Shown here: positions 1-64,000 of the stretch, in pieces
Layout: every line of letters starts with the position of its first letter
Numbering within the stretch: the stretch's first letter is position 1
From: Pseudomonas quebecensis
GTDB taxonomy: Bacteria; Pseudomonadota; Gammaproteobacteria; Pseudomonadales; Pseudomonadaceae
Assembly: GCF_026410085.1 (NCBI RefSeq)
Contig: NZ_CP112866.1
Span: forward strand, 5,393,001 to 5,457,000
Direction: 5' to 3'
Length of the DNA stretch: 64,000 nucleotides
Program-made: the position numbers and the translations under genes
The notes under the pieces: generated by a model
What the model saw: the letters and a program-made list of their open reading frames with translations, nothing else
Database searches by the model: none
Told to the model about the DNA's origin: nothing

Positions 1-355
1 GCGTTCCGGCGAGCCGGTGGCGGACGCCGCCGAAGCGGCGGCGCAATGGGGTGTACAGGTGCTGCTGTTCAACTGCAGCCAGCCTGAAGTGATTGGCGCG
101 GCGATCGATGCGGCTCGCCAGACCTTCGAACGCCTGGGCGTGCAGATCCAGATCGGCGCCTATGCCAATGCCTTCCCGCCGCAACCCAAGGAAGCCACGG
201 CCAACGACGGCCTGGACCCGCTGCGCGACGACCTCGACCCGCCGGGCTACCTGCAGTGGGCGGCCGACTGGCAAGCGCGTGGCGCCAGCCATCTGGGCGG
301 CTGCTGCGGGATCGGGCCGGAGCATATTGCGGTGCTGGCGCAGAAGCTGAACTGA
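1..355 (+). CDS. Homocysteine S-methyltransferase family protein (3' part only)
   Basis: This is the C-terminal ~118 residues of a gene that starts before the window; the frame is open from base 2. The two zinc-ligand regions expected of the Pfam S-methyl_trans family are visible: an FNCS segment early in the fragment and a GGCCGIGPEHI motif just before the stop. Family members transfer a methyl group to homocysteine from S-methylmethionine or a similar donor, giving methionine. The GTG at base 17 is an internal valine, not a start. Which donor this member uses cannot be told from the tail alone. Confidence 0.85.
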   Translation, partial: RSGEPVADAAEAAAQWGVQVLLFNCSQPEVIGAAIDAARQTFERLGVQIQIGAYANAFPPQPKEATANDGLDPLRDDLDPPGYLQWAADWQARGASHLGGCCGIGPEHIAVLAQKLN

Positions 356-358
356 CGC

Positions 359-1036
359 TTAAAGGGCCTGGCGGCACTCCGCCAGGCCCTTGAGCTGCCC
401 GGAAGCCGTCTGATTCGCCTGGGATAACCATTGCTCAAAAGCCGCCCCCACCACCGGCCATTCCCCATCCAAAATCGAATACCACGCCGTATCCCGGTTC
501 TGCCCCTTGACCACCATATGCTGGCGGAACACCCCTTCAAAACTGAACCCCAGGCGCTCGGCCGCGTATTTGGAACGGGCATTGCCGTTGTTGCACTTCC
601 ATTCCAGGCGGCGATAACCCTGCTCGAACGCGTATTTGGCCAGCAGGTACACCGCCTCGGTGCTTTTCGGCGAACGCTGCATCGGTGCGCCGAAGGTGAC
701 GTGGCCGATTTCGATGCGGCCCTGGGCCGGCACGATCGACATCAGGCTGAGGATGCCTTGTACATCGCCGCTGACACGGTCGATCACGCTGAAAAAATAC
801 GGGTCGCTGTTGGCCGCATGATTGTTCAGCCAGGCATCGAAGGCCGCGCGCTCGGCAAACGGACCATAGGGCAAGTAATCCCACAGCTTGGGGTCGGCGC
901 CGGGGCCTTCCAGAGCTTGCCAGAGTTGATCGGCGTGGCGTGCGGGGTCGAGTTTTTCCAGGCGGATAAAGCGCCCTTCGAGCAGTTGAGCCGAGGGCGC
1001 CGGAGCACCTTTCCAGTCGGCGAGGGAAGTGGACAT
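359..1036 (-). CDS. GNAT family N-acetyltransferase (RimJ/RimL type)
   Basis: A 225-aa protein with the layout of RimJ/RimL-like acetyltransferases: an N-terminal GRFIRLEKL strand, then IGHVTFGAPMQRSPKSTEA and a YAFEQGYRRLEWKC segment that would form the acetyl-CoA pocket, followed by NGNARSKYAAERLGFSFEG. Such enzymes acetylate amino groups of proteins or small molecules in the cytoplasm; the substrate is not evident. The ATG at 1036 is chosen because an AGGAG lies just upstream and the family fold starts there; the open frame runs 21 codons further. It is probably the last gene of a minus-strand operon with the next GNAT gene, 10 bp upstream. Confidence 0.85.
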   Translation of the reverse strand: MSTSLADWKGAPAPSAQLLEGRFIRLEKLDPARHADQLWQALEGPGADPKLWDYLPYGPFAERAAFDAWLNNHAANSDPYFFSVIDRVSGDVQGILSLMSIVPAQGRIEIGHVTFGAPMQRSPKSTEAVYLLAKYAFEQGYRRLEWKCNNGNARSKYAAERLGFSFEGVFRQHMVVKGQNRDTAWYSILDGEWPVVGAAFEQWLSQANQTASGQLKGLAECRQAL

Positions 1037-1046
1037 GCTGCGCTCC

Positions 1047-1493
1047 TTAAAGACCTTTGCGAAATTGAATGAAACCCGGGCGCTCGGCGATCCGCTCATA
1101 CAGCTGGATCGCGGTGGCGTTGGTCTCGTGGGTCAGCCAGTGCACCTTGCAGCAACCGTCGGCCTTGGCGGTGGCGTAGACGAATTCGATCAGTTTGCGA
1201 CCGACACCGGTGCCGCGCTGGGACGGGTCCACCAACAGGTCCTGCAGGTAGCAGGAGTTCTCGATGCTCCAGTTGGAGCGGTGGTAGATGAAGTTGACCA
1301 TACCCACCGCCTTGCCGTCCTGCCAGGCCAGCGCCGAATGAGTCGGTTCGCTGGGGTCGATCAAACGCTGCCAGGTACTGTGGCTCACCGCGTCCGGCAG
1401 TTCGGTGTTGTAGAACTGCAAATACGCCTGCCACAACGGCAACCACGCAGCGTGGTCGACGGCGGTGACGGGGCGGATATCGATAGGACTCAT
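1047..1493 (-). CDS. GNAT family N-acetyltransferase
   Basis: A 148-aa single-domain GNAT. The acetyl-CoA binding loop is visible as DPSQRGTGVGRKLIEFVY, an R/Q-x-x-G-x-G/A signature, preceded by the usual beta strand (CYLQDLLVD) and followed by HWLTHETNATAIQLYERIAERPGFIQF. The ATG at 1493 overlaps the stop of the upstream paiB-like gene by 4 bp (ATGA), so translation is probably coupled. The substrate is unknown. Together with the following GNAT and the PaiB-like gene it forms a three-gene unit divergent from a MocR regulator, which is the likeliest controller. Confidence 0.88.
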   Translation of the reverse strand: MSPIDIRPVTAVDHAAWLPLWQAYLQFYNTELPDAVSHSTWQRLIDPSEPTHSALAWQDGKAVGMVNFIYHRSNWSIENSCYLQDLLVDPSQRGTGVGRKLIEFVYATAKADGCCKVHWLTHETNATAIQLYERIAERPGFIQFRKGL

Positions 1494-2128
1494 TCTGTGG
1501 CTCCTTTGGGAATAAATCGGGCGAGGGTCTGGTCGCGCACGTCGCTGCTGGCGGCCAGGCCGTCGCGCACACCGGCGATATCCGCCGAGCTGCGGTTCTG
1601 GCTGAGTTTGCGTTTGCCGATCAGGCGCTCGATGGGCAGCGAGAAACCGACGATGGCCTTGAGCATGCCGTCGATGTAGTCGGCCGGGGCATCGCTGACG
1701 GCCCATGGTTGGGCGCGACGGCTTTCGTGGCGGTCAGTCAACGCACTGACCACCGCCAGCAAGCGCTCGGCATCGGTGAACACCTCGGCCTTGCCGTAGG
1801 CATGTACCGCCAGGTAATTCCAGGTGGGCACCACTTTGCCGTGCTCGGCCTTGGTCGGGTAGAACGATGGACTGATGTAGGCGTCGGCGCCGGCAAAAAT
1901 CACCAGGGCTTCGCTGCCGTTTTGCAGGTCGCGCCACTGTGGGTTGGCCTTGGCCATGTGCCCGTACAACGTGCCGTTCGAGCCTTCATCAGGGTTGAGC
2001 AGCAGCGGCAGGTGGCTGGCTTGCAGGCCGTCGTCGCCCAGGGTCACCAGTTGCGCCAGGCGCGTGTGCTGGATCAGTTGCTGGATTTCGGGCAAGTCAT
2101 CGAGGGCAAAGGCGCGCGGTGTGTACAT
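1490..2128 (-). CDS. PaiB-like FMN-binding negative transcriptional regulator family protein
   Basis: A 212-aa protein matching the PaiB / FMN_bind_2 family, a split-barrel fold related to pyridoxamine-phosphate oxidase. Recognisable segments are MYTPRAFALDD at the start, LPLLLNP, GTLYGHMAKANPQW, FAGADAYISPSFYP, KVVPTWNY and ESRRAQPWAVSDAP. In Bacillus, paiB is named as a repressor partner of the acetyltransferase paiA; in most proteobacteria the role is undefined, and heme or flavin binding is possible. Pairing with a GNAT gene (4-bp overlap) parallels the paiA-paiB pair. The start at 2128 sets the usual family length; a longer open frame to 2479 lies inside the divergent MocR gene and is rejected. 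Confidence 0.88.
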   Translation of the reverse strand: MYTPRAFALDDLPEIQQLIQHTRLAQLVTLGDDGLQASHLPLLLNPDEGSNGTLYGHMAKANPQWRDLQNGSEALVIFAGADAYISPSFYPTKAEHGKVVPTWNYLAVHAYGKAEVFTDAERLLAVVSALTDRHESRRAQPWAVSDAPADYIDGMLKAIVGFSLPIERLIGKRKLSQNRSSADIAGVRDGLAASSDVRDQTLARFIPKGATE

Positions 2129-2215
2129 GATTATTTTCCTTGGCGAATGGCGCCATCCTAGGCAGGCTAATGGTCTGTGGTAAGAGCCATCCAGGGTCAA
2201 TTTCATAGGTCCAAT

Positions 2216-3754
2216 ATGCCGCCTGCGTCGCCGCCGTTGTCCTTCAACCCCGCCGGTATTGAGTTGGACCCTCGCCAGGGCCTGACACGCCAGCTCTACG
2301 ACGCCCTGCGCCAACGTGTGCTGGACGGACGCCTGGTGAGTGGCACGCGCCTGCCCGCCAGCCGCGACCTGGCGGCGGCCTTGTCGATTTCCCGCAACAG
2401 CGTGGTGCGGGCCTACGATCAGTTGTACGCCGAAGGCTTTATCGAAGCGCGCGTCGGAGACGGCACCTATGTCGCCCAATTACCGACGGTGAAAAAACTA
2501 TCCACAAAACCATCCACAGGGTTATCACCAGGCTTATCCCCAGCTTTATCCACAAATTGCGGAAATTCATCGGTTAATTCGAGCCTGAAAGTTATCCACA
2601 GCGCGGCGCTGGAGCGTTTGGAAACCCACCATTTGTCTCAACCGCCGGTGGGGCCGCCCAAGGCCTTTCGTGTCGGCGTGCCGGCCTTCGATCTGTTTCC
2701 GTTTGAGGTTTGGGCCAAGCTCAACGGGGCTTTCTGGCGCAGGCCCGACCTGGAGCAGCTGTGCTACGGCGACCCTGCCGGAGACGCTCGCCTGCGTGGG
2801 TTGATCGCCGCCTATCTGCGCAGTTCACGCGGCATGCAATGCACCGCTGAACAAATTGTGATCACCAGCGGCGCGCAACAGGCAATCAGCCTTTGTGCAC
2901 AGTTGCTGGTGGCGCCCGGCGACGGCGTGGCGGTGGAAAACCCGGGCTACCGCGCCGCCGGGCATGCGTTCGCCCTGGCCGGTGCGTGCCTGCATGGCGT
3001 CCCGGTTGATGAGGAGGGGATCGACTGTGGCGTGCTCAACACCCTGGCCGATTGCCGCTTGGCCTACGTTACGCCGTCGCACCAATACCCGTTGGGCGTG
3101 GTGATGAGCCTGGCGCGCCGCCTGGAGCTGCTGGCCTGGGCCGAACGCACCGGCGGCTGGATCATCGAAGACGACTACGATGGCGAGTACCGCTACAGCG
3201 GCGCACCGCTGTCGCCCCTGGCCGCGCTGGACCGCAGCGGGCGCGTGTTGTACGTGGGCACCTTCGGTAAAGTGGCGTTCCCGGCGCTGCGCCTGGGCTA
3301 CCTGGTGCTGCCGCCAGGCCTGGTAGAGGCCTTTTCCCGGCGTCGCGCCGTGGACATGCGCCACTCGGAAGTCAGCACGCAGGCGGTGATGGCCGAGTTC
3401 ATGGCGGCCGGGCACTTCCAGCGCCATATTCGACGTATGCGGCGTGCGGCATTGAGTCGGCGCAATGCGTTGCTCGCCGGTTGGCCGCGCGGGTTGCCCG
3501 GCGTCGGCCAATTGCCCGGCGTCGCCGCAGGGCTGCACATCACCGTGCGTGTCGACAACCTTGCCCGCGAGCAGCAATTGCTTGCACAGGCCCATGCCGT
3601 GGGCGTTGAGATCAATGGCTTGAGCAATTACTGGCTGGCACCCTCCACGCTGGCGCCGGACCAGGGCGCCGGCCTGGTGCTGGGCTTTGCCGCAGTGCCA
3701 GAGCCCGCTATCGCGCAGGCGCTGGAACGTTTACGCGAGGCCTGGCGGTGTTGA
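2216..3754 (+). CDS. MocR-type transcriptional regulator (GntR winged helix + aminotransferase-like domain)
   Basis: A 512-aa fusion. Residues about 15-85 form a GntR winged helix (LYDALRQRVLDG, GTRLPASRDLAAALSISRNSVVRAY). Residues about 150-510 are a fold-type-I aminotransferase domain with the PLP-binding lysine at about residue 352 (GTFGKVAFPALRLGY) and the IIEDDYDGEY motif. MocR proteins sense PLP or an aldimine and usually act on the divergently placed genes, here the paiB-GNAT-GNAT unit. The ATG at 2216 is taken because the family N-terminus starts there; upstream residues are not conserved-looking. The interdomain linker (residues 95-114) is a five-fold repeat of four residues, coded by DNA resembling a row of DnaA boxes. 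Confidence 0.9.
   Translation: MPPASPPLSFNPAGIELDPRQGLTRQLYDALRQRVLDGRLVSGTRLPASRDLAAALSISRNSVVRAYDQLYAEGFIEARVGDGTYVAQLPTVKKLSTKPSTGLSPGLSPALSTNCGNSSVNSSLKVIHSAALERLETHHLSQPPVGPPKAFRVGVPAFDLFPFEVWAKLNGAFWRRPDLEQLCYGDPAGDARLRGLIAAYLRSSRGMQCTAEQIVITSGAQQAISLCAQLLVAPGDGVAVENPGYRAAGHAFALAGACLHGVPVDEEGIDCGVLNTLADCRLAYVTPSHQYPLGVVMSLARRLELLAWAERTGGWIIEDDYDGEYRYSGAPLSPLAALDRSGRVLYVGTFGKVAFPALRLGYLVLPPGLVEAFSRRRAVDMRHSEVSTQAVMAEFMAAGHFQRHIRRMRRAALSRRNALLAGWPRGLPGVGQLPGVAAGLHITVRVDNLAREQQLLAQAHAVGVEINGLSNYWLAPSTLAPDQGAGLVLGFAAVPEPAIAQALERLREAWRC
2498..2600 (+). repeat. 12-bp tandem repeat array with DnaA-box-like 9-mers, inside the MocR gene
   Basis: Five 9-mers start exactly every 12 bp: CTATCCACA (2498), CCATCCACA (2510), TTATCACCA (2522), TTATCCCCA (2534) and TTATCCACA (2546). 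A sixth, TTATCCACA, follows at 2592 in another reading frame. The copies at 2546 and 2592 are identical to the consensus DnaA box. All six point the same way. The tandem part encodes the four-residue linker repeat of the MocR protein and uses the TTA leucine codon three times, which is rare in such GC-rich genomes. Confidence 0.75.
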
Positions 3755-3761
3755 TCGGCAC

Positions 3762-6700
3762 CTACGATTTTGATGCGCCAGGCGCAGCCGCCGGCTTCAA
3801 CTGGGGAAAAAACAGCGAACCGGCCAGCGCCGGGCTGATCTCGCTGCGATAAATCGCGATCTGGTCGCGGGCACTGACGTCCTTGCGTTCTACGGCGCCG
3901 CCAAGCTTCTGCTGTTCGCGGGTTTTGAGGTGCGCGGCGCCGAACGCTTCATCGGCGGCCTGGGGCGATGGGTAGTGAAAGTGCGCGTACCACAGCACGG
4001 CATTGTCCTTGGTGCCGCGAATCTCGTACTCGTCTAGGTAGTCCTTGCCGGGGCCTTTGAGGCGTCGCCGGGTGACGGTTTTTCTGATTGCCACTTGCCC
4101 CTCGTGATGCAGCCATTCCAGGCGGGCCGCGGTGGGCGGTTGCTGCTTGGTCATGTTGATTCGGGTGTCGGTACCTAACGCGAAGAGCCGCGTCGCATGA
4201 TCGGCCAGGGCTTTTCTGAGGATGACCGCGGACGGGCGATCGCTCTCGATCAGATTGCGTTGGGTCAGCGCTTCCTCGATCTGATCGGCGGCCATTTCCA
4301 GGCGCATCGCGTATTGGTGGAACATCTCTTCTATTTCCACCGGAATGCACCCGGCCTTGCGCGAATGGTTGAGGATGCGCCGGGATTCGGCAGGCTCCGC
4401 ATCCAGCAGGTCTTGTGCGCTGTTGAGGCTGGTGTCCAGGTCGATCGACTCGGGTTTCGGGGGGCGCGAGGCCGACGGTTCATGTTCCAGCCAGACGCCT
4501 GGGGTTTTCTCGTGGAAGGTGGCGATGACCTTGCCGGTCAGCGGTGCCTTGATGTCCACCAGATGGCTGTCGGCTTCGCGCGGTTCGCCCACGATCACGC
4601 CTTTGTAGCGGGTCTTGATGACTTTGCGTTGGGGCGTCGTCGGTGATCTGGATGGCCCGGGCTTGGGCTCCATGGCGCGGCGTTCGCGCAGCAGCCTGAC
4701 CAAGTCCTGCGTGGCCTGTTGCTGAAAGTCATTGATGTAGCCGCGCAGCGTCTCCAAGGGCTCGCGCAGCAGGTGTTGCGGTGCGTCGGCATGCAGGTCG
4801 AGCAGGCGCTGGTCGCCGAGGGCGAATTGCTCAACCATGCTGTTGAGCACTTCGATGCGTTGATCCAGGGGCACGCCGCCGACTTTGCCGAGCAGCTCGA
4901 TGAAGCTTTGGATGCTGATATCCAGGTCATCGATGATGCGGTTGAGCCGCTGCCGCGTTTCGGTTGTGTCCTCGGTAAGAGCGACGCACAGGAAACGCGC
5001 GACGGTGATTTGCAGCGCCTTGAGGTCGATCACCTGGATGTTGGGCACGCGTTGCCGGGTGCGCTGGATGACGTCGGCACCCGCTACACCCAGTTCTCCC
5101 AACTCCCGATAGCGCGAGTCGACGTATTCCATGCGCCGGATCATGTCCACATTTACGCTCGACATCGCCTGCGCCTGGTCCACCTGCTGCTGCGTTGTGA
5201 CAGTCGCCGAAGGGTCGAGCACGTTCATGGTGGTTTCCATCGTGTCGCGAAAAGGGCCGACACGCTCTTCGATCACCGAGCGCGTGAGGATCAGCTGTTT
5301 GTTCAAGTAGCCGCTCATCAGGCTCTGGTAATTGGGCACGGTGTCGATGATGCTCAAGGCCCTGAGCTGACGGATGGGGGTGTCGTAGGCACCTACCCGC
5401 TCATCCGCCTGGCTGATGAACGCCTCGCGACGCTGGGCCGTGGACGGCCCCGGCTCCGAGCCGATGGCCACCTGCGCTTCGTACAGTTGCGATTGGGTGC
5501 GTTCATCATTTTCGCTAAAGGCAATGAGGTCCTTGCGCAGGCTCTCGATGCGCGAGGGCTTCTGCTCCTGAGCGGTCCGGCGACGGTTTCTGAAGCCACC
5601 GCCACGCAGGCGCAGGCGAGAATCGATGAACCACTGCCCGGCGCGGTTATTCACCAGCAGCGGGCCGGTGCGGGTTGGCTCCCTGGGATCGACGACCATC
5701 ACGTTGTCATTGGCATCCAGCGTGACTTCGAACCAGCGCTGGGCCACCGGCGCATACCATTTTTCACTCAATGGGTAGAGGTACAGGTGGGTGCCGGCGC
5801 TGGTGTTTTGCTCGCCCAGCCCCTCGGGTTTGGGCACGGCGAAGCTGCTCAGCAGTGTGGCCAGGCGTGTCGGCGTACTGTGCAGCGGGCCGCTGACATT
5901 CAGAGGGCCTTGATGCGAGGGTGGCAATTGGCTGTCGGGAACGTCCGACTGGCGCTTCACAGGGACCTTTGCCGGTGCCTTTACCGGGGGCTTTTCGGTC
6001 TCCTCCAGCACCTCCATGCGCTCTGCGGCCAGAGGCTTGAGGGGTTCGTCCAGTGCCTGGGAGGGAGGATGGCGCAGCGTGATATGCAGCGTCAGCGCCA
6101 TCCCCACATTGAGCAACATGTCCACCAGCGCGGTCCACGGGGCCTGCGCCTGCGGCGTGTCGACGACCCGTTCGGCCTGCTCCAGGTCGTCCATGATTTG
6201 CCAGATCCAGGCGGCGATGCCGAGGGTACGACCCAGGAACGGCAAGACGGCGGTCAACAGCTGCCAACCCGTGCGGCGAAACGTGTCCCAGCGTTTCTTC
6301 ACATTGGATACCGATTGCCGAGTCGCCAGCTCAACCATCGCCTTGGCATTGGCGCTGAACAGCGTGTCCAGCGCGTCATCGCCCAGGGTTGCGTTGCTCA
6401 AGTCGATCGGCCCGCTCATCTGCAGCACGGTTGCCGGCTCGACCAGCAGGCGCGCGGCCGTCCAGGGTGACGGCAGAGTGTCGGGAAATACGTATTGCGT
6501 GTAGTTGAAATGCACCTCCTCAGGCAACCAGGCCAGCACCGACTCACGCAGCGCCGGGTCTTGCTTGATGGCGTACAGGAGGTTCTGGCGCGAGGGAAAC
6601 TGCAGCAGCATCGGCTCCAGCAATGGGCGATACAGGATACACGGGCCGGCGCCAGGGTCCTTCGGCTCGATCACGTACATGTTGGCGACGATGTCGTGAC

Positions 6701-7898
6701 CGTTGCCAGGGCGCAGCCTGGGAGCAAAGGCCAGGCGACGAATCACAGCCGGCTGCGCATCTACGTTGCGTTCGTGCGCCTCGGTTTGCATCACGGCGGC
6801 AACGTAGCGGAAGCCACGTTCATCCAGGCCATTTCGCCGCTGCAATTTCAACTGCAGGGCCAGCAACGGTAGTTGTACGCGTAAATGCGCGGTGTAGAGG
6901 CGTGAGCGTTGCGCCGATTGCTGCGGGTCATCGAGCAGTTTTTGCTTGATCAGCGCCGGGTAGGTCGCGCCGATATCAAGCCCCTCGATCACCTCCTTGA
7001 GGTAGTCATAGGACAGCCATTGCGGGGCGTCGCCGCCGTTGTAGGTCACGCTGACGACACCGATGGGCAGGCCGGTGAGGTTCTCCAGCGCCAGGTCGAT
7101 CAGGTTACGCCGAGTGATGTCTTGCGCGCCGGGGATCGGGAAGGAACCCCAGATCACCGGCGAGCGAATTTCAATCTGCACCTTGTCCAGGTTCAGGGGC
7201 GCGTCCTGAGCACGGGCGTTGATGCGGCTCTGCAACTGTTCGCGGGCATAGTCGCGGATCGGCGCGATACCGTCGTTGAAGGCGCGTCCGTGCCAGTGGG
7301 CGTTGAGCTCGGCGAGGTCGATCATCAAGCGGCTGTAGGCTGCCATGTCCGCGTCCGAGGCGGCCGTCAGCCAGTCGGGTAAATGCTGGTGGATGTCGAA
7401 GATCCGCGAGAGATGCTCATCGCTCAGATCCTCAAGGCTGGGCATGATTCGGGAGACGGCCGAATGGCGCAGTGGCAACTCGGTTTGGTCCTGCGCAACG
7501 TTATCGCCCATCAGGCCGATGGCCTCGACCTGCAGGCCGATCAGTGTGCAGGCCAGGCTTTCGAAATAGTTGCCGTGGGGTTCATACAATCGCCACTGGA
7601 TCTCGGCACCGGCGTACAGAGGGTCGAGCGTGCCCGGTAATATCTTCCCCAACTCGTCCAGTGAGTCATAGCGGCTGTAACCGTCCGTGAGCGAGAACGT
7701 GAGGATGGCCTGGCGCTCCTGGAGTGTGCCGATCAGCACGGCAATACCCAACAACCCCACGTGCGCGTGGCGGTCGGGCAACACTACATCGACGTCGATC
7801 AGGCACGCGCGAAGGTTGTAGGGGGCATCGGAGGCTCGGTTGGCACGGTCGGGTGCGTGGTACAGCAGGCGGGCCATCTTGCATTCGTCCTCATCCAA
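3762..7898 (-). CDS. C-terminal fragment of the frameshifted dermonecrotic-toxin-like protein
   Basis: This is the 1378-codon open part of the frameshifted copy. It contains a central hydrophobic pair of segments (LLTAVLPFLGRTLGIAAWIW and a VDMLLNVGMALTLHI helix about 25 residues later) that could insert in a membrane. A basic DSRLRLRGGGFRNRRR motif, long coiled-coil-like helical stretches and a conserved tail (RRRLKGPGKDYLDEYEI, VLWYAHFHY, YRSEISPALAGSLFF) follow. The same landmarks occur in the same order in the intact paralogue. The first codon, ATG at 7898, has no clear ribosome binding site, so independent translation is doubtful. The enzymatic activity is unknown; the dermonecrotic label is a family name only. 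Confidence 0.7.
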   Translation of the reverse strand: MDEDECKMARLLYHAPDRANRASDAPYNLRACLIDVDVVLPDRHAHVGLLGIAVLIGTLQERQAILTFSLTDGYSRYDSLDELGKILPGTLDPLYAGAEIQWRLYEPHGNYFESLACTLIGLQVEAIGLMGDNVAQDQTELPLRHSAVSRIMPSLEDLSDEHLSRIFDIHQHLPDWLTAASDADMAAYSRLMIDLAELNAHWHGRAFNDGIAPIRDYAREQLQSRINARAQDAPLNLDKVQIEIRSPVIWGSFPIPGAQDITRRNLIDLALENLTGLPIGVVSVTYNGGDAPQWLSYDYLKEVIEGLDIGATYPALIKQKLLDDPQQSAQRSRLYTAHLRVQLPLLALQLKLQRRNGLDERGFRYVAAVMQTEAHERNVDAQPAVIRRLAFAPRLRPGNGHDIVANMYVIEPKDPGAGPCILYRPLLEPMLLQFPSRQNLLYAIKQDPALRESVLAWLPEEVHFNYTQYVFPDTLPSPWTAARLLVEPATVLQMSGPIDLSNATLGDDALDTLFSANAKAMVELATRQSVSNVKKRWDTFRRTGWQLLTAVLPFLGRTLGIAAWIWQIMDDLEQAERVVDTPQAQAPWTALVDMLLNVGMALTLHITLRHPPSQALDEPLKPLAAERMEVLEETEKPPVKAPAKVPVKRQSDVPDSQLPPSHQGPLNVSGPLHSTPTRLATLLSSFAVPKPEGLGEQNTSAGTHLYLYPLSEKWYAPVAQRWFEVTLDANDNVMVVDPREPTRTGPLLVNNRAGQWFIDSRLRLRGGGFRNRRRTAQEQKPSRIESLRKDLIAFSENDERTQSQLYEAQVAIGSEPGPSTAQRREAFISQADERVGAYDTPIRQLRALSIIDTVPNYQSLMSGYLNKQLILTRSVIEERVGPFRDTMETTMNVLDPSATVTTQQQVDQAQAMSSVNVDMIRRMEYVDSRYRELGELGVAGADVIQRTRQRVPNIQVIDLKALQITVARFLCVALTEDTTETRQRLNRIIDDLDISIQSFIELLGKVGGVPLDQRIEVLNSMVEQFALGDQRLLDLHADAPQHLLREPLETLRGYINDFQQQATQDLVRLLRERRAMEPKPGPSRSPTTPQRKVIKTRYKGVIVGEPREADSHLVDIKAPLTGKVIATFHEKTPGVWLEHEPSASRPPKPESIDLDTSLNSAQDLLDAEPAESRRILNHSRKAGCIPVEIEEMFHQYAMRLEMAADQIEEALTQRNLIESDRPSAVILRKALADHATRLFALGTDTRINMTKQQPPTAARLEWLHHEGQVAIRKTVTRRRLKGPGKDYLDEYEIRGTKDNAVLWYAHFHYPSPQAADEAFGAAHLKTREQQKLGGAVERKDVSARDQIAIYRSEISPALAGSLFFPQLKPAAAPGASKS

Positions 7899-8416
7899 CC
7901 TTCAGCGGTGGTGACATTCCATGCTTTGCCCAGGGCGTTAGCGAATACTTTCCAGCGCACCCCTGCGCTGTTGTAGGACGTATTCCAGTAATTCAACTGC
8001 TGCTCCTGGAACGCGACGTACAGCAGCGTCGACAGCTCGTTCATCAGGCGCGCGATGGCGTCGATGGCAACCGGCAAATGCACCGGCGACCGGACGTTGG
8101 GTTGCAGGGTCAGGTAATGCTCGCCCTCGATGTAGACCAGCGGCTTGGGCATGAGCGCCTGGCGCGCGAGGATACTGGTGAGGGATTCGACCTGCGGCTC
8201 GCCGCGTTCAAGCGCCTGCTCTGTCACTTGCCAGCGCGGAGTGACCAGCATGCAGAAATCCGGATTGAGATTGAGCGTGGGGTACAGTTCTGCGAGGGCT
8301 TCGCGCAGCAGGTTGGAAGCCACTTCCCGGCTGGAGGGGCCGGTGGTCAGCTGGGTGAGCAGCCCGTAGCCGGGGGCGGTTGGCGTGGGGGTGGATTGAG
8401 TAGAGTCGTTGGGCAT
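7799..8416 (-). CDS. N-terminal fragment of the frameshifted dermonecrotic-toxin-like protein
   Basis: A 205-codon frame starting at 8416 with the native N-terminus of the copy. Residues 15-174 match the first domain of the intact paralogue (LLREALAELYPTLNLNPD against LLRQALNELYPYLNIDPD; VYIEGEHYLTLQP against LCIEGEHFLTRQP). After Trp174 the frame is out of register; the last ~31 residues are rich in Pro and Thr and match nothing in the paralogue, so they are a frameshift tail. An AGGAGCT precedes the ATG at a good distance. If expressed it would yield only a truncated N-domain. Confidence 0.7.
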   Translation of the reverse strand: MPNDSTQSTPTPTAPGYGLLTQLTTGPSSREVASNLLREALAELYPTLNLNPDFCMLVTPRWQVTEQALERGEPQVESLTSILARQALMPKPLVYIEGEHYLTLQPNVRSPVHLPVAIDAIARLMNELSTLLYVAFQEQQLNYWNTSYNSAGVRWKVFANALGKAWNVTTAEGWMRTNARWPACCTTHPTVPTEPPMPPTTFARA

Positions 8417-8539
8417 GTCAGCTCCTTGGTGATCACAGGCAGTGGACCTGCAAACTAACCACTCAAGGAACGCCGCGGAGGTAGATAAGTAGGCGGCCCG
8501 GCTTCCACTCGGGATTGCTGAACCGCCCTGGCCGTTCGA

Positions 8540-11500
8540 TCAGAGATTGAAAAACAACCGGCGGGCCTGTTCCAGGTTGATTTCGCTGCGGTAGTAGTCA
8601 AGCCGTTGCTGCTGGTTGAACCCATTGACGGTATCGGCGGCTGCGCCCATCCGATGCTCGGCCGGGGTTTTCAGGCGTGCCGAGATAAACGTCCTGGGCG
8701 GCGTCCACGACGCCGAGTAATGGAAATGGGCATACCAGAGCACGTTATGCCGCGAGCGGTCGACGATGGTGTATTCATCCAGGTAGTCCTCCTGGACACC
8801 TTTGATCCGACGCCGGCTGATGGTCTTTTTAAGGGTGACTTCTTTGCGCTGCAGGAGCCATTCCACGCCCTCGACAGTGGGCGGTCGCTCTATGATCATG
8901 CGTCGCACCTGCTGGTTGGCTTCCAGGTAGAGGTCTGCCGTGGCCTCCTTGAGTTTCTGACTGGCGAGGGTGGCGGAGCGCAGTTCATTCTTCACTACGC
9001 CGGGCGATGACAAGGCGTGGTCGATGGCATGCTGGGTTTCCTCCAGCCGCAGGGCGTGCTGGTGATACAGGTATTCGATACCGACCGCAGTACGTGCCGG
9101 CTTGGCCGCTTGCTCGTGGGCGCGAGCCTTGAACGCGCTCAATCCGTCCAGAAAAGCCTGGGCCTGATCGAGGAATGCCGTAAGGTCCGGCGCCACAGGC
9201 GCAGGGGCAGCGGGTGCGGTGATGCGTCTGACCCACTGGGCCTGATCCTTTTTGTGGTAGGTGGCGATGATGTGTTGAGTGATGGGCGATTTGATGTCCA
9301 CGAGGTCGGGCTCATGCCCGAACTGCGTCGAGCGTGGCTCGCCGATCAACAGGCCGTCATAGCGGGTGCGGATGAACATTTTACGCTGAGCCGGCGGAGT
9401 CGGCGGCGGGGTGGGGCGATGCCTGAGATTGTCACGTTCCAGGTGCAGCCGTGCCAGGTGCAACTGGGTGTCCTGGGAGTATCGGTGTATCTGCGCGCGC
9501 AGGCGTTGCAACTGTTCGGGAATGATTTCGGCGGAAAATTCCTGCGACAGGTCTTCCAGGCGCTCATCTACGACCGCAAACTGCTCAGTCAGGCTGCCGA
9601 GCGCTTCGATACGCTCGTCCAGGCGTGCTTCGCTTCGCTCGAAAAGCGTATCGTGCAGGGTCTGGGCTGCAACGTCGGCGGTGTTGACGATGTCATCCAG
9701 GGTCGACCACGCCTGCGGAGTGCTATTGAGCGACGAATCGCTCAGGCACAGGTTGCGTGACGTAGTTAATTGCAGGGCCTTAAGGTTTGAGCTGGTGTAA
9801 CTGGGCAACAGTCCTTTGTGTTGGCTGATCTCACGGTAGCCTTGCTGGCCCAGTTCGCGCAGCTCTTCGAAACGCGACTCGACGTAATCAAGGCGTTCGA
9901 TCATGTCCTGGTTTATCTGGCCGAAATGCTGCGCGTCCTCGATGTGCCGCTCTCCAGGCGACTCGGCCTGGTGTGTGACCTGATCCATTATTGTTCTAAG
10001 GCCTGGGGTGAATGTCTGCTGGGTTTCGCGGATACCGAACTCGGTTAACTCCAGCTGTGCCCTCAGGTAGCTCAGCGCTTTGGGCGGATAGTCGGCAAGG
10101 GGTTCGAAGACATTCAGTTTCTTGAGGTCCTGCAGGGCCGTTTCATAGTCAGAGCGTTGGCTGTCGAGTGCTTGCAGATAGCCTTCGCGCCTGGCAGCGG
10201 CCGACGTACCGGGTGCTTCTGTCATTGCTGTGCGGGCTTGCTCCAATTCAAGTGATGCGGCCTTTTTGCCTGTTTCGAATGTCTGCAGTTTGTCGCGCAG
10301 CTGCTTGGCTTTTTCCGTGGCCAGCAGACTCGCCCGCCGGCTTGCATGCTTGGGGCCGCCGCCACGCAATCGCAGGCGCGTGTCGATGAACCATTGGCCG
10401 GCTGCATTGTGTATCAGCGCCGGGCCGCTGCGCTCCGGTTGGTTGGGATCGATGATCACCACGGGCTCGTCCGCCTGCGCCGATACCTCGAACCAGCGTT
10501 GCCCCAGGGATACGTAATATTTCCGGCCTGATCGATAGAGGTGCTGGTAGGTGCCCGCTTCGGTAATGGGCTGGCCAAGGTTCTTGGGTTTTACCACATG
10601 GAAGCTGTCCAGCACGGTCGCCAACGGGCCGGGCAAGCGGTTGAGGGCACCGCTGGTACTGAGCGGGCCTGCTCGTTCAGTCGGCCGCGCGGATGCGGTC
10701 TGGAGGGGCAATCGTTTGATCAGCGGCGGTTTGACCGGCGTGCCGGGTTCGTGGGTAAGCGACTTGCCGATGCTCTGCCGCCGCGTGACGGTGTGCAAGG
10801 TGATCGCCATGCCAATGTTGAGCAAAACGTCAGTGAGGGCAGCCCATTGCGCAGGTTTGTCCTGCTGTTCGCTCGCTTCGACGAGCGCTTGCACTTGATC
10901 GAAAATCTGCCAGATCCAGGCGGCGGTGCCCAGGGTCGGGTTTAGGAAGGGCAGCACGGCATTGAGCAACACCCAGCCGATCTGCTTGAGCGTCGCCCAG
11001 CGGTTCTCCGCGTTGGAAACCGATTGTCGATCGGCCAGGCTGAACAGTGCCTGGGCGTTGGCATTAAACAGTGCACCCAGCATGTCGCTGCCGACGACGG
11101 GATTGGCCAGTGCCACAGGACCGCTCAAAATCAACACTCTGAGCGGATCTACCAGGTAGTTGAAGACCTCCCAGGGGGAGGGTACGTCGCCTGGAAAGAC
11201 GAGGTTTGCGTAGTCGTCGCGCACGTCATCGGGCAGCCAGGGCAGTATCGAGCTGCGCAATGTGGACGACTGCATGACGTCATAGATCAGGTTGGCGGAG
11301 GAGGCGTATTGAATCAGTGGCGGGTTGAATAACGGGCGATAGAGCAGGCAGGGCCCGCCGCTCAGATTGCGCAGGCCGATCACGTACATGTTCGCCACGA
11401 TGTCGTAGCTCTGGTCCGCGCGGCGAGTGGGGTAGAAAGCCAATTGGTGAAGGACGATATCCTGGCCATCGACCTTGCGGTCGTGTTCCTCGGCCTGCAT

Positions 11501-13129
11501 CAGCGCGACGAGGTAACGGTAACCCTGCTCATCGATCCCGTCTTGCCGTCGCAGCTTGCTCTGCAAAGCCATCAACGGTAGCTGGATACGCAGCTGTTCG
11601 CTGTAGAGCTTTTTGCGACGGGCCGACTCATGGCGCAGCTCCAGCAAATTCTGTTTGATCAGGGCTGGGTAGGTTTGACCGACGTCGACCCGTTGAATGA
11701 TGTCTTCGACATAATCGACCGTCAGCCAGTCGGGCAAGTTGGCACCGTTGCGCAGCTCTATGGTTTTGTTGCCCAGGGGCAGTGCGATGAGGTTCTGCAG
11801 GGCCAGCTCAACGAGGGTAAAGGAGGTGGTTTCAACACTCCCGGGCACGACGAACAATCCCCAGACCACCACGCTTTGCACCTTGAAGACGATTTTTTCC
11901 AACGGCACGTGCAGGGCGTCCGGATGATCCAGCAGGACCTGTTGCCTGATCTGCTCAAGCGCGTACTGCTCAATGCCGGGGATACCGTCCAGGTAGGAGG
12001 CGCCCATATTCAGGCTGTTGAGGGCCGCGAGATCTTTGAGGTGCTGAGCGAAGTTATTCTGGTCGCCGACCGAGGCGTTTTTCAGCCAGTCGGGAAGCGC
12101 ATGGTGATACCAGTCGAGGTTGGGCCCTTGGTGCGCTGGCGTGTAAATGGCACCCGGACCTGCATTCAATGCCTGATTAACTTGGGCCGAATTGCTCTGG
12201 AGCAAGTTCGAAAAATCCAGCGCGCCCACGGCTTCGACCTGTGCACTGATAAACACGCAGGCCAACTGATCGAAGAAGTTGCCCTGGGGCTCGGATAAAC
12301 GCCATTGCAGCGATGTGCGATGCGTCTGCGACCCGGCATGCGTAGGCAGCGACTCGCCCAACTGGTCCAGAGAGTCGAATTTTTCGTAGCCGTTGCGCGG
12401 CGAGTAAGTGAGGATGATTGCGCGGCCCAGGTGCTCGCCCAGCAGCACCGCCAGCATCAGTGGGCTGAAGCGCGTGGCAGCGCCGTCCTCGACCTGTTCG
12501 ATCTCGACAATGCAGGCTTTGCTCGCATAGGGGTCATCGATTTGCCGGGTGGCGCGGTCGGGGAAGCGATACAGTCGATGTGCCATGGCGCGATCGGTCT
12601 CATCCCATTCTTCCACCTGCGCAGTGCCCCAGCCGCTGCGCAGGGTGCTGGACAATTCCTGCCAGCGCGGGCCCTTGGCGTTGCTCTCGTTCCAGAAATC
12701 CACCAGGTACGCCTGAAACGCGCTGAGCATCACCGGTGCCTGGGTGTTGATGATCCTGGCGATGTCGGTCATGCGTACGGGCAGGTGCTCAGGTGGCGCG
12801 GTGACCGGCTGCCGCGTCAGGAAGTGCTCGCCCTCGATGCACAGCACCGGTATTTGGAGGACGGCTTGGCGCGCCAGCAGGTCGCTGAGCGCGCGATAGG
12901 TGGTCGGTCCGGCGACCGGTTGGCCCTCGATGAGTGTCCAGGTCGGCGAACCCATCAGGGTGCTGTCCGGGTCGATGTTCAGGTACGGGTAGAGTTCGTT
13001 CAGCGCCTGGCGCAACAGTTGGGTGGCGGTGGCCCTGAAGGAGGGCCCGGCGTGGAATTGGGCGATCAGTTCCAAGGTCAGGTCACTGCGCCTGGGCTGC
13101 GGCTGGGAAGCGGAAGTTGAAGAGGTCAT
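8540..13129 (-). CDS. Dermonecrotic-toxin-like (DUF6543-type) giant protein, intact
   Basis: A 1529-aa protein with no signal peptide. Visible parts in order: an N-terminal alpha/beta domain (about 20-180); a long domain (about 190-680) with IIQRVDVGQTYPALIKQNLL and VANMYVIGLRNLSGGPCLLYRPL; two hydrophobic stretches (about 735-830: VLLNAVLPFLNPTLGTAAWIW, then ALTDVLLNIGMAITLHTV); a basic LRLRGGGPKHASRR motif; helical coiled-coil-like regions; and a conserved tail with RRRIKGVQEDYLDEYTIV and NVLWYAHFHY. I recognise this as the large toxin-like family common in plant-associated Pseudomonas. That recognition is from memory. The membrane helices suggest translocation, as in large single-chain toxins. 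No catalytic residues, secretion genes or immunity gene can be assigned nearby. Confidence 0.72.
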   Translation of the reverse strand: MTSSTSASQPQPRRSDLTLELIAQFHAGPSFRATATQLLRQALNELYPYLNIDPDSTLMGSPTWTLIEGQPVAGPTTYRALSDLLARQAVLQIPVLCIEGEHFLTRQPVTAPPEHLPVRMTDIARIINTQAPVMLSAFQAYLVDFWNESNAKGPRWQELSSTLRSGWGTAQVEEWDETDRAMAHRLYRFPDRATRQIDDPYASKACIVEIEQVEDGAATRFSPLMLAVLLGEHLGRAIILTYSPRNGYEKFDSLDQLGESLPTHAGSQTHRTSLQWRLSEPQGNFFDQLACVFISAQVEAVGALDFSNLLQSNSAQVNQALNAGPGAIYTPAHQGPNLDWYHHALPDWLKNASVGDQNNFAQHLKDLAALNSLNMGASYLDGIPGIEQYALEQIRQQVLLDHPDALHVPLEKIVFKVQSVVVWGLFVVPGSVETTSFTLVELALQNLIALPLGNKTIELRNGANLPDWLTVDYVEDIIQRVDVGQTYPALIKQNLLELRHESARRKKLYSEQLRIQLPLMALQSKLRRQDGIDEQGYRYLVALMQAEEHDRKVDGQDIVLHQLAFYPTRRADQSYDIVANMYVIGLRNLSGGPCLLYRPLFNPPLIQYASSANLIYDVMQSSTLRSSILPWLPDDVRDDYANLVFPGDVPSPWEVFNYLVDPLRVLILSGPVALANPVVGSDMLGALFNANAQALFSLADRQSVSNAENRWATLKQIGWVLLNAVLPFLNPTLGTAAWIWQIFDQVQALVEASEQQDKPAQWAALTDVLLNIGMAITLHTVTRRQSIGKSLTHEPGTPVKPPLIKRLPLQTASARPTERAGPLSTSGALNRLPGPLATVLDSFHVVKPKNLGQPITEAGTYQHLYRSGRKYYVSLGQRWFEVSAQADEPVVIIDPNQPERSGPALIHNAAGQWFIDTRLRLRGGGPKHASRRASLLATEKAKQLRDKLQTFETGKKAASLELEQARTAMTEAPGTSAAARREGYLQALDSQRSDYETALQDLKKLNVFEPLADYPPKALSYLRAQLELTEFGIRETQQTFTPGLRTIMDQVTHQAESPGERHIEDAQHFGQINQDMIERLDYVESRFEELRELGQQGYREISQHKGLLPSYTSSNLKALQLTTSRNLCLSDSSLNSTPQAWSTLDDIVNTADVAAQTLHDTLFERSEARLDERIEALGSLTEQFAVVDERLEDLSQEFSAEIIPEQLQRLRAQIHRYSQDTQLHLARLHLERDNLRHRPTPPPTPPAQRKMFIRTRYDGLLIGEPRSTQFGHEPDLVDIKSPITQHIIATYHKKDQAQWVRRITAPAAPAPVAPDLTAFLDQAQAFLDGLSAFKARAHEQAAKPARTAVGIEYLYHQHALRLEETQHAIDHALSSPGVVKNELRSATLASQKLKEATADLYLEANQQVRRMIIERPPTVEGVEWLLQRKEVTLKKTISRRRIKGVQEDYLDEYTIVDRSRHNVLWYAHFHYSASWTPPRTFISARLKTPAEHRMGAAADTVNGFNQQQRLDYYRSEINLEQARRLFFNL

Positions 13130-13156
13130 GGGGCGTTCCTGTGGTGCCGTTGCATG

Positions 13157-13190
13157 AAAAAACCCGAGTCAAAGGCTCGGGTTTTCCATG
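13157..13190 (-). terminator. Rho-independent terminator of the asparaginase gene
   Basis: An inverted repeat AAACCCGAG / CTCGGGTTT around a short CAAAGG-type loop, with a run of T on the minus-strand transcript (AAAAAA on the plus strand at 13158-13163). It lies 50-85 bp after the asparaginase stop and before the giant toxin start, separating the two transcription units. Confidence 0.85.
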
Positions 13191-13242
13191 CTAGGCAGCG
13201 CCAGGTCAGCGGCGGGAGTGACTATGTATGGTGGAACGACAG

Positions 13243-14220
13243 TCAGCTCAGCTCGGCGCACAGGTCCAGTTCGACCAGGCGGCGGATCTCGGCATTAGGC
13301 AGACCCGCGCCGATCAGGGCATTGAGCTTGCCGAACGCCGCTTCACGGGTCATGCCGCCACCCGACAGCACGCCAACCCCGCGCAGGCGGCTGCCGGCTT
13401 CATACACGTCCAGCGCTACGCCACCTTCATGGCATTGGGTGATGGCGACCACCACCACGCCCCGGTCCTGTGCGCGCTGCAGGCTGGCGAGGAATGCCGG
13501 GTTGTCGCTGGGCCCGGTGCCGCTGCCGTAGCATTCCAGGATCAGTGCTTGAATGCCGCTGTCGATCAGGCTGTCGAGCAGCACCGCTGAAAGGCCGGGC
13601 ACCAGCGGCAGCACGCCGACGTTCGCCAACGCTTTCTGCTGGCGATAGTCCAAAGCATCCGGAATCGCATCGGCCTTGGCTGCGCCGCCCTGGCGCTGCA
13701 GCGCCGCGAACGGATGACGGCCGAAGCTGCGGATCTTCGCGCAACGGGTCGGCGCCATCAGTGCACCGTGGAAGTACAACTGCACCCCCGGCGCCAGGCC
13801 TGCGCCCAACGCCGTCAGGGCGCCGCTGACGTTTTCCCAGGCATCGCTGTCGGGCACGCCCGCCGGCAGCATGGAGCCGGTGAACAGCACCGGCGCCGGC
13901 AGCCCCAGCAGTTGAAAACTCATGGCGGCCGCGCTGTAGGCCAGGGTGTCGGTGCCGTGCAGGATCAGCACCGCGTCGCAGCCTTCGTCCACCGCCCCGA
14001 CCACCGCTGTGCGCAGGCGCTGCCAGTAGGCCGGGGTCATATTGGCGCTGTCGATCAGCGGGGACATTTCGCGCAGGCGCCAGGAGGGCAGCTTCGCCCC
14101 GGCAAAGTGCTCGCGCATGCGCGCTTCGAAACCCGAAGCGGGCGCCAGGCCGTTGGCGCTGGCCTGCATGCCGATGGTGCCGCCGGTGTAGAGCACCATG
14201 ATGTTATTGGCTGGGGACAT
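13243..14220 (-). CDS. L-asparaginase (type I-like)
   Basis: A 325-aa cytoplasmic enzyme hydrolysing asparagine to aspartate and ammonia. Both asparaginase active-site signatures are present: VLYTGGTIGM near residue 10, with the nucleophilic threonine in TGGT, and LILHGTDTLAYSAAAM near residue 90. No signal peptide is visible, and the length fits the cytoplasmic AnsA-like branch rather than the periplasmic type II enzyme. It sits with an AgcS symporter and aspartase on the same strand, together forming an asparagine to aspartate to fumarate route. GAGAATT and AGGAGAA sequences just upstream of the ATG at 14220 provide a ribosome site. A terminator ends the gene. Confidence 0.92.
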   Translation of the reverse strand: MSPANNIMVLYTGGTIGMQASANGLAPASGFEARMREHFAGAKLPSWRLREMSPLIDSANMTPAYWQRLRTAVVGAVDEGCDAVLILHGTDTLAYSAAAMSFQLLGLPAPVLFTGSMLPAGVPDSDAWENVSGALTALGAGLAPGVQLYFHGALMAPTRCAKIRSFGRHPFAALQRQGGAAKADAIPDALDYRQQKALANVGVLPLVPGLSAVLLDSLIDSGIQALILECYGSGTGPSDNPAFLASLQRAQDRGVVVVAITQCHEGGVALDVYEAGSRLRGVGVLSGGGMTREAAFGKLNALIGAGLPNAEIRRLVELDLCAELS

Positions 14221-14239
14221 CGAGAATTCTCCTGAACGA

Positions 14240-14284
14240 AAAACGCCGCCGGGCCCCGAGCATGCCCAAGGCCGGGCGGCGTGT
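14240..14284 (-). terminator. Rho-independent terminator after the AgcS symporter gene
   Basis: A long GC-rich inverted repeat (CGCCGCCGGGC / GCCCGGCGGCG class) in the 77-bp gap between the symporter stop and the asparaginase start. It ends in TTTTTCG on the minus-strand transcript. It lies 14 bp after the symporter stop, so the symporter and asparaginase may be transcribed separately. Confidence 0.8.
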
Positions 14285-14297
14285 CATCTATCTACGC

Positions 14298-15749
14298 TCA
14301 GCGTTGCGCTTGAGCGTTCAGTTCAGCCGACACCTTTGCCGCCGGCTCGGACTTGACCGGGTTGGCCGGCCAGGCCTTGCGGTCCAGGTCCAGATCCGGG
14401 AACTGGCTGGAATCGAACACCGGGGTCTTGATGCCCGCTGCGCGCTGGTCGTCGTAGTCCTTGAGGATGCGCATGGCGATCTTGAACAGGAACGCCAGGG
14501 CGAACAGGTTAACGAACGCCAGCATGGTCATGGTGATGTCGGCGAAGGCGAATACGGTGCTCAGGTTCTCGATCGAACCCCAGAAGATCAGCACCAGCAC
14601 CAGCGTGCGGTAGCCCATCAGCACCTTGCGGTTGTTGCCCACCAGGAAGCGCAGGTTGCTCTCGCCGAGGTAGTAGTTGTACATGATCGAGGTGAACACG
14701 AATAACGCCAGGGCCACCGAGATAAACATGCGGCCCCAGTCGCCGACCACCGCCGCCAGGGAGTTCTGGGTCAGGGCAATGCCGTCGCCTTCAAAGCCTG
14801 GGGTGTAGAAACCGGAGAGCAGGATCAGCAGCGCGGTGCAGGTGCAGATCACGAAGGTGTCGAGGAATACGCTGAACGCCTGAACTACGCCTTGGGCGAT
14901 CGGATGCTCAACCGAAGCGACTGCCGCCACATTGGGCGCACTGCCCAGGCCGGCTTCGTTGGCGAACACGCCGCGCTTCACGCCCATGATGATCGCACTG
15001 CCTACCAGGCCGCCGAAGGCTTGGTCGAGGCCGAAGGCGCTCTTGACGATGGTCGCGAGCATGGCCGGCACGTGGTCGAACTGCAGCACGATCACGTACA
15101 GGGTCACGGCGATGTAGACCAGGGTCTTGACCGGCACCAGCAGGTCGGCGATCGAGGCGATGCGCTTGATTCCGCCGATGAACACCAGGCCCAGCAAGAC
15201 CGCGAGGGCCAGGCCGGTGTAGGTGGTGTCCAGGCCGAACGCGTTATTCAGCGAATGCGTCACGGCATGGGCCTGCAGGCCGTTGAAGGCAAAGCCGAAG
15301 GTCACCAGCAGCAGGAACGCCATGACCATGCCCAGCCAGCGCTTGTGCAGGCCGTGCTGGATGTAATAAGCCGGGCCGCCACGGTAGGTGCCTTCGGCGT
15401 CGGTGCGCTTGTACAACTGGCCGAGGGAGCATTCGATAAAGCTCGAGGACATGCCCACCAGTGCGGTGACCCACATCCAGAACACGGCGCCCGGGCCGCC
15501 GAGGGTCACGGCAATGCCGACACCGGCGATGTTACCGGCGCCTACGCGGCCGGCCAGGCTGAGCATCAGCGCCTGGAACGAACTGAGCTGGCCGGAGCTG
15601 CTCTTGAGGCTGTCGCGAAACACTGAAAACATGTGGAAAAAGTGGCGCAGCTGTACGAAACGCGAGCGGATCGTGAAATAACCGCCGAGCCCGACAATGA
15701 GCACGATCAGTACTTTCCCTGAGAGGAAGTCGTTGATGACTTCGAGCAT
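14298..15749 (-). CDS. Alanine/glycine:cation symporter family protein (AgcS)
   Basis: A 483-aa inner-membrane protein with about ten or more hydrophobic helices, starting MLEVINDFLSGKVLIVLIVGLG. It carries family-typical segments: FYTIRS-like YFTIRSRFVQLRHF, AGRVGAGNIAGVGIAVTLGGPGAVFWMW, GGPAYYIQHGL, and GVKRGVFANEAGLGSAPNVAA. Members import alanine, glycine or related amino acids with Na+ or H+. Given the flanking asparaginase and aspartase genes, a role in uptake of asparagine or aspartate-related amino acids is inferred but not shown. The ATG at 15749 follows an AGGAA; an upstream extension of 16 codons is rejected. Confidence 0.9.
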   Translation of the reverse strand: MLEVINDFLSGKVLIVLIVGLGGYFTIRSRFVQLRHFFHMFSVFRDSLKSSSGQLSSFQALMLSLAGRVGAGNIAGVGIAVTLGGPGAVFWMWVTALVGMSSSFIECSLGQLYKRTDAEGTYRGGPAYYIQHGLHKRWLGMVMAFLLLVTFGFAFNGLQAHAVTHSLNNAFGLDTTYTGLALAVLLGLVFIGGIKRIASIADLLVPVKTLVYIAVTLYVIVLQFDHVPAMLATIVKSAFGLDQAFGGLVGSAIIMGVKRGVFANEAGLGSAPNVAAVASVEHPIAQGVVQAFSVFLDTFVICTCTALLILLSGFYTPGFEGDGIALTQNSLAAVVGDWGRMFISVALALFVFTSIMYNYYLGESNLRFLVGNNRKVLMGYRTLVLVLIFWGSIENLSTVFAFADITMTMLAFVNLFALAFLFKIAMRILKDYDDQRAAGIKTPVFDSSQFPDLDLDRKAWPANPVKSEPAAKVSAELNAQAQR

Positions 15750-16053
15750 GGAGTGTTCCTCGCTGATTTTTCTAATGGCAAACGCAGGACGGTTCAAAAA
15801 CGTCGCATCGCACCAGGCAGTGCGCGACGGTTCGACCCCATTCCTTTTGCGGGTTGTTATTCATGCGGTTTCGCGGGTTATCCCGGCTTCGTTACCGACA
15901 GCCGCAGACGCGAAGAGGGGCGGCACTATACCTAGGCGAACGTGATCCGTCTGCCCGGGCCGATTAAAGGTTTCAGCCAGGCGGTTACAAGGGCGGTGGG
16001 TAAGCGGTGCGATATTGGATTTTTTATGGGCGTCATTTCACAACCTCGAAGCA
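15750..16053. other. Intergenic region upstream of the AgcS gene
   Basis: About 300 bp between the AgcS start and the aspartase terminator. It must hold the AgcS promoter (minus strand), but no convincing -35/-10 pair, operator or small gene was identified. Short open frames here have no coding character. Confidence 0.5.
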
Positions 16054-16092
16054 AAAAAAAGGGCCTGAAGAACGAGCCTTCAGGCCCTCAAA
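16054..16092 (-). terminator. Rho-independent terminator of aspA
   Basis: A perfect 11-bp inverted repeat GGGCCTGAAG.. / ..CTTCAGGCCC with loop AACGAG, followed on the minus-strand transcript by a run of eight T. It lies about 50 bp after the aspartase stop. Confidence 0.92.
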
Positions 16093-16141
16093 AGGTGAGA
16101 GGTGTCTAGTCCCTCAACCTGGTGAGCGGTGCAACAAACGC

Positions 16142-17566
<1,425 letters not shown>

Positions 17567-17748
17567 GACGGAAATCATCTCGATATGGACCCGGAACTGG
17601 CCGGAACGCTGCGAATGCTAGGCTTGTACGAATTTTTGGGCCAATGCTGTTAAACACTGGCCTATGCATAAACGGCATAATGTGAGTGTGACCCGGCTAT
17701 GATGGCGGGCGTGTGTGCCAAAATGGTGCGTTCCCGTGGGAGGCAGTG

Positions 17749-18657
17749 ATGAACCTTGAGAGCAAGTGGCTGGAAGACTTCAGCGCCCTGGCCGCGACCC
17801 GCAGCTTTTCCCAGGCGGCGGAGCGGCGTTTTGTCACCCAGCCGGCGTTCAGCCGACGCATCCGCAGCCTGGAAGCGGCGTTGGGCCTGACCCTGGTCAA
17901 CCGCTCGCGTACGCCGGTCGAGCTGACGGCGGCGGGGCAGTTGTTCCTGGTCACCGCGCGCACCGTGGTCGAACAGTTGGGTGAAGTCCTGCGTCATTTG
18001 CATCACTTGGAAGGCGGGCAGGGCGAAGTCATGCAAGTGGCCGCCGCACACTCCCTGGCGCTGGGCTTCTTCCCGCGCTGGATCGCACAACTGCGCAACG
18101 AAGGCCTGAACATCGCCACGCGGCTGGTCGCCACCAACGTCGGCGATGCGGTGCACGCCCTGCGTGAAGGCGGCTGCGATTTGATGCTGGCGTTCTACGA
18201 CCCCGATGCCGCCATGCAGATGGACGCCGAGATCTTCCCGTCCCTGCACCTGGGCAACACCGAAATGCTCCCGGTGTGCGCCGCCGACGCCGACGGCAAG
18301 CCGTTGTTCGACCTGGAAGGCGAGGGCAGCGTACCGTTGCTGGCCTACAGCGCCGGCGCTTTCCTCGGCCGTTCGGTGCACCTGTTGCTGCGCCAGCGCG
18401 CCCTGCGCTTTACCACCGTGTACGAAACCGCCATGGCCGACAGCCTCAAAAGCATGGCCCTGGAAGGCCTGGGCATCGCTTGGGTGCCGCAGTTGAGCGT
18501 GCGTGCCGAACTGGCGCGCGGCGAGCTGGTGGTCTGCGGCGGGCCGCAATGGCATGTACCGCTGGAAATTCGCTTGTACCGCTGTGCGTTGGTGCGCAAG
18601 GCCAATGTGCGGTTGTTGTGGCGCAAGTTGGAAGGTGGTGCGGCGCAGAACACCTGA
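17749..18657 (+). CDS. LysR family transcriptional regulator
   Basis: A 302-aa LysR-type regulator with an N-terminal winged helix-turn-helix (residues 1-62: WLEDFSALAATRSFSQAAERRFVTQPAFSRRIRSLEAALG) and a periplasmic-binding-like effector domain after residue 90. It is divergent from aspA with a 182-bp shared control region, so it most likely regulates aspA and perhaps itself. Asparagine, aspartate or fumarate as inducer is only a guess. ATG 17749 has GGGAGG at a good distance; the longer frame from 17713 is rejected. Confidence 0.92.
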   Translation: MNLESKWLEDFSALAATRSFSQAAERRFVTQPAFSRRIRSLEAALGLTLVNRSRTPVELTAAGQLFLVTARTVVEQLGEVLRHLHHLEGGQGEVMQVAAAHSLALGFFPRWIAQLRNEGLNIATRLVATNVGDAVHALREGGCDLMLAFYDPDAAMQMDAEIFPSLHLGNTEMLPVCAADADGKPLFDLEGEGSVPLLAYSAGAFLGRSVHLLLRQRALRFTTVYETAMADSLKSMALEGLGIAWVPQLSVRAELARGELVVCGGPQWHVPLEIRLYRCALVRKANVRLLWRKLEGGAAQNT

Positions 18658-18686
18658 GCCCAATCTCAAGCCGAATGCAGGGCAAA

Positions 18687-18702
18687 TGTGGGAGGGGGCT
18701 TT
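18687..18702. repeat. Solitary degenerate REP half-site
   Basis: TGTGGGAGGGGGCTTT matches the outer arm of the REP family found elsewhere in this window. The inverted partner is absent, so this looks like a decayed REP. Confidence 0.55.
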
Positions 18703-18796
18703 GTGGTGGTTTGGCTGACTTGAAAGTCAATAAAACCGCCGCTTTCACCACTGGACAGATGGTCGTTCCAGGGGCTGTTTATCTTAATTATTACGG

Positions 18797-18882
18797 TATA
18801 CTGCGCGGCCTTCGGCCGGTCCAACCGGCCAACATTCGTACAACAAGCCACGCCGGATTTCCCGCGTGGCTTGTTGTTTTTT
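18797..18882 (+). ncRNA. Putative purE leader / small RNA ending in a strong terminator
   Basis: A -10-like TATACT at 18797-18802 is followed by two overlapping, mutually exclusive hairpins: GGCC-TTC-GGCC at 18807-18817, and GGCCGGT-CCA-ACCGGCC at 18814-18830. A 13-bp perfect stem follows, CAACAAGCCACGC / GCGTGGCTTGTTG (18841-18876), with six T. A transcript would be about 75 nt and stop 38 bp before the purE ATG. It could be an attenuator for purEK or an independent small RNA. No riboswitch family was recognised. Confidence 0.5.
18841..18882 (+). terminator. Rho-independent terminator in the purE leader
   Basis: A 13-bp perfect stem with a 10-nt loop and a TTTTTT tail, on the plus strand, located between the LysR gene and purE. 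It may terminate the LysR gene transcript 180 bp upstream, or attenuate purE. Confidence 0.88.
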
Positions 18883-18920
18883 GACGCGCCTGCGGGCGCC
18901 CAGAGAGAAGAGGCACGACG

Positions 18921-19412
18921 ATGAGTGCATTGGTTGGCGTGATCATGGGCTCCAAGTCCGATTGGTCCACCCTTAGCCACACCGCCGATATGCTGGAAAA
19001 ACTCGGCATTCCGTACGAAGTGAAGGTGGTTTCCGCCCACCGTACCCCGGACTTGCTGTTCCAGTATGCCGATGAAGCAGAATCCCGTGGCATCGAGGTG
19101 ATCATCGCCGGCGCCGGTGGCGCAGCGCACCTGCCAGGCATGTGTGCGGCCAAGACCCACCTGCCGGTGCTCGGTGTGCCGGTGCAATCGTCGATGCTCT
19201 CGGGCGTGGATTCGCTGTTGTCGATCGTGCAGATGCCGGCCGGCATCCCGGTGGCGACCCTGGCGATCGGCAAGGCCGGCGCGATCAACGCCGCGTTGCT
19301 GTCCGCCAGTATCCTGGGCGCCAAGCACCCACAGTTCCACGCGGTGCTGAAAAAATTCCGTGCTGAACAGACAGACAGCGTGCTGGACAATCCAGACCCA
19401 CGCATCGCCTGA
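18921..19412 (+). CDS. purE: 5-(carboxyamino)imidazole ribonucleotide mutase
   Basis: A 163-aa class I PurE that moves the carboxylate of N5-CAIR to C4, giving CAIR, in purine synthesis. Diagnostic motifs: [11 protein letters not shown] at the N-terminus, [25 protein letters not shown] and [29 protein letters not shown]. The full family length is present. purK follows 11 bp later, the usual two-gene operon. An AGAGG-type ribosome site precedes the ATG. A strong terminator lies in the leader, so expression may be attenuated. Confidence 0.97.
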
Positions 19413-19423
19413 GGTTGTAGACC

Positions 19424-20509
19424 ATGAAGATCGGTGTAATCGGTGGCGGCCAGCTGGGCCGCATGCTCGCCCTGGCGGGCACCCCGCTGGGGATGAATTT
19501 CGCTTTCCTGGACCCGGCGCCGGACGCCTGTGCGGCGGCTCTGGGTGAACACCTGCGCGCTGACTACAGTGACCCGGACCACCTGCGCCAACTGGCCGAC
19601 GAAGTGGACCTGGTGACTTTCGAGTTCGAAAGCGTTCCGGCGGAAACCGTGGCCTTCCTGTCGCAGTTCGTGCCGGTGTACCCCAGTGCCGAGGCCCTGC
19701 GCATCGCTCGCGATCGCTGGTTCGAAAAGAGCATGTTCAAGGACCTGGGCATCCCGACGCCGGACTTCGCCGATATCCAGTCCCAGGCGGACCTGGACGC
19801 CGCGGTCGCTCGCATCGGCCTGCCGGCCGTGCTGAAAACCCGCACCCTGGGTTACGACGGCAAGGGTCAGAAAGTGCTGCGCAGCGAAGCGGATGTGGTC
19901 GGTACTTTCGCCGAACTGGGCAGCGTCGCCTGCCTGCTGGAAGGTTTCGTGCCGTTCACCGGTGAGGTCTCGCTGATCGCCGTGCGCGCCCGTGATGGCG
20001 AAACGCGCTTCTACCCGCTGGTGCACAATACTCACGTCAACGGCATCCTCAAACTGTCGGTGGCCAGCACCGACCATCCATTGCAGGCCTTGGCCGAAGA
20101 CTATTCCAGCCGTGTGCTCAAGCAGCTGGATTACGTCGGCGTGATGGCGTTCGAGTTCTTTGAAGTCGACGGCGGCCTCAAGGCCAACGAGATCGCCCCG
20201 CGTGTACACAACTCCGGGCACTGGACCACCGAAGGCGCCGAGTGCAGCCAGTTCGAGAACCACCTGCGGGCGGTGGCGGGCTTGCCGCTGGGTTCCACGG
20301 CCAAGGTGGGCGAGAGTGCGATGCTCAATTTCATTGGCGTGGTCCCGCCGGTGGAGCGCGTGATCGCGATCGACGACTGCCACCTGCATCACTACGGCAA
20401 GGCCTTCAAGGCCGGGCGCAAAGTCGGTCACGCCAACCTGCGTTGCCAGGACCGTGCGACGCTGCAGGCGCAGATCCTCAAGGTCGAAGCGCTGATCGCC
20501 GAGCAATAA
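19424..20509 (+). CDS. purK: 5-(carboxyamino)imidazole ribonucleotide synthase
   Basis: A 361-aa ATP-grasp enzyme that carboxylates AIR with ATP and bicarbonate to N5-CAIR, the substrate of PurE. Motifs: N-terminal Rossmann-like IGVIGGGQLGRMLA, the ATP-grasp segment VLKTRTLGYDGKGQ, the FEFFEVDGGLKANEIAPRVHNSGHWT metal/ATP site, and a C-terminal HHYGKAFKAGRKVGHAN. Length and operon position fit the family. It is cotranscribed with purE. Confidence 0.97.
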   Translation: MKIGVIGGGQLGRMLALAGTPLGMNFAFLDPAPDACAAALGEHLRADYSDPDHLRQLADEVDLVTFEFESVPAETVAFLSQFVPVYPSAEALRIARDRWFEKSMFKDLGIPTPDFADIQSQADLDAAVARIGLPAVLKTRTLGYDGKGQKVLRSEADVVGTFAELGSVACLLEGFVPFTGEVSLIAVRARDGETRFYPLVHNTHVNGILKLSVASTDHPLQALAEDYSSRVLKQLDYVGVMAFEFFEVDGGLKANEIAPRVHNSGHWTTEGAECSQFENHLRAVAGLPLGSTAKVGESAMLNFIGVVPPVERVIAIDDCHLHHYGKAFKAGRKVGHANLRCQDRATLQAQILKVEALIAEQ

Positions 20510-20615
20510 GCCTCGGCGCGGCGGGAACCATTGGGCCTCGCCGTCTCTCTGATTGCAGGATGGTAAAGCCTGGCTAGGCTTTGCCATGACACACATTCAT
20601 TCAGAGGGAAATGCC

Positions 20616-20861
20616 ATGGGTATCATCGGAACCATCTTTATCGGCCTGATCGTCGGTCTGCTCGCGCGTTTCCTCAAGCCAGGCGACGACAGCATGGGCT
20701 GGATCATGACTATTCTGTTGGGCATCGCCGGCTCCCTGGCCGCGACCTACGGTGGCCAGGCGCTGGGTATCTACCAGGCGGGTCAAGGTGCCGGCTTCAT
20801 CGGTGCGCTGGTCGGCGCGATCATCCTGTTGGTGATCTACGGCCTGATCAGAAAGAAGTAA
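20616..20861 (+). CDS. GlsB/YeaQ/YmgE family stress-response membrane protein
   Basis: An 81-aa small inner-membrane protein of the transglycosylase-associated family: MGIIGTIFIGLIVGLLARFL, then KPGDDSMGWIMTILLGIAGSLAA, a GGQALGIY loop and a third helix (GFIGALVGAIILLVIYGLI) ending RKK. Three hydrophobic helices and the Gly-rich pattern are typical. Family members are often induced by osmotic or general stress; the molecular role is unknown. An AGAGGGA lies 8 bp before the chosen ATG. It is monocistronic, with a GC-rich inverted repeat downstream. Confidence 0.9.
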   Translation: MGIIGTIFIGLIVGLLARFLKPGDDSMGWIMTILLGIAGSLAATYGGQALGIYQAGQGAGFIGALVGAIILLVIYGLIRKK

Positions 20862-20874
20862 TCAGCCGACAAAG

Positions 20875-20900
20875 TCCTCTGCGCTGCGCAGGCGCAGAGG
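20875..20900. terminator. GC-rich inverted repeat after the GlsB-like gene
   Basis: CCTCTGCGC and GCGCAGAGG flank an 8-base loop just after the GlsB-like gene. It has no T-run, so it is a possible weak terminator or a Rho-type pause. It also abuts a TAGAAT sequence that could be the -10 of the next gene. Confidence 0.45.
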
Positions 20901-20938
20901 GCTAGAATGCTCGCCACTTGTACTTGCCGAGCCTCTCC

Positions 20939-21475
20939 ATGCGCCGTTTTCTATTGATTTTCCTCGTGCTGGGCACTGGCCTGGCGCACGCCGGCGAACT
21001 GCCGGAAACCGACTGGCTCGACCTGATGCCGCTGTCGGACCAGAAGGCCCTTGAGGCCATGCCCGAGATCGACCACAACTCCCCTGAAGCCCAGGGCACC
21101 TTTACCGACAAAGGCGGCTTGAAGCAGAGCAAAGGCCTGCCGGCGGTGATGTATTCCACCAAAACCGTGGCCGCCATGAACGGCAAGAATATCCGCATCG
21201 GCGGTTATCCGGTTCCGCTGGAGACCGACGCCAAGGGCCGCAGCACACTGTTCTTCCTGGTGCCGTACCCAGGCGCCTGTATCCACGTGCCGCCACCGCC
21301 GCCAAACCAGCTGGTGCTGGTGCGTTATCCCAAGGGGTTGAAGCTGGACGATATCTACACGCCGCTGTGGGTTACCGGCACGTTGAAGGTGGAGACGGTG
21401 AATAACGATTTGGCGGATGCGGCCTATGCGCTGGACGCGGGCAAGGTGCGAGTAGTCAAGGAAGCCGATCTCTAA
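20939..21475 (+). CDS. DUF3299-type exported protein
   Basis: A 178-aa protein with a signal peptide (MRRFLLIFLVLGTGLAHA, cleavage near residue 18). The mature part has LDLMPLSDQKALEAMPEIDH, the IRIGGYPVPLE strand and the FFLVPYPGACIHVPPPPPNQLV segment characteristic of DUF3299 proteins. These are periplasmic or lipoprotein-like and of unknown function, often near ABC export genes. Here the gene stands alone. The single cysteine in PGACIHV is conserved-looking and could bind metal or form a disulfide. ATG 20939 begins the signal peptide; the 7-codon extension upstream is ignored. Confidence 0.85.
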   Translation: MRRFLLIFLVLGTGLAHAGELPETDWLDLMPLSDQKALEAMPEIDHNSPEAQGTFTDKGGLKQSKGLPAVMYSTKTVAAMNGKNIRIGGYPVPLETDAKGRSTLFFLVPYPGACIHVPPPPPNQLVLVRYPKGLKLDDIYTPLWVTGTLKVETVNNDLADAAYALDAGKVRVVKEADL

Positions 21476-21492
21476 GCCTCAACACAAATCAA

Positions 21493-21581
21493 TGTGGGAG
21501 AGGGCTTGCCCCCGATAGCAGGGTGCCAGTCACCCTCGAGCTGGCTGACTCACCGCTATCGGGGGCAAGCCCCCTCCCACA
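21493..21581. repeat. REP doublet (REPIN-like)
   Basis: TGTGGGAGAGGGCTTGCCCC.. at 21493-21519 and its inverted partner at 21555-21581 face each other around a 35-bp spacer. It sits between two convergent genes, where it may also help end transcription. Four related doublets occur in the window. Confidence 0.92.
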
Positions 21582-21595
21582 ATGGGGCTCTTTGT

Positions 21596-22495
21596 CTACA
21601 GGGCGATGCCGGCGATGCTGACGCCCAGGGTATGGCGTTCGTTGGGCGCCAATGTCACCACATCATCCAGCACATTCGCCGTCTCGATGCACAGCATGTT
21701 TTGCCAGCCGTCGTCGGCCATATCGTCGAAGGCCTTGGCCCGCTCGGTCCAGGGGTTCCAGATCACTGTCGATGTGGAGCCCTGGGCCGTGAGTTGGATG
21801 CGGCGCTGCCAGTCTTTGTCGACGATGCTCACCTGCGTCGGCGTGTCGAGGTACATGCGGTCGGTCTCGGCGCTGAAGTGCAGCGGGCCGGACTGGGTCT
21901 TCGTGGTCCAGCCGTCGGCGGTGTCGATATACGTCGTGCCGTCCAATCCTTCGACCTGCACGTGGCGCACATCGCTGACGGCGAAGTAGCTATGCAGCGC
22001 CTGGCTGAGAGTCACGGTGTCGGTGCCACGGTTGTGGCTGGTCAGGCGGATGTGCAGTTGCTCGTCCAGCAGCAGACTCAGGGTAAGTTCGACCTGATGG
22101 GGCCAGCCGGGGAAGCCGCCCGCAGGTACCGGCAGCGCCAGGTCGATGCGCAAGGCGTCGCCCTCAAGCTCGGTTCCGGCCAATTCCCAGCGTGCGGTGC
22201 GCGCAAACCCGTGGGCGCCGGCTGGTTGGTCGCTCCGGCGCATCGCTTTGACGCTGTCCGGGTTGCGGTCGAACACGCCAAACCACGGCCAGCACACGGG
22301 CACGCCGGTGCGGATGCCTTTGCCTTGCTTGAACACGGCGGCAGGGTTCGGCCAGATCAGCGGCTGTTCGCCCTCGCGCTGGTAACTGAAGATATGCGCA
22401 CCCTGCCGGGCCACCATCAGCTCGGCGCCGTTGTGGCGGATGCGCCAGCAGTCCAGCTCGTCGATTGTCACGGTTTCAACGTGTGGCGTAGGCAT
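21596..22495 (-). CDS. D-hexose-6-phosphate mutarotase (YeaD-like aldose-1-epimerase family)
   Basis: A 299-aa cytoplasmic protein of the galactose-mutarotase fold. Recognisable blocks are GAHIFSYQREGEQPLIWPNPAAVFKQGKGIRTGVPVCWPWFG, the catalytic-histidine region (DQPAGAHGFARTARWEL), LHSYFAVSD and DDGWQNMLCIETANV. This arrangement is typical of YeaD/Ymr099c-like enzymes, which interconvert anomers of glucose 6-phosphate and related sugar phosphates. It is transcribed alone, convergent with the DUF3299 gene. ATG 22495 gives the expected N-terminus; the 11-codon extension is not needed. Confidence 0.9.
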   Translation of the reverse strand: MPTPHVETVTIDELDCWRIRHNGAELMVARQGAHIFSYQREGEQPLIWPNPAAVFKQGKGIRTGVPVCWPWFGVFDRNPDSVKAMRRSDQPAGAHGFARTARWELAGTELEGDALRIDLALPVPAGGFPGWPHQVELTLSLLLDEQLHIRLTSHNRGTDTVTLSQALHSYFAVSDVRHVQVEGLDGTTYIDTADGWTTKTQSGPLHFSAETDRMYLDTPTQVSIVDKDWQRRIQLTAQGSTSTVIWNPWTERAKAFDDMADDGWQNMLCIETANVLDDVVTLAPNERHTLGVSIAGIAL

Positions 22496-22552
22496 ACGAA
22501 GCACTCTCAATGGCAGGCAATGGGGCAATTGACCGTCAAAATCCGATGAGGT

Positions 22553-22957
22553 TTAACGCGCGCGCGACGGTACCGAACGGGTGCGGCCGCTGCCGTCGAT
22601 GGCGACGAACACAAACACCGCCTCGGTCACTTTGCGCCATTCGCTGGACAGCGGATCGTCGCTCCACACTTCGACCATCATCTGGATCGAGCTGCGGCCG
22701 ATTTCCAGGGCCTGGGTATAAAAGGACAATTGCGCGCCCACCGCGACCGGCACCAGGAACGCCATGCGATCGATGGCCACGGTAGCCACGCGCCCACCGG
22801 CGACCTTGCTGGCCATGGCGGTGCCGGCCAGGTCCATCTGCGCGACCAGCCAGCCGCCGAAGATGTCGCCAAAACCGTTGGTTTCACGCGGCAGAGCCGT
22901 GATTTGCAGGGCGAGATCGCCTTGCGGGATAGGATCTTCTTGTTCGAGTTCGATCAT
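22553..22957 (-). CDS. Acyl-CoA thioesterase (hotdog fold, YciA-like)
   Basis: A 134-aa hotdog-fold thioesterase that hydrolyses acyl-CoA to free acid and CoA. The active-site block NGFGDIFGGWLVAQMDLAGTAMA matches the N-x-x-G-D-x-F-G-G-W helix of the YciA/BACH family. IDRMAFLVPVAVGAQLSFY and VTEAVFVFVAID are the expected later strands. The chain-length preference is unknown. The gene is 57 bp upstream of the mutarotase on the same strand and may share its transcript. Confidence 0.92.
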   Translation of the reverse strand: MIELEQEDPIPQGDLALQITALPRETNGFGDIFGGWLVAQMDLAGTAMASKVAGGRVATVAIDRMAFLVPVAVGAQLSFYTQALEIGRSSIQMMVEVWSDDPLSSEWRKVTEAVFVFVAIDGSGRTRSVPSRAR

Positions 22958-23356
22958 GCCGAGGGTGCCTCTGACCCGTGACGCTTCATGGGTATTTCAA
23001 GTGGATAGCCGTCTTTGGGAAAAACGTTTCAGCACCATACCCCGCCTGATGCGTTTCTCGTAAGGCGTACTAAAGGGAAACTCTGCCAAAACGGCTGGGT
23101 GGCGCCAACGTCGTTTTGGCACAGCAGCCCTCAAGACTGCGGGTCTGGCGCGTGCAAGGGACGAGTATATCGACACCCATGCGCTGCGACGACCTCCCGT
23201 CGCTCATTTGGTCGGCATTTAGCCGCTGTAATGGAGCTTTTTCCGGCAACTGTGCTTCTGGTGTGCTTTTCCAGGCGATTTGCTATCTTGCCGAACCCGT
23301 CCTGGCGCAGCCAGCACCCCGGATCTGCCGTTCTGACTAATAAGAGAAGCCTTGCC
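22958..23356. other. Intergenic region with a 9-bp inverted repeat, upstream of the MFS gene
   Basis: 399 bp between the divergent thioesterase and MFS genes. It contains a perfect inverted repeat GCCAAAACG (23085-23093) / CGTTTTGGC (23112-23120), 18 bp apart, which could be an operator. The frame upstream of the MFS start stays open for 114 codons but has no membrane or domain character. No promoter could be assigned with confidence. Confidence 0.5.
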
Positions 23357-24646
23357 ATGTCCTCCGTGCCTGCAAGCAGTGCGCAACCTTCGCGCCCGCT
23401 GACCCGCAACGACTATAAAACCCTATCGCTGTCCGCCTTGGGCGGGGCGCTGGAGTTCTACGACTTCATTATTTTCGTGTTTTTCGCCACCGTGGTCGGG
23501 AAGCTGTTCTTCCCCGTCGATATGCCCGAGTGGCTGCGCATGATGCAGACCTTCGGCATCTTTGCCGCCGGCTACCTGGCGCGTCCTCTGGGCGGCATCA
23601 TCATGGCGCACTTCGGCGACCTGCTGGGGCGCAAGAAGATGTTCACCTTGAGCATCTTCATGATGGCCGTGCCGACCTTGATCATGGGCTTGCTGCCGAC
23701 TTATGCGCAGATCGGCCTCTGGGCGCCGCTGCTGTTGCTGCTGATGCGCGTCATCCAGGGCGCGGCGATCGGCGGCGAGGTGCCGGGGGCGTGGGTATTT
23801 GTGTCCGAACACGTGCCGCCACGGCATATCGGCTACGCCTGCGGCACCCTGACCAGCGGCCTGACCGCCGGTATTCTGCTCGGATCGCTGGTCGCCACCG
23901 CCATCAACACCCTGTATAGCCCGGAACAGGTGTCGGACTACGCCTGGCGTATCCCGTTCCTGCTCGGTGGCGTGTTTGGCCTGTTGTCGGTGTACCTGCG
24001 TCGCTGGCTGCATGAGACGCCGATTTTCGCCGAGATGCAGCAACGCAAGACCCTGGCCGCCGAGCTGCCGCTGCGCGCGGTGCTGCGTGACCACCGTGGC
24101 GCCATCGTGCTGTCGATGCTGTTGACCTGGCTGCTGTCGGCCGGCGTGGTGGTGGTCATTCTGATGACCCCGACCGTGCTGCAGACCATCTATCACTTCA
24201 GCCCCACCGTTGCGCTGCAAGCCAACAGCCTGGCCATCGTGACCTTGAGCCTGGGCTGCATCGGCTCCGGCGCCCTGGCCGACCGCTTCGGCGCCGGGCG
24301 CGTGCTGACCGCCGGGTGTGCGTTGCTGCTGGCGACCTCCTGGACGCTCTACCACAGTCTCATCACTCATCCCGACTGGCTGTTCCCGCTCTACGCCCTG
24401 ACCGGTCTGTTCGTCGGCACCATCGGCGTGGTGCCTTACGTGATGGTCAAGGCCTTCCCACCGGTGGTGCGCTTCAGCGGACTGTCGTTCTCCTACAACG
24501 TGGCCTACGCAGTGTTCGGCGGGCTGACGCCGTTGGTGGTGTCACTGCTGATGAAGGAAAGCCCTATGGGCCCGGCTTACTACGTGGCCGTGCTGTGTGT
24601 GATGGGGATGTTGGTGGGTGGGTATCTGTGGAGGCGTGGGCGCTGA
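23357..24646 (+). CDS. MFS transporter (metabolite:H+ symporter family)
   Basis: A 429-aa inner-membrane protein with 12 predicted helices. It begins (residues 15-40) with LTRNDYKTLSLSALGGALEFYDFIIFVFF, typical of the metabolite:H+ symporter branch that includes citrate, alpha-ketoglutarate and ProP-like carriers. The signature GDLLGRKKMF is in the loop between helices 2 and 3, and RVIQGAAIGGEVPGAWVFVSEH follows. The substrate cannot be told; organic acids or osmolytes are usual. The start at 23357 is where family similarity begins. It is monocistronic, with a hairpin (24671-24698) downstream. Confidence 0.9.
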   Translation: MSSVPASSAQPSRPLTRNDYKTLSLSALGGALEFYDFIIFVFFATVVGKLFFPVDMPEWLRMMQTFGIFAAGYLARPLGGIIMAHFGDLLGRKKMFTLSIFMMAVPTLIMGLLPTYAQIGLWAPLLLLLMRVIQGAAIGGEVPGAWVFVSEHVPPRHIGYACGTLTSGLTAGILLGSLVATAINTLYSPEQVSDYAWRIPFLLGGVFGLLSVYLRRWLHETPIFAEMQQRKTLAAELPLRAVLRDHRGAIVLSMLLTWLLSAGVVVVILMTPTVLQTIYHFSPTVALQANSLAIVTLSLGCIGSGALADRFGAGRVLTAGCALLLATSWTLYHSLITHPDWLFPLYALTGLFVGTIGVVPYVMVKAFPPVVRFSGLSFSYNVAYAVFGGLTPLVVSLLMKESPMGPAYYVAVLCVMGMLVGGYLWRRGR

Positions 24647-24670
24647 ACCCTGCTGACACGCAACGATAAT

Positions 24671-24698
24671 CTGTGGCGAGTGGGCAAGCTCGCCACAG
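24671..24698. repeat. Short palindromic repeat of a second REP family / possible terminator
   Basis: CTGTGGCGAG and CTCGCCACAG flank an 8-base loop, a perfect 10-bp stem 24 bp after the MFS stop. The sequence resembles the GTGGCGAG-type REP common in fluorescent pseudomonads. No T-run follows. Confidence 0.7.
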
Positions 24699-24831
24699 AG
24701 GTTGCTTGCTACAACAATTACAGGGTATTTCAAAAACTGCCGCGCGCTACCTCCTCGCCTCACATTCTCCCGTATTCAGGGCACTGCACCCCGCCCTCGG
24801 TCTTTGCTCCCCATACTGGCCTTTCATCTAA

Positions 24832-24849
24832 TTGTCACATTCCAGACAT
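24832..24849 (+). promoter_or_regulatory. Putative Pho box upstream of pstS
   Basis: TTGTCAC, four bases, then CAGACAT: each half matches the PhoB half-site CTGTCAT at 5 of 7 positions with the right 7-4-7 spacing. It lies 68 bp before the pstS ATG. It is weaker than the box before pstC. Confidence 0.55.
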
Positions 24850-24916
24850 AGAGTGTTCACACGGCCTACCGATACTTGGCCCCGATCCAACTATCCCTAT
24901 CTGCTAGGAGCAAGGC

Positions 24917-25906
24917 ATGAAACTGAAACGTTTGATGGCGGCAATGACGTTTGTCGCTGCTGGCGTTGCGACCGCCAACGCGGTGGCCGCTGGTGTTGAC
25001 CCGGCGATTCCGGCGTATGTGAAGACCACGGGTGTGTCGGGCAACTTGTCCAGCGTCGGTTCCGACACCCTGGCCAACCTGATGACCCTGTGGGCTGAGG
25101 GTTACAAAAAGGAATACCCGAACGTCAACATCCAGATTCAAGCTGCCGGTTCCGCCACTGCGCCACCTGCGCTGACTGAAGGCACCTCCAACCTGGGCCC
25201 GATGAGCCGCAAGATGAAGGACACCGAACTGGCGGCCTTCGAGCAGAAGTACGGCTACAAGCCAACCGCTATCCCGGTGGCCGTGGACGCCCTGGCGGTG
25301 TTCGTGCACAAGGACAACCCGATCCAGCACCTGACCATGGAGCAGGTCGACGCGATCTTCTCCTCGACCCGCCTGTGCGGTGGCAAAGCTGACGTGAAAA
25401 CCTGGGGCGACCTGGGCGTGACCGGTGACCTGGCCAACAAGCCGGTGCAACTGTTCGGTCGTAACTCGGTATCCGGTACCTACGGCTACTTCAAGGAAGA
25501 AGCCCTGTGCAAAGGCGACTACAAGCCTAACGTGAACGAGCAACCAGGCTCGGCGTCGGTCGTGCAGTCGATCAGTTCCTCGCTCAACGGCATCGGCTAC
25601 TCGGGCATCGGCTACAAGACTGCCAGCGTGAAGACCGTGGCCCTGGCCAAAAAAGGCAGCACCGACTTCATCGAAGACAGTGAAGAAAACGCCCTGAACG
25701 GCAAATATCCGCTGTCGCGCTTCCTCTACGTCTACGTCAACAAAGCCCCGAACAAGCCGCTGGCTCCGCTGGAAGCTGAGTTCGTGAAGCTGGTTCTGTC
25801 GAAACAGGGCCAGGAAGTTGTGGTGAAAGACGGCTACATCCCACTGCCAGCCAAAGTTGCCGCCAAGGCACTGGCTGACCTGGGTCTGCAGGAAGGCGGC
25901 AAGTAA
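24917..25906 (+). CDS. pstS: Phosphate ABC transporter, periplasmic phosphate-binding protein
   Basis: A 329-aa precursor with a signal peptide ([26 protein letters not shown]). The mature protein has the phosphate-contact segments [36 protein letters not shown] and [15 protein letters not shown], the last matching the R-x-x-S-G-T phosphate loop. It delivers periplasmic phosphate to PstCAB. It heads the pst operon; a hairpin pair and a Pho box separate it from pstC. AGGAGCAAGGC gives a strong ribosome site. Confidence 0.95.
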
Positions 25907-25922
25907 GCCACCGGTAAAATCG

Positions 25923-25984
25923 CCTTGAGCCCGCCGCTTGGCTGGGTTCAAGGCCGGGCAGGTCCGAAGGAGCTGGACCTTGCC
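25923..25984 (+). terminator. Two tandem hairpins between pstS and pstC
   Basis: Hairpin 1 is CCTTGAGCCC (25923) / GGGTTCAAGG (25944). Hairpin 2 is GGCAGGTCC (25957) / GGACCTTGCC (to 25984) with one bulge. Neither is followed by a long T-run. They probably stabilise the abundant pstS mRNA and reduce readthrough into pstC, which has its own Pho box. Confidence 0.55.
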
Positions 25985-26042
25985 TCCTAATTTCTAGTCC
26001 GCTGCCAGCCCTGCTACGCGGCGGATTTCCTGCGTCACTGCA

Positions 26043-26060
26043 TTGTCATCTTTCTGTCAT
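26043..26060 (+). promoter_or_regulatory. Pho box upstream of pstC
   Basis: TTGTCAT, CTTT, CTGTCAT: two half-sites in 7-4-7 arrangement matching the PhoB consensus at 13 of 14 positions. A TAGGGT at 26071 could be the -10. The box ends only 22 bp before the pstC ATG, so the leader would be very short. Confidence 0.85.
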
Positions 26061-26082
26061 ACAGGATCGCTAGGGTGTGCGC

Positions 26083-28368
26083 ATGAATGATCTGGCCAAT
26101 TCCACCATGACGACGACTTCTCCTCCCAAGCGCATTGATTTCAATACGCCTGAGCTGCAACGCAAGCGCCGCATCCGCGCGCTCAAGGATCGCTTCACTC
26201 GCTGGTATGTGCTGGTCGGCGGCCTTGCCGTCCTGGCCGCCATCACCCTGATCTTTTTCTTCCTGGCCTACGTGGTGGCGCCGTTGTTCCAAGGTGCTTC
26301 GTTGACCAAGGAAGACGCTCTCACGCCCGCGTGGATGCAAGACGCCGGCAAGCCGTTGCTGATCTCCCTGGAAGAACAGAACCAGGTCGCCATGCGGGTT
26401 TCCGACAAAGGCCAGGCACTGTTCTTTGAAGTGGACACGGGTGCCGAGCTCAAGCGCGTCGACCTGCCATTGCCGGTCGGCGCAAGCGTAGCGTCCATTG
26501 GTGAAGACCAGCCGGGCAGCCCGCTGGTGATTCTCGGTTTGTCCAATGGCCAGGCCATGGTGTTCCGCCACACCTATAAGGTTTCCTACCCGGACGGCAA
26601 GAAGACCATCACTCCCGCCATCGAATACCCCTACGGTGAAACGCCGATCGTACTGGACGATGCCGGTCGCCCGCTGGAGCACGTAGCGCTCAACGCCACC
26701 GATTCCTCGCTGGTAGCCGCAGGCTCGGCCGGTTCGCACCTGAACGTGCTGACCCTGAGCCGCGAAGAAAACATGATGACCGGTGAAGTCACCAGCGAGC
26801 AGAAGCGTATCGAGCTGCCGCAGATGACCGAGCCGGTGAAGGCGATCTTCATCGACCCGCGCCAGCAATGGCTATACGTGATCAACGGCCGCGCCCTGGC
26901 CGACGTATTCAGCCTGCGCGACAAGAGTCTCAACGGTCGATACAAATTGTTGGAAGATGGCAACGCTGAAATTACCGCCAGTACGCAACTGGTGGGCGGC
27001 ATTTCGCTGATCGTCGGTAACTCCAAGGGCGGCCTGGCCCAGTGGTTCATGGCCCGCGACCCGGACGGCGAACAGCGCCTCAAGCAGATCCGCACCTTCC
27101 AGATGGGCACCGCGCCGATTGTGGAAATTACCGCCGAGGAACGTCGCAAAGGCTTCACCGCCCTGGATGCCGCCGGCAAGTTCGGTGTGTTCCACAGCAC
27201 CGCGCACCGCACCCTGCTGGTGGACCCGGTGGTCGACGGCCAGGGCGTGTTCGGCCTGTCGCCACGAGCCAACCGCGTCATCGTGGAAGCTGGCGGCAAA
27301 CTGCAGCCGTTGGTGCTGGACAACCCGCACCCGGAAGTCTCCTGGAGCGCGCTGTGGAGCAAGGTTTGGTACGAGAACTACGACGAGCCTAAATACGTCT
27401 GGCAATCAACCGCCGCCAACACCGACTTCGAACCCAAGATGAGCCTGGCGCCGCTGACATTCGGCACGCTCAAAGCTGCGTTCTACGCCATGCTGCTGGC
27501 CGCACCGCTGGCCGTTGCCGCCGCGATCTACACCGCATACTTCATGGCCCCGAGCCTGCGCCGCAAGGTCAAGCCGGTGATCGAGCTGATGGAAGCGATG
27601 CCGACGGTGATCCTGGGCTTCTTCGCCGGGCTGTTCCTGGCGCCGTATGTCGAGGGGCATCTACCGGGGATTTTCAGCCTGCTGATGCTGTTGCCGATTG
27701 GCATCCTGGTGGCCGGTTTTATCTTCAGCCGCCTGCCTGAATCCCTGCGCCTGCGTGTGCCCGATGGCTGGGAAAGCGCGATCCTGATCCCGGTGATCCT
27801 GTTCGTGGGCTGGCTGTCGCTGTACATGAGCCCGTACCTGGAAACCTGGTTCTTCGGCGGCGACATGCGCATGTGGATCTCCCACGACCTGGGCATCACC
27901 TACGACCAGCGCAATGCTCTGGTGGTGGGCCTGGCCATGGGTTTTGCGGTAATCCCGAACATCTATTCCATTGCCGAAGACGCCGTGTTCAGTGTGCCGC
28001 GCGGCCTGACCCTGGGCTCCCTGGCCCTGGGCGCCACGCCGTGGCAGACCATGACCCGCGTGGTGATCCTGACCGCCAGCCCGGGCATCTTCTCGGCGCT
28101 GATGATCGGCATGGGCCGCGCCGTGGGCGAGACCATGATCGTGCTGATGGCCACCGGCAACACCCCGGTGATGGAGATGAACCTGTTCGAAGGCCTGCGC
28201 ACCCTGGCGGCTAACGTTGCGGTGGAAATGCCCGAGTCGGAAGTGGGCGGCAGTCACTACCGCGTGCTGTTCCTCTCGGCGCTGGTGCTGCTGCTGTTCA
28301 CCTTCATCATGAACACCCTCGCCGAGCTGATTCGTCAGCGTCTGCGCAAGAAATACTCGTCGCTTTAA
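26083..28368 (+). CDS. pstC: Phosphate ABC transporter permease PstC, with large N-terminal extension
   Basis: A 761-aa membrane protein, more than twice the length of E. coli PstC. After a first helix (residues about 45-70: YVLVGGLAVLAAITLIFFFLA) there is a ~370-residue soluble, probably periplasmic, domain with repeated beta segments (VALNATDSSLVAAGSAGSHLNVLTLS; PVKAIFIDPRQQWLYVING) that may be a propeller. The canonical permease domain fills the last ~300 residues, including the EAA-type loop SLALGATPWQTMTRVVILTASPGIFSALMIG. It pairs with PstA. ATG 26083 is used; a downstream ATG at 26107 is possible given the close Pho box. Confidence 0.92.
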   Translation: MNDLANSTMTTTSPPKRIDFNTPELQRKRRIRALKDRFTRWYVLVGGLAVLAAITLIFFFLAYVVAPLFQGASLTKEDALTPAWMQDAGKPLLISLEEQNQVAMRVSDKGQALFFEVDTGAELKRVDLPLPVGASVASIGEDQPGSPLVILGLSNGQAMVFRHTYKVSYPDGKKTITPAIEYPYGETPIVLDDAGRPLEHVALNATDSSLVAAGSAGSHLNVLTLSREENMMTGEVTSEQKRIELPQMTEPVKAIFIDPRQQWLYVINGRALADVFSLRDKSLNGRYKLLEDGNAEITASTQLVGGISLIVGNSKGGLAQWFMARDPDGEQRLKQIRTFQMGTAPIVEITAEERRKGFTALDAAGKFGVFHSTAHRTLLVDPVVDGQGVFGLSPRANRVIVEAGGKLQPLVLDNPHPEVSWSALWSKVWYENYDEPKYVWQSTAANTDFEPKMSLAPLTFGTLKAAFYAMLLAAPLAVAAAIYTAYFMAPSLRRKVKPVIELMEAMPTVILGFFAGLFLAPYVEGHLPGIFSLLMLLPIGILVAGFIFSRLPESLRLRVPDGWESAILIPVILFVGWLSLYMSPYLETWFFGGDMRMWISHDLGITYDQRNALVVGLAMGFAVIPNIYSIAEDAVFSVPRGLTLGSLALGATPWQTMTRVVILTASPGIFSALMIGMGRAVGETMIVLMATGNTPVMEMNLFEGLRTLAANVAVEMPESEVGGSHYRVLFLSALVLLLFTFIMNTLAELIRQRLRKKYSSL

Positions 28369-28383
28369 GAAAGGTAGAAGTCT

Positions 28384-30054
28384 GTGAAACAGAACTCCCT
28401 GAATGGATGGTTCAAGAGCGGCGCCCCCGGCGTCTGGATCAGCGGTGGCGCGGTATCCATCGCGGTCATCATGACTATTGGCCTGCTGGCTGTGATCGCG
28501 GTGCGTGGTCTGGGCCACTTCTGGCCGGCCGACCTGATCCAGGCCAATTACAACGTGCCGGGCCAGGCCAACCACATCGTTATCGGCGAAGTGGTGCAGA
28601 AAGAAGAAGTGCCGCGCGAACGGCTTAAAAGCGCAGGCCTGCCGGTGCCCGACGAGGGCCCGGAGTTCATGACCCGCGAGCTGATCAAGGTCGGTAACAG
28701 GGACTTGAACGGCAACGACTTCACCTGGATCGTCGGCGAGTGGTTGCAGGACCAGACCAAGCCGAAAGAGCTGATGACGATCGAGCGTCGTGAGTGGGGC
28801 AACTTCTACGGCACCCTGGTCAACGTCAAGCAGGACGGCAAGGTCATCGCTGAAGGCGAGGCCGCGTGGCCGGAGCTGCAGGCGCGGGTCGAGCGCGTCA
28901 ACAAGCTGGCCGCTCAGCTCAAGAGCCTGGAAAAAACCGATATCGGCGCGATCAACGCCGGCCTGGAACGCATCCGCCTGCACGGCCGCAAGCTGGAGCT
29001 GGAAGGCAAGCTCGACGCCGCCGCCCAGGCCGATATGGACGCCGACCGCGCCGAGCTGAATGCACTCTACCAGGACATCGAAGCACGCCTGGCCGACCTG
29101 CACGCGCAATTCAATCGTGATGCGCTGACGGCCCGTGACGGCAATGGCAAGGAAGTGGAAATCGGCATCGGCAAAGTGGTGCACGCTTACCAGCCCAACG
29201 CCATGGGCACCATGACCAAGATCGGCTTCTACTTCAGCAAAGTCTGGGAATTTCTCAGCGATGACCCGCGAGAAGCCAACACCGAAGGCGGGATCTTCCC
29301 GGCTATTTTCGGCACCGTAATGATGACCCTGATCATGGCGATGATCGTCACCCCGTTCGGTGTGCTGGCGGCGGTGTACCTGCGCGAATACGCCAAGCAG
29401 AACACCCTGACCCGCATCATCCGCATCGCCGTGAACAACCTGGCGGGTGTACCGGCCATCGTCTACGGCGTGTTCGGCCTGGGTTTCTTCGTGTATGTAT
29501 TGGGGGGCTCGGTCGACCGCTTGTTCTTCGCCGAAGCACTGCCGGCGCCGACCTTCGGTACACCGGGCCTGCTGTGGGCCTCGCTGACCCTGGCGCTGCT
29601 GGCGGTACCGGTGGTGATCGTGGCCACCGAAGAAGGCCTGGCTCGGATCCCGCGCACCGTGCGTGAAGGTTCGCTGGCGCTGGGCGCGACCAAGGCGGAG
29701 ACGCTGTGGAAGATCGTACTGCCGATGGCCAGCCCGGCCATGATGACCGGCATGATCCTCGCCGTGGCCCGCGCCGCCGGTGAAGTGGCGCCACTGATGC
29801 TGGTAGGCGTGGTGAAACTGGCGCCGTCGCTGCCGCTGGACGGCAACTACCCGTACTTGCACCTGGACCAGAAGATCATGCACCTGGGTTTCCATATTTA
29901 TGACGTCGGCTTCCAGAGCCCCAACGTCGAAGCCGCGCGACCGCTGGTGTACGCCACCGCGCTGTTGCTGGTGCTGGTGATCGCCACGCTCAACCTGTCG
30001 GCGGTGTGGATTCGTAACCACCTGCGCGAGAAGTACAAGGCGTTGGACAGCTGA
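28384..30054 (+). CDS. pstA: Phosphate ABC transporter permease PstA, with large N-terminal extension
   Basis: A 556-aa permease, GTG start with AAAGGTAG upstream, 15 bp after pstC. Helix 1 (about residues 20-45: SGGAVSIAVIMTIGLLAVIAVRG) is followed by a ~250-residue extracytoplasmic insert containing a coiled-coil-like Glu/Arg/Leu-rich stretch (residues about 160-235). The permease core starts around residue 310 (FPAIFGTVMMTLIMAMIVTPFGVLAAVYL) and holds the EAA loop EGSLALGATKAETLWKIVLP. It is the matching partner of the enlarged PstC. Confidence 0.94.
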   Translation: MKQNSLNGWFKSGAPGVWISGGAVSIAVIMTIGLLAVIAVRGLGHFWPADLIQANYNVPGQANHIVIGEVVQKEEVPRERLKSAGLPVPDEGPEFMTRELIKVGNRDLNGNDFTWIVGEWLQDQTKPKELMTIERREWGNFYGTLVNVKQDGKVIAEGEAAWPELQARVERVNKLAAQLKSLEKTDIGAINAGLERIRLHGRKLELEGKLDAAAQADMDADRAELNALYQDIEARLADLHAQFNRDALTARDGNGKEVEIGIGKVVHAYQPNAMGTMTKIGFYFSKVWEFLSDDPREANTEGGIFPAIFGTVMMTLIMAMIVTPFGVLAAVYLREYAKQNTLTRIIRIAVNNLAGVPAIVYGVFGLGFFVYVLGGSVDRLFFAEALPAPTFGTPGLLWASLTLALLAVPVVIVATEEGLARIPRTVREGSLALGATKAETLWKIVLPMASPAMMTGMILAVARAAGEVAPLMLVGVVKLAPSLPLDGNYPYLHLDQKIMHLGFHIYDVGFQSPNVEAARPLVYATALLLVLVIATLNLSAVWIRNHLREKYKALDS

Positions 30055-30059
30055 ATCTA

Positions 30060-30139
30060 TTAGCCACAAGCGGCAAGCTACAAGCCGCTTTTGCTCAAAT
30101 CTTGCAGCTTGCAGCTAAAAGCTTGCAGCTTCGAACGGA
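30060..30139. repeat. GCTTGCAGCT-type short repeats between pstA and pstB
   Basis: AGCGGC-AAGCTACAA-GCCGCT forms a hairpin, followed by three near-direct copies of CTTGCAGCTT. Related sequence lies between pstB and phoU and upstream of phoR, so it is a dispersed intergenic repeat family. Confidence 0.75.
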
Positions 30140-30147
30140 GTGAGACC

Positions 30148-30981
30148 ATGCAACACGAAACCCATTCCCACGGCATCAACATGTCTGCCCTGGGTCGCGA
30201 CAAGCAGAGCCTGAGCCTGGCCCAGGAAACCGTGGCCATCGAAGTGCCGGGCCTGAGCCTGTACTACGGTGAAAAGCAGGCGCTGTTCGATGTCAGCATG
30301 AACATTCCCAAGCAGCGCGTGACCGCCTTCATCGGCCCGTCGGGCTGCGGCAAGTCCACACTGCTGCGTACCTTCAACCGCATGAACGACCTGGTGGACG
30401 GCTGCCGCGTGGAGGGTGCCATCAACCTCTACGGCAGCAACATCTACCGCAAGGGCGAGGACGTGGCCGAGCTGCGTCGCCGGGTCGGCATGGTGTTCCA
30501 GAAGCCCAACCCGTTCCCCAAGACCATCTACGAAAACGTGGTCTATGGCCTGCGCATCCAGGGCATCAATAAAAAGCGCATCCTTGACGAAGCCGTCGAG
30601 TGGGCGCTCAAGGGCGCGGCGCTGTGGGACGAGGTCAAGGACCGCCTGCACGATTCGGCGCTCGGTTTGTCCGGCGGTCAGCAGCAACGGCTGGTGATCG
30701 CGCGAACCATCGCCGTGGAGCCGGAAGTGCTGCTGCTGGACGAACCCTGCTCGGCCCTTGACCCGATCTCGACGCTGAAAGTGGAAGAACTGATCTACGA
30801 GCTTAAATCCAAGTTCACCATCGTCATCGTGACCCACAACATGCAACAGGCGGCGCGAGTTTCCGACTACACCGCGTTCATGTACATGGGCAAGCTGGTG
30901 GAGTTCGGCGACACCGATACCCTGTTCACCAATCCGGCAAAGAAACAGACCGAAGACTACATCACCGGTCGCTATGGCTAG
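30148..30981 (+). CDS. pstB: Phosphate ABC transporter ATP-binding protein PstB
   Basis: A 277-aa ATPase that powers PstSCAB. Walker [10 protein letters not shown] is at residues 63-71, signature LSGGQQQRL near 190, and Walker [17 protein letters not shown] with its catalytic Glu just after. The [21 protein letters not shown] switch region and the C-terminal [24 protein letters not shown] are typical of PstB. A short His-containing N-terminal extension (residues 1-30) precedes the fold. ATG 30148 has a GGAGTGAG ribosome site; the frame open upstream lies in the repeat. Confidence 0.97.
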
Positions 30982-30991
30982 TTGGGGCAGC

Positions 30992-31087
30992 TGCAAGCCG
31001 CCAGTTTCAAGCGGCAAGTAAAAGCAGTTCAACGGAACGACACACATCAGCTTGCGGCTTGTAGCTTGCGGCTTACAGCTTTTGCGG
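30992..31087. repeat. GCTTGCGGCTT-type short repeats between pstB and phoU
   Basis: GCTGCAAGCCGCCAGTTTCA.. at the left and CTTGCGGCTTGTAGCTTGCG.. at the right form loose inverted arms about 45 bp apart. They belong to the same family as the pstA-pstB repeat. Confidence 0.7.
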
Positions 31088-31096
31088 AGCAAACGC

Positions 31097-31858
31097 ATGA
31101 TTAGCAAAGAAGGCCTTACCCATCACATCTCTGCGCAGTTCAACGCCGAGCTTGAGGAAGTGCGCAGCCACCTCCTGGCGATGGGCGGGCTGGTGGAGAA
31201 GCAAGTCAACGATGCGGTCACCGCGCTGATCGAGGCCGACTCGGGCCTGGCCCAGCAGGTGCGGGAAATCGACGACCAGATCAACCAGATGGAACGCAAC
31301 ATCGACGAAGAATGCCTGCGCATTCTCGCCCGTCGCCAGCCGGCGGCATCGGATTTGCGTTTGATCATCAGCATCTCCAAGTCGGTGATCGACCTGGAGC
31401 GCATCGGCGACGAAGCCACCAAGATCGCGCGCCGTGCCATCCAACTCTGCGAAGAAGGCGAAGCGCCGCGTGGTTACGTAGAGGTGCGGCACATCGGCGA
31501 CCAAGTGCGCAACATGGTGCGCGATGCCCTGGACGCGTTTGCTCGCTTCGACGCCGACCTGGCACTGTCGGTGGCCCAGTACGACAAGGTCATCGACCGC
31601 GAATACAAGACCGCCCTGCGCGAGCTGGCTACCTACATGATGGAAGACCCACGCTCTATCTCGCGGGTCTTGAGCATTATCTGGGTGCTGCGTTCGCTGG
31701 AGCGCATCGGCGACCACGCGCGCAATATCTCGGAGCTGGTGATTTACCTGGTGCGTGGTACCGACGTACGGCACATGGGGCTCAAGCGTATGAAAGCCGA
31801 AGTTGAGGGCTCTGCCGACCAAATCCCTAATGTTCCGGGCGAACCTGACGATAAGTAA
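31097..31858 (+). CDS. phoU: Phosphate signalling protein PhoU
   Basis: A 253-aa helical protein made of two PhoU repeats (about residues 15-105 and 120-210). Both contain the metal-cluster helix motif: DLERIGDEATKIARRAI in the first and LERIGDHARNISELVIYL in the second. It links PstSCAB to PhoR and keeps the Pho regulon off when phosphate is plentiful. It is the last gene of the pst operon, ended by a clear terminator. Confidence 0.97.
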   Translation: MISKEGLTHHISAQFNAELEEVRSHLLAMGGLVEKQVNDAVTALIEADSGLAQQVREIDDQINQMERNIDEECLRILARRQPAASDLRLIISISKSVIDLERIGDEATKIARRAIQLCEEGEAPRGYVEVRHIGDQVRNMVRDALDAFARFDADLALSVAQYDKVIDREYKTALRELATYMMEDPRSISRVLSIIWVLRSLERIGDHARNISELVIYLVRGTDVRHMGLKRMKAEVEGSADQIPNVPGEPDDK

Positions 31859-31875
31859 GTTGCCCGAGAAATTAA

Positions 31876-31905
31876 CGCCCGGCCTTTGGTCGGGCGTTTT
31901 TGTTT
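31876..31905 (+). terminator. Rho-independent terminator of the pst-phoU operon
   Basis: AACGCCCGGCC and GGTCGGGCGTT around a 3-base loop, then TTTTTG. It lies 17 bp after the phoU stop. Confidence 0.93.
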
Positions 31906-32025
31906 GTGGCATCTGAATTATTTGCGCGGCGGGTGAAAGAAAGTCCCGACGTGACTGCAGAGTTTTGGCAAAATGCCATCAGTCAGGCGTTCTGCGTGCC
32001 GCGGTTTTTATAGGATAAAGGGTCG

Positions 32026-32934
32026 ATGAGTAAAGTCAGTGTATTGGTGGTGGATGACGCCTCGTTTATCCGCGACCTGGTGAAGAAGTGCCTGCGTAAT
32101 TACTTCCCCGGGATCAAGCTTGAAGATGCGGTGAACGGCAAGAAGGCCCAGACCATCCTGATGCGCGAGTCGTTCGACCTGGTGCTGTGCGATTGGGAAA
32201 TGCCGGAAATGTCCGGGCTGGAGCTGCTGACCTGGTGCCGCGAGCAGGCCCATCTGAAGGCCATGCCGTTTGTGATGGTGACCAGCCGGGGTGACAAGGA
32301 GAACGTAGTCCAGGCGATTCAGGCCGGCGTGTCCGGCTACGTCAGCAAGCCGTTTACCAACGAGCAATTGTTGAACAAGGTCAAGCAGGCCCTGCACAAG
32401 GTTGGCCGTCTCGATGCTTTGGTCGCCAGTGCGCCAACCAAGATGAATTCGGCGTTCGGTAATGACTCGCTCAGCGCCCTGACCGGCGGTAAGCCCGAAG
32501 CCGTCAAGGGCGCCGCCCCTGTGGCCGCCGCCGCGCCCAACCGTGGCCTGCTCAACACGCCTCCGGTACAAGCGCCGGCCGCATCGCCGGCCCAGTCCGG
32601 GCGTGGCCAGGGCCAGTTGCGGCTGTCCAGCGGCACTCAGCAATGCGTCATCAAGGCGCTGAGCATCAAGGAAGCGCTGCTGGTAGTACGCCGTGGCGAG
32701 ATCCTGCCACAAGTGCTGGAAAGCGCAGTGCTGGACCTGGAACAAGGCGAGAACGCCGAAGTGGCGCGCCTCAACGGCTACCTGCACGCCATCGTCGCCT
32801 TCGAGCCCAAGCCGGACAGCGATTGGCTGCAACTGACCTTCCGCTTCATTGACCAGGACGCACAGAAGCTGGACTACATCTCGCGCCTGATCGCACGGGG
32901 CACGGCGCAGAAGCATTTTGTGCCGGGTGCCTGA
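32026..32934 (+). CDS. Response regulator with CheY-like receiver and C-terminal PilZ-like region
   Basis: A 302-aa protein. Residues 1-125 are a receiver (VDDASFIRD acidic pocket; phosphoacceptor Asp56 in LCDWEMPEMSG; conserved Thr/Ser in VTSRGD; Lys in SKPF). A low-complexity Pro/Ala linker (about 155-200) leads to a C-terminal ~100-residue beta-rich region (LRLSSGTQQCVIKALSIKEALLVVRRGEILP). That region sits where a PilZ domain is found in similar proteins, but the RxxxR and DxSxxG c-di-GMP residues are not evident. The same gene follows phoU in other pseudomonads. The partner kinase and output are unknown. Confidence 0.85.
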   Translation: MSKVSVLVVDDASFIRDLVKKCLRNYFPGIKLEDAVNGKKAQTILMRESFDLVLCDWEMPEMSGLELLTWCREQAHLKAMPFVMVTSRGDKENVVQAIQAGVSGYVSKPFTNEQLLNKVKQALHKVGRLDALVASAPTKMNSAFGNDSLSALTGGKPEAVKGAAPVAAAAPNRGLLNTPPVQAPAASPAQSGRGQGQLRLSSGTQQCVIKALSIKEALLVVRRGEILPQVLESAVLDLEQGENAEVARLNGYLHAIVAFEPKPDSDWLQLTFRFIDQDAQKLDYISRLIARGTAQKHFVPGA

Positions 32935-32949
32935 TCCTCAAGCGGCGCA

Positions 32950-33045
32950 CGTGTGAGTGTGAGAGCCGGATTGCTTGCGCATAAGGGGTGTCAGTCCCGG
33001 ATCAGTGGCTGACACACCGCGTTCGCGAGTAAGCCCGCTCCCACG
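32950..33045. repeat. Degenerate REP doublet
   Basis: GAGAGCCGGATTGCTTGCGC.. on the left and CGCGAGTAAGCCCGCTCCCA.. on the right face each other around GTGTCAG..CTGACAC. It resembles the REPIN layout with diverged arms and lies between two convergent genes. Confidence 0.65.
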
Positions 33046-33131
33046 TTTGATCTTCATTGCAGCATACAACGTTGCCATGAGTGCTCAGCCCGTCGGCGGC
33101 CTAAGCCGGCTTTGCGTCGGGCAACTGACGG

Positions 33132-34472
33132 TCAATCCAGCAGCAGCACCTTGGCCAGTACGATCTTCGGCCCTTTCATCTTCTTGATGATGATCCGCAG
33201 GCCCTCAACCTCCAGCACCTCTTCTTCCTCCGGCACGCGCTTGAGCGTGTCGTAGATCAGCCCGGCCAGGGTCTCGGCTTCGATGTGGTCCAGGTCCACG
33301 CCCAGTAGGCGTTCTACCTTGAACAGCGGGGTGTCGCCGCGCACCAGCAGCTTGCCCGGCTGGTACGCAAGAATGCCGCGCTCGGCCTTGCGGTGTTCGT
33401 CCTGGATATCGCCGACCAGCACTTCCAGCACGTCTTCCATGGTCAGGTAGCCGATGATCTTGCCATCAGCTTCTTCCACCAGAGCGAAGTGAGCACCGCC
33501 CTTGCGAAACTGCTCCAGCAACTGCGACAACGGCATATGCCGAGACACGCGTTCCAGCGGACGGGTCAGCTCGGCCAGGTTGAAGGATTCGGGGATGTGG
33601 TCCAGCGCCGCCAGTTCCAGCAGCAGGTCCTTGATGTGCAACAGGCCCACGAACTCATTGCGCACCGCGTCGTATACCGGGTAGCGACTGAACTTGTGGC
33701 GGCGGAACAGCGCGAGAATTTCCTTGAGCGGAGCGTTGAAGTCCAGTGTCACCAGGTCTTCACGGGAATTGGCCCAGTCCACCACTTCCAGCTCGCCCAT
33801 TTCAACGGCCGATGCCAGTACCCGCATGCCTTGGTCGCTCGGGTCCTGGCCACGGCTGGAGTGCAGGATCAGCTTGAGTTCTTCGCGGCTGTAATGATGC
33901 TCGTGGTGCGGGCCTGGCTCGCCTTGGCCGGCGATACGCAGGATGGCGTTGGCGCTGGCGTTGAGCAGGTAGATCGCCGGGTACATGGCCCAGTAGAACA
34001 AGTACAGCGGCACGGCCGTCCACAGCGACAGCAACTCGGGCTTGCGGATCGCCCAGGACTTGGGCGCCAGCTCGCCGACCACGATGTGCAGGTAGGAAAT
34101 CACGAAGAACGCCGCAAAGAACGACACACCCTTGATCACTTCCGGCGACTCTACGCCCACCGCGCCCAACAGCGGCTCGAGGATGTGCGCAAACGCAGGC
34201 TCACCGACCCAGCCCAGCCCCAGGGAGGCGAGGGTGATACCCAGCTGGCACGCCGACAGATAAGCGTCGAGCTGGCTGTGTACGGTGCGCAGGATCTGCC
34301 CGCGCCAACCGTTGGTGTGGGCAATGGCTTCAACGCGGGTCGAGCGCAGTTTGACCATGGCGAATTCCGCCGCAACGAAAAAACCGTTGAGCAGTACCAG
34401 GATCAGAGCAAAAAGAATCATGCCGAAGTCGGCGAAGAGTGTGGCGAAGGTGATACCAGGGGAAGGGTCCAT
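33132..34472 (-). CDS. CNNM/CorC-type (hemolysin family) membrane protein with CBS domains
   Basis: A 446-aa protein with an N-terminal DUF21/CNNM transmembrane domain (about residues 15-200, starting FADFGMILFALILVLLNGFFVAAEFAMVKLRSTRVE), a CBS pair (about 215-335, DFNAPLKEILALFRRHKFSRYPVYD and GYLTMEDVLEVLVGDIQDEH) and a C-terminal CorC_HlyC domain (about 350-440). Family members are linked to Mg2+/Co2+ efflux; the hemolysin name is historical. ATG 34472 is used because the hydrophobic domain starts there; the frame is open 25 codons upstream. It is read toward the response regulator and is probably monocistronic. Confidence 0.9.
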   Translation of the reverse strand: MDPSPGITFATLFADFGMILFALILVLLNGFFVAAEFAMVKLRSTRVEAIAHTNGWRGQILRTVHSQLDAYLSACQLGITLASLGLGWVGEPAFAHILEPLLGAVGVESPEVIKGVSFFAAFFVISYLHIVVGELAPKSWAIRKPELLSLWTAVPLYLFYWAMYPAIYLLNASANAILRIAGQGEPGPHHEHHYSREELKLILHSSRGQDPSDQGMRVLASAVEMGELEVVDWANSREDLVTLDFNAPLKEILALFRRHKFSRYPVYDAVRNEFVGLLHIKDLLLELAALDHIPESFNLAELTRPLERVSRHMPLSQLLEQFRKGGAHFALVEEADGKIIGYLTMEDVLEVLVGDIQDEHRKAERGILAYQPGKLLVRGDTPLFKVERLLGVDLDHIEAETLAGLIYDTLKRVPEEEEVLEVEGLRIIIKKMKGPKIVLAKVLLLD

Positions 34473-34630
34473 GATGGGGTTTTGCAGGTTCCATGTGTTC
34501 AATAAGGGGTGACAGGCACGCCTGAAAGGCAGGCGCAAGTCGGCCAATGTAGCGGCTGACGGGGCGCTTGCCTAGTGCCCGCCGCCGGGTGGGACATGGA
34601 ATGTATTTCCCGAGACGCTGAAGATCCACC

Positions 34631-34717
34631 GTGGAAGGGGCTTGCCCACGATGGCGGTGGATCAGTTATGGATAAGTTGACTTCACTCCCGTCATCGGGG
34701 GCAAGCCCCCTCCCACA
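34631..34717. repeat. REP doublet (REPIN-like)
   Basis: The left arm GTGGAAGGGGCTTGCCCACG.. is diverged and the right arm (34691-34717) is canonical. It lies between the phoR stop and the start of the CNNM-type gene, both on the minus strand. Confidence 0.85.
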
Positions 34718-34739
34718 TTAGTCTTATGGTGTTTTTGGG

Positions 34740-36062
34740 TTATTCATCTAGGCCGATCGCCCGCGAGCGGGTCATCTGAGCGGGCGGAAAGTGGCAGGTG
34801 AACGTACTGCCGTGCCCCAGCACGCTGCTGATCTCCAGGCGCGCGCGATGGCGCAGCAGCACGTGCTTGACGATGGCGAGGCCCAGCCCGGTGCCGCCGG
34901 TGTTGGAGTTGCGGCTGGAGTCGACGCGGTAGAAACGCTCGGTCAGACGCGGCAGGTGCTTGGCATCAATGCCGATGCCGGAGTCCTGCACGCTCAGGTG
35001 CGCGCCTTGCTCGTCGGCCCACCAGCGGATGCGAATGGTGCCCTGATCCTGGGTGTATTTCACCGCGTTGAACACCAGGTTGGAGAACGCGCTGCGCAAC
35101 TCGCCTTCGCTGCCCTTGAGCAGCACCGCCGGGTCGGCTTCCAGACTGATCTGCTGCCCGCGCTCGCCCGAGAGGGCCTTGGCGTCATTCTTGATGGTCT
35201 GCAGCAGGCTTTGCACCGCCACCGGATGGTTGTCGGAGGGGTAGTCGGTGGCCTCCAGCTTGGCCAGCAGCAACAGGTCGTTGAGCAGGGTCTGCATCCG
35301 CGAGCCCTGCTGCTGCATCTGCTGCAGCGCGCGGCTCCAGCGTGGGTTGATCTCATCGACGTTATCCAGCAGCGTCTCCAGGTAACCGCAGATCACCGTC
35401 AAAGGGGTGCGCAGCTCGTGGGACACGTTGGCGACGAAGTCCTTGCGCATCTGTTCCAACTGGTGGATGCGCGTGACGTCACGCACCAGCATCAGGTGCT
35501 CGTTGTTGCCGTAACGCGTCAGGTACAGCTGGATACGCACACGGTCGTTGGTGGGTGAGGGGATTTCCAGCGCTTCGTCGTAATTGTCCTGCTCGAAATA
35601 TTCCTTGAAACGTGGGTGGCGTACCAGGTTGGTCACCGGTTGGCCGCTGTCCTGGGGCGTCTTGAGGCCCAGCAGGGTTTCGGCGGCGCGGTTCCACCAT
35701 TCCAGGTTGCCGTCGCTGTCGAGCATGATCACAGCGTCTTTGAGGGCCGCGGTGGATTCCTGCACGCGGTCGATCACCGCCTGCAGGCGCCCGCGTACCC
35801 GCTGGTCGCGACGTTGCAGGTGGTAAATGCTGTCGAACACTTCGCCCCACAGGCCGTAGCCGTCGGGTGGTGCTTCGTCGGGTTTGTGCTGGCGCAGCCA
35901 TTCATGCAGGCGTAGCAGTTGCTTGAGGGTCCAGGCCAGGTACAGGCCGATGCCGATCGCCAGGCTCCAGCCGTAATAACCACTGATCAGGCCCACCAAC
36001 AGGCTACCGGTGACCAACAGGAGCATGTGGCGGATCAAGGTGCCATGCCAATTCGAATTCAC
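34740..36062 (-). CDS. phoR: Phosphate regulon sensor histidine kinase PhoR
   Basis: A 440-aa kinase that phosphorylates PhoB when phosphate is scarce. Two N-terminal helices (about residues 10-50), a PAS-like domain (about 100-200, AVIMLDSDGNLEWWNRAAETLLGL), HisKA with the phosphoacceptor His215 in FVANVSHELRTPL, and a HATPase domain with N box (LVFNAVKYT), G1 DSGIGI and G2 GGTGLGLAIVKHVL. A GTG at 36062 is preferred because it has AAGGA upstream and gives the usual N-terminus. An in-frame codon at 36098 would add 12 residues inside a repeat. It lies 100 bp downstream of phoB, same strand. Confidence 0.93.
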   Translation of the reverse strand: MNSNWHGTLIRHMLLLVTGSLLVGLISGYYGWSLAIGIGLYLAWTLKQLLRLHEWLRQHKPDEAPPDGYGLWGEVFDSIYHLQRRDQRVRGRLQAVIDRVQESTAALKDAVIMLDSDGNLEWWNRAAETLLGLKTPQDSGQPVTNLVRHPRFKEYFEQDNYDEALEIPSPTNDRVRIQLYLTRYGNNEHLMLVRDVTRIHQLEQMRKDFVANVSHELRTPLTVICGYLETLLDNVDEINPRWSRALQQMQQQGSRMQTLLNDLLLLAKLEATDYPSDNHPVAVQSLLQTIKNDAKALSGERGQQISLEADPAVLLKGSEGELRSAFSNLVFNAVKYTQDQGTIRIRWWADEQGAHLSVQDSGIGIDAKHLPRLTERFYRVDSSRNSNTGGTGLGLAIVKHVLLRHRARLEISSVLGHGSTFTCHFPPAQMTRSRAIGLDE

Positions 36063-36082
36063 TTGAAAATACGTCCTTGGGG

Positions 36083-36162
36083 CAGCTTCAAGGTGCAAGC
36101 TGCAAGCTTCAAGTTAGAGCGATGCGGCGTTCTCTTGCCGCTTGTAGCTGACTGCTTGCTGC
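36083..36162. repeat. AAGCTGCAAGCTTCAAG-type short repeats between phoB and phoR
   Basis: Near-direct copies of GCTTCAAG / GCTGCAAG and an inverted GCTTGTAGC run through the 100-bp gap. They belong to the same dispersed family as those flanking pstB. Confidence 0.7.
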
Positions 36163-36852
36163 TCAACTTTTGGTCGAAAACCGATAGCCGGTACCGCGCA
36201 CGGTTTGTACCAGATTCTCGTAGGCATCACCCAAGGCTTTGCGCAGGCGGCGAATATGGACGTCCACGGTGCGTTCTTCCACATACACGTTGCCGCCCCA
36301 CACCTGGTCCAGCAGTTGACCGCGGGTGTAGGCGCGTTCCTGGTGGGTCATGAAAAATTGCAGCAGGCGGTATTCGGTGGGGCCCATCTCGGCCGGTTTG
36401 CCGTCGATGGTCACGCGGTGGCTGATCGGGTCCAGCAGCAGGCCGCCGACTTCAATCGGCGCTTCGCCGTCGGTAGGGCCGGCACGGCGCAACACAGCCT
36501 TGAGCCGTGCGACCAGTTCCCGTGGGGAAAAGGGTTTGGTGATGTAGTCATCGGCACCGACTTCCAGGCCCTGGATCTTGTTGTCTTCTTCGCCCTTGGC
36601 GGTAAGCATGATGATCGGGATATCCCCGGTCAGTTCGTCACGCTTGAGGCGTCGGGCCAACTCAATGCCGGACGTGCCGGGCAGCATCCAGTCCAACAGG
36701 ATCAGGTCCGGCTTGCGGTCGACGATAATGGCATGGGCCTGCTGAGAGTTCTCTGCCTCCAGGCAGTCATAGCCGGCCATTTCCAACGCAACGGCGATCA
36801 TCTCGCGGATGGGCGCTTCGTCGTCAACAATCAGAATGCTCCTGCCAACCAT
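36163..36852 (-). CDS. phoB: Phosphate regulon response regulator PhoB
   Basis: A 229-aa OmpR-family regulator, exactly the family length. Receiver residues: DDE acidic pocket, phosphoacceptor Asp54 in [10 protein letters not shown], Thr in MLTAKGEE and Lys in [19 protein letters not shown]. The C-terminal winged helix (about 130-229) has [30 protein letters not shown] and the recognition-helix region [12 protein letters not shown]. It activates Pho-box promoters, including those found here before pstC and phoB itself. AAGAGGAT precedes the ATG. Confidence 0.97.
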
Positions 36853-36906
36853 GCTCAAAATCCTCTTGTCATTTAACTGTCTTGCGCCGCATTAGATAAC
36901 GGAATT

Positions 36907-36924
36907 ATTGCAGTCGTGTGACAG
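36907..36924 (-). promoter_or_regulatory. Pho box upstream of phoB
   Basis: On the minus strand CTGTCAC, ACGA, CTGCAAT: 7-4-7 spacing with 11 of 14 consensus positions. It lies 55 bp upstream of the phoB ATG, consistent with autoregulation. It also lies 82 bp before the divergent secreted-protein gene. Confidence 0.75.
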
Positions 36925-37006
36925 TAATTTAGTCGCCTGGGCAATTAGCGGCACTCTGGACTACCCTTTGGGTCCGAATCCTGACAACCACAAAAGGAAG
37001 GTTCCG

Positions 37007-37384
37007 ATGACTTACAGCACTGTTTCCTGGAAAGCCCTCATGGTAACGGCAGCGTTGACCCTGCCAGGCCTGGCGTTCGCGGCGGAGCCGGCGATGACCC
37101 AAGGTGGGTTGTTGGTGGATCACAAGGGGTTGGCCCTTTACACCTTCGACAAGGATGCCGATGGCAAGTCCGTGTGCAAGGACCAGTGCGCGACCAACTG
37201 GCCGCCGCTGAAGGCAGAGTCCACTGACAAGTCGACAGGCGATTGGACGGTCATCACCCGCGACGACCAGACCAGCCAGTGGGCCTACAAAGGCAAGCCG
37301 GTGTACACCTACAAGGATGACAAAAAGGCCGGTGACAAGTCCGGCGATGGCAAGGGTGGCGTGTGGCATGTAATCAAGCCCTGA
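37007..37384 (+). CDS. COG4315-type small secreted protein
   Basis: A 125-aa precursor with a signal peptide (about residues 1-25, ending GLAFAAEP). The mature protein contains two copies of the secreted repeat of this family: GGLLVDHKGLALYTFDKDADGKSVCKDQCATNWPPL, with a CxxxC pair, and WAYKGKPVYTYKDDKKAGDKSGDGKGGVWHVIKP. Function is unknown; members are periplasmic or lipoproteins. It is divergent from phoB across a 154-bp region with a Pho box, so phosphate control is possible. AAAGGAAGG precedes the ATG. Confidence 0.9.
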   Translation: MTYSTVSWKALMVTAALTLPGLAFAAEPAMTQGGLLVDHKGLALYTFDKDADGKSVCKDQCATNWPPLKAESTDKSTGDWTVITRDDQTSQWAYKGKPVYTYKDDKKAGDKSGDGKGGVWHVIKP

Positions 37385-37403
37385 TTTCTGGGCGCTGCTC
37401 AAA

Positions 37404-37479
37404 CCATCGGGGGCAAGCTCCCTGCCACATTTGAATGTCTTCACACATCAAAAGGTGGGAGGGGGCTTGCCCCCGATGA
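37404..37479. repeat. REP pair in outward orientation
   Basis: CCATCGGGGGCAAGCTCCCT.. and GGTGGGAGGGGGCTTGCCCC.. have arms facing opposite to the other doublets of the window. The pair lies between the convergent COG4315-type gene and ubiA. Confidence 0.88.
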
Positions 37480-37504
37480 GGCCCGATCAGACAGCGCAAA
37501 AACC

Positions 37505-38395
37505 TCAGCGAAACGCGTAATCCGCCACAATCCCGAGAAAAATCGCCAGCCCGGCCCAATGGTTGTGCAAGAACGCCTTGAAGCACTTCATGCGATCGCG
37601 ATCGCGGGTGTACCAGGACTCCCAGGCAAAACACCCAGCCGCCGCCAATAAGCCCAGGTGGAACCAGCCCCCCAGGTCAAACCGTGCGCCGGCCAGCAAC
37701 AGGCACGCCAGTGAAAGGCCTTGCAGCGTCAGGATGATCACGCGGTCAGCATCGCCAAACAGAATGGCGGTGGATTTCACGCCGATCTTCAAATCGTCAT
37801 CGCGGTCAGTCATGGCGTAGTAGGTATCGTAGGCCACCGTCCACAGCAGGTTGGCGATATACAGCAGCCAGGCCGTGGCGGGCAGATGACCGGTCTCGGC
37901 AGTGAATGCCATGGGCATGCCCCAGGAAAACGCCGCCCCCAGCACCACCTGCGGGTAATAGGTGTAGCGCTTCATGAACGGGTAGCTGACCGCCAGCGCC
38001 AGGCCGCCCAGCGACAGCCAGATGGTGGTGGCGTTGGTCAGCAATACCAGCAGGAAACTGATCAGCATCAGTACCGCAAAGAACACCAGCGCCTCTTTGG
38101 AACTGATTTTGCCGCTGGCCAACGGGCGCTGCGCGGTGCGCTTCACATGGCCGTCGACCTTGCGATCAGCCCAGTCGTTGATCACGCAACCGGCAGCGCG
38201 CGTCAGCGTAACGCCCAGCACGAAAATCACGATATTGATCAGCGAGGGCGAGCCCTTGCCGGCAATCCACAATGCCCACAGTGTCGGCCACATCAACAGG
38301 TAGATACCGATGGGCTTGTCCATGCGGGTCAACTGAACGAAGTCCCAGGCCCTGGGATTCAGGCGGTTCAGGGATTGGAGCAGGCGTTGGTACAT
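37505..38395 (-). CDS. ubiA: 4-hydroxybenzoate octaprenyltransferase (polyprenyltransferase)
   Basis: A 296-aa inner-membrane prenyltransferase of ubiquinone synthesis that attaches a polyprenyl tail to 4-hydroxybenzoate. The two Asp-rich substrate motifs are present: [23 protein letters not shown], the N-D-x-x-D-x-x-x-D site, and [17 protein letters not shown]. About eight hydrophobic helices are visible. Its ATG shares one base with the ubiC stop (TGATG), so translation is coupled. CGGAGAA is the ribosome site. Confidence 0.96.
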
Positions 38396-38958
38396 CAGCG
38401 GTTCTCCGAAGGGGCGTGCAGTGCATCCCAGAAGCTCGGCAGGAAGACTTCCGCCACCAGCACGCTCAGTGCGCCCCGGTCGAAACGTGAGCGGCGGGCC
38501 CATAACCCATCGACCTGATCCACCGTAGGCAGCCAGTGCCGGGGGTAGTGGCACACTTCAATGGCCTGGCGGGTGAACGCGCGGTCGCAGAACAGCAATT
38601 CACCCAGCGAACGGCTGCCCAATTCGTCCATCTGCAGCCCGTCGCCCTGCAAGGCACTGCGCGCCGCCACGCTGCGGGCAAACACCCAGGGCTGGCCATG
38701 CCCGCGCAGATACACCTCGCGTACCCAACCGATACTGGCCGGGGGCAGTTCCAGCGCGGCGCACTCGTCCTCGCGCAGCGGCTGCCAGCCCTCCAACAGC
38801 GGCGTCACGCTGAAGGCACCGTTGGACAACCCGGTCAACCGCCGCGTCAGTGAGCCTTCGTCGAACAACCAGTCGAGGGTCGACGGCGCGGGCGCAGGGT
38901 TCAGAAGGCTCTGGGGCAGCCATCGGCAGACAGCGGGGCGGGTGAGTGAGTGCGGCAC
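38395..38958 (-). CDS. ubiC: Chorismate lyase
   Basis: A 187-aa enzyme that splits chorismate into 4-hydroxybenzoate and pyruvate, the first committed ubiquinone step. Blocks matching Ubi[57 protein letters not shown] with the conserved Arg, [18 protein letters not shown], and [25 protein letters not shown]. It is directly upstream of ubiA with a one-base overlap, the standard operon. Confidence 0.95.
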
Positions 38959-39154
38959 GGCGAGTCAGTATTGGCAGCAAAAGAGGCGGCGAGCTTACCA
39001 TGGCGTCCCGGTCTTTTGCCGGGCTCAACCGTCCCGTTGAGTCGATCGCGCTTGCATCTGCAGGCCCCGATCAGTACAAAACGCCCTGAGCCGCGTGGCA
39101 ACGCTGGATCCATCGACCGCCGGCCAATATGCCTGGACCCTGAGGAAGCGAGTA

Positions 39155-39322
39155 ATGAAGAAGTGGCAATGTATCGTCTGTGGCCTTATCTACAACGAAG
39201 CGGACGGCTGGCCTGATGACGGCATCGCGCCGGGCACTGCTTGGCAGGACGTCCCGGAAGACTGGCTGTGCCCGGATTGCGGCGTGGGCAAAATGGATTT
39301 CGAAATGATCGAAATCGGCTGA
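39155..39322 (+). CDS. Rubredoxin
   Basis: A 55-aa one-iron electron carrier. Four iron-ligand cysteines lie in two CxxC knuckles at residues 6/9 (CIVCG) and 39/42 (CPDCG), with the conserved aromatic core (Trp4, Tyr13, Trp38) and the [12 protein letters not shown] segment. It receives electrons from the reductase encoded 36 bp downstream and passes them to an alkane hydroxylase or other oxidase not present here. ATG 39155 gives the standard length; an upstream 20-codon extension is rejected. Confidence 0.96.
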
Positions 39323-39358
39323 TCTGAAAATTAAGAAACGTACTACAAGGAGAAAGGA

Positions 39359-40507
39359 ATGAACGCACCTGTCGTGATCATCGGCACAGGGTTGGCCGGT
39401 TACAACGTGGCCCGAGAGTTTCGCAAGCTCGACAGCGAGACCCCATTGCTGCTGATCACCGCGGATGACGGGCGCTCCTACTCCAAGCCCATGCTCTCCA
39501 CCGGTTTTGGCAAGAATAAGGAAGCCGATGGCCTGAGCATGGCTGAACCTGGCGCCATGGCCGAGCAACTTAAGGCCGAAGTGCGTACCCACACCCGCGT
39601 CAGCGGCATCGACCCTGGCCACAAGCGCCTGTGGATCGGCGAGGAAGCGGTAGCCTACCGTGACCTGATCCTGGCCTGGGGCGCCGAAACCGTGCGCGTA
39701 CCGGTCGAGGGCGACGCCGCCGAGCTGATTTTCCCGATCAACGACCTTGAAGACTACGCGCGCTTTCGCGCCGCTGCCGCCGGCAAGCGCCGCGTGCTGG
39801 TACTTGGCGCCGGCCTGATCGGCTGCGAATTCGCCAATGACCTGATCCTGGGCGGCTATGAAATCGACCTGGTCGCGCCGTGCGAGCAAGTCATGCCGAC
39901 CTTGCTGCACCCGTCAGCGGCGGCGGCGGTGCAAGCCGGCCTGGAAAGCCTTGGCGCGCGTTTCCACCTGGGCCCGGTGCTCAACCGCCTGCAACGCACG
40001 GCTGACGGCCTGGAAGCGCACCTGTCTGACGGCGAAGTGATCCACTGCGACCTGGTGGTCTCGGCCATCGGCCTGCGCCCACGTATCGACCTGGCCGCCG
40101 CCGCTGGCCTGCAGATCAACCGCGGCATCATGGTTGATCGCCACCTCAAGACGTCCCACGCCAACATCTACGCCCTGGGCGACTGCGCCGAGGTCGACGG
40201 TCTCAACCTGCTGTACGTCATGCCCTTGATGACTTGCGCCCGCGCCCTGGCCCAGACGCTGGCCGGCAACGCCACGGCCGTCAGCTACGGGCCGATGCCC
40301 GTCACCGTTAAAACGCCGGTCTGCCCGCTGGTGGTCTCCCCTCCGCCACGCGGCGCCGAGGGCGTGTGGAGCGTCGAAGGGCAGGGCGCTGATATCAAGG
40401 CGCTGTGCCGCGACGCCAGCGGCCGGCTGCTGGGCTACGCGCTGACGGGCACCGCCGTGATGGAAAAACTCGCGCTCAACAAAGAGCTTCCGCCGTTGCT
40501 GGCATAA
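39359..40507 (+). CDS. Rubredoxin-NAD(+) reductase
   Basis: A 382-aa FAD-dependent oxidoreductase that transfers electrons from NADH to rubredoxin. N-terminal FAD Rossmann [22 protein letters not shown]-binding Rossmann near residue 140, [27 protein letters not shown]; and a C-terminal FAD contact [10 protein letters not shown] near residue 270. It forms a pair with the rubredoxin gene, and this pair is followed by an HU gene as in other pseudomonads. AAGGAGAAAGGA is a strong ribosome site. Confidence 0.95.
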
Positions 40508-40623
40508 ATACCGGTCGTTCTGTCGGATTCAGCACATTTTTCCACTTAGAAAGGTCGCCGCCAGACTGGCGCGGCGTTCGAGGGCATGCCATCCTCACTC
40601 CCGTCTGCCGCAGAGTAGAGCCT

Positions 40624-40658
40624 GCGGCGCTTTGGGCGCCGCTCCGTCAGAGAGCGGC
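40624..40658 (+). promoter_or_regulatory. Two overlapping hairpins in the HU gene leader
   Basis: GCGGCGC-TTTGG-GCGCCGC (40624-40642) and GCCGCTC-CGTCAGA-GAGCGGC (40638-40658) share five bases, so they cannot form together. They end 40 bp before the HU ATG. No T-run is present; a role in translation control is possible. Confidence 0.45.
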
Positions 40659-40698
40659 ACGGACATAACAACAAAAAACCGTCAAAGAGGCTTCACTT

Positions 40699-40974
40699 AT
40701 GCGTAAACCAGAACTCGCAGCCGCCATCGCTGAAAAAGCCGATCTCACTAAGGAACAGGCCAACCGCGTCCTTAACGCCGTTCTCGAAGAAATCACCGGC
40801 GCCCTGCACCGCAAGGACAGCGTCACCCTGGTGGGCTTCGGCACCTTCCTGCAACGCCACCGCGGCGCCCGCACCGGCAAAAACCCGCAAACCGGCGAGC
40901 CTGTGAAGATCAAGGCGAGCAACACCGTTGCGTTCAAGCCGGGTAAGTCGCTTAAAGACACTGTTAACGCGTAA
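40699..40974 (+). CDS. HU family DNA-binding protein
   Basis: A 91-aa nucleoid protein of the HU/IHF fold. N-terminal dimer helices MRKPELAAAIAEKADLTKEQANRVLNAVLEEI, then VTLVGFGTF and the DNA-contacting arm with the family signature RGARTGKNPQTGEPVKIKASNTVAFKPGKSLKD. The Pro-containing NPQTG arm tip bends DNA. Length and charge fit an HU alpha/HupA-like subunit rather than IHF. It is monocistronic, with a terminator downstream. Confidence 0.95.
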   Translation: MRKPELAAAIAEKADLTKEQANRVLNAVLEEITGALHRKDSVTLVGFGTFLQRHRGARTGKNPQTGEPVKIKASNTVAFKPGKSLKDTVNA

Positions 40975-41010
40975 GGGCGTTACCGTCTCGAAGGGGGCGG
41001 GGTGGTAGGG

Positions 41011-41049
41011 AAAAATGGGCACGCCGACTGGGTTGGGTGCCCATTTTTT
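41011..41049. terminator. Bidirectional terminator between the HU gene and the T6SS effector operon
   Basis: AAAAATGGGCAC and GTGCCCATTTTTT flank a 14-base loop. T-runs occur on both strands, so it can end the HU transcript and the opposing operon that finishes at 41141. Confidence 0.9.
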
Positions 41050-41140
41050 GTGGGGTGCTGTACGGCGTTGGGCTTTTGATCTGGAGATAAAGGGGCGAAT
41101 TATTTTATTGATCAAATAGATCCTTCCCGTTGGGACGCAC

Positions 41141-41710
41141 TCAGACTTGAATACCCTTGGAGCAGTCTATAAATCGAAGACCCTTTAGCTGGGATGCTTC
41201 GCACTGCTGCTTGAACTGTTGGGAAACAAAGATGCGTTGTGAACTTTCCTTCGCCCTTACGATATGGTGACTGCCTAAAGTCGCAGACGGCAAGCTTTGA
41301 AGGGTCGTGAAGGCCAGCGGACCGTCAGGCATAAAGCTGAAAATGGGACCATGCTGAGAGTTATTCAAATCAATACAAGGTAATGTCTGGACCACGTTGA
41401 ATACATAGTAGCCGTCCAGCTTCTCTTCTTTTAGGTAAACGTCAGCAGGAAAAAGCTGGACGTCTTCAGGAAAGTCACGTAGCACGTTAGCCAGTGCCTC
41501 ACTTACAAATTCGATCGTGTCACTTTGAAGAAGATCGAAAGACAGCAGGCGAGACGTGCTGACCTTTTTTTTATTTCTAAAGGTTGGAGTTTTAGTGATT
41601 GATAATTGTTGTTCCCCGCTGATGAAAAATAGATGGTCGGGAGAAGCTTTCTGGTCGTATTTGAACCAGTAACTTTCCGAGTATTGTTCACTGATTTCTA
41701 ATAAGTGCAT
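41141..41710 (-). CDS. Imm11-like (DUF1629) candidate immunity protein, distal copy
   Basis: A 189-aa cytoplasmic protein without signal or helices. The pattern LDGYYVFNVVQTLPCIDLNNS..., a middle strand near GSHHIVRAKE, and the end RIFVSQQFKQQCEASQLKGLRFIDCSKGIQV matches my memory of the Imm11/DUF1629 immunity family (G-Y-x-x-x-N-V; I-x-V-S...; G-L-x-F). It lies 85 bp downstream of a second, diverged protein of the same fold and behind the Rhs effector. The gene is AT-rich compared with the T6SS core. It may protect against this Rhs tip, or be an orphan from an earlier tip. Confidence 0.62.
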   Translation of the reverse strand: MHLLEISEQYSESYWFKYDQKASPDHLFFISGEQQLSITKTPTFRNKKKVSTSRLLSFDLLQSDTIEFVSEALANVLRDFPEDVQLFPADVYLKEEKLDGYYVFNVVQTLPCIDLNNSQHGPIFSFMPDGPLAFTTLQSLPSATLGSHHIVRAKESSQRIFVSQQFKQQCEASQLKGLRFIDCSKGIQV

Positions 41711-41795
41711 ATTATTTCCCGCAAGAACCTAAGGGGTAAGATTTATTTAAAGTCCCTATCCGGATTAAATAGATTCGTCCCCTTTATTGTTAACT
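41711..41795. other. AT-rich gap between the two immunity candidates
   Basis: An 85-bp AT-rich spacer with no clear terminator. It contains an AAGAACCTAAGGGG sequence near the start of the distal gene. Its low GC matches the flanking genes. Confidence 0.5.
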
Positions 41796-42407
41796 TTATG
41801 CCTGGTTTTTATAGGGAGTAAATGATTGATTGGCGATGTAGAAGCCTAGCCCTTTGTCACCTTTGAACCGGTTTTCTATCATGGCATCAGCCAAATCTTG
41901 GGAAATCAAAAGGTCGCCAGAATCACGCTCACGGGCAATCCCATCCATTCCTGCGGCGGTATCACGAAGCCAAATTTCATTGAAGTACAGTATTGAGCCA
42001 CTGTCAGAGAGCTCCGGTACCGACTTGCTGTGATCAACAGCGCTAATCGCTTGGGCAGCATTGACGATGTAATAGCCGTCATCCACGGCCTCTCCGTTTG
42101 CAGTAATATTAGCGGGTTTCAAGAGCTGAATATGATGGTTAGCTTTCTGCATGAGAAAATCTGCCAACCTCTGGCTCACCAACGGTATGTCACCCAGCAA
42201 CCATAAGCAGTCATACGCCAATAGCTTTTTCTTTTGGCATGGGAAAAATATTTTTGGTCTATCCATGTCGGCGGGATAAGGCTCGCCTGACAGTAGCGAT
42301 AAATAATCAAAGTTCGATCCCGCAGTCTCATACGAGCCGATCTCGGCATCGTATGAGCCCAGCAGTTTTTCGCTGTGATAGATAGGCGCTTTCCAGCTTA
42401 AGATCAT
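41796..42407 (-). CDS. Imm11-like (DUF1629) candidate immunity protein, proximal copy
   Basis: A 203-aa protein 11 bp after the Rhs stop, the usual place for the cognate immunity gene. It shows the same fold markers as the distal copy: VDDGYYIVNAAQAISAVDHSKS, a LYFNEIWLRDT strand and DLLISQDLADAMIENRFKGDKGLGFYIANQS. Outside these blocks the two differ strongly. Position makes it the best candidate for neutralising the AHH-type nuclease tip. It starts with MILSWKAPIYHSEK. Low GC suggests it was acquired with the toxin tip. Confidence 0.68.
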   Translation of the reverse strand: MILSWKAPIYHSEKLLGSYDAEIGSYETAGSNFDYLSLLSGEPYPADMDRPKIFFPCQKKKLLAYDCLWLLGDIPLVSQRLADFLMQKANHHIQLLKPANITANGEAVDDGYYIVNAAQAISAVDHSKSVPELSDSGSILYFNEIWLRDTAAGMDGIARERDSGDLLISQDLADAMIENRFKGDKGLGFYIANQSFTPYKNQA

Positions 42408-42418
42408 TTCTAGATATC

Positions 42419-42826
42419 CTAATTATAATGTGCGCCTGGGCGCGCATTTTTATTCAATTGTCTCTCGCCAGAGCGGAGTAATCTTCGCTCATCGGACACG
42501 ATTTTATCTAGGGCTTTGCGGTATTGGGCCTGATCCCAGTTTTCACGTTTGCCAACCTTTTGTACTCGATCCATTTTGCTTCCAAGGTTTTGATTGACCC
42601 TGGCTGCATGGCGTCCTTGGTGAATAGACCGACGTCCGTCAGTCATCGCCCGAGTCTTGTTGGGCAGGAATATTTTATTTTGCCGACTTTGCAAATCGAA
42701 TCCTGCCAATTTAAGCAGAGGGTGATTTTTAGTACTGGCATGCTTGTCGCTCAGTATGTGGTGGTCTTGGTATCCCTGTTTTTTCAGGCGTCCAATGCGT
42801 CGGTTTATGGATGACGTACAGCTCCA
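42419..42826 (-). other. Variable toxin tip of the Rhs protein (AHH-like nuclease)
   Basis: The coding segment after the DPLG cleavage motif, residues about 1336-1470. The candidate catalytic histidines are in DHH (residues ~1356-1358) and HQGRH (~1404-1408). In the AHH family the first residue is usually Ala; here it is Asp, a DHH variant. Base composition drops from GC-rich shell to AT-rich tip at this boundary, typical of tip exchange. Confidence 0.7.
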
Positions 42827-45800
42827 GCCCAGTGGGTCAACCCATCCATATGGATTGGCGGCATACAAATAAAGATTGATGCCCCCCTCCAACCCAATCG
42901 GATCCGGCGTAGTAAACCGCCCCACATCCGGATCATAAAACCTGAACGTGTTGTAGTGCAGCCCCGTCTCCCGATCCAGGTACTGCCCCTGAAACCTCAG
43001 GTTCTGCTCTTCAATGTAATAAGGCTCGCGCACCTCTTCCAGCGTGTTGCCCCACACCCGATATGTCGCCTGCCAAACCGTGTGTCCATCCGCTTCGGTG
43101 AGTTGTTCCGGCAAGCCGTTCAGGTCGTTGTGGTAGTAGCGGATTTTTTGCAGAGGCCCGCTGCCGTCAATGCGGGCCAGGGGTTCGTAGCCTTCGTTTT
43201 CGTAGACGTACAGGCTGGTTTGGCTGTGGCGGTGTTCCTGCAACAACCGCAGGCCATCCCACACAAAACGCGTTTCCCCCAGCGGATACCCGTCACCGCC
43301 GTGCTCGGTTTTCGCGATGCGTCGGCCCAGCGGGTCGTAGGTCATTCTGACCACGCTGCCGTTTTCATTGCGTACTTCGATCAGACGGCTTTCGGCGTCG
43401 TAGGCAAAGCGTTGCAGGCCGCGCGCGGTGCTGCGTTTTTCGATTGTGCGGCCAAAGGCGTCATAGCGATAACGCTTGTCTTGGTAGGTCAGCAGCTTGT
43501 TGTGCACCACCAGCCCGGCGCCGGGTTGCGGGCCGTCCAGCAGGTTGGCGGCGGCGTCGTAGGCGAAGGTTTCGCGTTGGCCGTGCAGGCTGTCCTGGCT
43601 GGCGATGATGCGGCCGGTGGCGTCGTAGTGCAGCAGTTGGCGGTGTTGTGTGGCGGGCTGCTGGTCGAGTTTGCCGATCAGGTTGTCGGCGGGGTCGTAT
43701 TCGAATTGTTTCTGTGCGGCTGCCGGTAGCAGCGACGGTTGGCCCGCCAGACGACGTTGACGTGCGCGCAGACGGCCGCTGCGGTCGTATTCGCTGCGGG
43801 TGCTGAGCTGGCCTTGGGTGCGCAGCACTTCGCGGTGCAGGCGGTCGCGTTCGAAGTCGCTGATCACCTGACCGTCGAGGTTGATCTGATGCAGGTGGCC
43901 GCTGCCGTAGTACAGGCGGTTGAGCCAGCGGCCGTCGGGCAGTTGGGTCTGGATCAGATTGCCGAGTTCGTCGTAGTGGTGGTGCAGGCTGCCCGCCGAG
44001 CTCTGTTCGGCGAGTAACTGGCCAAGGGCGTCATAGGCGAAACTTAGGGCCTGGGTATTGCCTTGCAGGTCGGTGAACGTCACCGCGGTCAGCTGGTCCA
44101 CGGCGTCGTAGCTGTAATCGGTGCGGCCATCGTCGGTGGTCTTGGCGATCAGGCGGCCAACCGCGTCGCGCTCCAATCGATGCACGATGGGCGCGGGCGG
44201 TGTCTCGGGGACGACGGCCAAGCCGCTGCCATACGGGGCCGGAACAGCGGTCACCGCAATCACATTGTCCAGCGGATCGTAGTGGTAGCACTTGGCGCTG
44301 CCATCCAGGTCCTGCTGCTCGGTCAGTCGGTCCCCGGCGTCCCAGGCAAACCGATAACGCTCGCCGTTTTCGTTGATCAGCGCTTGCAGGCGCCCATAGC
44401 TGTCATAGCCGAACTGCACCTGCCGACCATGGGCGTCGATGCGCTGGCGCACCTGGCCGCGACGGTTGTGCTGGTACAGGGTGGTATGCCCGGCCGGGTC
44501 GGTGTAACCCACCAGTTGGCCGCTGGCGTTGCGCTGGTACTGCTCGGTGCGCCCGTCCGGCAATTGGCTGCTGAGCAGGCGCCCCTGGGCGTCATAGCTG
44601 AACAGGGTGCGCTCGCCGAGGGCGTCGGTGATGATCTGCAAGTTGCCGCGCTCGTCGTAGCTGAAGCGCGTTGGATAGCCGGAGCAATCCACGTGCTCGA
44701 CCAACTGCCCGAACGGGTTCCAGCGCAGCGTCTTGCTTTTGCCGGTGGCGTCGATGATTTCTACGGGCTGGCCGTGATCGTCATAGCGATAGCGGGTGAC
44801 ATAGCCCAGCGGGTCGGTTTCGGCGATGCAGTTGCCGCGCTGATCGTAGCGATACGCCCAGCTATTGTCGGCGGCGTCGGTCTCCACCAGTGGCAGTGCC
44901 CAATGCTCAAGCCACAAGGTCGAGTCGCTGCGGCCCAGCGGGTCAGTCTCGCCGATCAGGTTGCCGGCGTCGTCGTAGCTATACGTATAGCGCCCGCCCA
45001 GCGGATCGGTGGCACTGAGCAATTGGCGCTCGTCGTTCCACTCGAACAGCCAGGTTTGCCCGAGGTTGTCGCTGTACCGAACGATCTGGTGCTGGGTGTT
45101 CCAGTGGCGGGTACTGACGCGTTGCAAGCCGTCGGTAATCCGCGTGATACCGGCCTGCAAGTCATAGTCGAACTGGTAGGTGTCGCCTTCATCGGTCCAG
45201 TGCCGGACCACGCGCCATTCCGCGTTTTCAACCAAGGCCCACTCGTAAAAGCAGCGCAACCCGGTCGGTAACTGGTGTTCCACCATGCGCCGGCCAGCAT
45301 CGTAGCTGAAGCGCCGCTGCACCTGGCCAGTGGCATCGCGGACCTCAGCCAGGTTGCCGATAGCGTCGTAGCCGTAGCTGACCAGCACTTCGCGGCGCTG
45401 GTCGGGGTACAGCCGTTCGAGCCGCACCACGTGGCCTTGATCGCGGATCAACTCCACTTGTACCAGATCGAACGTATCGCGCAGCCGGATCAGCCGCCCG
45501 ACGTCGTCATAATCGACGTGAATGCGGTTTTCGTTACGGTCGCCGAGTTGGCTGAGGCGCAGCAATGCCGGGTTGGCAGAGGGTTCAAACAAGCGATACA
45601 GCCCGTCATCGCTCTCGATCAGCAACTGCCCGTTGAGATGTCGGCGCACGGCCAGCCCCTCACCGGCGCTGAACACCGCGCCGCCCAGGGGGATGCTGCC
45701 CATGTCGATAGGCCGGCCCTGTTCATCGGTGTAGATCAGTGTTTCACCGCCGTCGGGGTGAGGCTGGATGGCGACGCAGACTTCATATGGCACGCTCCAG

Positions 45801-46831
45801 CCTACGCCGAACAGGCTGCCCGTGCGTTCGTCACGGCTGTTGTAGAACCGCTGCCAATCAATCGGCAGGATGCCGGGCAGGACGAAGTCCAACTCATCAT
45901 CGCCGCCCAATACCTTGGCGCCGGTGGCCGCATGCACCGGGTTCGACGAGCCCATCGCCGCGTTGGCCATCGCCCCCATCGCACTGCTGACGGCCATCGA
46001 GGCCGCGCCGCCGATCAACATGCAGGGCAACTTGCTGAAGAACTTGCCCTTGCCGCCCTTGAGCATCAGCAACGCCGTCACCGCCAGCCCGACGCCCGGT
46101 GTCTTGCCGCTGCGAATCTCACGCACCACCACCGAACCCCCGCCAATGGTCACGTTGGAGGAGATCAGCCCCGACGAGACCACCGTTGCATCGCAGGTGC
46201 TGCGGTCACCGCTGCGCACCGCCGGCTGGCCATTGATGGTGACTTTTTCCGAACCCTCGGCCAGAAACTGCGGCGGCATCGGCGGATGCTTTGTGCACGT
46301 CACCTGATCCAGCGGCTTGGGTTCGGCGCCGGGGGCGGGCGTGGCCACCGTGGGGCGCCACATCTGCGAGAAGAAACTCTCGGCCATGTCCAGGAAGCTG
46401 GCTTCCGGCTCGGGCGCGGGCTCTTCCAGCTCAGTGCCGGCGGGTGCGACGTGAGAGGTGATCGCCCCGGCGGCGCGCGCGGCCGGAATATTATTGGTCA
46501 GGGTGTTGGTGGAACCGGTGAGGATGTTCGCCTGCACCGTGGGCGGAAACAGGGCGTTGCTGAAGCTCTCGCATAAATTCGATAAGCCTTTGTCCGCGCC
46601 GGTCTTGCTCATGGCCAGGCCGACAACCGTGCCCACCACGGCGCCCAACAGGAAACAACCGAGCCCGCCAGTGGCCACGGTAATCCCGGTGGCGGCAACC
46701 ACCGCCGCAGTCGCCACCGCCGTGATCGCGATGTTGGCCGCCACTTCCAGCACACCGCCGAGGATGTCGGCCATCATCGAGGTGTGGGAGAGCGCATCGC
46801 CCATGCGGGCGGCCCAGAGTGCGTCAGACAT
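42419..46831 (-). CDS. PAAR-Rhs T6SS effector with C-terminal AHH-type nuclease tip
   Basis: A 1470-aa effector. Residues 1-16 hold a prePAAR-like motif (AARMGDALSH, A-A-R-x-x-D-x-x-x-H). A hydrophobic region (about 24-75) for Eag binding follows, then a PAAR domain (about 175-240, VTINGQPAVRSGDRSTC...), a second hydrophobic stretch (about 245-295), a DUF6531-type start (NPVHAATGAKV) and an Rhs/YD-repeat shell. The shell ends in the cleavage block PDPIGLEGG...NPYGWVDPLGW. The ~135-residue tip has DHHILSDKH, HPLLKLAGFDLQSRQNKIFLP and HQGRH, the pattern of AHH/HNH-fold nucleases. The tip is AT-rich. It is delivered by the VgrG upstream with the Eag chaperone. Confidence 0.9.
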   Translation of the reverse strand: MSDALWAARMGDALSHTSMMADILGGVLEVAANIAITAVATAAVVAATGITVATGGLGCFLLGAVVGTVVGLAMSKTGADKGLSNLCESFSNALFPPTVQANILTGSTNTLTNNIPAARAAGAITSHVAPAGTELEEPAPEPEASFLDMAESFFSQMWRPTVATPAPGAEPKPLDQVTCTKHPPMPPQFLAEGSEKVTINGQPAVRSGDRSTCDATVVSSGLISSNVTIGGGSVVVREIRSGKTPGVGLAVTALLMLKGGKGKFFSKLPCMLIGGAASMAVSSAMGAMANAAMGSSNPVHAATGAKVLGGDDELDFVLPGILPIDWQRFYNSRDERTGSLFGVGWSVPYEVCVAIQPHPDGGETLIYTDEQGRPIDMGSIPLGGAVFSAGEGLAVRRHLNGQLLIESDDGLYRLFEPSANPALLRLSQLGDRNENRIHVDYDDVGRLIRLRDTFDLVQVELIRDQGHVVRLERLYPDQRREVLVSYGYDAIGNLAEVRDATGQVQRRFSYDAGRRMVEHQLPTGLRCFYEWALVENAEWRVVRHWTDEGDTYQFDYDLQAGITRITDGLQRVSTRHWNTQHQIVRYSDNLGQTWLFEWNDERQLLSATDPLGGRYTYSYDDAGNLIGETDPLGRSDSTLWLEHWALPLVETDAADNSWAYRYDQRGNCIAETDPLGYVTRYRYDDHGQPVEIIDATGKSKTLRWNPFGQLVEHVDCSGYPTRFSYDERGNLQIITDALGERTLFSYDAQGRLLSSQLPDGRTEQYQRNASGQLVGYTDPAGHTTLYQHNRRGQVRQRIDAHGRQVQFGYDSYGRLQALINENGERYRFAWDAGDRLTEQQDLDGSAKCYHYDPLDNVIAVTAVPAPYGSGLAVVPETPPAPIVHRLERDAVGRLIAKTTDDGRTDYSYDAVDQLTAVTFTDLQGNTQALSFAYDALGQLLAEQSSAGSLHHHYDELGNLIQTQLPDGRWLNRLYYGSGHLHQINLDGQVISDFERDRLHREVLRTQGQLSTRSEYDRSGRLRARQRRLAGQPSLLPAAAQKQFEYDPADNLIGKLDQQPATQHRQLLHYDATGRIIASQDSLHGQRETFAYDAAANLLDGPQPGAGLVVHNKLLTYQDKRYRYDAFGRTIEKRSTARGLQRFAYDAESRLIEVRNENGSVVRMTYDPLGRRIAKTEHGGDGYPLGETRFVWDGLRLLQEHRHSQTSLYVYENEGYEPLARIDGSGPLQKIRYYHNDLNGLPEQLTEADGHTVWQATYRVWGNTLEEVREPYYIEEQNLRFQGQYLDRETGLHYNTFRFYDPDVGRFTTPDPIGLEGGINLYLYAANPYGWVDPLGWSCTSSINRRIGRLKKQGYQDHHILSDKHASTKNHPLLKLAGFDLQSRQNKIFLPNKTRAMTDGRRSIHQGRHAARVNQNLGSKMDRVQKVGKRENWDQAQYRKALDKIVSDERRLLRSGERQLNKNARPGAHYN

Positions 46832-46843
46832 GCAGGCAACTCA

Positions 46844-47278
46844 TCAGGAAATAGCGTCGAACGACAGCGAATTTTTAATCAGCGCCCAATGCGCCGCCTC
46901 GGCATCCCCAAGCTTGTCCGCCTTCACATAACTCAAGGCGAGCATCTTGCGCGTGCCCGGTATCACCAGCGCCAGCTGATACTGGAACACCTTGTCGTTG
47001 CCCTTGTTGAACTGGCTGCGCAGCTCGATGCCTTCCACTTCCTGCGCGGCGCCCAAGCGCACGTCCACGCCCGGTTGATAGCGCAGCTCCTGCACTTGTT
47101 TTTCCAGGCGCTGGAGTTGATCGTTGAAGTTGCTGTGCAGGGTTTCGCCGTCGGCCAGCAGGCTGCGGCTGACGATCAGGGATGTGCCCAGCTCAGGGAA
47201 TTTGAGGATATTGATCGTCGCGTCCTGCAGCTCGCTCGCCGGCAGTTGGAACTGGAATTCGTTGATTCGGTACGTCAT
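46844..47278 (-). CDS. Eag-type (DUF1795/DcrB-like) T6SS effector chaperone
   Basis: A 144-aa protein of the DcrB-like fold: MTYRINEFQFQLPASELQDATINILKFPE, SRSLLADGETLHSNFNDQLQRLEKQV, VEGIELRSQF, FQYQLALVIPGTRKMLALSYVK. Eag proteins hold the N-terminal hydrophobic helices of PAAR/Rhs effectors in the cytoplasm until loading on VgrG. It sits 12 bp upstream of the Rhs gene and 15 bp after vgrG, the standard vgrG-eag-rhs order, which supports the assignment strongly. Confidence 0.92.
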   Translation of the reverse strand: MTYRINEFQFQLPASELQDATINILKFPELGTSLIVSRSLLADGETLHSNFNDQLQRLEKQVQELRYQPGVDVRLGAAQEVEGIELRSQFNKGNDKVFQYQLALVIPGTRKMLALSYVKADKLGDAEAAHWALIKNSLSFDAIS

Positions 47279-47293
47279 GGCAAACGGGTCTCG

Positions 47294-49234
47294 TCAGGAG
47301 CTTTTCGGCGCGGGGAACGCGGCTTTGATATTGGCGTCGATGCTGGCTTTCTGGCCCTGTCCATCGGGCGTGGCGCCAGGGCCGCCGCCGTTATTGAGGT
47401 GCAGCACGCCCTTGGTATTGAACTCGGCGTCGCCGCTGGCATAGAAGCTGATGTTCACGCCGGTGAGGTTGATCTGCCCGCTGGCATTCAACTCCAGGAT
47501 GCTTTCGCCGCAGACCAGGCGCAGGTTTTCGCCCACCTCGATCACATAGCTCTGGCTGATGCTGTCGGTCTTGCGCTGGCCCACCGAGAGGATGTCTTCC
47601 TGCTTGACGATGCGCAGGCGGTTGTTGCCGATGGTCACCGTCTCGTTATGGCCGATGCTTTTGTTGCGGTCATGCCCGACGGAGTGGCTCTCATCCACCT
47701 CCACCACAATGTCCTGGTTACGCTCGGCATGGATATACAACTGCTCCAACCCCTTCTTGTCCTCCATACGGATTTCATTGAAGTTGGCTGGCGTGCCGCC
47801 CTTGCTCGAACGACTTTTCATGCCGCTCTGGGTCGCGTTCTCGGGCAAGTCATAGGGCACGGTCTGCTCGGCGTTGTACACGCGGCCGGTGATGATCGGC
47901 CGGTCCGGGTCGCCTTCCAGAAAGCTCACAATCACTTCCTGGCCAATCCGTGGAATCTGCATCGAGCCCCAGTTCTTGCCGGCCCAGGATTGCGACACAC
48001 GAATCCAGCACGAGCTGTTTTCGTTGGATTGGTCGTGACGGTCCCAATAGAAATGCACTTTCACGCGGCCGTACTGGTCGGTCCAGATCTCCTCGCCTTT
48101 GGGGCCGACCACCAGCGCGGTCTGCGGGCCTTTGACGATGGGCCGGTGAGTGGTGGCCAACGGGCGGAAGCTTTGCTGGGCGTCTATGCAGGTCAGGCTG
48201 CTTTCGAACTGCGCCGAGGCCGAGCCGCCGCCGCTCTCGAGGTTTTCCTGGACGATGTAGTAGCGGATGCCAACGATCAGGTATTCGCGATTCTGGTCCT
48301 GGCGGCTGAAGCCGGTGAGGCTGAACAGGTGGCCCGAACCCAGGCCGCGTGCATTGCCGGCAAACTCGATTTGTTCGTGCAGGGTTTGCAGGGCCTCGAT
48401 GCGGGTGCGCGCGTAGTGTTCGCCGTCTTCGCTTTGCACGTAGGTGCCGGGGTAGTCGTACAGCGGATAGTCGCCGGCAGTGTGCGGGCGCGGCATGGCC
48501 GAGCGCACGTCGATGCTGGCGCTGGGGCGCTGGAAGTCATAGTCGTTGAGCTCCAGCGAGCCCGGCTGCACCTCCTGCGCCAGGTGCCAGTTATGCATGT
48601 GGTCGCGTTCGCGCTGCTGCTCGTCCTTGGGGTAGTACGGCACCGACGCGTAGCCCGGCACCGTGGTGTGGGCGCCGTAGGCGTCGGCCAGCACCAGCAC
48701 ATGGCGGTCCTGTTCATGGCGGAAGAAGTAGTAGATGCCTTCCTGTTCCATCAGGCGGCTGACGAAATCGAAGCTGGTCTCGCGGTACTGCACGCAGTAT
48801 TCCCACTCGCGGTACGGCCGGCTCAGGGCGTCTTCGAAGTCGGAAAAGCCCAGGTCGCGGAACACCTGCTTGATGATCTGCGGGATGCTCAGGTTCTGGA
48901 AAATCCGGCAATCCGAGGTGCGGGTCAGCAGCCACAGCCACGGGCGCAGCGTCACCTGGTAACTGGCGAACTGGCCTTGGTCGATGTTCTGGCTGCAGCG
49001 CGCGACGATACCGTGGAAGTGCCGCTCGCCGCCGTCCGCCAATTGCAAGCCGACGCTCATGGGTTTGCCGAGCAACTGGTTGAGGTCGATGTTGGCGTCC
49101 AGGGACGTCAGCTGCAGCTCGTAATTGAACAGGCGGCCAAGCTCTTCACCGCCGCCCATTTCATTGAGCAGCAGCACATCCGGCCCGAGAGGGCTGGTGA
49201 TCTTGGCCAGGCGTGAGGCTTGGTTGAATAGCAT
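47294..49234 (-). CDS. vgrG: Type VI secretion spike protein VgrG (TssI)
   Basis: A 646-aa trimeric spike protein. The N-terminal gp27-like part (about 1-380: LLNEMGGGEELGRLFNYELQLTS, YCVQYRETSFDFVSRLMEQEGIYYFFRH) leads to a gp5-like OB fold (GPKGEEIWTDQYGRVKVHFYWDRHDQ, SCWIRVSQSWAGKNWG) and the beta-helical needle with repeats such as VDESHSVGHDRNKSIGHNETVTIG. No extra effector domain follows; the tail is a short Gly/Pro-rich extension, so toxicity is carried by the Rhs partner. A REP doublet and about 150 bp separate it from clpV. Confidence 0.96.
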   Translation of the reverse strand: MLFNQASRLAKITSPLGPDVLLLNEMGGGEELGRLFNYELQLTSLDANIDLNQLLGKPMSVGLQLADGGERHFHGIVARCSQNIDQGQFASYQVTLRPWLWLLTRTSDCRIFQNLSIPQIIKQVFRDLGFSDFEDALSRPYREWEYCVQYRETSFDFVSRLMEQEGIYYFFRHEQDRHVLVLADAYGAHTTVPGYASVPYYPKDEQQRERDHMHNWHLAQEVQPGSLELNDYDFQRPSASIDVRSAMPRPHTAGDYPLYDYPGTYVQSEDGEHYARTRIEALQTLHEQIEFAGNARGLGSGHLFSLTGFSRQDQNREYLIVGIRYYIVQENLESGGGSASAQFESSLTCIDAQQSFRPLATTHRPIVKGPQTALVVGPKGEEIWTDQYGRVKVHFYWDRHDQSNENSSCWIRVSQSWAGKNWGSMQIPRIGQEVIVSFLEGDPDRPIITGRVYNAEQTVPYDLPENATQSGMKSRSSKGGTPANFNEIRMEDKKGLEQLYIHAERNQDIVVEVDESHSVGHDRNKSIGHNETVTIGNNRLRIVKQEDILSVGQRKTDSISQSYVIEVGENLRLVCGESILELNASGQINLTGVNISFYASGDAEFNTKGVLHLNNGGGPGATPDGQGQKASIDANIKAAFPAPKSS

Positions 49235-49270
49235 CGAAGTACCCTAATAACTGAAGGAACCCAGTCCAAA

Positions 49271-49360
49271 TGTGGGAGGGGGCTTGCCCCCGATAGCAGT
49301 GTGTCAGTTGATGCATGCAGTGACTGATTCACCGCTATCGGGGGCAAGCCCCCTCCCACA
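49271..49360. repeat. REP doublet (REPIN-like) between clpV and vgrG
   Basis: Near-perfect arms, TGTGGGAGGGGGCTTGCCCC.. at 49271-49297 and its inverse at 49334-49360. It lies inside the T6SS operon, where it could protect or split the transcript. Confidence 0.95.
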
Positions 49361-49383
49361 TTTAAACCTTATTTCAACAGTCG

Positions 49384-52047
49384 TTATTCGGCGTCGTTGA
49401 AGTCGTAGTGCAGCTCATTATCCCGACTGCTGATCCGCACCCCCGCCAGCGCCTTGCCCTCAAGCATGCGCGTGAGGAACTCACGGCTCATGTCCGGCAG
49501 CAGGCTGTTGGTGAGGATGGTGTCGATCATGCGTCCGCCGCTTTCGGTCTCGGTGCAGCGCGAGACGATCAGGTCGACCACCGCGTCGTCGTAGTCGAAG
49601 GCAACCTTGTGGGTATTCTCCACGCGCTTTTTGATGCGGTTCAGTTGCAGGCGGGTGATCGCCTTGAGCATTTCATCGCTCAGCGGGTAATACGGAATGG
49701 TTACCAGACGGCCGAGCAAGGCAGGCGGGAAGATCTCCAGCAGCGGCTGGCGCAGGGCCTTGGCGATTTCTTCCGGCTCGGGGATGTTCGCCGGGTCTTT
49801 GCAGACCTGGGAAATCAACTCGGTACCGGCGTTGGTGGTCAGCAGGATCAAGGTGTTCTTAAAGTCGATCACACGGCCTTCGCCGTCTTCCATCACGCCC
49901 TTGTCGAACACCTGGAAGAAGATCTCATGCACGTCCGGGTGGGCTTTTTCCACCTCGTCCAGCAGCACTACGCTGTAGGGCTTGCGCCGTACCGCTTCGG
50001 TCAGCACGCCGCCTTCGCCGTAGCCGATGTAGCCCGGTGGCGCGCCCTTGAGGGTCGACACGGTGTGGGCTTCCTGGAACTCGCTCATGTTGATGGTGAT
50101 CACATTCTGCTCGCCGCCATACATGGCTTCGGCCAGGGCCAGGGCGGTTTCAGTCTTGCCCACGCCGGAGGTGCCGGCCAGCATGAACACACCGATCGGC
50201 TTGCTCGGGTTGTCGAGGCCGGCGCGGGAGGTCTGGATGCGCTTGGCGATCATCTGCAAGGCATGGTCCTGGCCGATGATGCGTTTTTTCAGGTGCTGAT
50301 CCAGGTTCAGCACGGTTTCCAATTCGTTGCGTGCCATGCGGCCCACCGGAATGCCCGTCCAGTCGGCGACCACCGAGGCTACGGCCTGGTAATCCACGGT
50401 CGGCAGGATCAACGGAGTTTCGCCTTGCAGCGCAGTGAGGCGTTGTTGCAAGTCGACCAATTGAGCGCGCAATTCGTCGTTGCCACTGTCCACCACCCCG
50501 GCCTTTTCACGCAGCGTTGCTCGGGTCGCGAGCAACTCATCCACCAGGGTTTTTTCTTCGGCCCAACGGCTTTCGAGAGTGGCCAGACGCTCACGTTCGG
50601 CGCTCAGCAAAGCTTCGCTGTTGCTCTCGCGCGCACCGATGGCTATACCTATCGCATGCTCGCGGGCGATGATCTGCAGCTCGGTTTCCAGGGCTTCGAT
50701 GCGACGACGGCTGTCGTCCACTTCCGCTGGCACCGCGTGCAGGCTGATGGCGACGCGGGCGCAGGCGGTGTCCAGCAGGCTTACGGATTTGTCCGGCAAC
50801 TGGCGCGCCGGAATGTAGCGGTGGGACAGCTTCACCGAGGCTTCCAGGGCTTCGTCGAGGATCTGCACCTGGTGGTGCTTCTCCATGGTCGAGGCCACGC
50901 CGCGCATCATCAGCAGCGCCTTGTCTTCCGACGGCTCGGCCACCTGCACCACCTGGAAGCGGCGGGTCAGGGCCGGGTCTTTCTCGATGTGCTTCTTGTA
51001 CTCGGCCCAGGTGGTGGCGGCCACGGTGCGCAGGGTGCCGCGCGCCAATGCGGGTTTGAGCAGGTTGGCCGCGTCGCCCGTCCCGGCGGCGCCACCGGCA
51101 CCCACCAGGGTGTGGGCTTCGTCGATGAACAGGATGATCGGCTTGGGCGAGGCCTGCACGTCTTCAATCACCTGGCGCAGGCGCTGTTCGAACTCGCCTT
51201 TCATGCTGGCGCCGGCTTGCAGCAGGCCCACATCCAGGCTGCGTAGTTCCACGTCCTTGAGCGCGGGCGGCACGTCACCGGCGACGATGCGCAGGGCGAA
51301 GCCTTCGACTACGGCGGTCTTGCCGACGCCGGCTTCACCGGTGAGGATCGGGTTGTTCTGGCGGCGACGCATGAGGATGTCGACCAACTGGCGAATTTCT
51401 TCGTCACGCCCCACGATCGGGTCGAGCTTGCCGCTGCGCGCCTGCTCGGTCAGGTCCACGGTAAAACGCTTGAGCGCTTCCTGCTTGCCCATTGCGCTGG
51501 GCGCCATGGCGCCGCTGGCTTCGCCTGGGACGGCACCGGCGTTGAAACCGTCGCTGGCGGTCAGGGCGTTTTCCGGCGAGTCGCCGACGTATTCGTCAAA
51601 GCGCTCGCTCAGGGCCTCGGCCTTGATTTTGTCGAACTCGCCGGACAGGCCCAGCAACGCATGGCGCAGGCTCGGCGTCTTGAGAATGCCCAGCACCAGG
51701 TAACCGGTGCGCACCTGGCTTTCGCCGAACATCAGGCTGCCGTACACCCAGCCGCGTTCCACGGCTTCTTCCACGTGGGACGACAGGTCGGTGATCGAGG
51801 TCGAGCCGCGCGGCAGGCGGTCCAGGGCTTCGGTCAGGTCGCGGGCCAGGCGCGCCGGTTCGACGTTGAACTGGCGGATGATGCGGTGCAGGTCCGAGTC
51901 CTGCAGTTGCAGCAACTGGTGGAACCAGTGGGCCAGTTCCACGTAAGGATTGCCCCGCAACTTGCAGAACACGGTGGCGGCTTCGATGGCTTTGTAGGCC
52001 ACGCTGTTGAGTTTGCCGAACAGTGCGGCGCGACTGATTTCACCCAT
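49384..52047 (-). CDS. tssH: T6SS ATPase TssH (ClpV)
   Basis: An 887-aa AAA+ unfoldase that disassembles contracted TssB/TssC sheaths. An N-terminal double Clp-N domain (about 1-160) comes first. D1 has Walker A GEAGVGKT near residues 237-244 and Walker B ILFIDEAHT. A ClpB-like middle coiled coil (about 420-540) follows. D2 has Walker A GTSGVGKT near residue 640 and VVLLDEVEKAHPDV. The length and N-domain fit ClpV rather than ClpB. It overlaps tssG by 8 bp, so it belongs to the structural operon. It is the last core gene before the vgrG-eag-rhs module. Confidence 0.97.
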   Translation of the reverse strand: MGEISRAALFGKLNSVAYKAIEAATVFCKLRGNPYVELAHWFHQLLQLQDSDLHRIIRQFNVEPARLARDLTEALDRLPRGSTSITDLSSHVEEAVERGWVYGSLMFGESQVRTGYLVLGILKTPSLRHALLGLSGEFDKIKAEALSERFDEYVGDSPENALTASDGFNAGAVPGEASGAMAPSAMGKQEALKRFTVDLTEQARSGKLDPIVGRDEEIRQLVDILMRRRQNNPILTGEAGVGKTAVVEGFALRIVAGDVPPALKDVELRSLDVGLLQAGASMKGEFEQRLRQVIEDVQASPKPIILFIDEAHTLVGAGGAAGTGDAANLLKPALARGTLRTVAATTWAEYKKHIEKDPALTRRFQVVQVAEPSEDKALLMMRGVASTMEKHHQVQILDEALEASVKLSHRYIPARQLPDKSVSLLDTACARVAISLHAVPAEVDDSRRRIEALETELQIIAREHAIGIAIGARESNSEALLSAERERLATLESRWAEEKTLVDELLATRATLREKAGVVDSGNDELRAQLVDLQQRLTALQGETPLILPTVDYQAVASVVADWTGIPVGRMARNELETVLNLDQHLKKRIIGQDHALQMIAKRIQTSRAGLDNPSKPIGVFMLAGTSGVGKTETALALAEAMYGGEQNVITINMSEFQEAHTVSTLKGAPPGYIGYGEGGVLTEAVRRKPYSVVLLDEVEKAHPDVHEIFFQVFDKGVMEDGEGRVIDFKNTLILLTTNAGTELISQVCKDPANIPEPEEIAKALRQPLLEIFPPALLGRLVTIPYYPLSDEMLKAITRLQLNRIKKRVENTHKVAFDYDDAVVDLIVSRCTETESGGRMIDTILTNSLLPDMSREFLTRMLEGKALAGVRISSRDNELHYDFNDAE

Positions 52048-53083
52048 GCTCTGGATTCCTTGAGGTGGTGGCTTGATCGGCGTAATGCCGGGCCAGGATT
52101 AGGTCGTTGGCGTCAACCGCAGGTTGGCCGAGCCACGTGTTGAAGCCCAGGCGGAACTGGCCGTTAAGCCGCAGCGCCGGGACTTCGGGTTGTTGCAGGA
52201 CCAGGTTCAGGTCCCAGTCCAATTCGTGGCCCAGGTACTCGGCCACCCATGCCACCAGTTCGTTGAACGGCTGGTGGCCGGGCAGCATGCCCATGTAGTC
52301 ATCGAGCGTGAGCGGGCCCAGGCGGATACGGAATTTATGCTGGCGGTCCCATACATGGCTGCCCAGGCACAGGTCCACGCCCAGCCGGGTGGCGTTGACG
52401 CCCACACGGCTGCGTTCGGGCAGTTCGAGCCATTGGCCGACGTATTCCTCGATCTCTACCGGCAGGCCGAAGTACTCGCTGAGGATGGCTTTCAGCCCGT
52501 CCGGATAGCGGGTCTGTGCCGACAGGTGGCCGCTGTAATGCAGCTTGGCCGTGTCGGGAATCAGCCCCTGGTTGAGCAGGCTCGGCATGCCGCGACCGCT
52601 CAAGGCGGCGAGGCGCGCGGACCAGTAGTCATCGTCCGGGCGGTCGTGGCTGACCGTCGGCCGCGCCTCGGCCCAGGCCCGGTAAAACAGGCTGAGCAGG
52701 CGATGGTGGAACACGTCCAGGAACGCTTTGCTGGTGCTGTCGGCGTTGTTGCGCTGACGCTCGCGCACGTATTCGGTGATGTGCAGCGGCAGCGGGCCGT
52801 TGGGGCCGCCGAGGCCGAAAAAGAACTGCTCCAGCCGCGCCGGCCGGCCATCGCCGCCCGGCGCCACCGAGGCCAGGGTGGCCGGGGCGAAGGTGCAGTC
52901 GGCCTGTTGCCCAAGGCGCAACGGGTCGTCCGCCAGACGCAGGGAATGGCCCAGGCGCGGCAGGTGCGGTGACTCGCATTCGATGCGCCGCAGGGCCTGG
53001 AAGAAATCGTATTCCCAGGGCTCCTGGTGCATCGCTTCCAGGGTACTCACAGGGTCGGACGACGTCCGGGCTTGGCTTTCCAT
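52040..53083 (-). CDS. tssG: T6SS baseplate subunit TssG
   Basis: A 347-aa baseplate wedge protein. Family blocks: EPWEYDFFQALRRIECESPHLPRLGHSLRLADDPLRLGQ near the start; FFFGLGGPNGPLPLHITEYVRER; FLDVFHHRLLSLFYRAWAEARPTV; PVEIEEYVGQWLELPERSRVGV; and a tail with RLNGQFRLGFNTWLG. It binds TssF in a 2:1 wedge with TssF, TssE and TssK. It overlaps tssF by 37 bp and tssH by 8 bp, showing tight coupling. Confidence 0.95.
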   Translation of the reverse strand: MESQARTSSDPVSTLEAMHQEPWEYDFFQALRRIECESPHLPRLGHSLRLADDPLRLGQQADCTFAPATLASVAPGGDGRPARLEQFFFGLGGPNGPLPLHITEYVRERQRNNADSTSKAFLDVFHHRLLSLFYRAWAEARPTVSHDRPDDDYWSARLAALSGRGMPSLLNQGLIPDTAKLHYSGHLSAQTRYPDGLKAILSEYFGLPVEIEEYVGQWLELPERSRVGVNATRLGVDLCLGSHVWDRQHKFRIRLGPLTLDDYMGMLPGHQPFNELVAWVAEYLGHELDWDLNLVLQQPEVPALRLNGQFRLGFNTWLGQPAVDANDLILARHYADQATTSRNPEHG

Positions 53084-54906
53084 CGCATGATCTCGCCGCG
53101 TTCGGTGGTACGGATCACCGTCTCGGTAAAGCTGTTGATCGACACGTAGCGTGCCAGGAAGCGCTCCAGTACCGCACCGAGCAGGAATACGCCGGTGCCA
53201 CGAAACGCGTTTTCATCGAATTCCAGTGTAATTTCCAAGCCTCGGCCAAACACGATCGGGCCGGGCATCGGCAGGCGCCGGGTCACCGCTTTGCTGCTGA
53301 CTTCGCGCAGGCCTTCGATCTGCAACTGCAGGGCGGCGTCGTTGCTGTCGCCATACAGGCGCAACAGTTCGCGTAAGGCGCCGGCGCCCTGGCCCTGTTC
53401 GCTCAGGGACAGGTAATTGAGCGACAGCTGGCTGATCAGGCGCCACGCCTTGGCGTCATGGGCATGGCTGGCACGCGGGCGGCTCGGGCCGGCAACGCAG
53501 CGCACGGCCAGTACCGGCGCGCTGTCGGCCAGGGTGAAGTCGGTCTTGCCGTTGCCCACGCTCATGAACAGCGGCAGGTCGCGGTTGGTGCACAGCGCGG
53601 TCACGCCGAGTTGGCGCAGGTCGTGGCGATACGGCGCTTGTTGGCTGTCCACCAGGCTGACGAAGGTCTCGCTGCCCACATACGTGGAGCGCGGGCCATT
53701 GCGGCGCTGGTCGCTGGAGAGCACGCGGGGCTCGCGCCGCACCGTGTAGTAAGCCTTGTCACGGCCATAGCGCGATGGGTCGCGCACCGCATAAAACGGC
53801 AGGAACGGCTGCTCCGGCCCGGTGCCATGGCCGGTCAGGCCGGTGAGGGAATGCACCTCGAAATCCATCGGCCGGGTGCGGTCGGCGATCACGTGGTGTT
53901 CGTTGACGCGGTCGGACAAGTGAATACGGTCCAGGCGCTTGGGGAACAGGTTGATCGCCGGGGTGCAGAACGGCAGGAACTGCGCCGCGCCGACGCTGCC
54001 TTCCAGGCTCGGCTCGTGACGGTCAAACAGTACGATCAATTCCAGCTCCTGGCCGTCGCAGCGCTTGACCGCACGGCTCAGCTCGGCGAACTCCACGAAC
54101 AGGAACCGCTGGGGCAGGGCGAAGTATTCCTGCAACAACCGATAACCCTGGAACGCTCGCGCCACTACCGGCATGGCCGCATCGGCGTCGTCGAACCCGC
54201 GTGAACGCAGTGCGTCCTGCGGTAGACGCTCGACCCAATCGCTACCGGGCTTGCGTGCGAATACCGCGCAGGCGTTGCCCAGCAGTTGTTCGTAAAGGCG
54301 GAACGGTTGCTCGTCGGCACCGCTGAGGTACAGCGGCAGGCTGTCCAGATCGAGGCTGTTGAACGGCAGTTCGGCGCCGGTGCGCAAGGTCAGGCGCAGA
54401 CCGGCCTTGGCCTTCGGCTCGCTGGCGGCCAGGCGCCCGAGCACGGTGGCCGGGTTGCCGAAGTACTCGGCGTTGCTCACCTGCAGTGGCCACAGCGTTA
54501 CCGGATGCGCGGTGCGGTACTCGCAGCAGGTCTGGGTCTCGCGGCCCAGGGCGGCGCGCAGGACGGTGTCGCGCGGCAACGGGAAACCACCGACCAGGGA
54601 ACCTTCGTCGGGGTCGGTCTGCAACTGCACCACGGTCATCGACGGCGTCGGCGCCAGGTAGTGCGGGTAGGCGATTTCCAGCAGGTTGTGGGTGAACGTC
54701 GGGTACTCGGCGTCGAGCTTGAGCTGCACGCGGGCGGTGAGGTAGGCAAAGCCTTCGAGCAGGCGTTCGACGTACGGGTCGGCGCAGTCCATACCGGACA
54801 GGGTCAGCCGACTGGCGATCTTTGGGTATTCCTTGGCGAACTCGGCGGCGCTTTCGCGCACGTGGTGCAATTCCTGGTTGTACAGCTCCAGCAGGCGCGG
54901 GTTCAT
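53047..54906 (-). CDS. tssF: T6SS baseplate subunit TssF
   Basis: A 619-aa baseplate protein. The N-terminus is diagnostic: [34 protein letters not shown], then [48 protein letters not shown]. Further blocks are [31 protein letters not shown] and a C-terminal [46 protein letters not shown]. The ATG at 54906 overlaps the tssE stop by 4 bp; the much longer open frame upstream lies inside tssE and is rejected. Confidence 0.96.
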
Positions 54907-55418
54907 GGGCGCCTCCGCTGGTCGGCATTGACCACGCGTACATGGCCGGATTCCAGGTCCAGGTCGGTCTGCAGCAGCAGGCGCAACGGCACCGGTTGAG
55001 CCCACAGGTCGCCTTCGATTTCGAAACTCAGGGCGTTGTGGTTCATCTCGCCCTGGCCGACCCGGGCTTTGACGCGCAGGGTATGGCGCAGAATGCGCGG
55101 TTCGAATGTGGCGATAGCCTGATAAATCAGGGCCTCCAGCGCTTTGATATCCACGCTGGACACGCTGTTGCCCGCCAGCGCCGGCAGGCCGTAATTGACC
55201 ACGGAGGTGCCGGCCGGGGTGTGCAGCGTTGCATCGGCGTCGAGCAACGACGTGGTGTTGAGCAGCCACGCCAGGTCGCGCAGCACCGAGGCTTTCAATT
55301 GAGTCAGGGACAGCACGCGTTTGTCGGCGCTTTCCTTGGGGTTGGTTGGGTCGTCGTCGGTCAGCCGATCCAGCAGGGACGGTTGCAGACGTTCGCGGGA
55401 AGCGATTTCAGTTACCAC
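54903..55418 (-). CDS. tssE: T6SS baseplate subunit TssE (gp25-like)
   Basis: A 171-aa gp25/lysozyme-like protein that triggers sheath assembly at the baseplate. Visible blocks: [63 protein letters not shown] and [35 protein letters not shown] at 55418 with GGAG 8 bases upstream is preferred; the long open frame from 55502 contains non-homologous residues. The gap to hcp is 90 bp, and no TagJ (HsiE-like) gene lies there. Confidence 0.93.
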
Positions 55419-55508
55419 CAAAGCAGCTCCACGGACGGATTGCGAGAGGAACAAGATGCTGCATGTGAGGCTGTAGTGCCGTGGCGCGGGGCCACGGCAC
55501 AAGGGCTA

Positions 55509-55997
55509 TCAGCGCTTGGTGTTGGAACGGATGTTCCAGCCAAACTTGACCGCGCCGCCGTCTTTGGTGCCGTCGGCTTTCTGCGGCTGGTAGTCCACCA
55601 TCACTTGGGCGAAGTTCAGGGTGACGTTCTCGGTCAGGCGGTCATCGGTGCCCGAACCGCCGGTGCTCAGCGACGTTACCAGCACTTCTTCCAGGTTGAT
55701 CACCATGTACTCGACCTGGCTTTCACCACCGGCCTTGCGCACGGTCAGCTTGACCTTGTCGATGTGCTTGCCGCTGGCGCACAGCATCATCAGGTTTGGC
55801 GACGCCTTGTCGACGTACTTGGTCAGCGACAGGTCCTGGATGTTCACCTTGCCCGCGCCGCCGCCACCGCCAACGTGCATGTTGCCGGACTGGGACATGC
55901 CCCAGCTCCAGTTCAGCACGTCGATTTCGTCTTTGTGGGCCTTGTCCATGGACTCGCCCTTGATGTCGCCGATCTTGATGAAAATATCAACAGCCAT
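55509..55997 (-). CDS. hcp: T6SS tube protein Hcp (TssD)
   Basis: A 162-aa tube-forming protein exported by the system. Family markers: MAVDIFIKIGDIKGESMDKAHKDEIDVLNWSWGMSQSG, GKVNIQDLSLTKYVDKASPNLMMLCASGKHIDKVKLTVRKAGG and LEEVLVTSLSTGGSG. The GGGGGGAGK loop is typical of the HSI-I-type Hcp. The ribosome site GGGAGAAAACATG is strong. It is preceded by a 170-bp gap with a REP doublet, so hcp may be produced from a stabilised or separate transcript. Confidence 0.97.
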   Translation of the reverse strand: MAVDIFIKIGDIKGESMDKAHKDEIDVLNWSWGMSQSGNMHVGGGGGAGKVNIQDLSLTKYVDKASPNLMMLCASGKHIDKVKLTVRKAGGESQVEYMVINLEEVLVTSLSTGGSGTDDRLTENVTLNFAQVMVDYQPQKADGTKDGGAVKFGWNIRSNTKR

Positions 55998-56059
55998 GTT
56001 TTCTCCCTGTGTGGCTCTTGCCACTGAATTTGAGTGACTCCAAATGGGCAGTGCTTTTG

Positions 56060-56145
56060 TGTGGGTGGGGCTTGCCCCCGATGCAGGCACCTCGGTGTGT
56101 CAGTCACACCCCAGTGATGCTATCGGGGGCAAGCCCCCTCCCACA
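56060..56145. repeat. REP doublet (REPIN-like) between tssC and hcp
   Basis: TGTGGGTGGGGCTTGCCCCC.. at 56060-56084 and its inverse at 56119-56145. It is inside the T6SS operon, directly before the highly expressed hcp. Confidence 0.94.
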
Positions 56146-56167
56146 GAAGAGCCAGCTCATCCGTGGG

Positions 56168-57664
56168 TCAGGCGCTTTTCGCCGAAGGCAGCTTCGACAC
56201 CAGACGCAACGACACGGTCAGCCCTTCGAGCTGGTAGTGCGGGCGTAGATAGAACTTGGAGTTGTAGTAACCCGGGTTGCCTTCTACTTCTTCGACGATC
56301 ACTTCGGCGGCTGCCAATGGGTGCTGGGCCTTGGTGGTTTCGGTGGAGTGCGCCGGATCGCCGTCCACGTAGTTGAGGATCCAGTCCTGCAACCAGCGCT
56401 GCATCTCGTCCTTCTCTTTGAAGGAACCGATCTTGTCGCGCACGATGCACTTCAAGTAATGAGCGAAACGGCAAGTGGCGAACAGGTACGGCAGGCGCGC
56501 GGCCAGGTTGGCGTTGGCGGTGGCGTCCGGGTCGTCGTATTCGGCCGGTTTCTGCAACGATTGCGCGCCGATGAAGGCGGCGAAATCGGTGTTTTTCTTG
56601 TGCAGCAGCGGCATGAAACCGTTCTTCGCCAGTTCCGCTTCACGGCGGTCGCTGATGGCGATCTCGGTCGGGCACTTCATGTCCACGCCGCCGTCATCGG
56701 TCGGGAACGTGTGGGCCGGCAGGTTTTCCACTTCACCGCCAGATTCAATGCCACGGATGCGCGAGCACCAGCCGTAGTGTTTGAACGAACGGTTGATGTT
56801 CACCGCCATCGCGTAAGCGGCGTTGGCCCAGGTGTACTTGGAGCTGTCGGCGCCGTCGGTGTTTTCTTCGAACGCGAAGGCTTCCACCGGGTCGGTCTTG
56901 GCGCCGTACGGCAGGCGCGCCAGGAAGCGCGGCATGGTCAGGCCGATGTAGCGCGAGTCTTCCGATTCGCGCAGCGAACGCCAGCCGGCGTATTCCGGAG
57001 TGGTGAAGATCTTGGTCAGGTCGCGCGGGTTCGACAGTTCCTGCCACGAGCCCATGCCCATCACGGTCGGCGACGCCGCGGCGATGAACGGGGAGTGCAT
57101 GGCCGCGCAGACTTTCGACAGCTCGCCGAGCAGTTCGACATCGGGTGGCGACTGGTCGAAGTAGTAGTCGCCCACCAGGCAGCCGTATGGCTCGCCGCCG
57201 AACTGGCCGTATTCTTCTTCGTACATTTTCTTGAAGATCGGGCTCTGGTCCCACGCAGTGCCCTTGAATTTCTTCAGGGTCTTGTGCAGGTCCGGCTTGG
57301 AGATGTTGAGCACACGGATCTTGAGCTGCTCATCGGTCTCGGTGTTGTTGACCAGATAGTGCAGGCCACGCCAGGCGCTTTCCAGCTGCTGGAAGTCCGG
57401 GTGGTGGATGATCTGGTTGACCTGGGCGGTCAGCTTGGCATCGATCGCGGCGATGATCGATTCGATCGACTTGATCGCATCGTTGGACACCAGGTCGGTC
57501 TGCGCCAGGGCTTGTTCGGCCAAGGTGCGCACGGCGGTTTCCACGGCTTCGCGGGCACGTTCGGTCTTGGGTTTGAATTCCTGCATCAGCAGGGATGCGA
57601 ACTCGCTGGTTTCTTCAGTAGCGCCCAGGCTCTGGACGCCTTCGCGTGCGGTGTTGTCGGTCAT
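56168..57664 (-). CDS. tssC: T6SS sheath large subunit TssC
   Basis: A 498-aa sheath protein forming the contractile tail with TssB. Diagnostic blocks: VNQIIHHPDFQQLESAWRGLHYLVNNTETDEQLKIRVLN, KKMYEEEYGQFGGEPYGCLVGDYYFDQSPPDVELLGELSKVCAAMHSPF, LPYLFATCRFAHYLKCIVRDKIGSF, and a C-terminal FYLRPHYQLEGLTVSLRLVSKLPS. It starts 2 bp after the tssB stop. Confidence 0.97.
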   Translation of the reverse strand: MTDNTAREGVQSLGATEETSEFASLLMQEFKPKTERAREAVETAVRTLAEQALAQTDLVSNDAIKSIESIIAAIDAKLTAQVNQIIHHPDFQQLESAWRGLHYLVNNTETDEQLKIRVLNISKPDLHKTLKKFKGTAWDQSPIFKKMYEEEYGQFGGEPYGCLVGDYYFDQSPPDVELLGELSKVCAAMHSPFIAAASPTVMGMGSWQELSNPRDLTKIFTTPEYAGWRSLRESEDSRYIGLTMPRFLARLPYGAKTDPVEAFAFEENTDGADSSKYTWANAAYAMAVNINRSFKHYGWCSRIRGIESGGEVENLPAHTFPTDDGGVDMKCPTEIAISDRREAELAKNGFMPLLHKKNTDFAAFIGAQSLQKPAEYDDPDATANANLAARLPYLFATCRFAHYLKCIVRDKIGSFKEKDEMQRWLQDWILNYVDGDPAHSTETTKAQHPLAAAEVIVEEVEGNPGYYNSKFYLRPHYQLEGLTVSLRLVSKLPSAKSA

Positions 57665-57666
57665 GA

Positions 57667-58173
57667 TTACTGATCCCCTGCAGGCTTCGGCGCGCTGGCA
57701 AGTGCCTGAAGCAGTGCCGGGTCCTTGATTGCCTTCATGATGATTTCTTCAGCGCCGGTCTTGCCGTCCATGTAGGTCAGCAGGTTGGCCAACTGAGTGC
57801 GGGCTTCGAGCAGCTGGTTCAGCGCGTCGACCTTGCGGGCCACGGCGGCCGGGCTGAAGTCGTCCATGCTTTCGAAGGTCATGTCCAGGCTCAGGTTGCC
57901 TTCGCCGGTCAGTTCGTTCGGCACGTGGAATGCCACGCGCGGCTGCATGGCCTTGAGGCGGGAGTCGAAGTTGTCGACATCCACTTCAAGGAATTTGCGG
58001 TCGGCCACCGGCGCCAGAGGCTCGGCAGGCTTACCGGCGAGGTCGGCCATCACGCCCATCACGAAGGGCAGCTGGACCTTTTTCTCGGCGCCGTAGAGCT
58101 CGACGTCGTACTCGATCTGCACTCGAGGCGCGCGGTTGCGCGCGATGAATTTCTGAGAACTTTGCTTCGCCAC
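57667..58173 (-). CDS. tssB: T6SS sheath small subunit TssB
   Basis: A 168-aa protein that interlocks with TssC to form the sheath. Family blocks: KFIARNRAPRVQIEYDVELYGAEKKVQLPFVMGVMADLAG, KFLEVDVDNFDSRLKAMQPRVAF, LDMTFESMDDFSPAAVARKV and the helix recognised by ClpV near the C-terminus. The Pro-rich KPAEPLAPVADRKF segment is normal. It lies 54 bp after tssA and 2 bp before tssC. Confidence 0.97.
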   Translation of the reverse strand: MAKQSSQKFIARNRAPRVQIEYDVELYGAEKKVQLPFVMGVMADLAGKPAEPLAPVADRKFLEVDVDNFDSRLKAMQPRVAFHVPNELTGEGNLSLDMTFESMDDFSPAAVARKVDALNQLLEARTQLANLLTYMDGKTGAEEIIMKAIKDPALLQALASAPKPAGDQ

Positions 58174-58227
58174 GTTGCTGCTCCTGGTCGCTTGAGCGAC
58201 GGTGTTGTTACTGCACAGCCGGGCGGT

Positions 58228-59247
58228 TTATTCGCCGTCCGGGCCACGCAGGTTTTCAAATTGGGACATGCCGTCGGGAATCAGGTTGCGCACGATTGCT
58301 TCGAAATCGGCATGGACCAGATTTTTGGCCCGGTTCAATAACACCGGCAGCGGGCTCGAAGGCTCGTGCCGGGTGTAGTACGCGAGGATCTTGTCGAGGC
58401 TGCGCAGCACGTCGTCGCGGCTGGCGATATCGCCGACCGGGCGTGGCGCCGCTGGGGCAGGGGCGAAGTCGGCCGAGGGGGCATTGTCTTCACTGACGGC
58501 CTCGGGTTCGCTGCTGCTGTCGGTGCCCGGCACCGCTTGATTGAGTATCTGCAGCGCTTGCTTGAGCGGCTGCTTCAACGCGCTGAGGTCCACGCCCTGG
58601 GCGGAGCCGACCTGCTCGTTGACCTGTTGTTCAATGGCTTCGCAGGCAGCCCGCGCGGCGCTCAAGGCCTCGCGGGTGGCTTGCAGGTGATCGGGGTCGC
58701 TGTCGAGGAACGCCGCGTTGAGTTGCTGGGCGCCCAGTTGTTCATCCGGGAAGTGCATCAGGCCGCTGGCGTTGAGCGCCGCGCGCAGGCTCACCGGGCC
58801 GAACGTGCGCGAGCGGGTGAGGATGCTTTCGCGCAGCAGGCGGATGGTTGCGTCGCTGGTCAGGCCGGCCAGTGCATTGATGCGCACGGTGGGGTCGTTA
58901 TCGTCGTCAGCGTCCAGGCGCGGGTGCAGGTCGGCCCAGTATTGGCGCAACAACGCGTCGATCAGCGTGAGGACTTCGGCCAGCCCGGCCACGCCTTGCA
59001 GGGCCAGGGAACTTTGCAGCAGAAAGTGAGTGATGCGCAGGTCTTTGCTGCGCTGCAGCAAGTCGAGGCTCTGCTGCTGGATGCTGCGCCATTCCGGCGG
59101 TTCGGCGGGCAGGATGGCATCACCCATGCTGCGCTCGGGTTGCCCCTTGGCGTCACGCTCAAGCTGGAGAAAGTCCGCGTCATATTCCATGTCTTCGCCA
59201 CACGGCGAGTTCGCGGAAACGGCGGCGAGCAGCAAAGGCACATCCAC
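58228..59247 (-). CDS. tssA: T6SS protein TssA
   Basis: A 339-aa protein with an N-terminal ImpA_N domain (about 1-115: SANSPCGEDMEYDADFLQLERDAKGQPERSMGD, then PPEWRSIQQQSLDLLQRSKDLRITHFLLQSSLAL). A variable middle with an acidic/Ala-rich linker follows, and a C-terminal domain (about 275-339, LRSLDKILAYYTRHEPSSPLPVLLNRAKNLVHADFEAIVRNL). TssA proteins organise baseplate-tube-sheath assembly. The start is GTG at 59247 with AGGGAG upstream. It is the first gene of the minus-strand operon, with a short hairpin in its leader. Confidence 0.92.
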   Translation of the reverse strand: MDVPLLLAAVSANSPCGEDMEYDADFLQLERDAKGQPERSMGDAILPAEPPEWRSIQQQSLDLLQRSKDLRITHFLLQSSLALQGVAGLAEVLTLIDALLRQYWADLHPRLDADDDNDPTVRINALAGLTSDATIRLLRESILTRSRTFGPVSLRAALNASGLMHFPDEQLGAQQLNAAFLDSDPDHLQATREALSAARAACEAIEQQVNEQVGSAQGVDLSALKQPLKQALQILNQAVPGTDSSSEPEAVSEDNAPSADFAPAPAAPRPVGDIASRDDVLRSLDKILAYYTRHEPSSPLPVLLNRAKNLVHADFEAIVRNLIPDGMSQFENLRGPDGE

Positions 59248-59641
59248 TGAAATCGATCTCCCTATCCGCCCGTTAAGATGACGGGCTATTCATGCATTAG
59301 TTGCGCAAGGAACTTTGCATGTTTTCTTGGTCATATAAGCACAGTGCTATTAATGTGCCATCATTGGTGTTCAAGAAGTTGTGCATTTTTGGTGTAGTAC
59401 TTATGCCTTGTCAAGGTAAGCTATTCGCCCTCTGTGACAGATGTGCGGTGCTTAACAACCTGTGCGACTGACGGGTCGAAGCACGCACCGAGGCAGGATT
59501 TTTGTCATGCGGCCCAGTTAACATCAGCGATCATGCTGACAACAGCGGGTTGTAAAGGGTCGATTCCATGGCCCGATGGGATTTCCCGGGAATGTTCAGC
59601 CCGGGAATCGACTGCGCGCGAAGTATCAGCAAGGAGGCAAG
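59248..59641. promoter_or_regulatory. Divergent T6SS control region (tssA and tagH promoters)
   Basis: A 394-bp AT-rich region between the two T6SS operons with no convincing gene. It holds a hairpin GCCCGT-TAAGATG-ACGGGC at 59268-59286 in the tssA leader. An inverted repeat TTCCCGGG / CCCGGGAA (59583-59607) lies 35 bp before tagH; its left arm is part of a TTCCCGGGAA palindrome. A TTGGTC-N15-TATTAA pair near 59327-59353 could be a promoter. No sigma-54 site was found. The GCAAGGAGGC at the tagH ribosome site resembles an RsmA target. Confidence 0.5.
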
Positions 59642-60994
59642 ATGTCGCTGTGTTTGACTATCACTAGTTATCACAAGATTACCCCCGGGCAGTGCCCCGA
59701 AAAGTCCATGAACCAGGGCTCGATGGCGATCGGCCGCAGCTCGGATAATGACTGGGTATTGCCCGACCCCGAGCGCCTCGTGTCTTCGCAACACTGCGTT
59801 ATTCAATACAAAGACGGCCGTTATTATTTAACCGATAACAGCACCAACGGCGTGGAGTTGGTCAACGCCGGCATCCGCATGCGCCGCGGCAACAGCGAGC
59901 TGCTGCAGGATGGCGAACTGATCCGTATCGGCGATTACGAAATCCAGGCACGCATCGATTTCAGCGTGCAAGCCGTTGAAAGCCAGCCCTTTGCCGGTGA
60001 GTCGCCGAACAGTTTCGAAGCGCTGATGGGCGCCGTGGCCGGCCCCGTGACGCCCGCGCCGATGCCGCAGCCAGCGATCGCGCCGCAGTTCCAGGGTGCG
60101 TCGTCGATGGACACCCTGCCGGACCTGTTCGACTTCCTCAGCCCCACCGCCGTGCCGCCGCCGACCGTGGCCGATCATGTGCCCAGTGAACAACACGACT
60201 TCCGCCCGCCGACGCCGGTGAGCGTGCCGGTGCCCGAGGCGCCGGTGGCGTCCGGTTCAGTGATCCCCGAAGATTGGGACCTGCTCAGCGACGCGCCGCC
60301 GCCGATTATCAGCGCGCCGGCACCGACTCCATCGCCGCCACCGCCACCGCCAGTGACGCCATCCGCGCCCATGCCCGAGGTGGCACCGCCGGTGGTCAAT
60401 GCCGGGCAACCGGACCTGCTGCAAGCCTTCCTGCGCGGTGCCGGCCTCGACCAATTGCGCCTGGATAAGGCCGACGCCTGCGCGCAGATGGAAAGCATCG
60501 GTCGCAGCTACCGGCTGATGGTCGAAGGCTTGATCGACGTCCTGCGCGCCCGGGCCAGCCTCAAAGGCGAGTTCCGCATGCAGCAGACCATGATCCAGCC
60601 CGCTGAAAACAATCCGTTGAAGTTCGCACCGAATGCCGACGAAGCGTTACTGCTGCTGCTGCGTCACGGCAACCAGGCGTTTATGGCGCCCGATGTCGCG
60701 GTAAAGGAAAGTTTCGACGACCTGCGCGCCCACCAACTGGCGGTGATGGCCGGTGTGGAAGCGGCGATCAAGCACCTGCTCAAGCGCTTCGAACCGGCGC
60801 AACTGGAAGAACGCATGGGCAAGCCCGGTGGGCTGTCGAGTATTTTCAACGGGTCACGCCAGGCCCAGTACTGGCAGCAGTTCACCGAGCTCTACGGCAA
60901 TATTTCCCGTGAGGCCCAGGAAGACTTCCAGGACCTGTTCGGCCGCGAGTTCAGTCGGGCCTATGAAGAACACAGCGCACGACAGCGGCGCTGA
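59642..60994 (+). CDS. tagH: T6SS-associated FHA domain protein TagH
   Basis: A 450-aa protein. An FHA domain occupies residues about 15-95 (MAIGRSSDNDWVLPDPERLVSSQHCVIQYKDGRYYLTDNSTNGVELV), including the GR, S and N phosphothreonine-binding residues. A Pro-rich linker (about 150-260) leads to the TagH C-terminal domain (about 270-450, FLRGAGLDQLRLDKADACAQMESIGRSYRLMVEGLIDVLRAR and LLKRFEPAQLEERMG). It is part of threonine-phosphorylation control of T6SS in relatives, though no kinase gene lies in this window. ATG 59642 has AAGGAGG. Confidence 0.94.
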   Translation: MSLCLTITSYHKITPGQCPEKSMNQGSMAIGRSSDNDWVLPDPERLVSSQHCVIQYKDGRYYLTDNSTNGVELVNAGIRMRRGNSELLQDGELIRIGDYEIQARIDFSVQAVESQPFAGESPNSFEALMGAVAGPVTPAPMPQPAIAPQFQGASSMDTLPDLFDFLSPTAVPPPTVADHVPSEQHDFRPPTPVSVPVPEAPVASGSVIPEDWDLLSDAPPPIISAPAPTPSPPPPPPVTPSAPMPEVAPPVVNAGQPDLLQAFLRGAGLDQLRLDKADACAQMESIGRSYRLMVEGLIDVLRARASLKGEFRMQQTMIQPAENNPLKFAPNADEALLLLLRHGNQAFMAPDVAVKESFDDLRAHQLAVMAGVEAAIKHLLKRFEPAQLEERMGKPGGLSSIFNGSRQAQYWQQFTELYGNISREAQEDFQDLFGREFSRAYEEHSARQRR

Positions 60995-61044
60995 ACCGCA
61001 CACACGGATTAACGGATAGCTAAGTACGTCATTGAGGACGCAGG

Positions 61045-61554
61045 ATGATTCCCAGGTTTTTACTCGCAGTCGCCACCGCGCTTCTGCTGACGGCGTGTGC
61101 CAAAGACGCCGCCAAACCCGAAGCCGCCGCCGAGGCTGAAGCGGATACGGCTGCGGTCGAATTGCACTTTCACGCCATTGCCGGGCTCAACCCCGGCGCC
61201 AATGGCCAGGCCGCCCCGGTGCGCGTGCGGATTTTCGAACTGAAGAATGCCGCCACCTTTGCCCGCTCCGACTATTTCGCCCTGGCCGACCGTGCGCAAT
61301 CGACCCTGGGCCTGGACTTGTTGGACCAGGACGAAGTGATGGTGCAGCCCGGTCAGCAACTGAGCATTCAGCGTGACCTCGACCCGTCGACGCGCCAGAT
61401 CGGCTTGCTGGTGGGCTACCGCGAACTCGATCGCGCGCAGTGGCGCACGGTGATCAATGTGCCGGCGCGTCAGTACACCGAATACCAGATCAGCCTCGAT
61501 GTGCGCGCGGTGCGCGCCGACGTCGTGGTTACCCCATCCAGCCCTGCCCAATAA
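61045..61554 (+). CDS. tssJ: T6SS outer-membrane lipoprotein TssJ
   Basis: A 169-aa lipoprotein precursor with a signal peptide and lipobox LTAC at residues 15-18, acylated at Cys18. The mature domain has the TssJ transthyretin-like blocks VRIFELKNAATFARSDYFALADR, LGLDLLDQDEVMVQPGQQLSIQRDLDPSTRQIGLLVGYRELDRAQWR. It anchors the TssJLM complex to the outer membrane. A short acidic Ala/Glu-rich stretch follows the Cys. It is second in the tagH-tssJ-tssK-tssL operon. Confidence 0.94.
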   Translation: MIPRFLLAVATALLLTACAKDAAKPEAAAEAEADTAAVELHFHAIAGLNPGANGQAAPVRVRIFELKNAATFARSDYFALADRAQSTLGLDLLDQDEVMVQPGQQLSIQRDLDPSTRQIGLLVGYRELDRAQWRTVINVPARQYTEYQISLDVRAVRADVVVTPSSPAQ

Positions 61555-61569
61555 GCAATCGGAGCCCCC

Positions 61570-62904
61570 ATGTCCTGGAACAATCGCGTGGTCTGGTCGG
61601 AAGGCATGTTCATCGGAACGCAGCACTTCCAGCAGCATGACCGTTACCTGGAAAACCTGATCGACGCCCGCAGCCGCCCGCTGTCCGCCGGTGCCTGGGG
61701 CTTTTCCGAGTTGCTGATCGACCAGGGCCTGTTGGCCCAGGGCAAGCTGGCCATCGTCTCGGCGCGGGGCCTGTTGCCTGACGGCACACCGTTCAATATT
61801 CCCCAGGACGACCTGGCGCCCAGCCCGCTGAACATCGATGACAACCTGCGCGACGGCCTGGTCTACCTGGCCTTGCCACTCAAACGGGCCGGCGTGCGCG
61901 ACACCGTCGACGAGGGCGAAGCCCTGGAAGCCGCGCGTTACGTGAGCCAGGTGCGCGAAGTACGCGATGACAACGCACCGTTCGAAAACCGCGCGCCGGT
62001 GGCCGTGGGTTCTCGGGCGCTGCGCCTGCTCACCGCCCAGGATGGCATCAGCGATTACGCCGCCATCGGTGTGGTACGCATCAAGGAAAAACGCGCCGAC
62101 CGCGCGCTGGTGCTCGATGACAGCTACATCCCACCGGTGCTGGACGTGGCCGCGAGCAAACCGCTCACCGCGTTTCGCAGCGAATTGCTGGGCCTGCTGC
62201 ACCAGCGTGGCGAGGCCCTGGCCGGCCGCGTGGTGGCCTCGGGCGCCGGCGGCGCCTCGGAGATCGCCGACTTCATGCTGCTGCAACTGGTCAACCGCGC
62301 CCAGCCGCTGATCCAGCATTTCAGCCAGTTGAGCCCGCTGCACCCGGAGCGTTTCTTCAGTGAACTGGTGAGCCTGGCCGGGGAGTTTTCCACGTTCTCC
62401 ACCTCGGGCCGTCGTCCTCAGGAATACCCGCAATACCAGCACGACGATCTGGCCGTCAGCTTCGCCCCGGTAATGGCGGCATTGCGCGAAGCGTTGTCGA
62501 TGCTGATTGACAGTAAAGCCACGCCAATCCCGATTGTGGAAAAAGCGTATGGCATCCACGTGGCAATGCTGGCCGACAAAACCCTGCTCGACAACGCCAG
62601 TTTCATCCTGGTGGTGCGTGCCGATGTACCCGGCGAAACCCTGCGCGCGCGCTTCGGCCAGCAGAGCAAGGTAGGGTCGGTTGAACACATCCGCGACATG
62701 GTCAACCTGCAGTTGCCGGGCATCGGTCTGGTGCCGTTGCCGGTGGCGCCGCGCCAATTGCCGTACCACGCAGGCTCGACTTACTACGAGCTGGACCGGG
62801 GCAGCGAGCACTGGCAGCAACTGAGCAACTCCGGTGGTTTTGCTTTCCACATCGCCGGGCAGTTCCCGGGCTTGAACCTGGCCTTCTGGGCGATCCGAGG
62901 ATAA
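61570..62904 (+). CDS. tssK: T6SS baseplate subunit TssK
   Basis: A 444-aa protein linking the baseplate to the TssL/TssM membrane complex. It begins with the invariant MSWNNRVVWSEGMFIGTQHFQQHDRYLENLI and contains HPERFFSELVSLAGEFSTF, YQHDDLAVSFAPVMAALREAL and a C-terminal VNLQLPGIGLVPLPVAPRQLPYHAGSTYYELDRGSEHW block. It is 15 bp after tssJ and 6 bp before tssL. Confidence 0.97.
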   Translation: MSWNNRVVWSEGMFIGTQHFQQHDRYLENLIDARSRPLSAGAWGFSELLIDQGLLAQGKLAIVSARGLLPDGTPFNIPQDDLAPSPLNIDDNLRDGLVYLALPLKRAGVRDTVDEGEALEAARYVSQVREVRDDNAPFENRAPVAVGSRALRLLTAQDGISDYAAIGVVRIKEKRADRALVLDDSYIPPVLDVAASKPLTAFRSELLGLLHQRGEALAGRVVASGAGGASEIADFMLLQLVNRAQPLIQHFSQLSPLHPERFFSELVSLAGEFSTFSTSGRRPQEYPQYQHDDLAVSFAPVMAALREALSMLIDSKATPIPIVEKAYGIHVAMLADKTLLDNASFILVVRADVPGETLRARFGQQSKVGSVEHIRDMVNLQLPGIGLVPLPVAPRQLPYHAGSTYYELDRGSEHWQQLSNSGGFAFHIAGQFPGLNLAFWAIRG

Positions 62905-62910
62905 TCCGCG

Positions 62911-64000
62911 ATGCATCCCAATGATGACGACCGCACCCAGTTCATGCCGCGCCCGGGGGGCCGTGCGCCGGAACCCGCGCGTGCAGAGCCCGCGCCTTTG
63001 TCAGTGCCGGCCGCGCCGATGCTCACCGGCAAGAGCCAGGGCCTCAACCCGCTGGAAAGCGCCGCCGGCCCGTTGCTGGCATTGCTGACGCGGCTGCGCA
63101 ACACCATCGCCCACCCGGCGCCGGCCAGCCTGCGCGCGCAACTGTTGGCCTACCTGCGCCAGTTCGAAGAGCGTGCCGAGGCCGCCGGCGTGGCGCGCAA
63201 CGAAGTGCTGCTGGCGCGCTACGCGCTGTGCACCGCTCTGGATGAGGCGGTGTTGAGCACGCCGTGGGGCAGCACCAGCGAGTGGGGCAAGCAGAGCCTG
63301 TTGATCACCGTGCATAACGAAGCCTGGGGTGGTGAAAAAGTCTTCCAGCTGCTCGACCATTGTCTGCAAAGCCCACGGGAACGCTTGTACCTGCTGGAGT
63401 TGCTGTACCTGTGCATGTGCCTGGGTTTCGAAGGTCGCTACCGCGTGATGAACGACGGCCGCAGCCAGTTGGAAGCCCTGCGCGAACGCACCGCCGCGGC
63501 CATTCGCAGTGCCCGTGGCGAGCACGAGCGCGAGCTGTCGCCGCATTGGCGCGGTGTGACCGTGGCGCGAGATCGCCTGGCGCAATTCATGCCGCCGTGG
63601 ATCGCCGTGGCCATCGGCCTGGCGCTGCTGCTGGCGCTGCTGTTCGTGTTGCGCATGCTGCTGGCGGCGCAGGCCGAACCGGTGTTCAAGAATATCCATG
63701 CCCTGGGCGAGATCCCGGTGCAGGCCATCGACCGTCCGGTGGCGCAGCCCAAGGTCATTGAGCGGCCGCGTCTGGCCGGCTTCCTGGCGGAAGACATCAA
63801 GGCCGGGCGCGTCGCGGTGGAAGACAAGGTCGACCGCTCCGTGGTGACCATTCGTGGCGACGAGTTGTTCGCGTCCGCCAGCTCCAGCATCGTCGATGAC
63901 TACCAGCCGTTGATGCTGCGCATTGCCGACGCCGTGCGTAAGGTCAAGGGCCAGGTCCGCGTCACGGGCCACAGCGACAACCGTCCGATTGCCACGCTGC
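62911..64000 (+). CDS. tssL: T6SS membrane-complex protein TssL (DotU) with C-terminal OmpA-like domain, 5' part
   Basis: The frame starts MHPNDDDRTQFMPRPGG at 62911 and is open to the window end (at least 363 codons). After a Pro-rich cytoplasmic N-terminus, residues about 50-220 form the DotU domain (LNPLESAAGPLLALLTRLRNTI, ALDEAVLSTPWG, WGGEKVFQLLDHC, LYLCMCLGFEGRYRV). One transmembrane helix follows (about 230-252, IAVAIGLALLLALLFVLRMLL). The last residues (VTIRGDELFASASSSIVDDYQPLMLRIADAV..VTGHSDNRP) begin an OmpA peptidoglycan-binding domain. tssM is expected just beyond the window. Confidence 0.95.
   Translation, partial: MHPNDDDRTQFMPRPGGRAPEPARAEPAPLSVPAAPMLTGKSQGLNPLESAAGPLLALLTRLRNTIAHPAPASLRAQLLAYLRQFEERAEAAGVARNEVLLARYALCTALDEAVLSTPWGSTSEWGKQSLLITVHNEAWGGEKVFQLLDHCLQSPRERLYLLELLYLCMCLGFEGRYRVMNDGRSQLEALRERTAAAIRSARGEHERELSPHWRGVTVARDRLAQFMPPWIAVAIGLALLLALLFVLRMLLAAQAEPVFKNIHALGEIPVQAIDRPVAQPKVIERPRLAGFLAEDIKAGRVAVEDKVDRSVVTIRGDELFASASSSIVDDYQPLMLRIADAVRKVKGQVRVTGHSDNRPIATL

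Follow-up and report, generated by a model that had tools for sequence, protein, structure and literature searches.

Six DnaA-box-like 9-mers in the interdomain linker DNA of a Pseudomonas mocR gene: a conserved array and candidate origin-proximal DnaA sink

To our knowledge, loci of the datA type have been described from few groups. DARS loci have a core of three boxes with a fixed layout and act by release of ADP. In the passages available from the papers cited here, datA of Escherichia coli is described as intergenic, with an essential IHF site and boxes 2, 3 and 7 (PMC10950094, PMC5742627), and as located more than 450 kb from oriC (PMC4451416); the IHF consensus is given as TAAnnnnTTGATW (PMC10950094) and DARS is intergenic in E. 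coli (PMC5742627). According to the same passages, box clusters outside oriC in Bacillus subtilis and Streptomyces coelicolor are said to repress untimely initiation (PMC5742627), those of Bacillus being intergenic (PMC4451416), and oriC of E. coli is filled cooperatively from strong sites, with a 45-bp gap next to R1 (PMC4451416). Boxes enriched near oriC were described in E. coli, and DnaA titration was proposed (Olivi et al. 2025, PMC12371093); that study used a relaxed motif in E. coli strains and mentioned a script for S. enterica, and the word 'Pseudomonas' is absent from its text. In the parts available of the genome papers of P. putida and strain UW4, TTATCCACA is mentioned for oriC only (PMC3596284, PMC3056050), and an excerpted review counts 12 boxes at the dnaA promoter of P. 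putida (PMC8203912). A report of a DnaA-box array within coding sequence in Pseudomonas was not found in the open-licence literature searched.

The window, that is, the whole stretch of 64 kb that was analysed, comprises positions 5,393,001-5,457,000 of a single-contig genome of 5.63 Mb. A first-pass annotation had reported in it six same-strand DnaA-box-like 9-mers within a MocR gene, five of them 12 bp apart and one at 2592. These positions were confirmed in the sequence, as were the perfect boxes at 2546 and 2592, the different reading frame of the latter and the three TTA leucine codons of the tandem part. The features, in window coordinates, are as follows.

2216..3754, + strand: host gene, ORF of a MocR-type regulator with an N-terminal GntR helix-turn-helix and a class I/II aminotransferase-like domain
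2498..2506, + strand: box 1, CTATCCACA, one mismatch, read in frame 0
2510..2518, + strand: box 2, CCATCCACA, two mismatches, read in frame 0
2522..2530, + strand: box 3, TTATCACCA, two mismatches, the weakest and least kept unit, read in frame 0
2534..2542, + strand: box 4, TTATCCCCA, one mismatch, read in frame 0
2546..2554, + strand: box 5, perfect TTATCCACA, read in frame 0
2555..2591, + strand: spacer between boxes 5 and 6, 37 bp, of constant length and variable sequence
2592..2600, + strand: box 6, perfect TTATCCACA, one frame off and read GTT ATC CAC A (VIH plus the next A)

The MocR-type assignment follows from the presence of both Pfam domains, GntR (residues 24-86) and Aminotran_1_2 (residues 184-421), in one ORF read from 2216, and the array is placed in the linker DNA between them. 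By this gene, the closest named relatives are Pseudomonas, with P. antarctica and P. extremorientalis showing 86% protein identity among the best 80 of 581 candidates. The array reads CTATCCACA-AAA-CCATCCACA-GGG-TTATCACCA-GGC-TTATCCCCA-GCT-TTATCCACA, followed by 37 bp and TTATCCACA. Boxes 1-5 have a 12-bp period (2498-2554) and encode LST-like repeats, and box 6 starts another 46 bp on; the six boxes span 103 bp, about 280 bp inside mocR and on the coding strand throughout. Boxes 5 and 6 are the sole exact TTATCCACA in the 64-kb window, in which 10 places match at one mismatch or fewer, against 5.1 expected. The spacer was 37 bp long in 53/53 ungapped orthologues.

In its sequence, the array qualifies as a chromosomal DnaA-box cluster: several boxes lie within about 100-300 bp away from oriC, and conservation is found at the DNA level, partly so at boxes 3 and 4 and with box 6 lost in one clade. 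Like datA of E. coli, it brings together strong DnaA boxes and weak ones at a site apart from oriC yet still on the origin's side of the chromosome; it differs in being coding, in having five of its boxes repeat on one strand with a period of exactly 12 bp and in lying 83 kb from dnaA. Two defining features of datA are missing, since datA is a non-coding locus with an IHF site and the array lies inside the MocR ORF. An IHF bend in the spacer was considered and rejected, as no conserved consensus was found among the 55 array-bearing sequences: the best scores, with WATCARNNNNTTR as IHF consensus, were 6/9 in 25/55, 7/9 in 27 and 8/9 in 3, similar to those of random gene windows. Since there is no conserved IHF site, datA-like hydrolysis is unsupported here. 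The constant distance between boxes 5 and 6 is suggestive of an ordered complex. A datA- or DARS-like catalytic platform, altering the nucleotide state of DnaA instead of acting as a passive sink, would agree with strong boxes that bracket weak ones at fixed spacing and with the fixed 37-bp gap before a further strong box, an arrangement on which an ordered oligomer of ATP-DnaA could form; we regard such a platform, however, as rather improbable, given the gap without conserved IHF consensus and the fact that, in the passages available, both datA and DARS of E. coli lie outside coding sequence and the former requires its IHF site (PMC10950094, PMC5742627). The clusters of Bacillus and Streptomyces are likewise outside oriC, and the mocR array differs from those of Bacillus by encoding protein. 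Nearest in function are datA, these clusters and the origin-proximal box density of E. coli.

With the oligomerisation arrays of oriC, the array shares same-strand boxes at close regular spacing and strong boxes beside weak ones, and differs in being coding and without dnaA/rpmH context; no unwinding element was identified (AT content only). The oriC boxes of this genome were located at 5313880-5314152, beside dnaA (domain IV mapped at 5,312,368-5,312,574). The array is not adjacent to dnaA: it lies 81 kb from the oriC boxes, and mocR and dnaA are separated by 82.6 kb. A second, ectopic replication origin is very improbable: box number and spacing rival those of oriC and the spacer has a higher AT content than the gene (56% vs 37%), but the true oriC, with four exact boxes, adjoins dnaA, and the array shows the differences from an origin given above.

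Conservation of the box letters was assessed in 71 aligned orthologues. The best 80 of 581 candidate loci were kept, 41 of which entered the alignment (L075-L116 without L115), and L117-L154 were left out as distant. The 55 array-bearing orthologues are all those ungapped across boxes 1-5 minus L113, a non-Pseudomonas sequence without the array that was removed by hand; having been chosen as ungapped, they lack indels in boxes 1-5 by construction, and this was unused as evidence. Box 5 was exactly TTATCCACA in 53/55 orthologues and in 53 of the 54 encoding LST there, whereas the codons used in other parts of these genes would lead one to expect 2.8e-4 exact boxes per LST. Box 1 was CTATCCACA in 36 orthologues, TTATCCACA in 8, ATATCCACA in 2 and other variants in 9. 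The terminal TCCACA of box 2 was present in 53/55, despite a first codon for V, L, P, I or S. Box 4 was mainly TTACCCACA (20), TTATCAACA (14) or TTATCCCCA (10), and box 3 showed 14 forms. All 40 orthologues encoding VIH had an exact box 6 (41/55 overall, not exact in 14/55); the residue that follows was S in 31, N in 3 and K, R and T in 2 each, the codons sharing just a first base A, which completes the box. The putida-type clade has lost box 6. Single mismatches were found in each usually perfect box of L076 and in box 5 of L089.

Box codons of the 55 orthologues were also unusual, with ACA for 97% of Thr (9.3% elsewhere), TTA for 67% of Leu (2.5% elsewhere) and solely TCC or TCA for Ser. Changes were counted on a tree of 52 sequences, from which L024, L033 and L035 were omitted and for whose construction the linker was not used. 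The six third positions of Ser and Thr codons in boxes 1, 2 and 5 changed 0, 2, 1, 0, 0 and 0 times (3 in total), whereas the 115 fourfold sites taken elsewhere in the gene as background averaged 16.3 changes each, and only three of them had two or fewer. In 100,000 draws of six background sites the total was never under 32. Spacer codons beside the boxes varied freely on this tree. When the 40-residue linker was recoded synonymously with the codon usage of the gene family, none of 20,000 recodings scored higher than 1.7, against 3.4 for the actual boxes, and none contained two exact boxes.

Boxes 1-5 being in frame and LST-like, and MocR linkers being variable in length and sequence, would fit a Ser/Thr repeat of the linker peptide, or a linker drifting by chance, in either case without DNA function. 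Codon choice, the out-of-frame box 6, the residue-independent conservation of box 2, the near absence of third-position change and the recoding result speak against this reading, which was rejected as scarcely credible; chance drift was the alternative offered by the first-pass annotation. The LST peptide was not found without the boxes in the 55 array-bearing orthologues or in 13 further loci, six weaker arrays included, so the counter-case named in that annotation was not encountered. In L086 (P. putida ASAD) peptide and boxes are gone together from an intact gene, and box-free orthologues carry a different, shorter linker. The annotation had also raised the question of whether boxes are kept where synonymous changes would destroy them; boxes 1, 2 and 5 are strongly kept in this way, as is box 6 where present, and boxes 3 and 4 only weakly. 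As judged from these sequences, selection on the box letters acts on the DNA, strongly for the former boxes and weakly at boxes 3 and 4. Box letters kept far beyond the needs of the protein indicate that this piece of the gene likely doubles as a DnaA-binding site, in support of the earlier proposal that the coding sequence conceals an element for DnaA titration or for regulation by DnaA.

Two further ideas were tried and rejected. A drifting minisatellite was discarded, since no LST array with another unit number was present among the 71 aligned sequences. A broken gene with kept boxes had only weak candidates: L033 may be an assembly error, L035 has an open frame and the stop of L028 is the ordinary terminal one. 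In L033 (G034, 95% complete), the GntR part and the remainder are in different frames. In L035 (G010), an in-frame insert, which we take to resemble a Pseudomonas REP element, lies between the GntR domain and the array, with the boxes kept.

The pattern TTATCCACA-N37-TTATCCACA was present in 180/298 genomes of the genus, with 0 matches listed for the reversed control; one genome (G149) has a second such place elsewhere among the matches listed. Boxes 1, 2 and 5 in register were found in 81/119 genomes, at one place each, and control matches were 0. Either pattern was positive in 91/119 genomes (hand-compiled). Among the 28/119 negative for both, 16 were searched for the gene and 13 loci were examined, of which six are weaker arrays keeping boxes and seven have short box-free linkers; the 'array-negative' class thus includes at least six genomes with variant arrays. 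A close mocR orthologue was not found in G058, G012 and G085, among the 16 genomes searched. Outgroup Pseudomonas are without the LST linker altogether, for which reason the array looks gained within the genus, and its loss in L086 together with the array-free outgroup species indicates that it is not essential to the genus.

By a 120-bp cluster score whose weights were our own choice, the array (3.4) is the tightest box cluster among the scored places of the chromosome, just above oriC (3.0), and the remaining places reached 2.4 at most. For this ranking, a region of 345 kb around oriC was scored together with 16 further loci, among which are all exact-box pairs within 120 bp seen in the genome; clusters of inexact boxes elsewhere would escape it. 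When longer stretches are considered, the array is surpassed in exact boxes by oriC, with four within about 270 bp, and by intergenic DNA at 212.5-213.1 kb, with five in about 520 bp. Two boxes spaced by 12 bp with one mismatch in total occur at a single other genomic place, 1139934.

Exact boxes numbered 139 genome-wide, against 17 for the reversed word, and 128/139 are in the origin half. Their density per Mb was 340 within 50 kb of oriC (counting its own four boxes), 70 at 50-100 kb, 13 at 100-250 kb, 36 at 250-500 kb and 51 at 0.5-1 Mb, then 15, 8 and 1.2 farther out. The profile is therefore non-monotonic (13 at 100-250 kb, 51 at 0.5-1 Mb), and the density of exact boxes falls about 280-fold from the zone within 50 kb of oriC to that beyond 2 Mb. 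A replichore-polar motif was rejected, with 67 boxes forward and 72 reverse and no polarity. Boxes near oriC (about 5314000; L040-L057) are mostly single, within genes and conserved between species; 29/39 lie within genes by a rough gene call, in DNA that is 93% coding. Outside oriC, 28/35 boxes were intact in G017, against 33.5% of background 9-mers, and 15/17 alignable boxes in G005, against 26.2%, both sets including the two MocR boxes. In contrast to the relaxed motif of the E. coli enrichment (PMC12371093, in the part available), the Pseudomonas boxes are of exact consensus and kept letter by letter between species. A protein other than DnaA reading the same 9-mer might be invoked, DnaA binding to the array itself being predicted from sequence; we give it hardly any credence, because TTATCCACA is the consensus of the genome's own oriC boxes and of DnaA boxes generally, and its field is centred on oriC.

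Over 119 genomes, with per-genome counts that are complete, the median number of exact boxes was 134 in array-positive ones (control 18) and 50.5 in the rest (control 11). Some array-free genomes are also box-rich, such as G063 with 127 exact boxes, which indicates that the field is independent of the array. G014 showed hardly any enrichment (32 exact boxes vs 24 control), and in G015 there was no exact box between 2.06 and 4.11 Mb among the matches listed. The distance from dnaA to mocR was 51-159 kb in 9/10 genomes allowing direct subtraction; in three further genomes the two genes lie on either side of the record start, and two genomes are without a close orthologue. In G029, mocR with its array (L014, G029:C1:4375067-4376587) is 1.34 Mb from dnaA, by rearrangement or relocation, which weakens the notion that the array must be near oriC.

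The main rival is a DnaA-regulated transcription of mocR, in which a roadblock about 280 bp inside the gene would tie expression of the regulator to the DnaA cycle. It would fit the location of the array within a transcribed gene, the placement of every box on the coding strand of that gene and the persistence of the array at mocR even far from dnaA (G029); the passages available describe a DnaA-box complex that blocks RNA polymerase at asnC of E. coli, and a limit on read-through set by DnaA box 2 of datA (PMC10950094). Nevertheless, six boxes exceed what a roadblock should need, and gene-specific control leaves unexplained the neighbouring origin-proximal boxes that are conserved in many unrelated genes, so that this rival is considered unlikely.

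With moderate confidence, the linker DNA of mocR is interpreted as a six-box DnaA-binding array under selection as DNA, likely serving as an origin-proximal DnaA sink soon after initiation. The DnaA of this genome has the usual DNA-binding domain IV, matching by sequence the solved structure 1j1v (presumably from E. coli), and the strong boxes should consequently be bound. DnaA would bind boxes 1, 2, 5 and 6 and would fill the weaker boxes 3 and 4 through cooperative contact, as expected from their close same-strand spacing by analogy with oriC of E. coli. At usual fork speeds we estimate that the array would be copied within a minute or two of initiation, and its duplication at that moment would double local DnaA demand just when re-initiation must be avoided. 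The bound complex may either only hold DnaA or also speed ATP hydrolysis as datA does. The LST-LST peptide would be a side effect of the DNA sequence, acceptable to the protein since linkers between domains can vary freely.

A broader proposal, possible but on the whole doubtful, is that Pseudomonas DnaA is controlled by an origin-centred field of gene-embedded consensus boxes, with the MocR array as master sink and protein-coding datA, its DnaA load being reset with each transcription of mocR, which would couple replication timing to one regulator gene. On the sink interpretation, selection for a replication signal would have written a peptide, the LST repeats, into a protein. The array could be erased by synonymous recoding with the host protein unchanged, and its role in initiation is thus directly testable; it offers a compact array conserved across much of the genus for DnaA titration, an old model short of clean tests.

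Other groupings of exact boxes were observed. The five boxes at L058:12536-13059 (G000:C1:212536-213059), on one strand in about 520 bp of intergenic DNA, adjoin a Rieske-type dioxygenase-like ORF, and further five-box groups were found among the matches listed in G015 (357751-358220, one box on the opposite strand) and G017 (4194738-4195406). A palindrome, TTATCCACA-N5-TGTGGATAA, is located at L065:826-848 (G000:C1:3319526-3319548), in the box-poor terminus half; it may be a hairpin or a paired site, and pairs with the same 14-bp offset also occur in G015, G017 and G078 among the matches listed. Inverted exact-box pairs with an offset of 35-36 bp are present at 405216-405260, 681701-681745 and 5046066-5046109 (G000:C1), and also in G017 among the matches listed.
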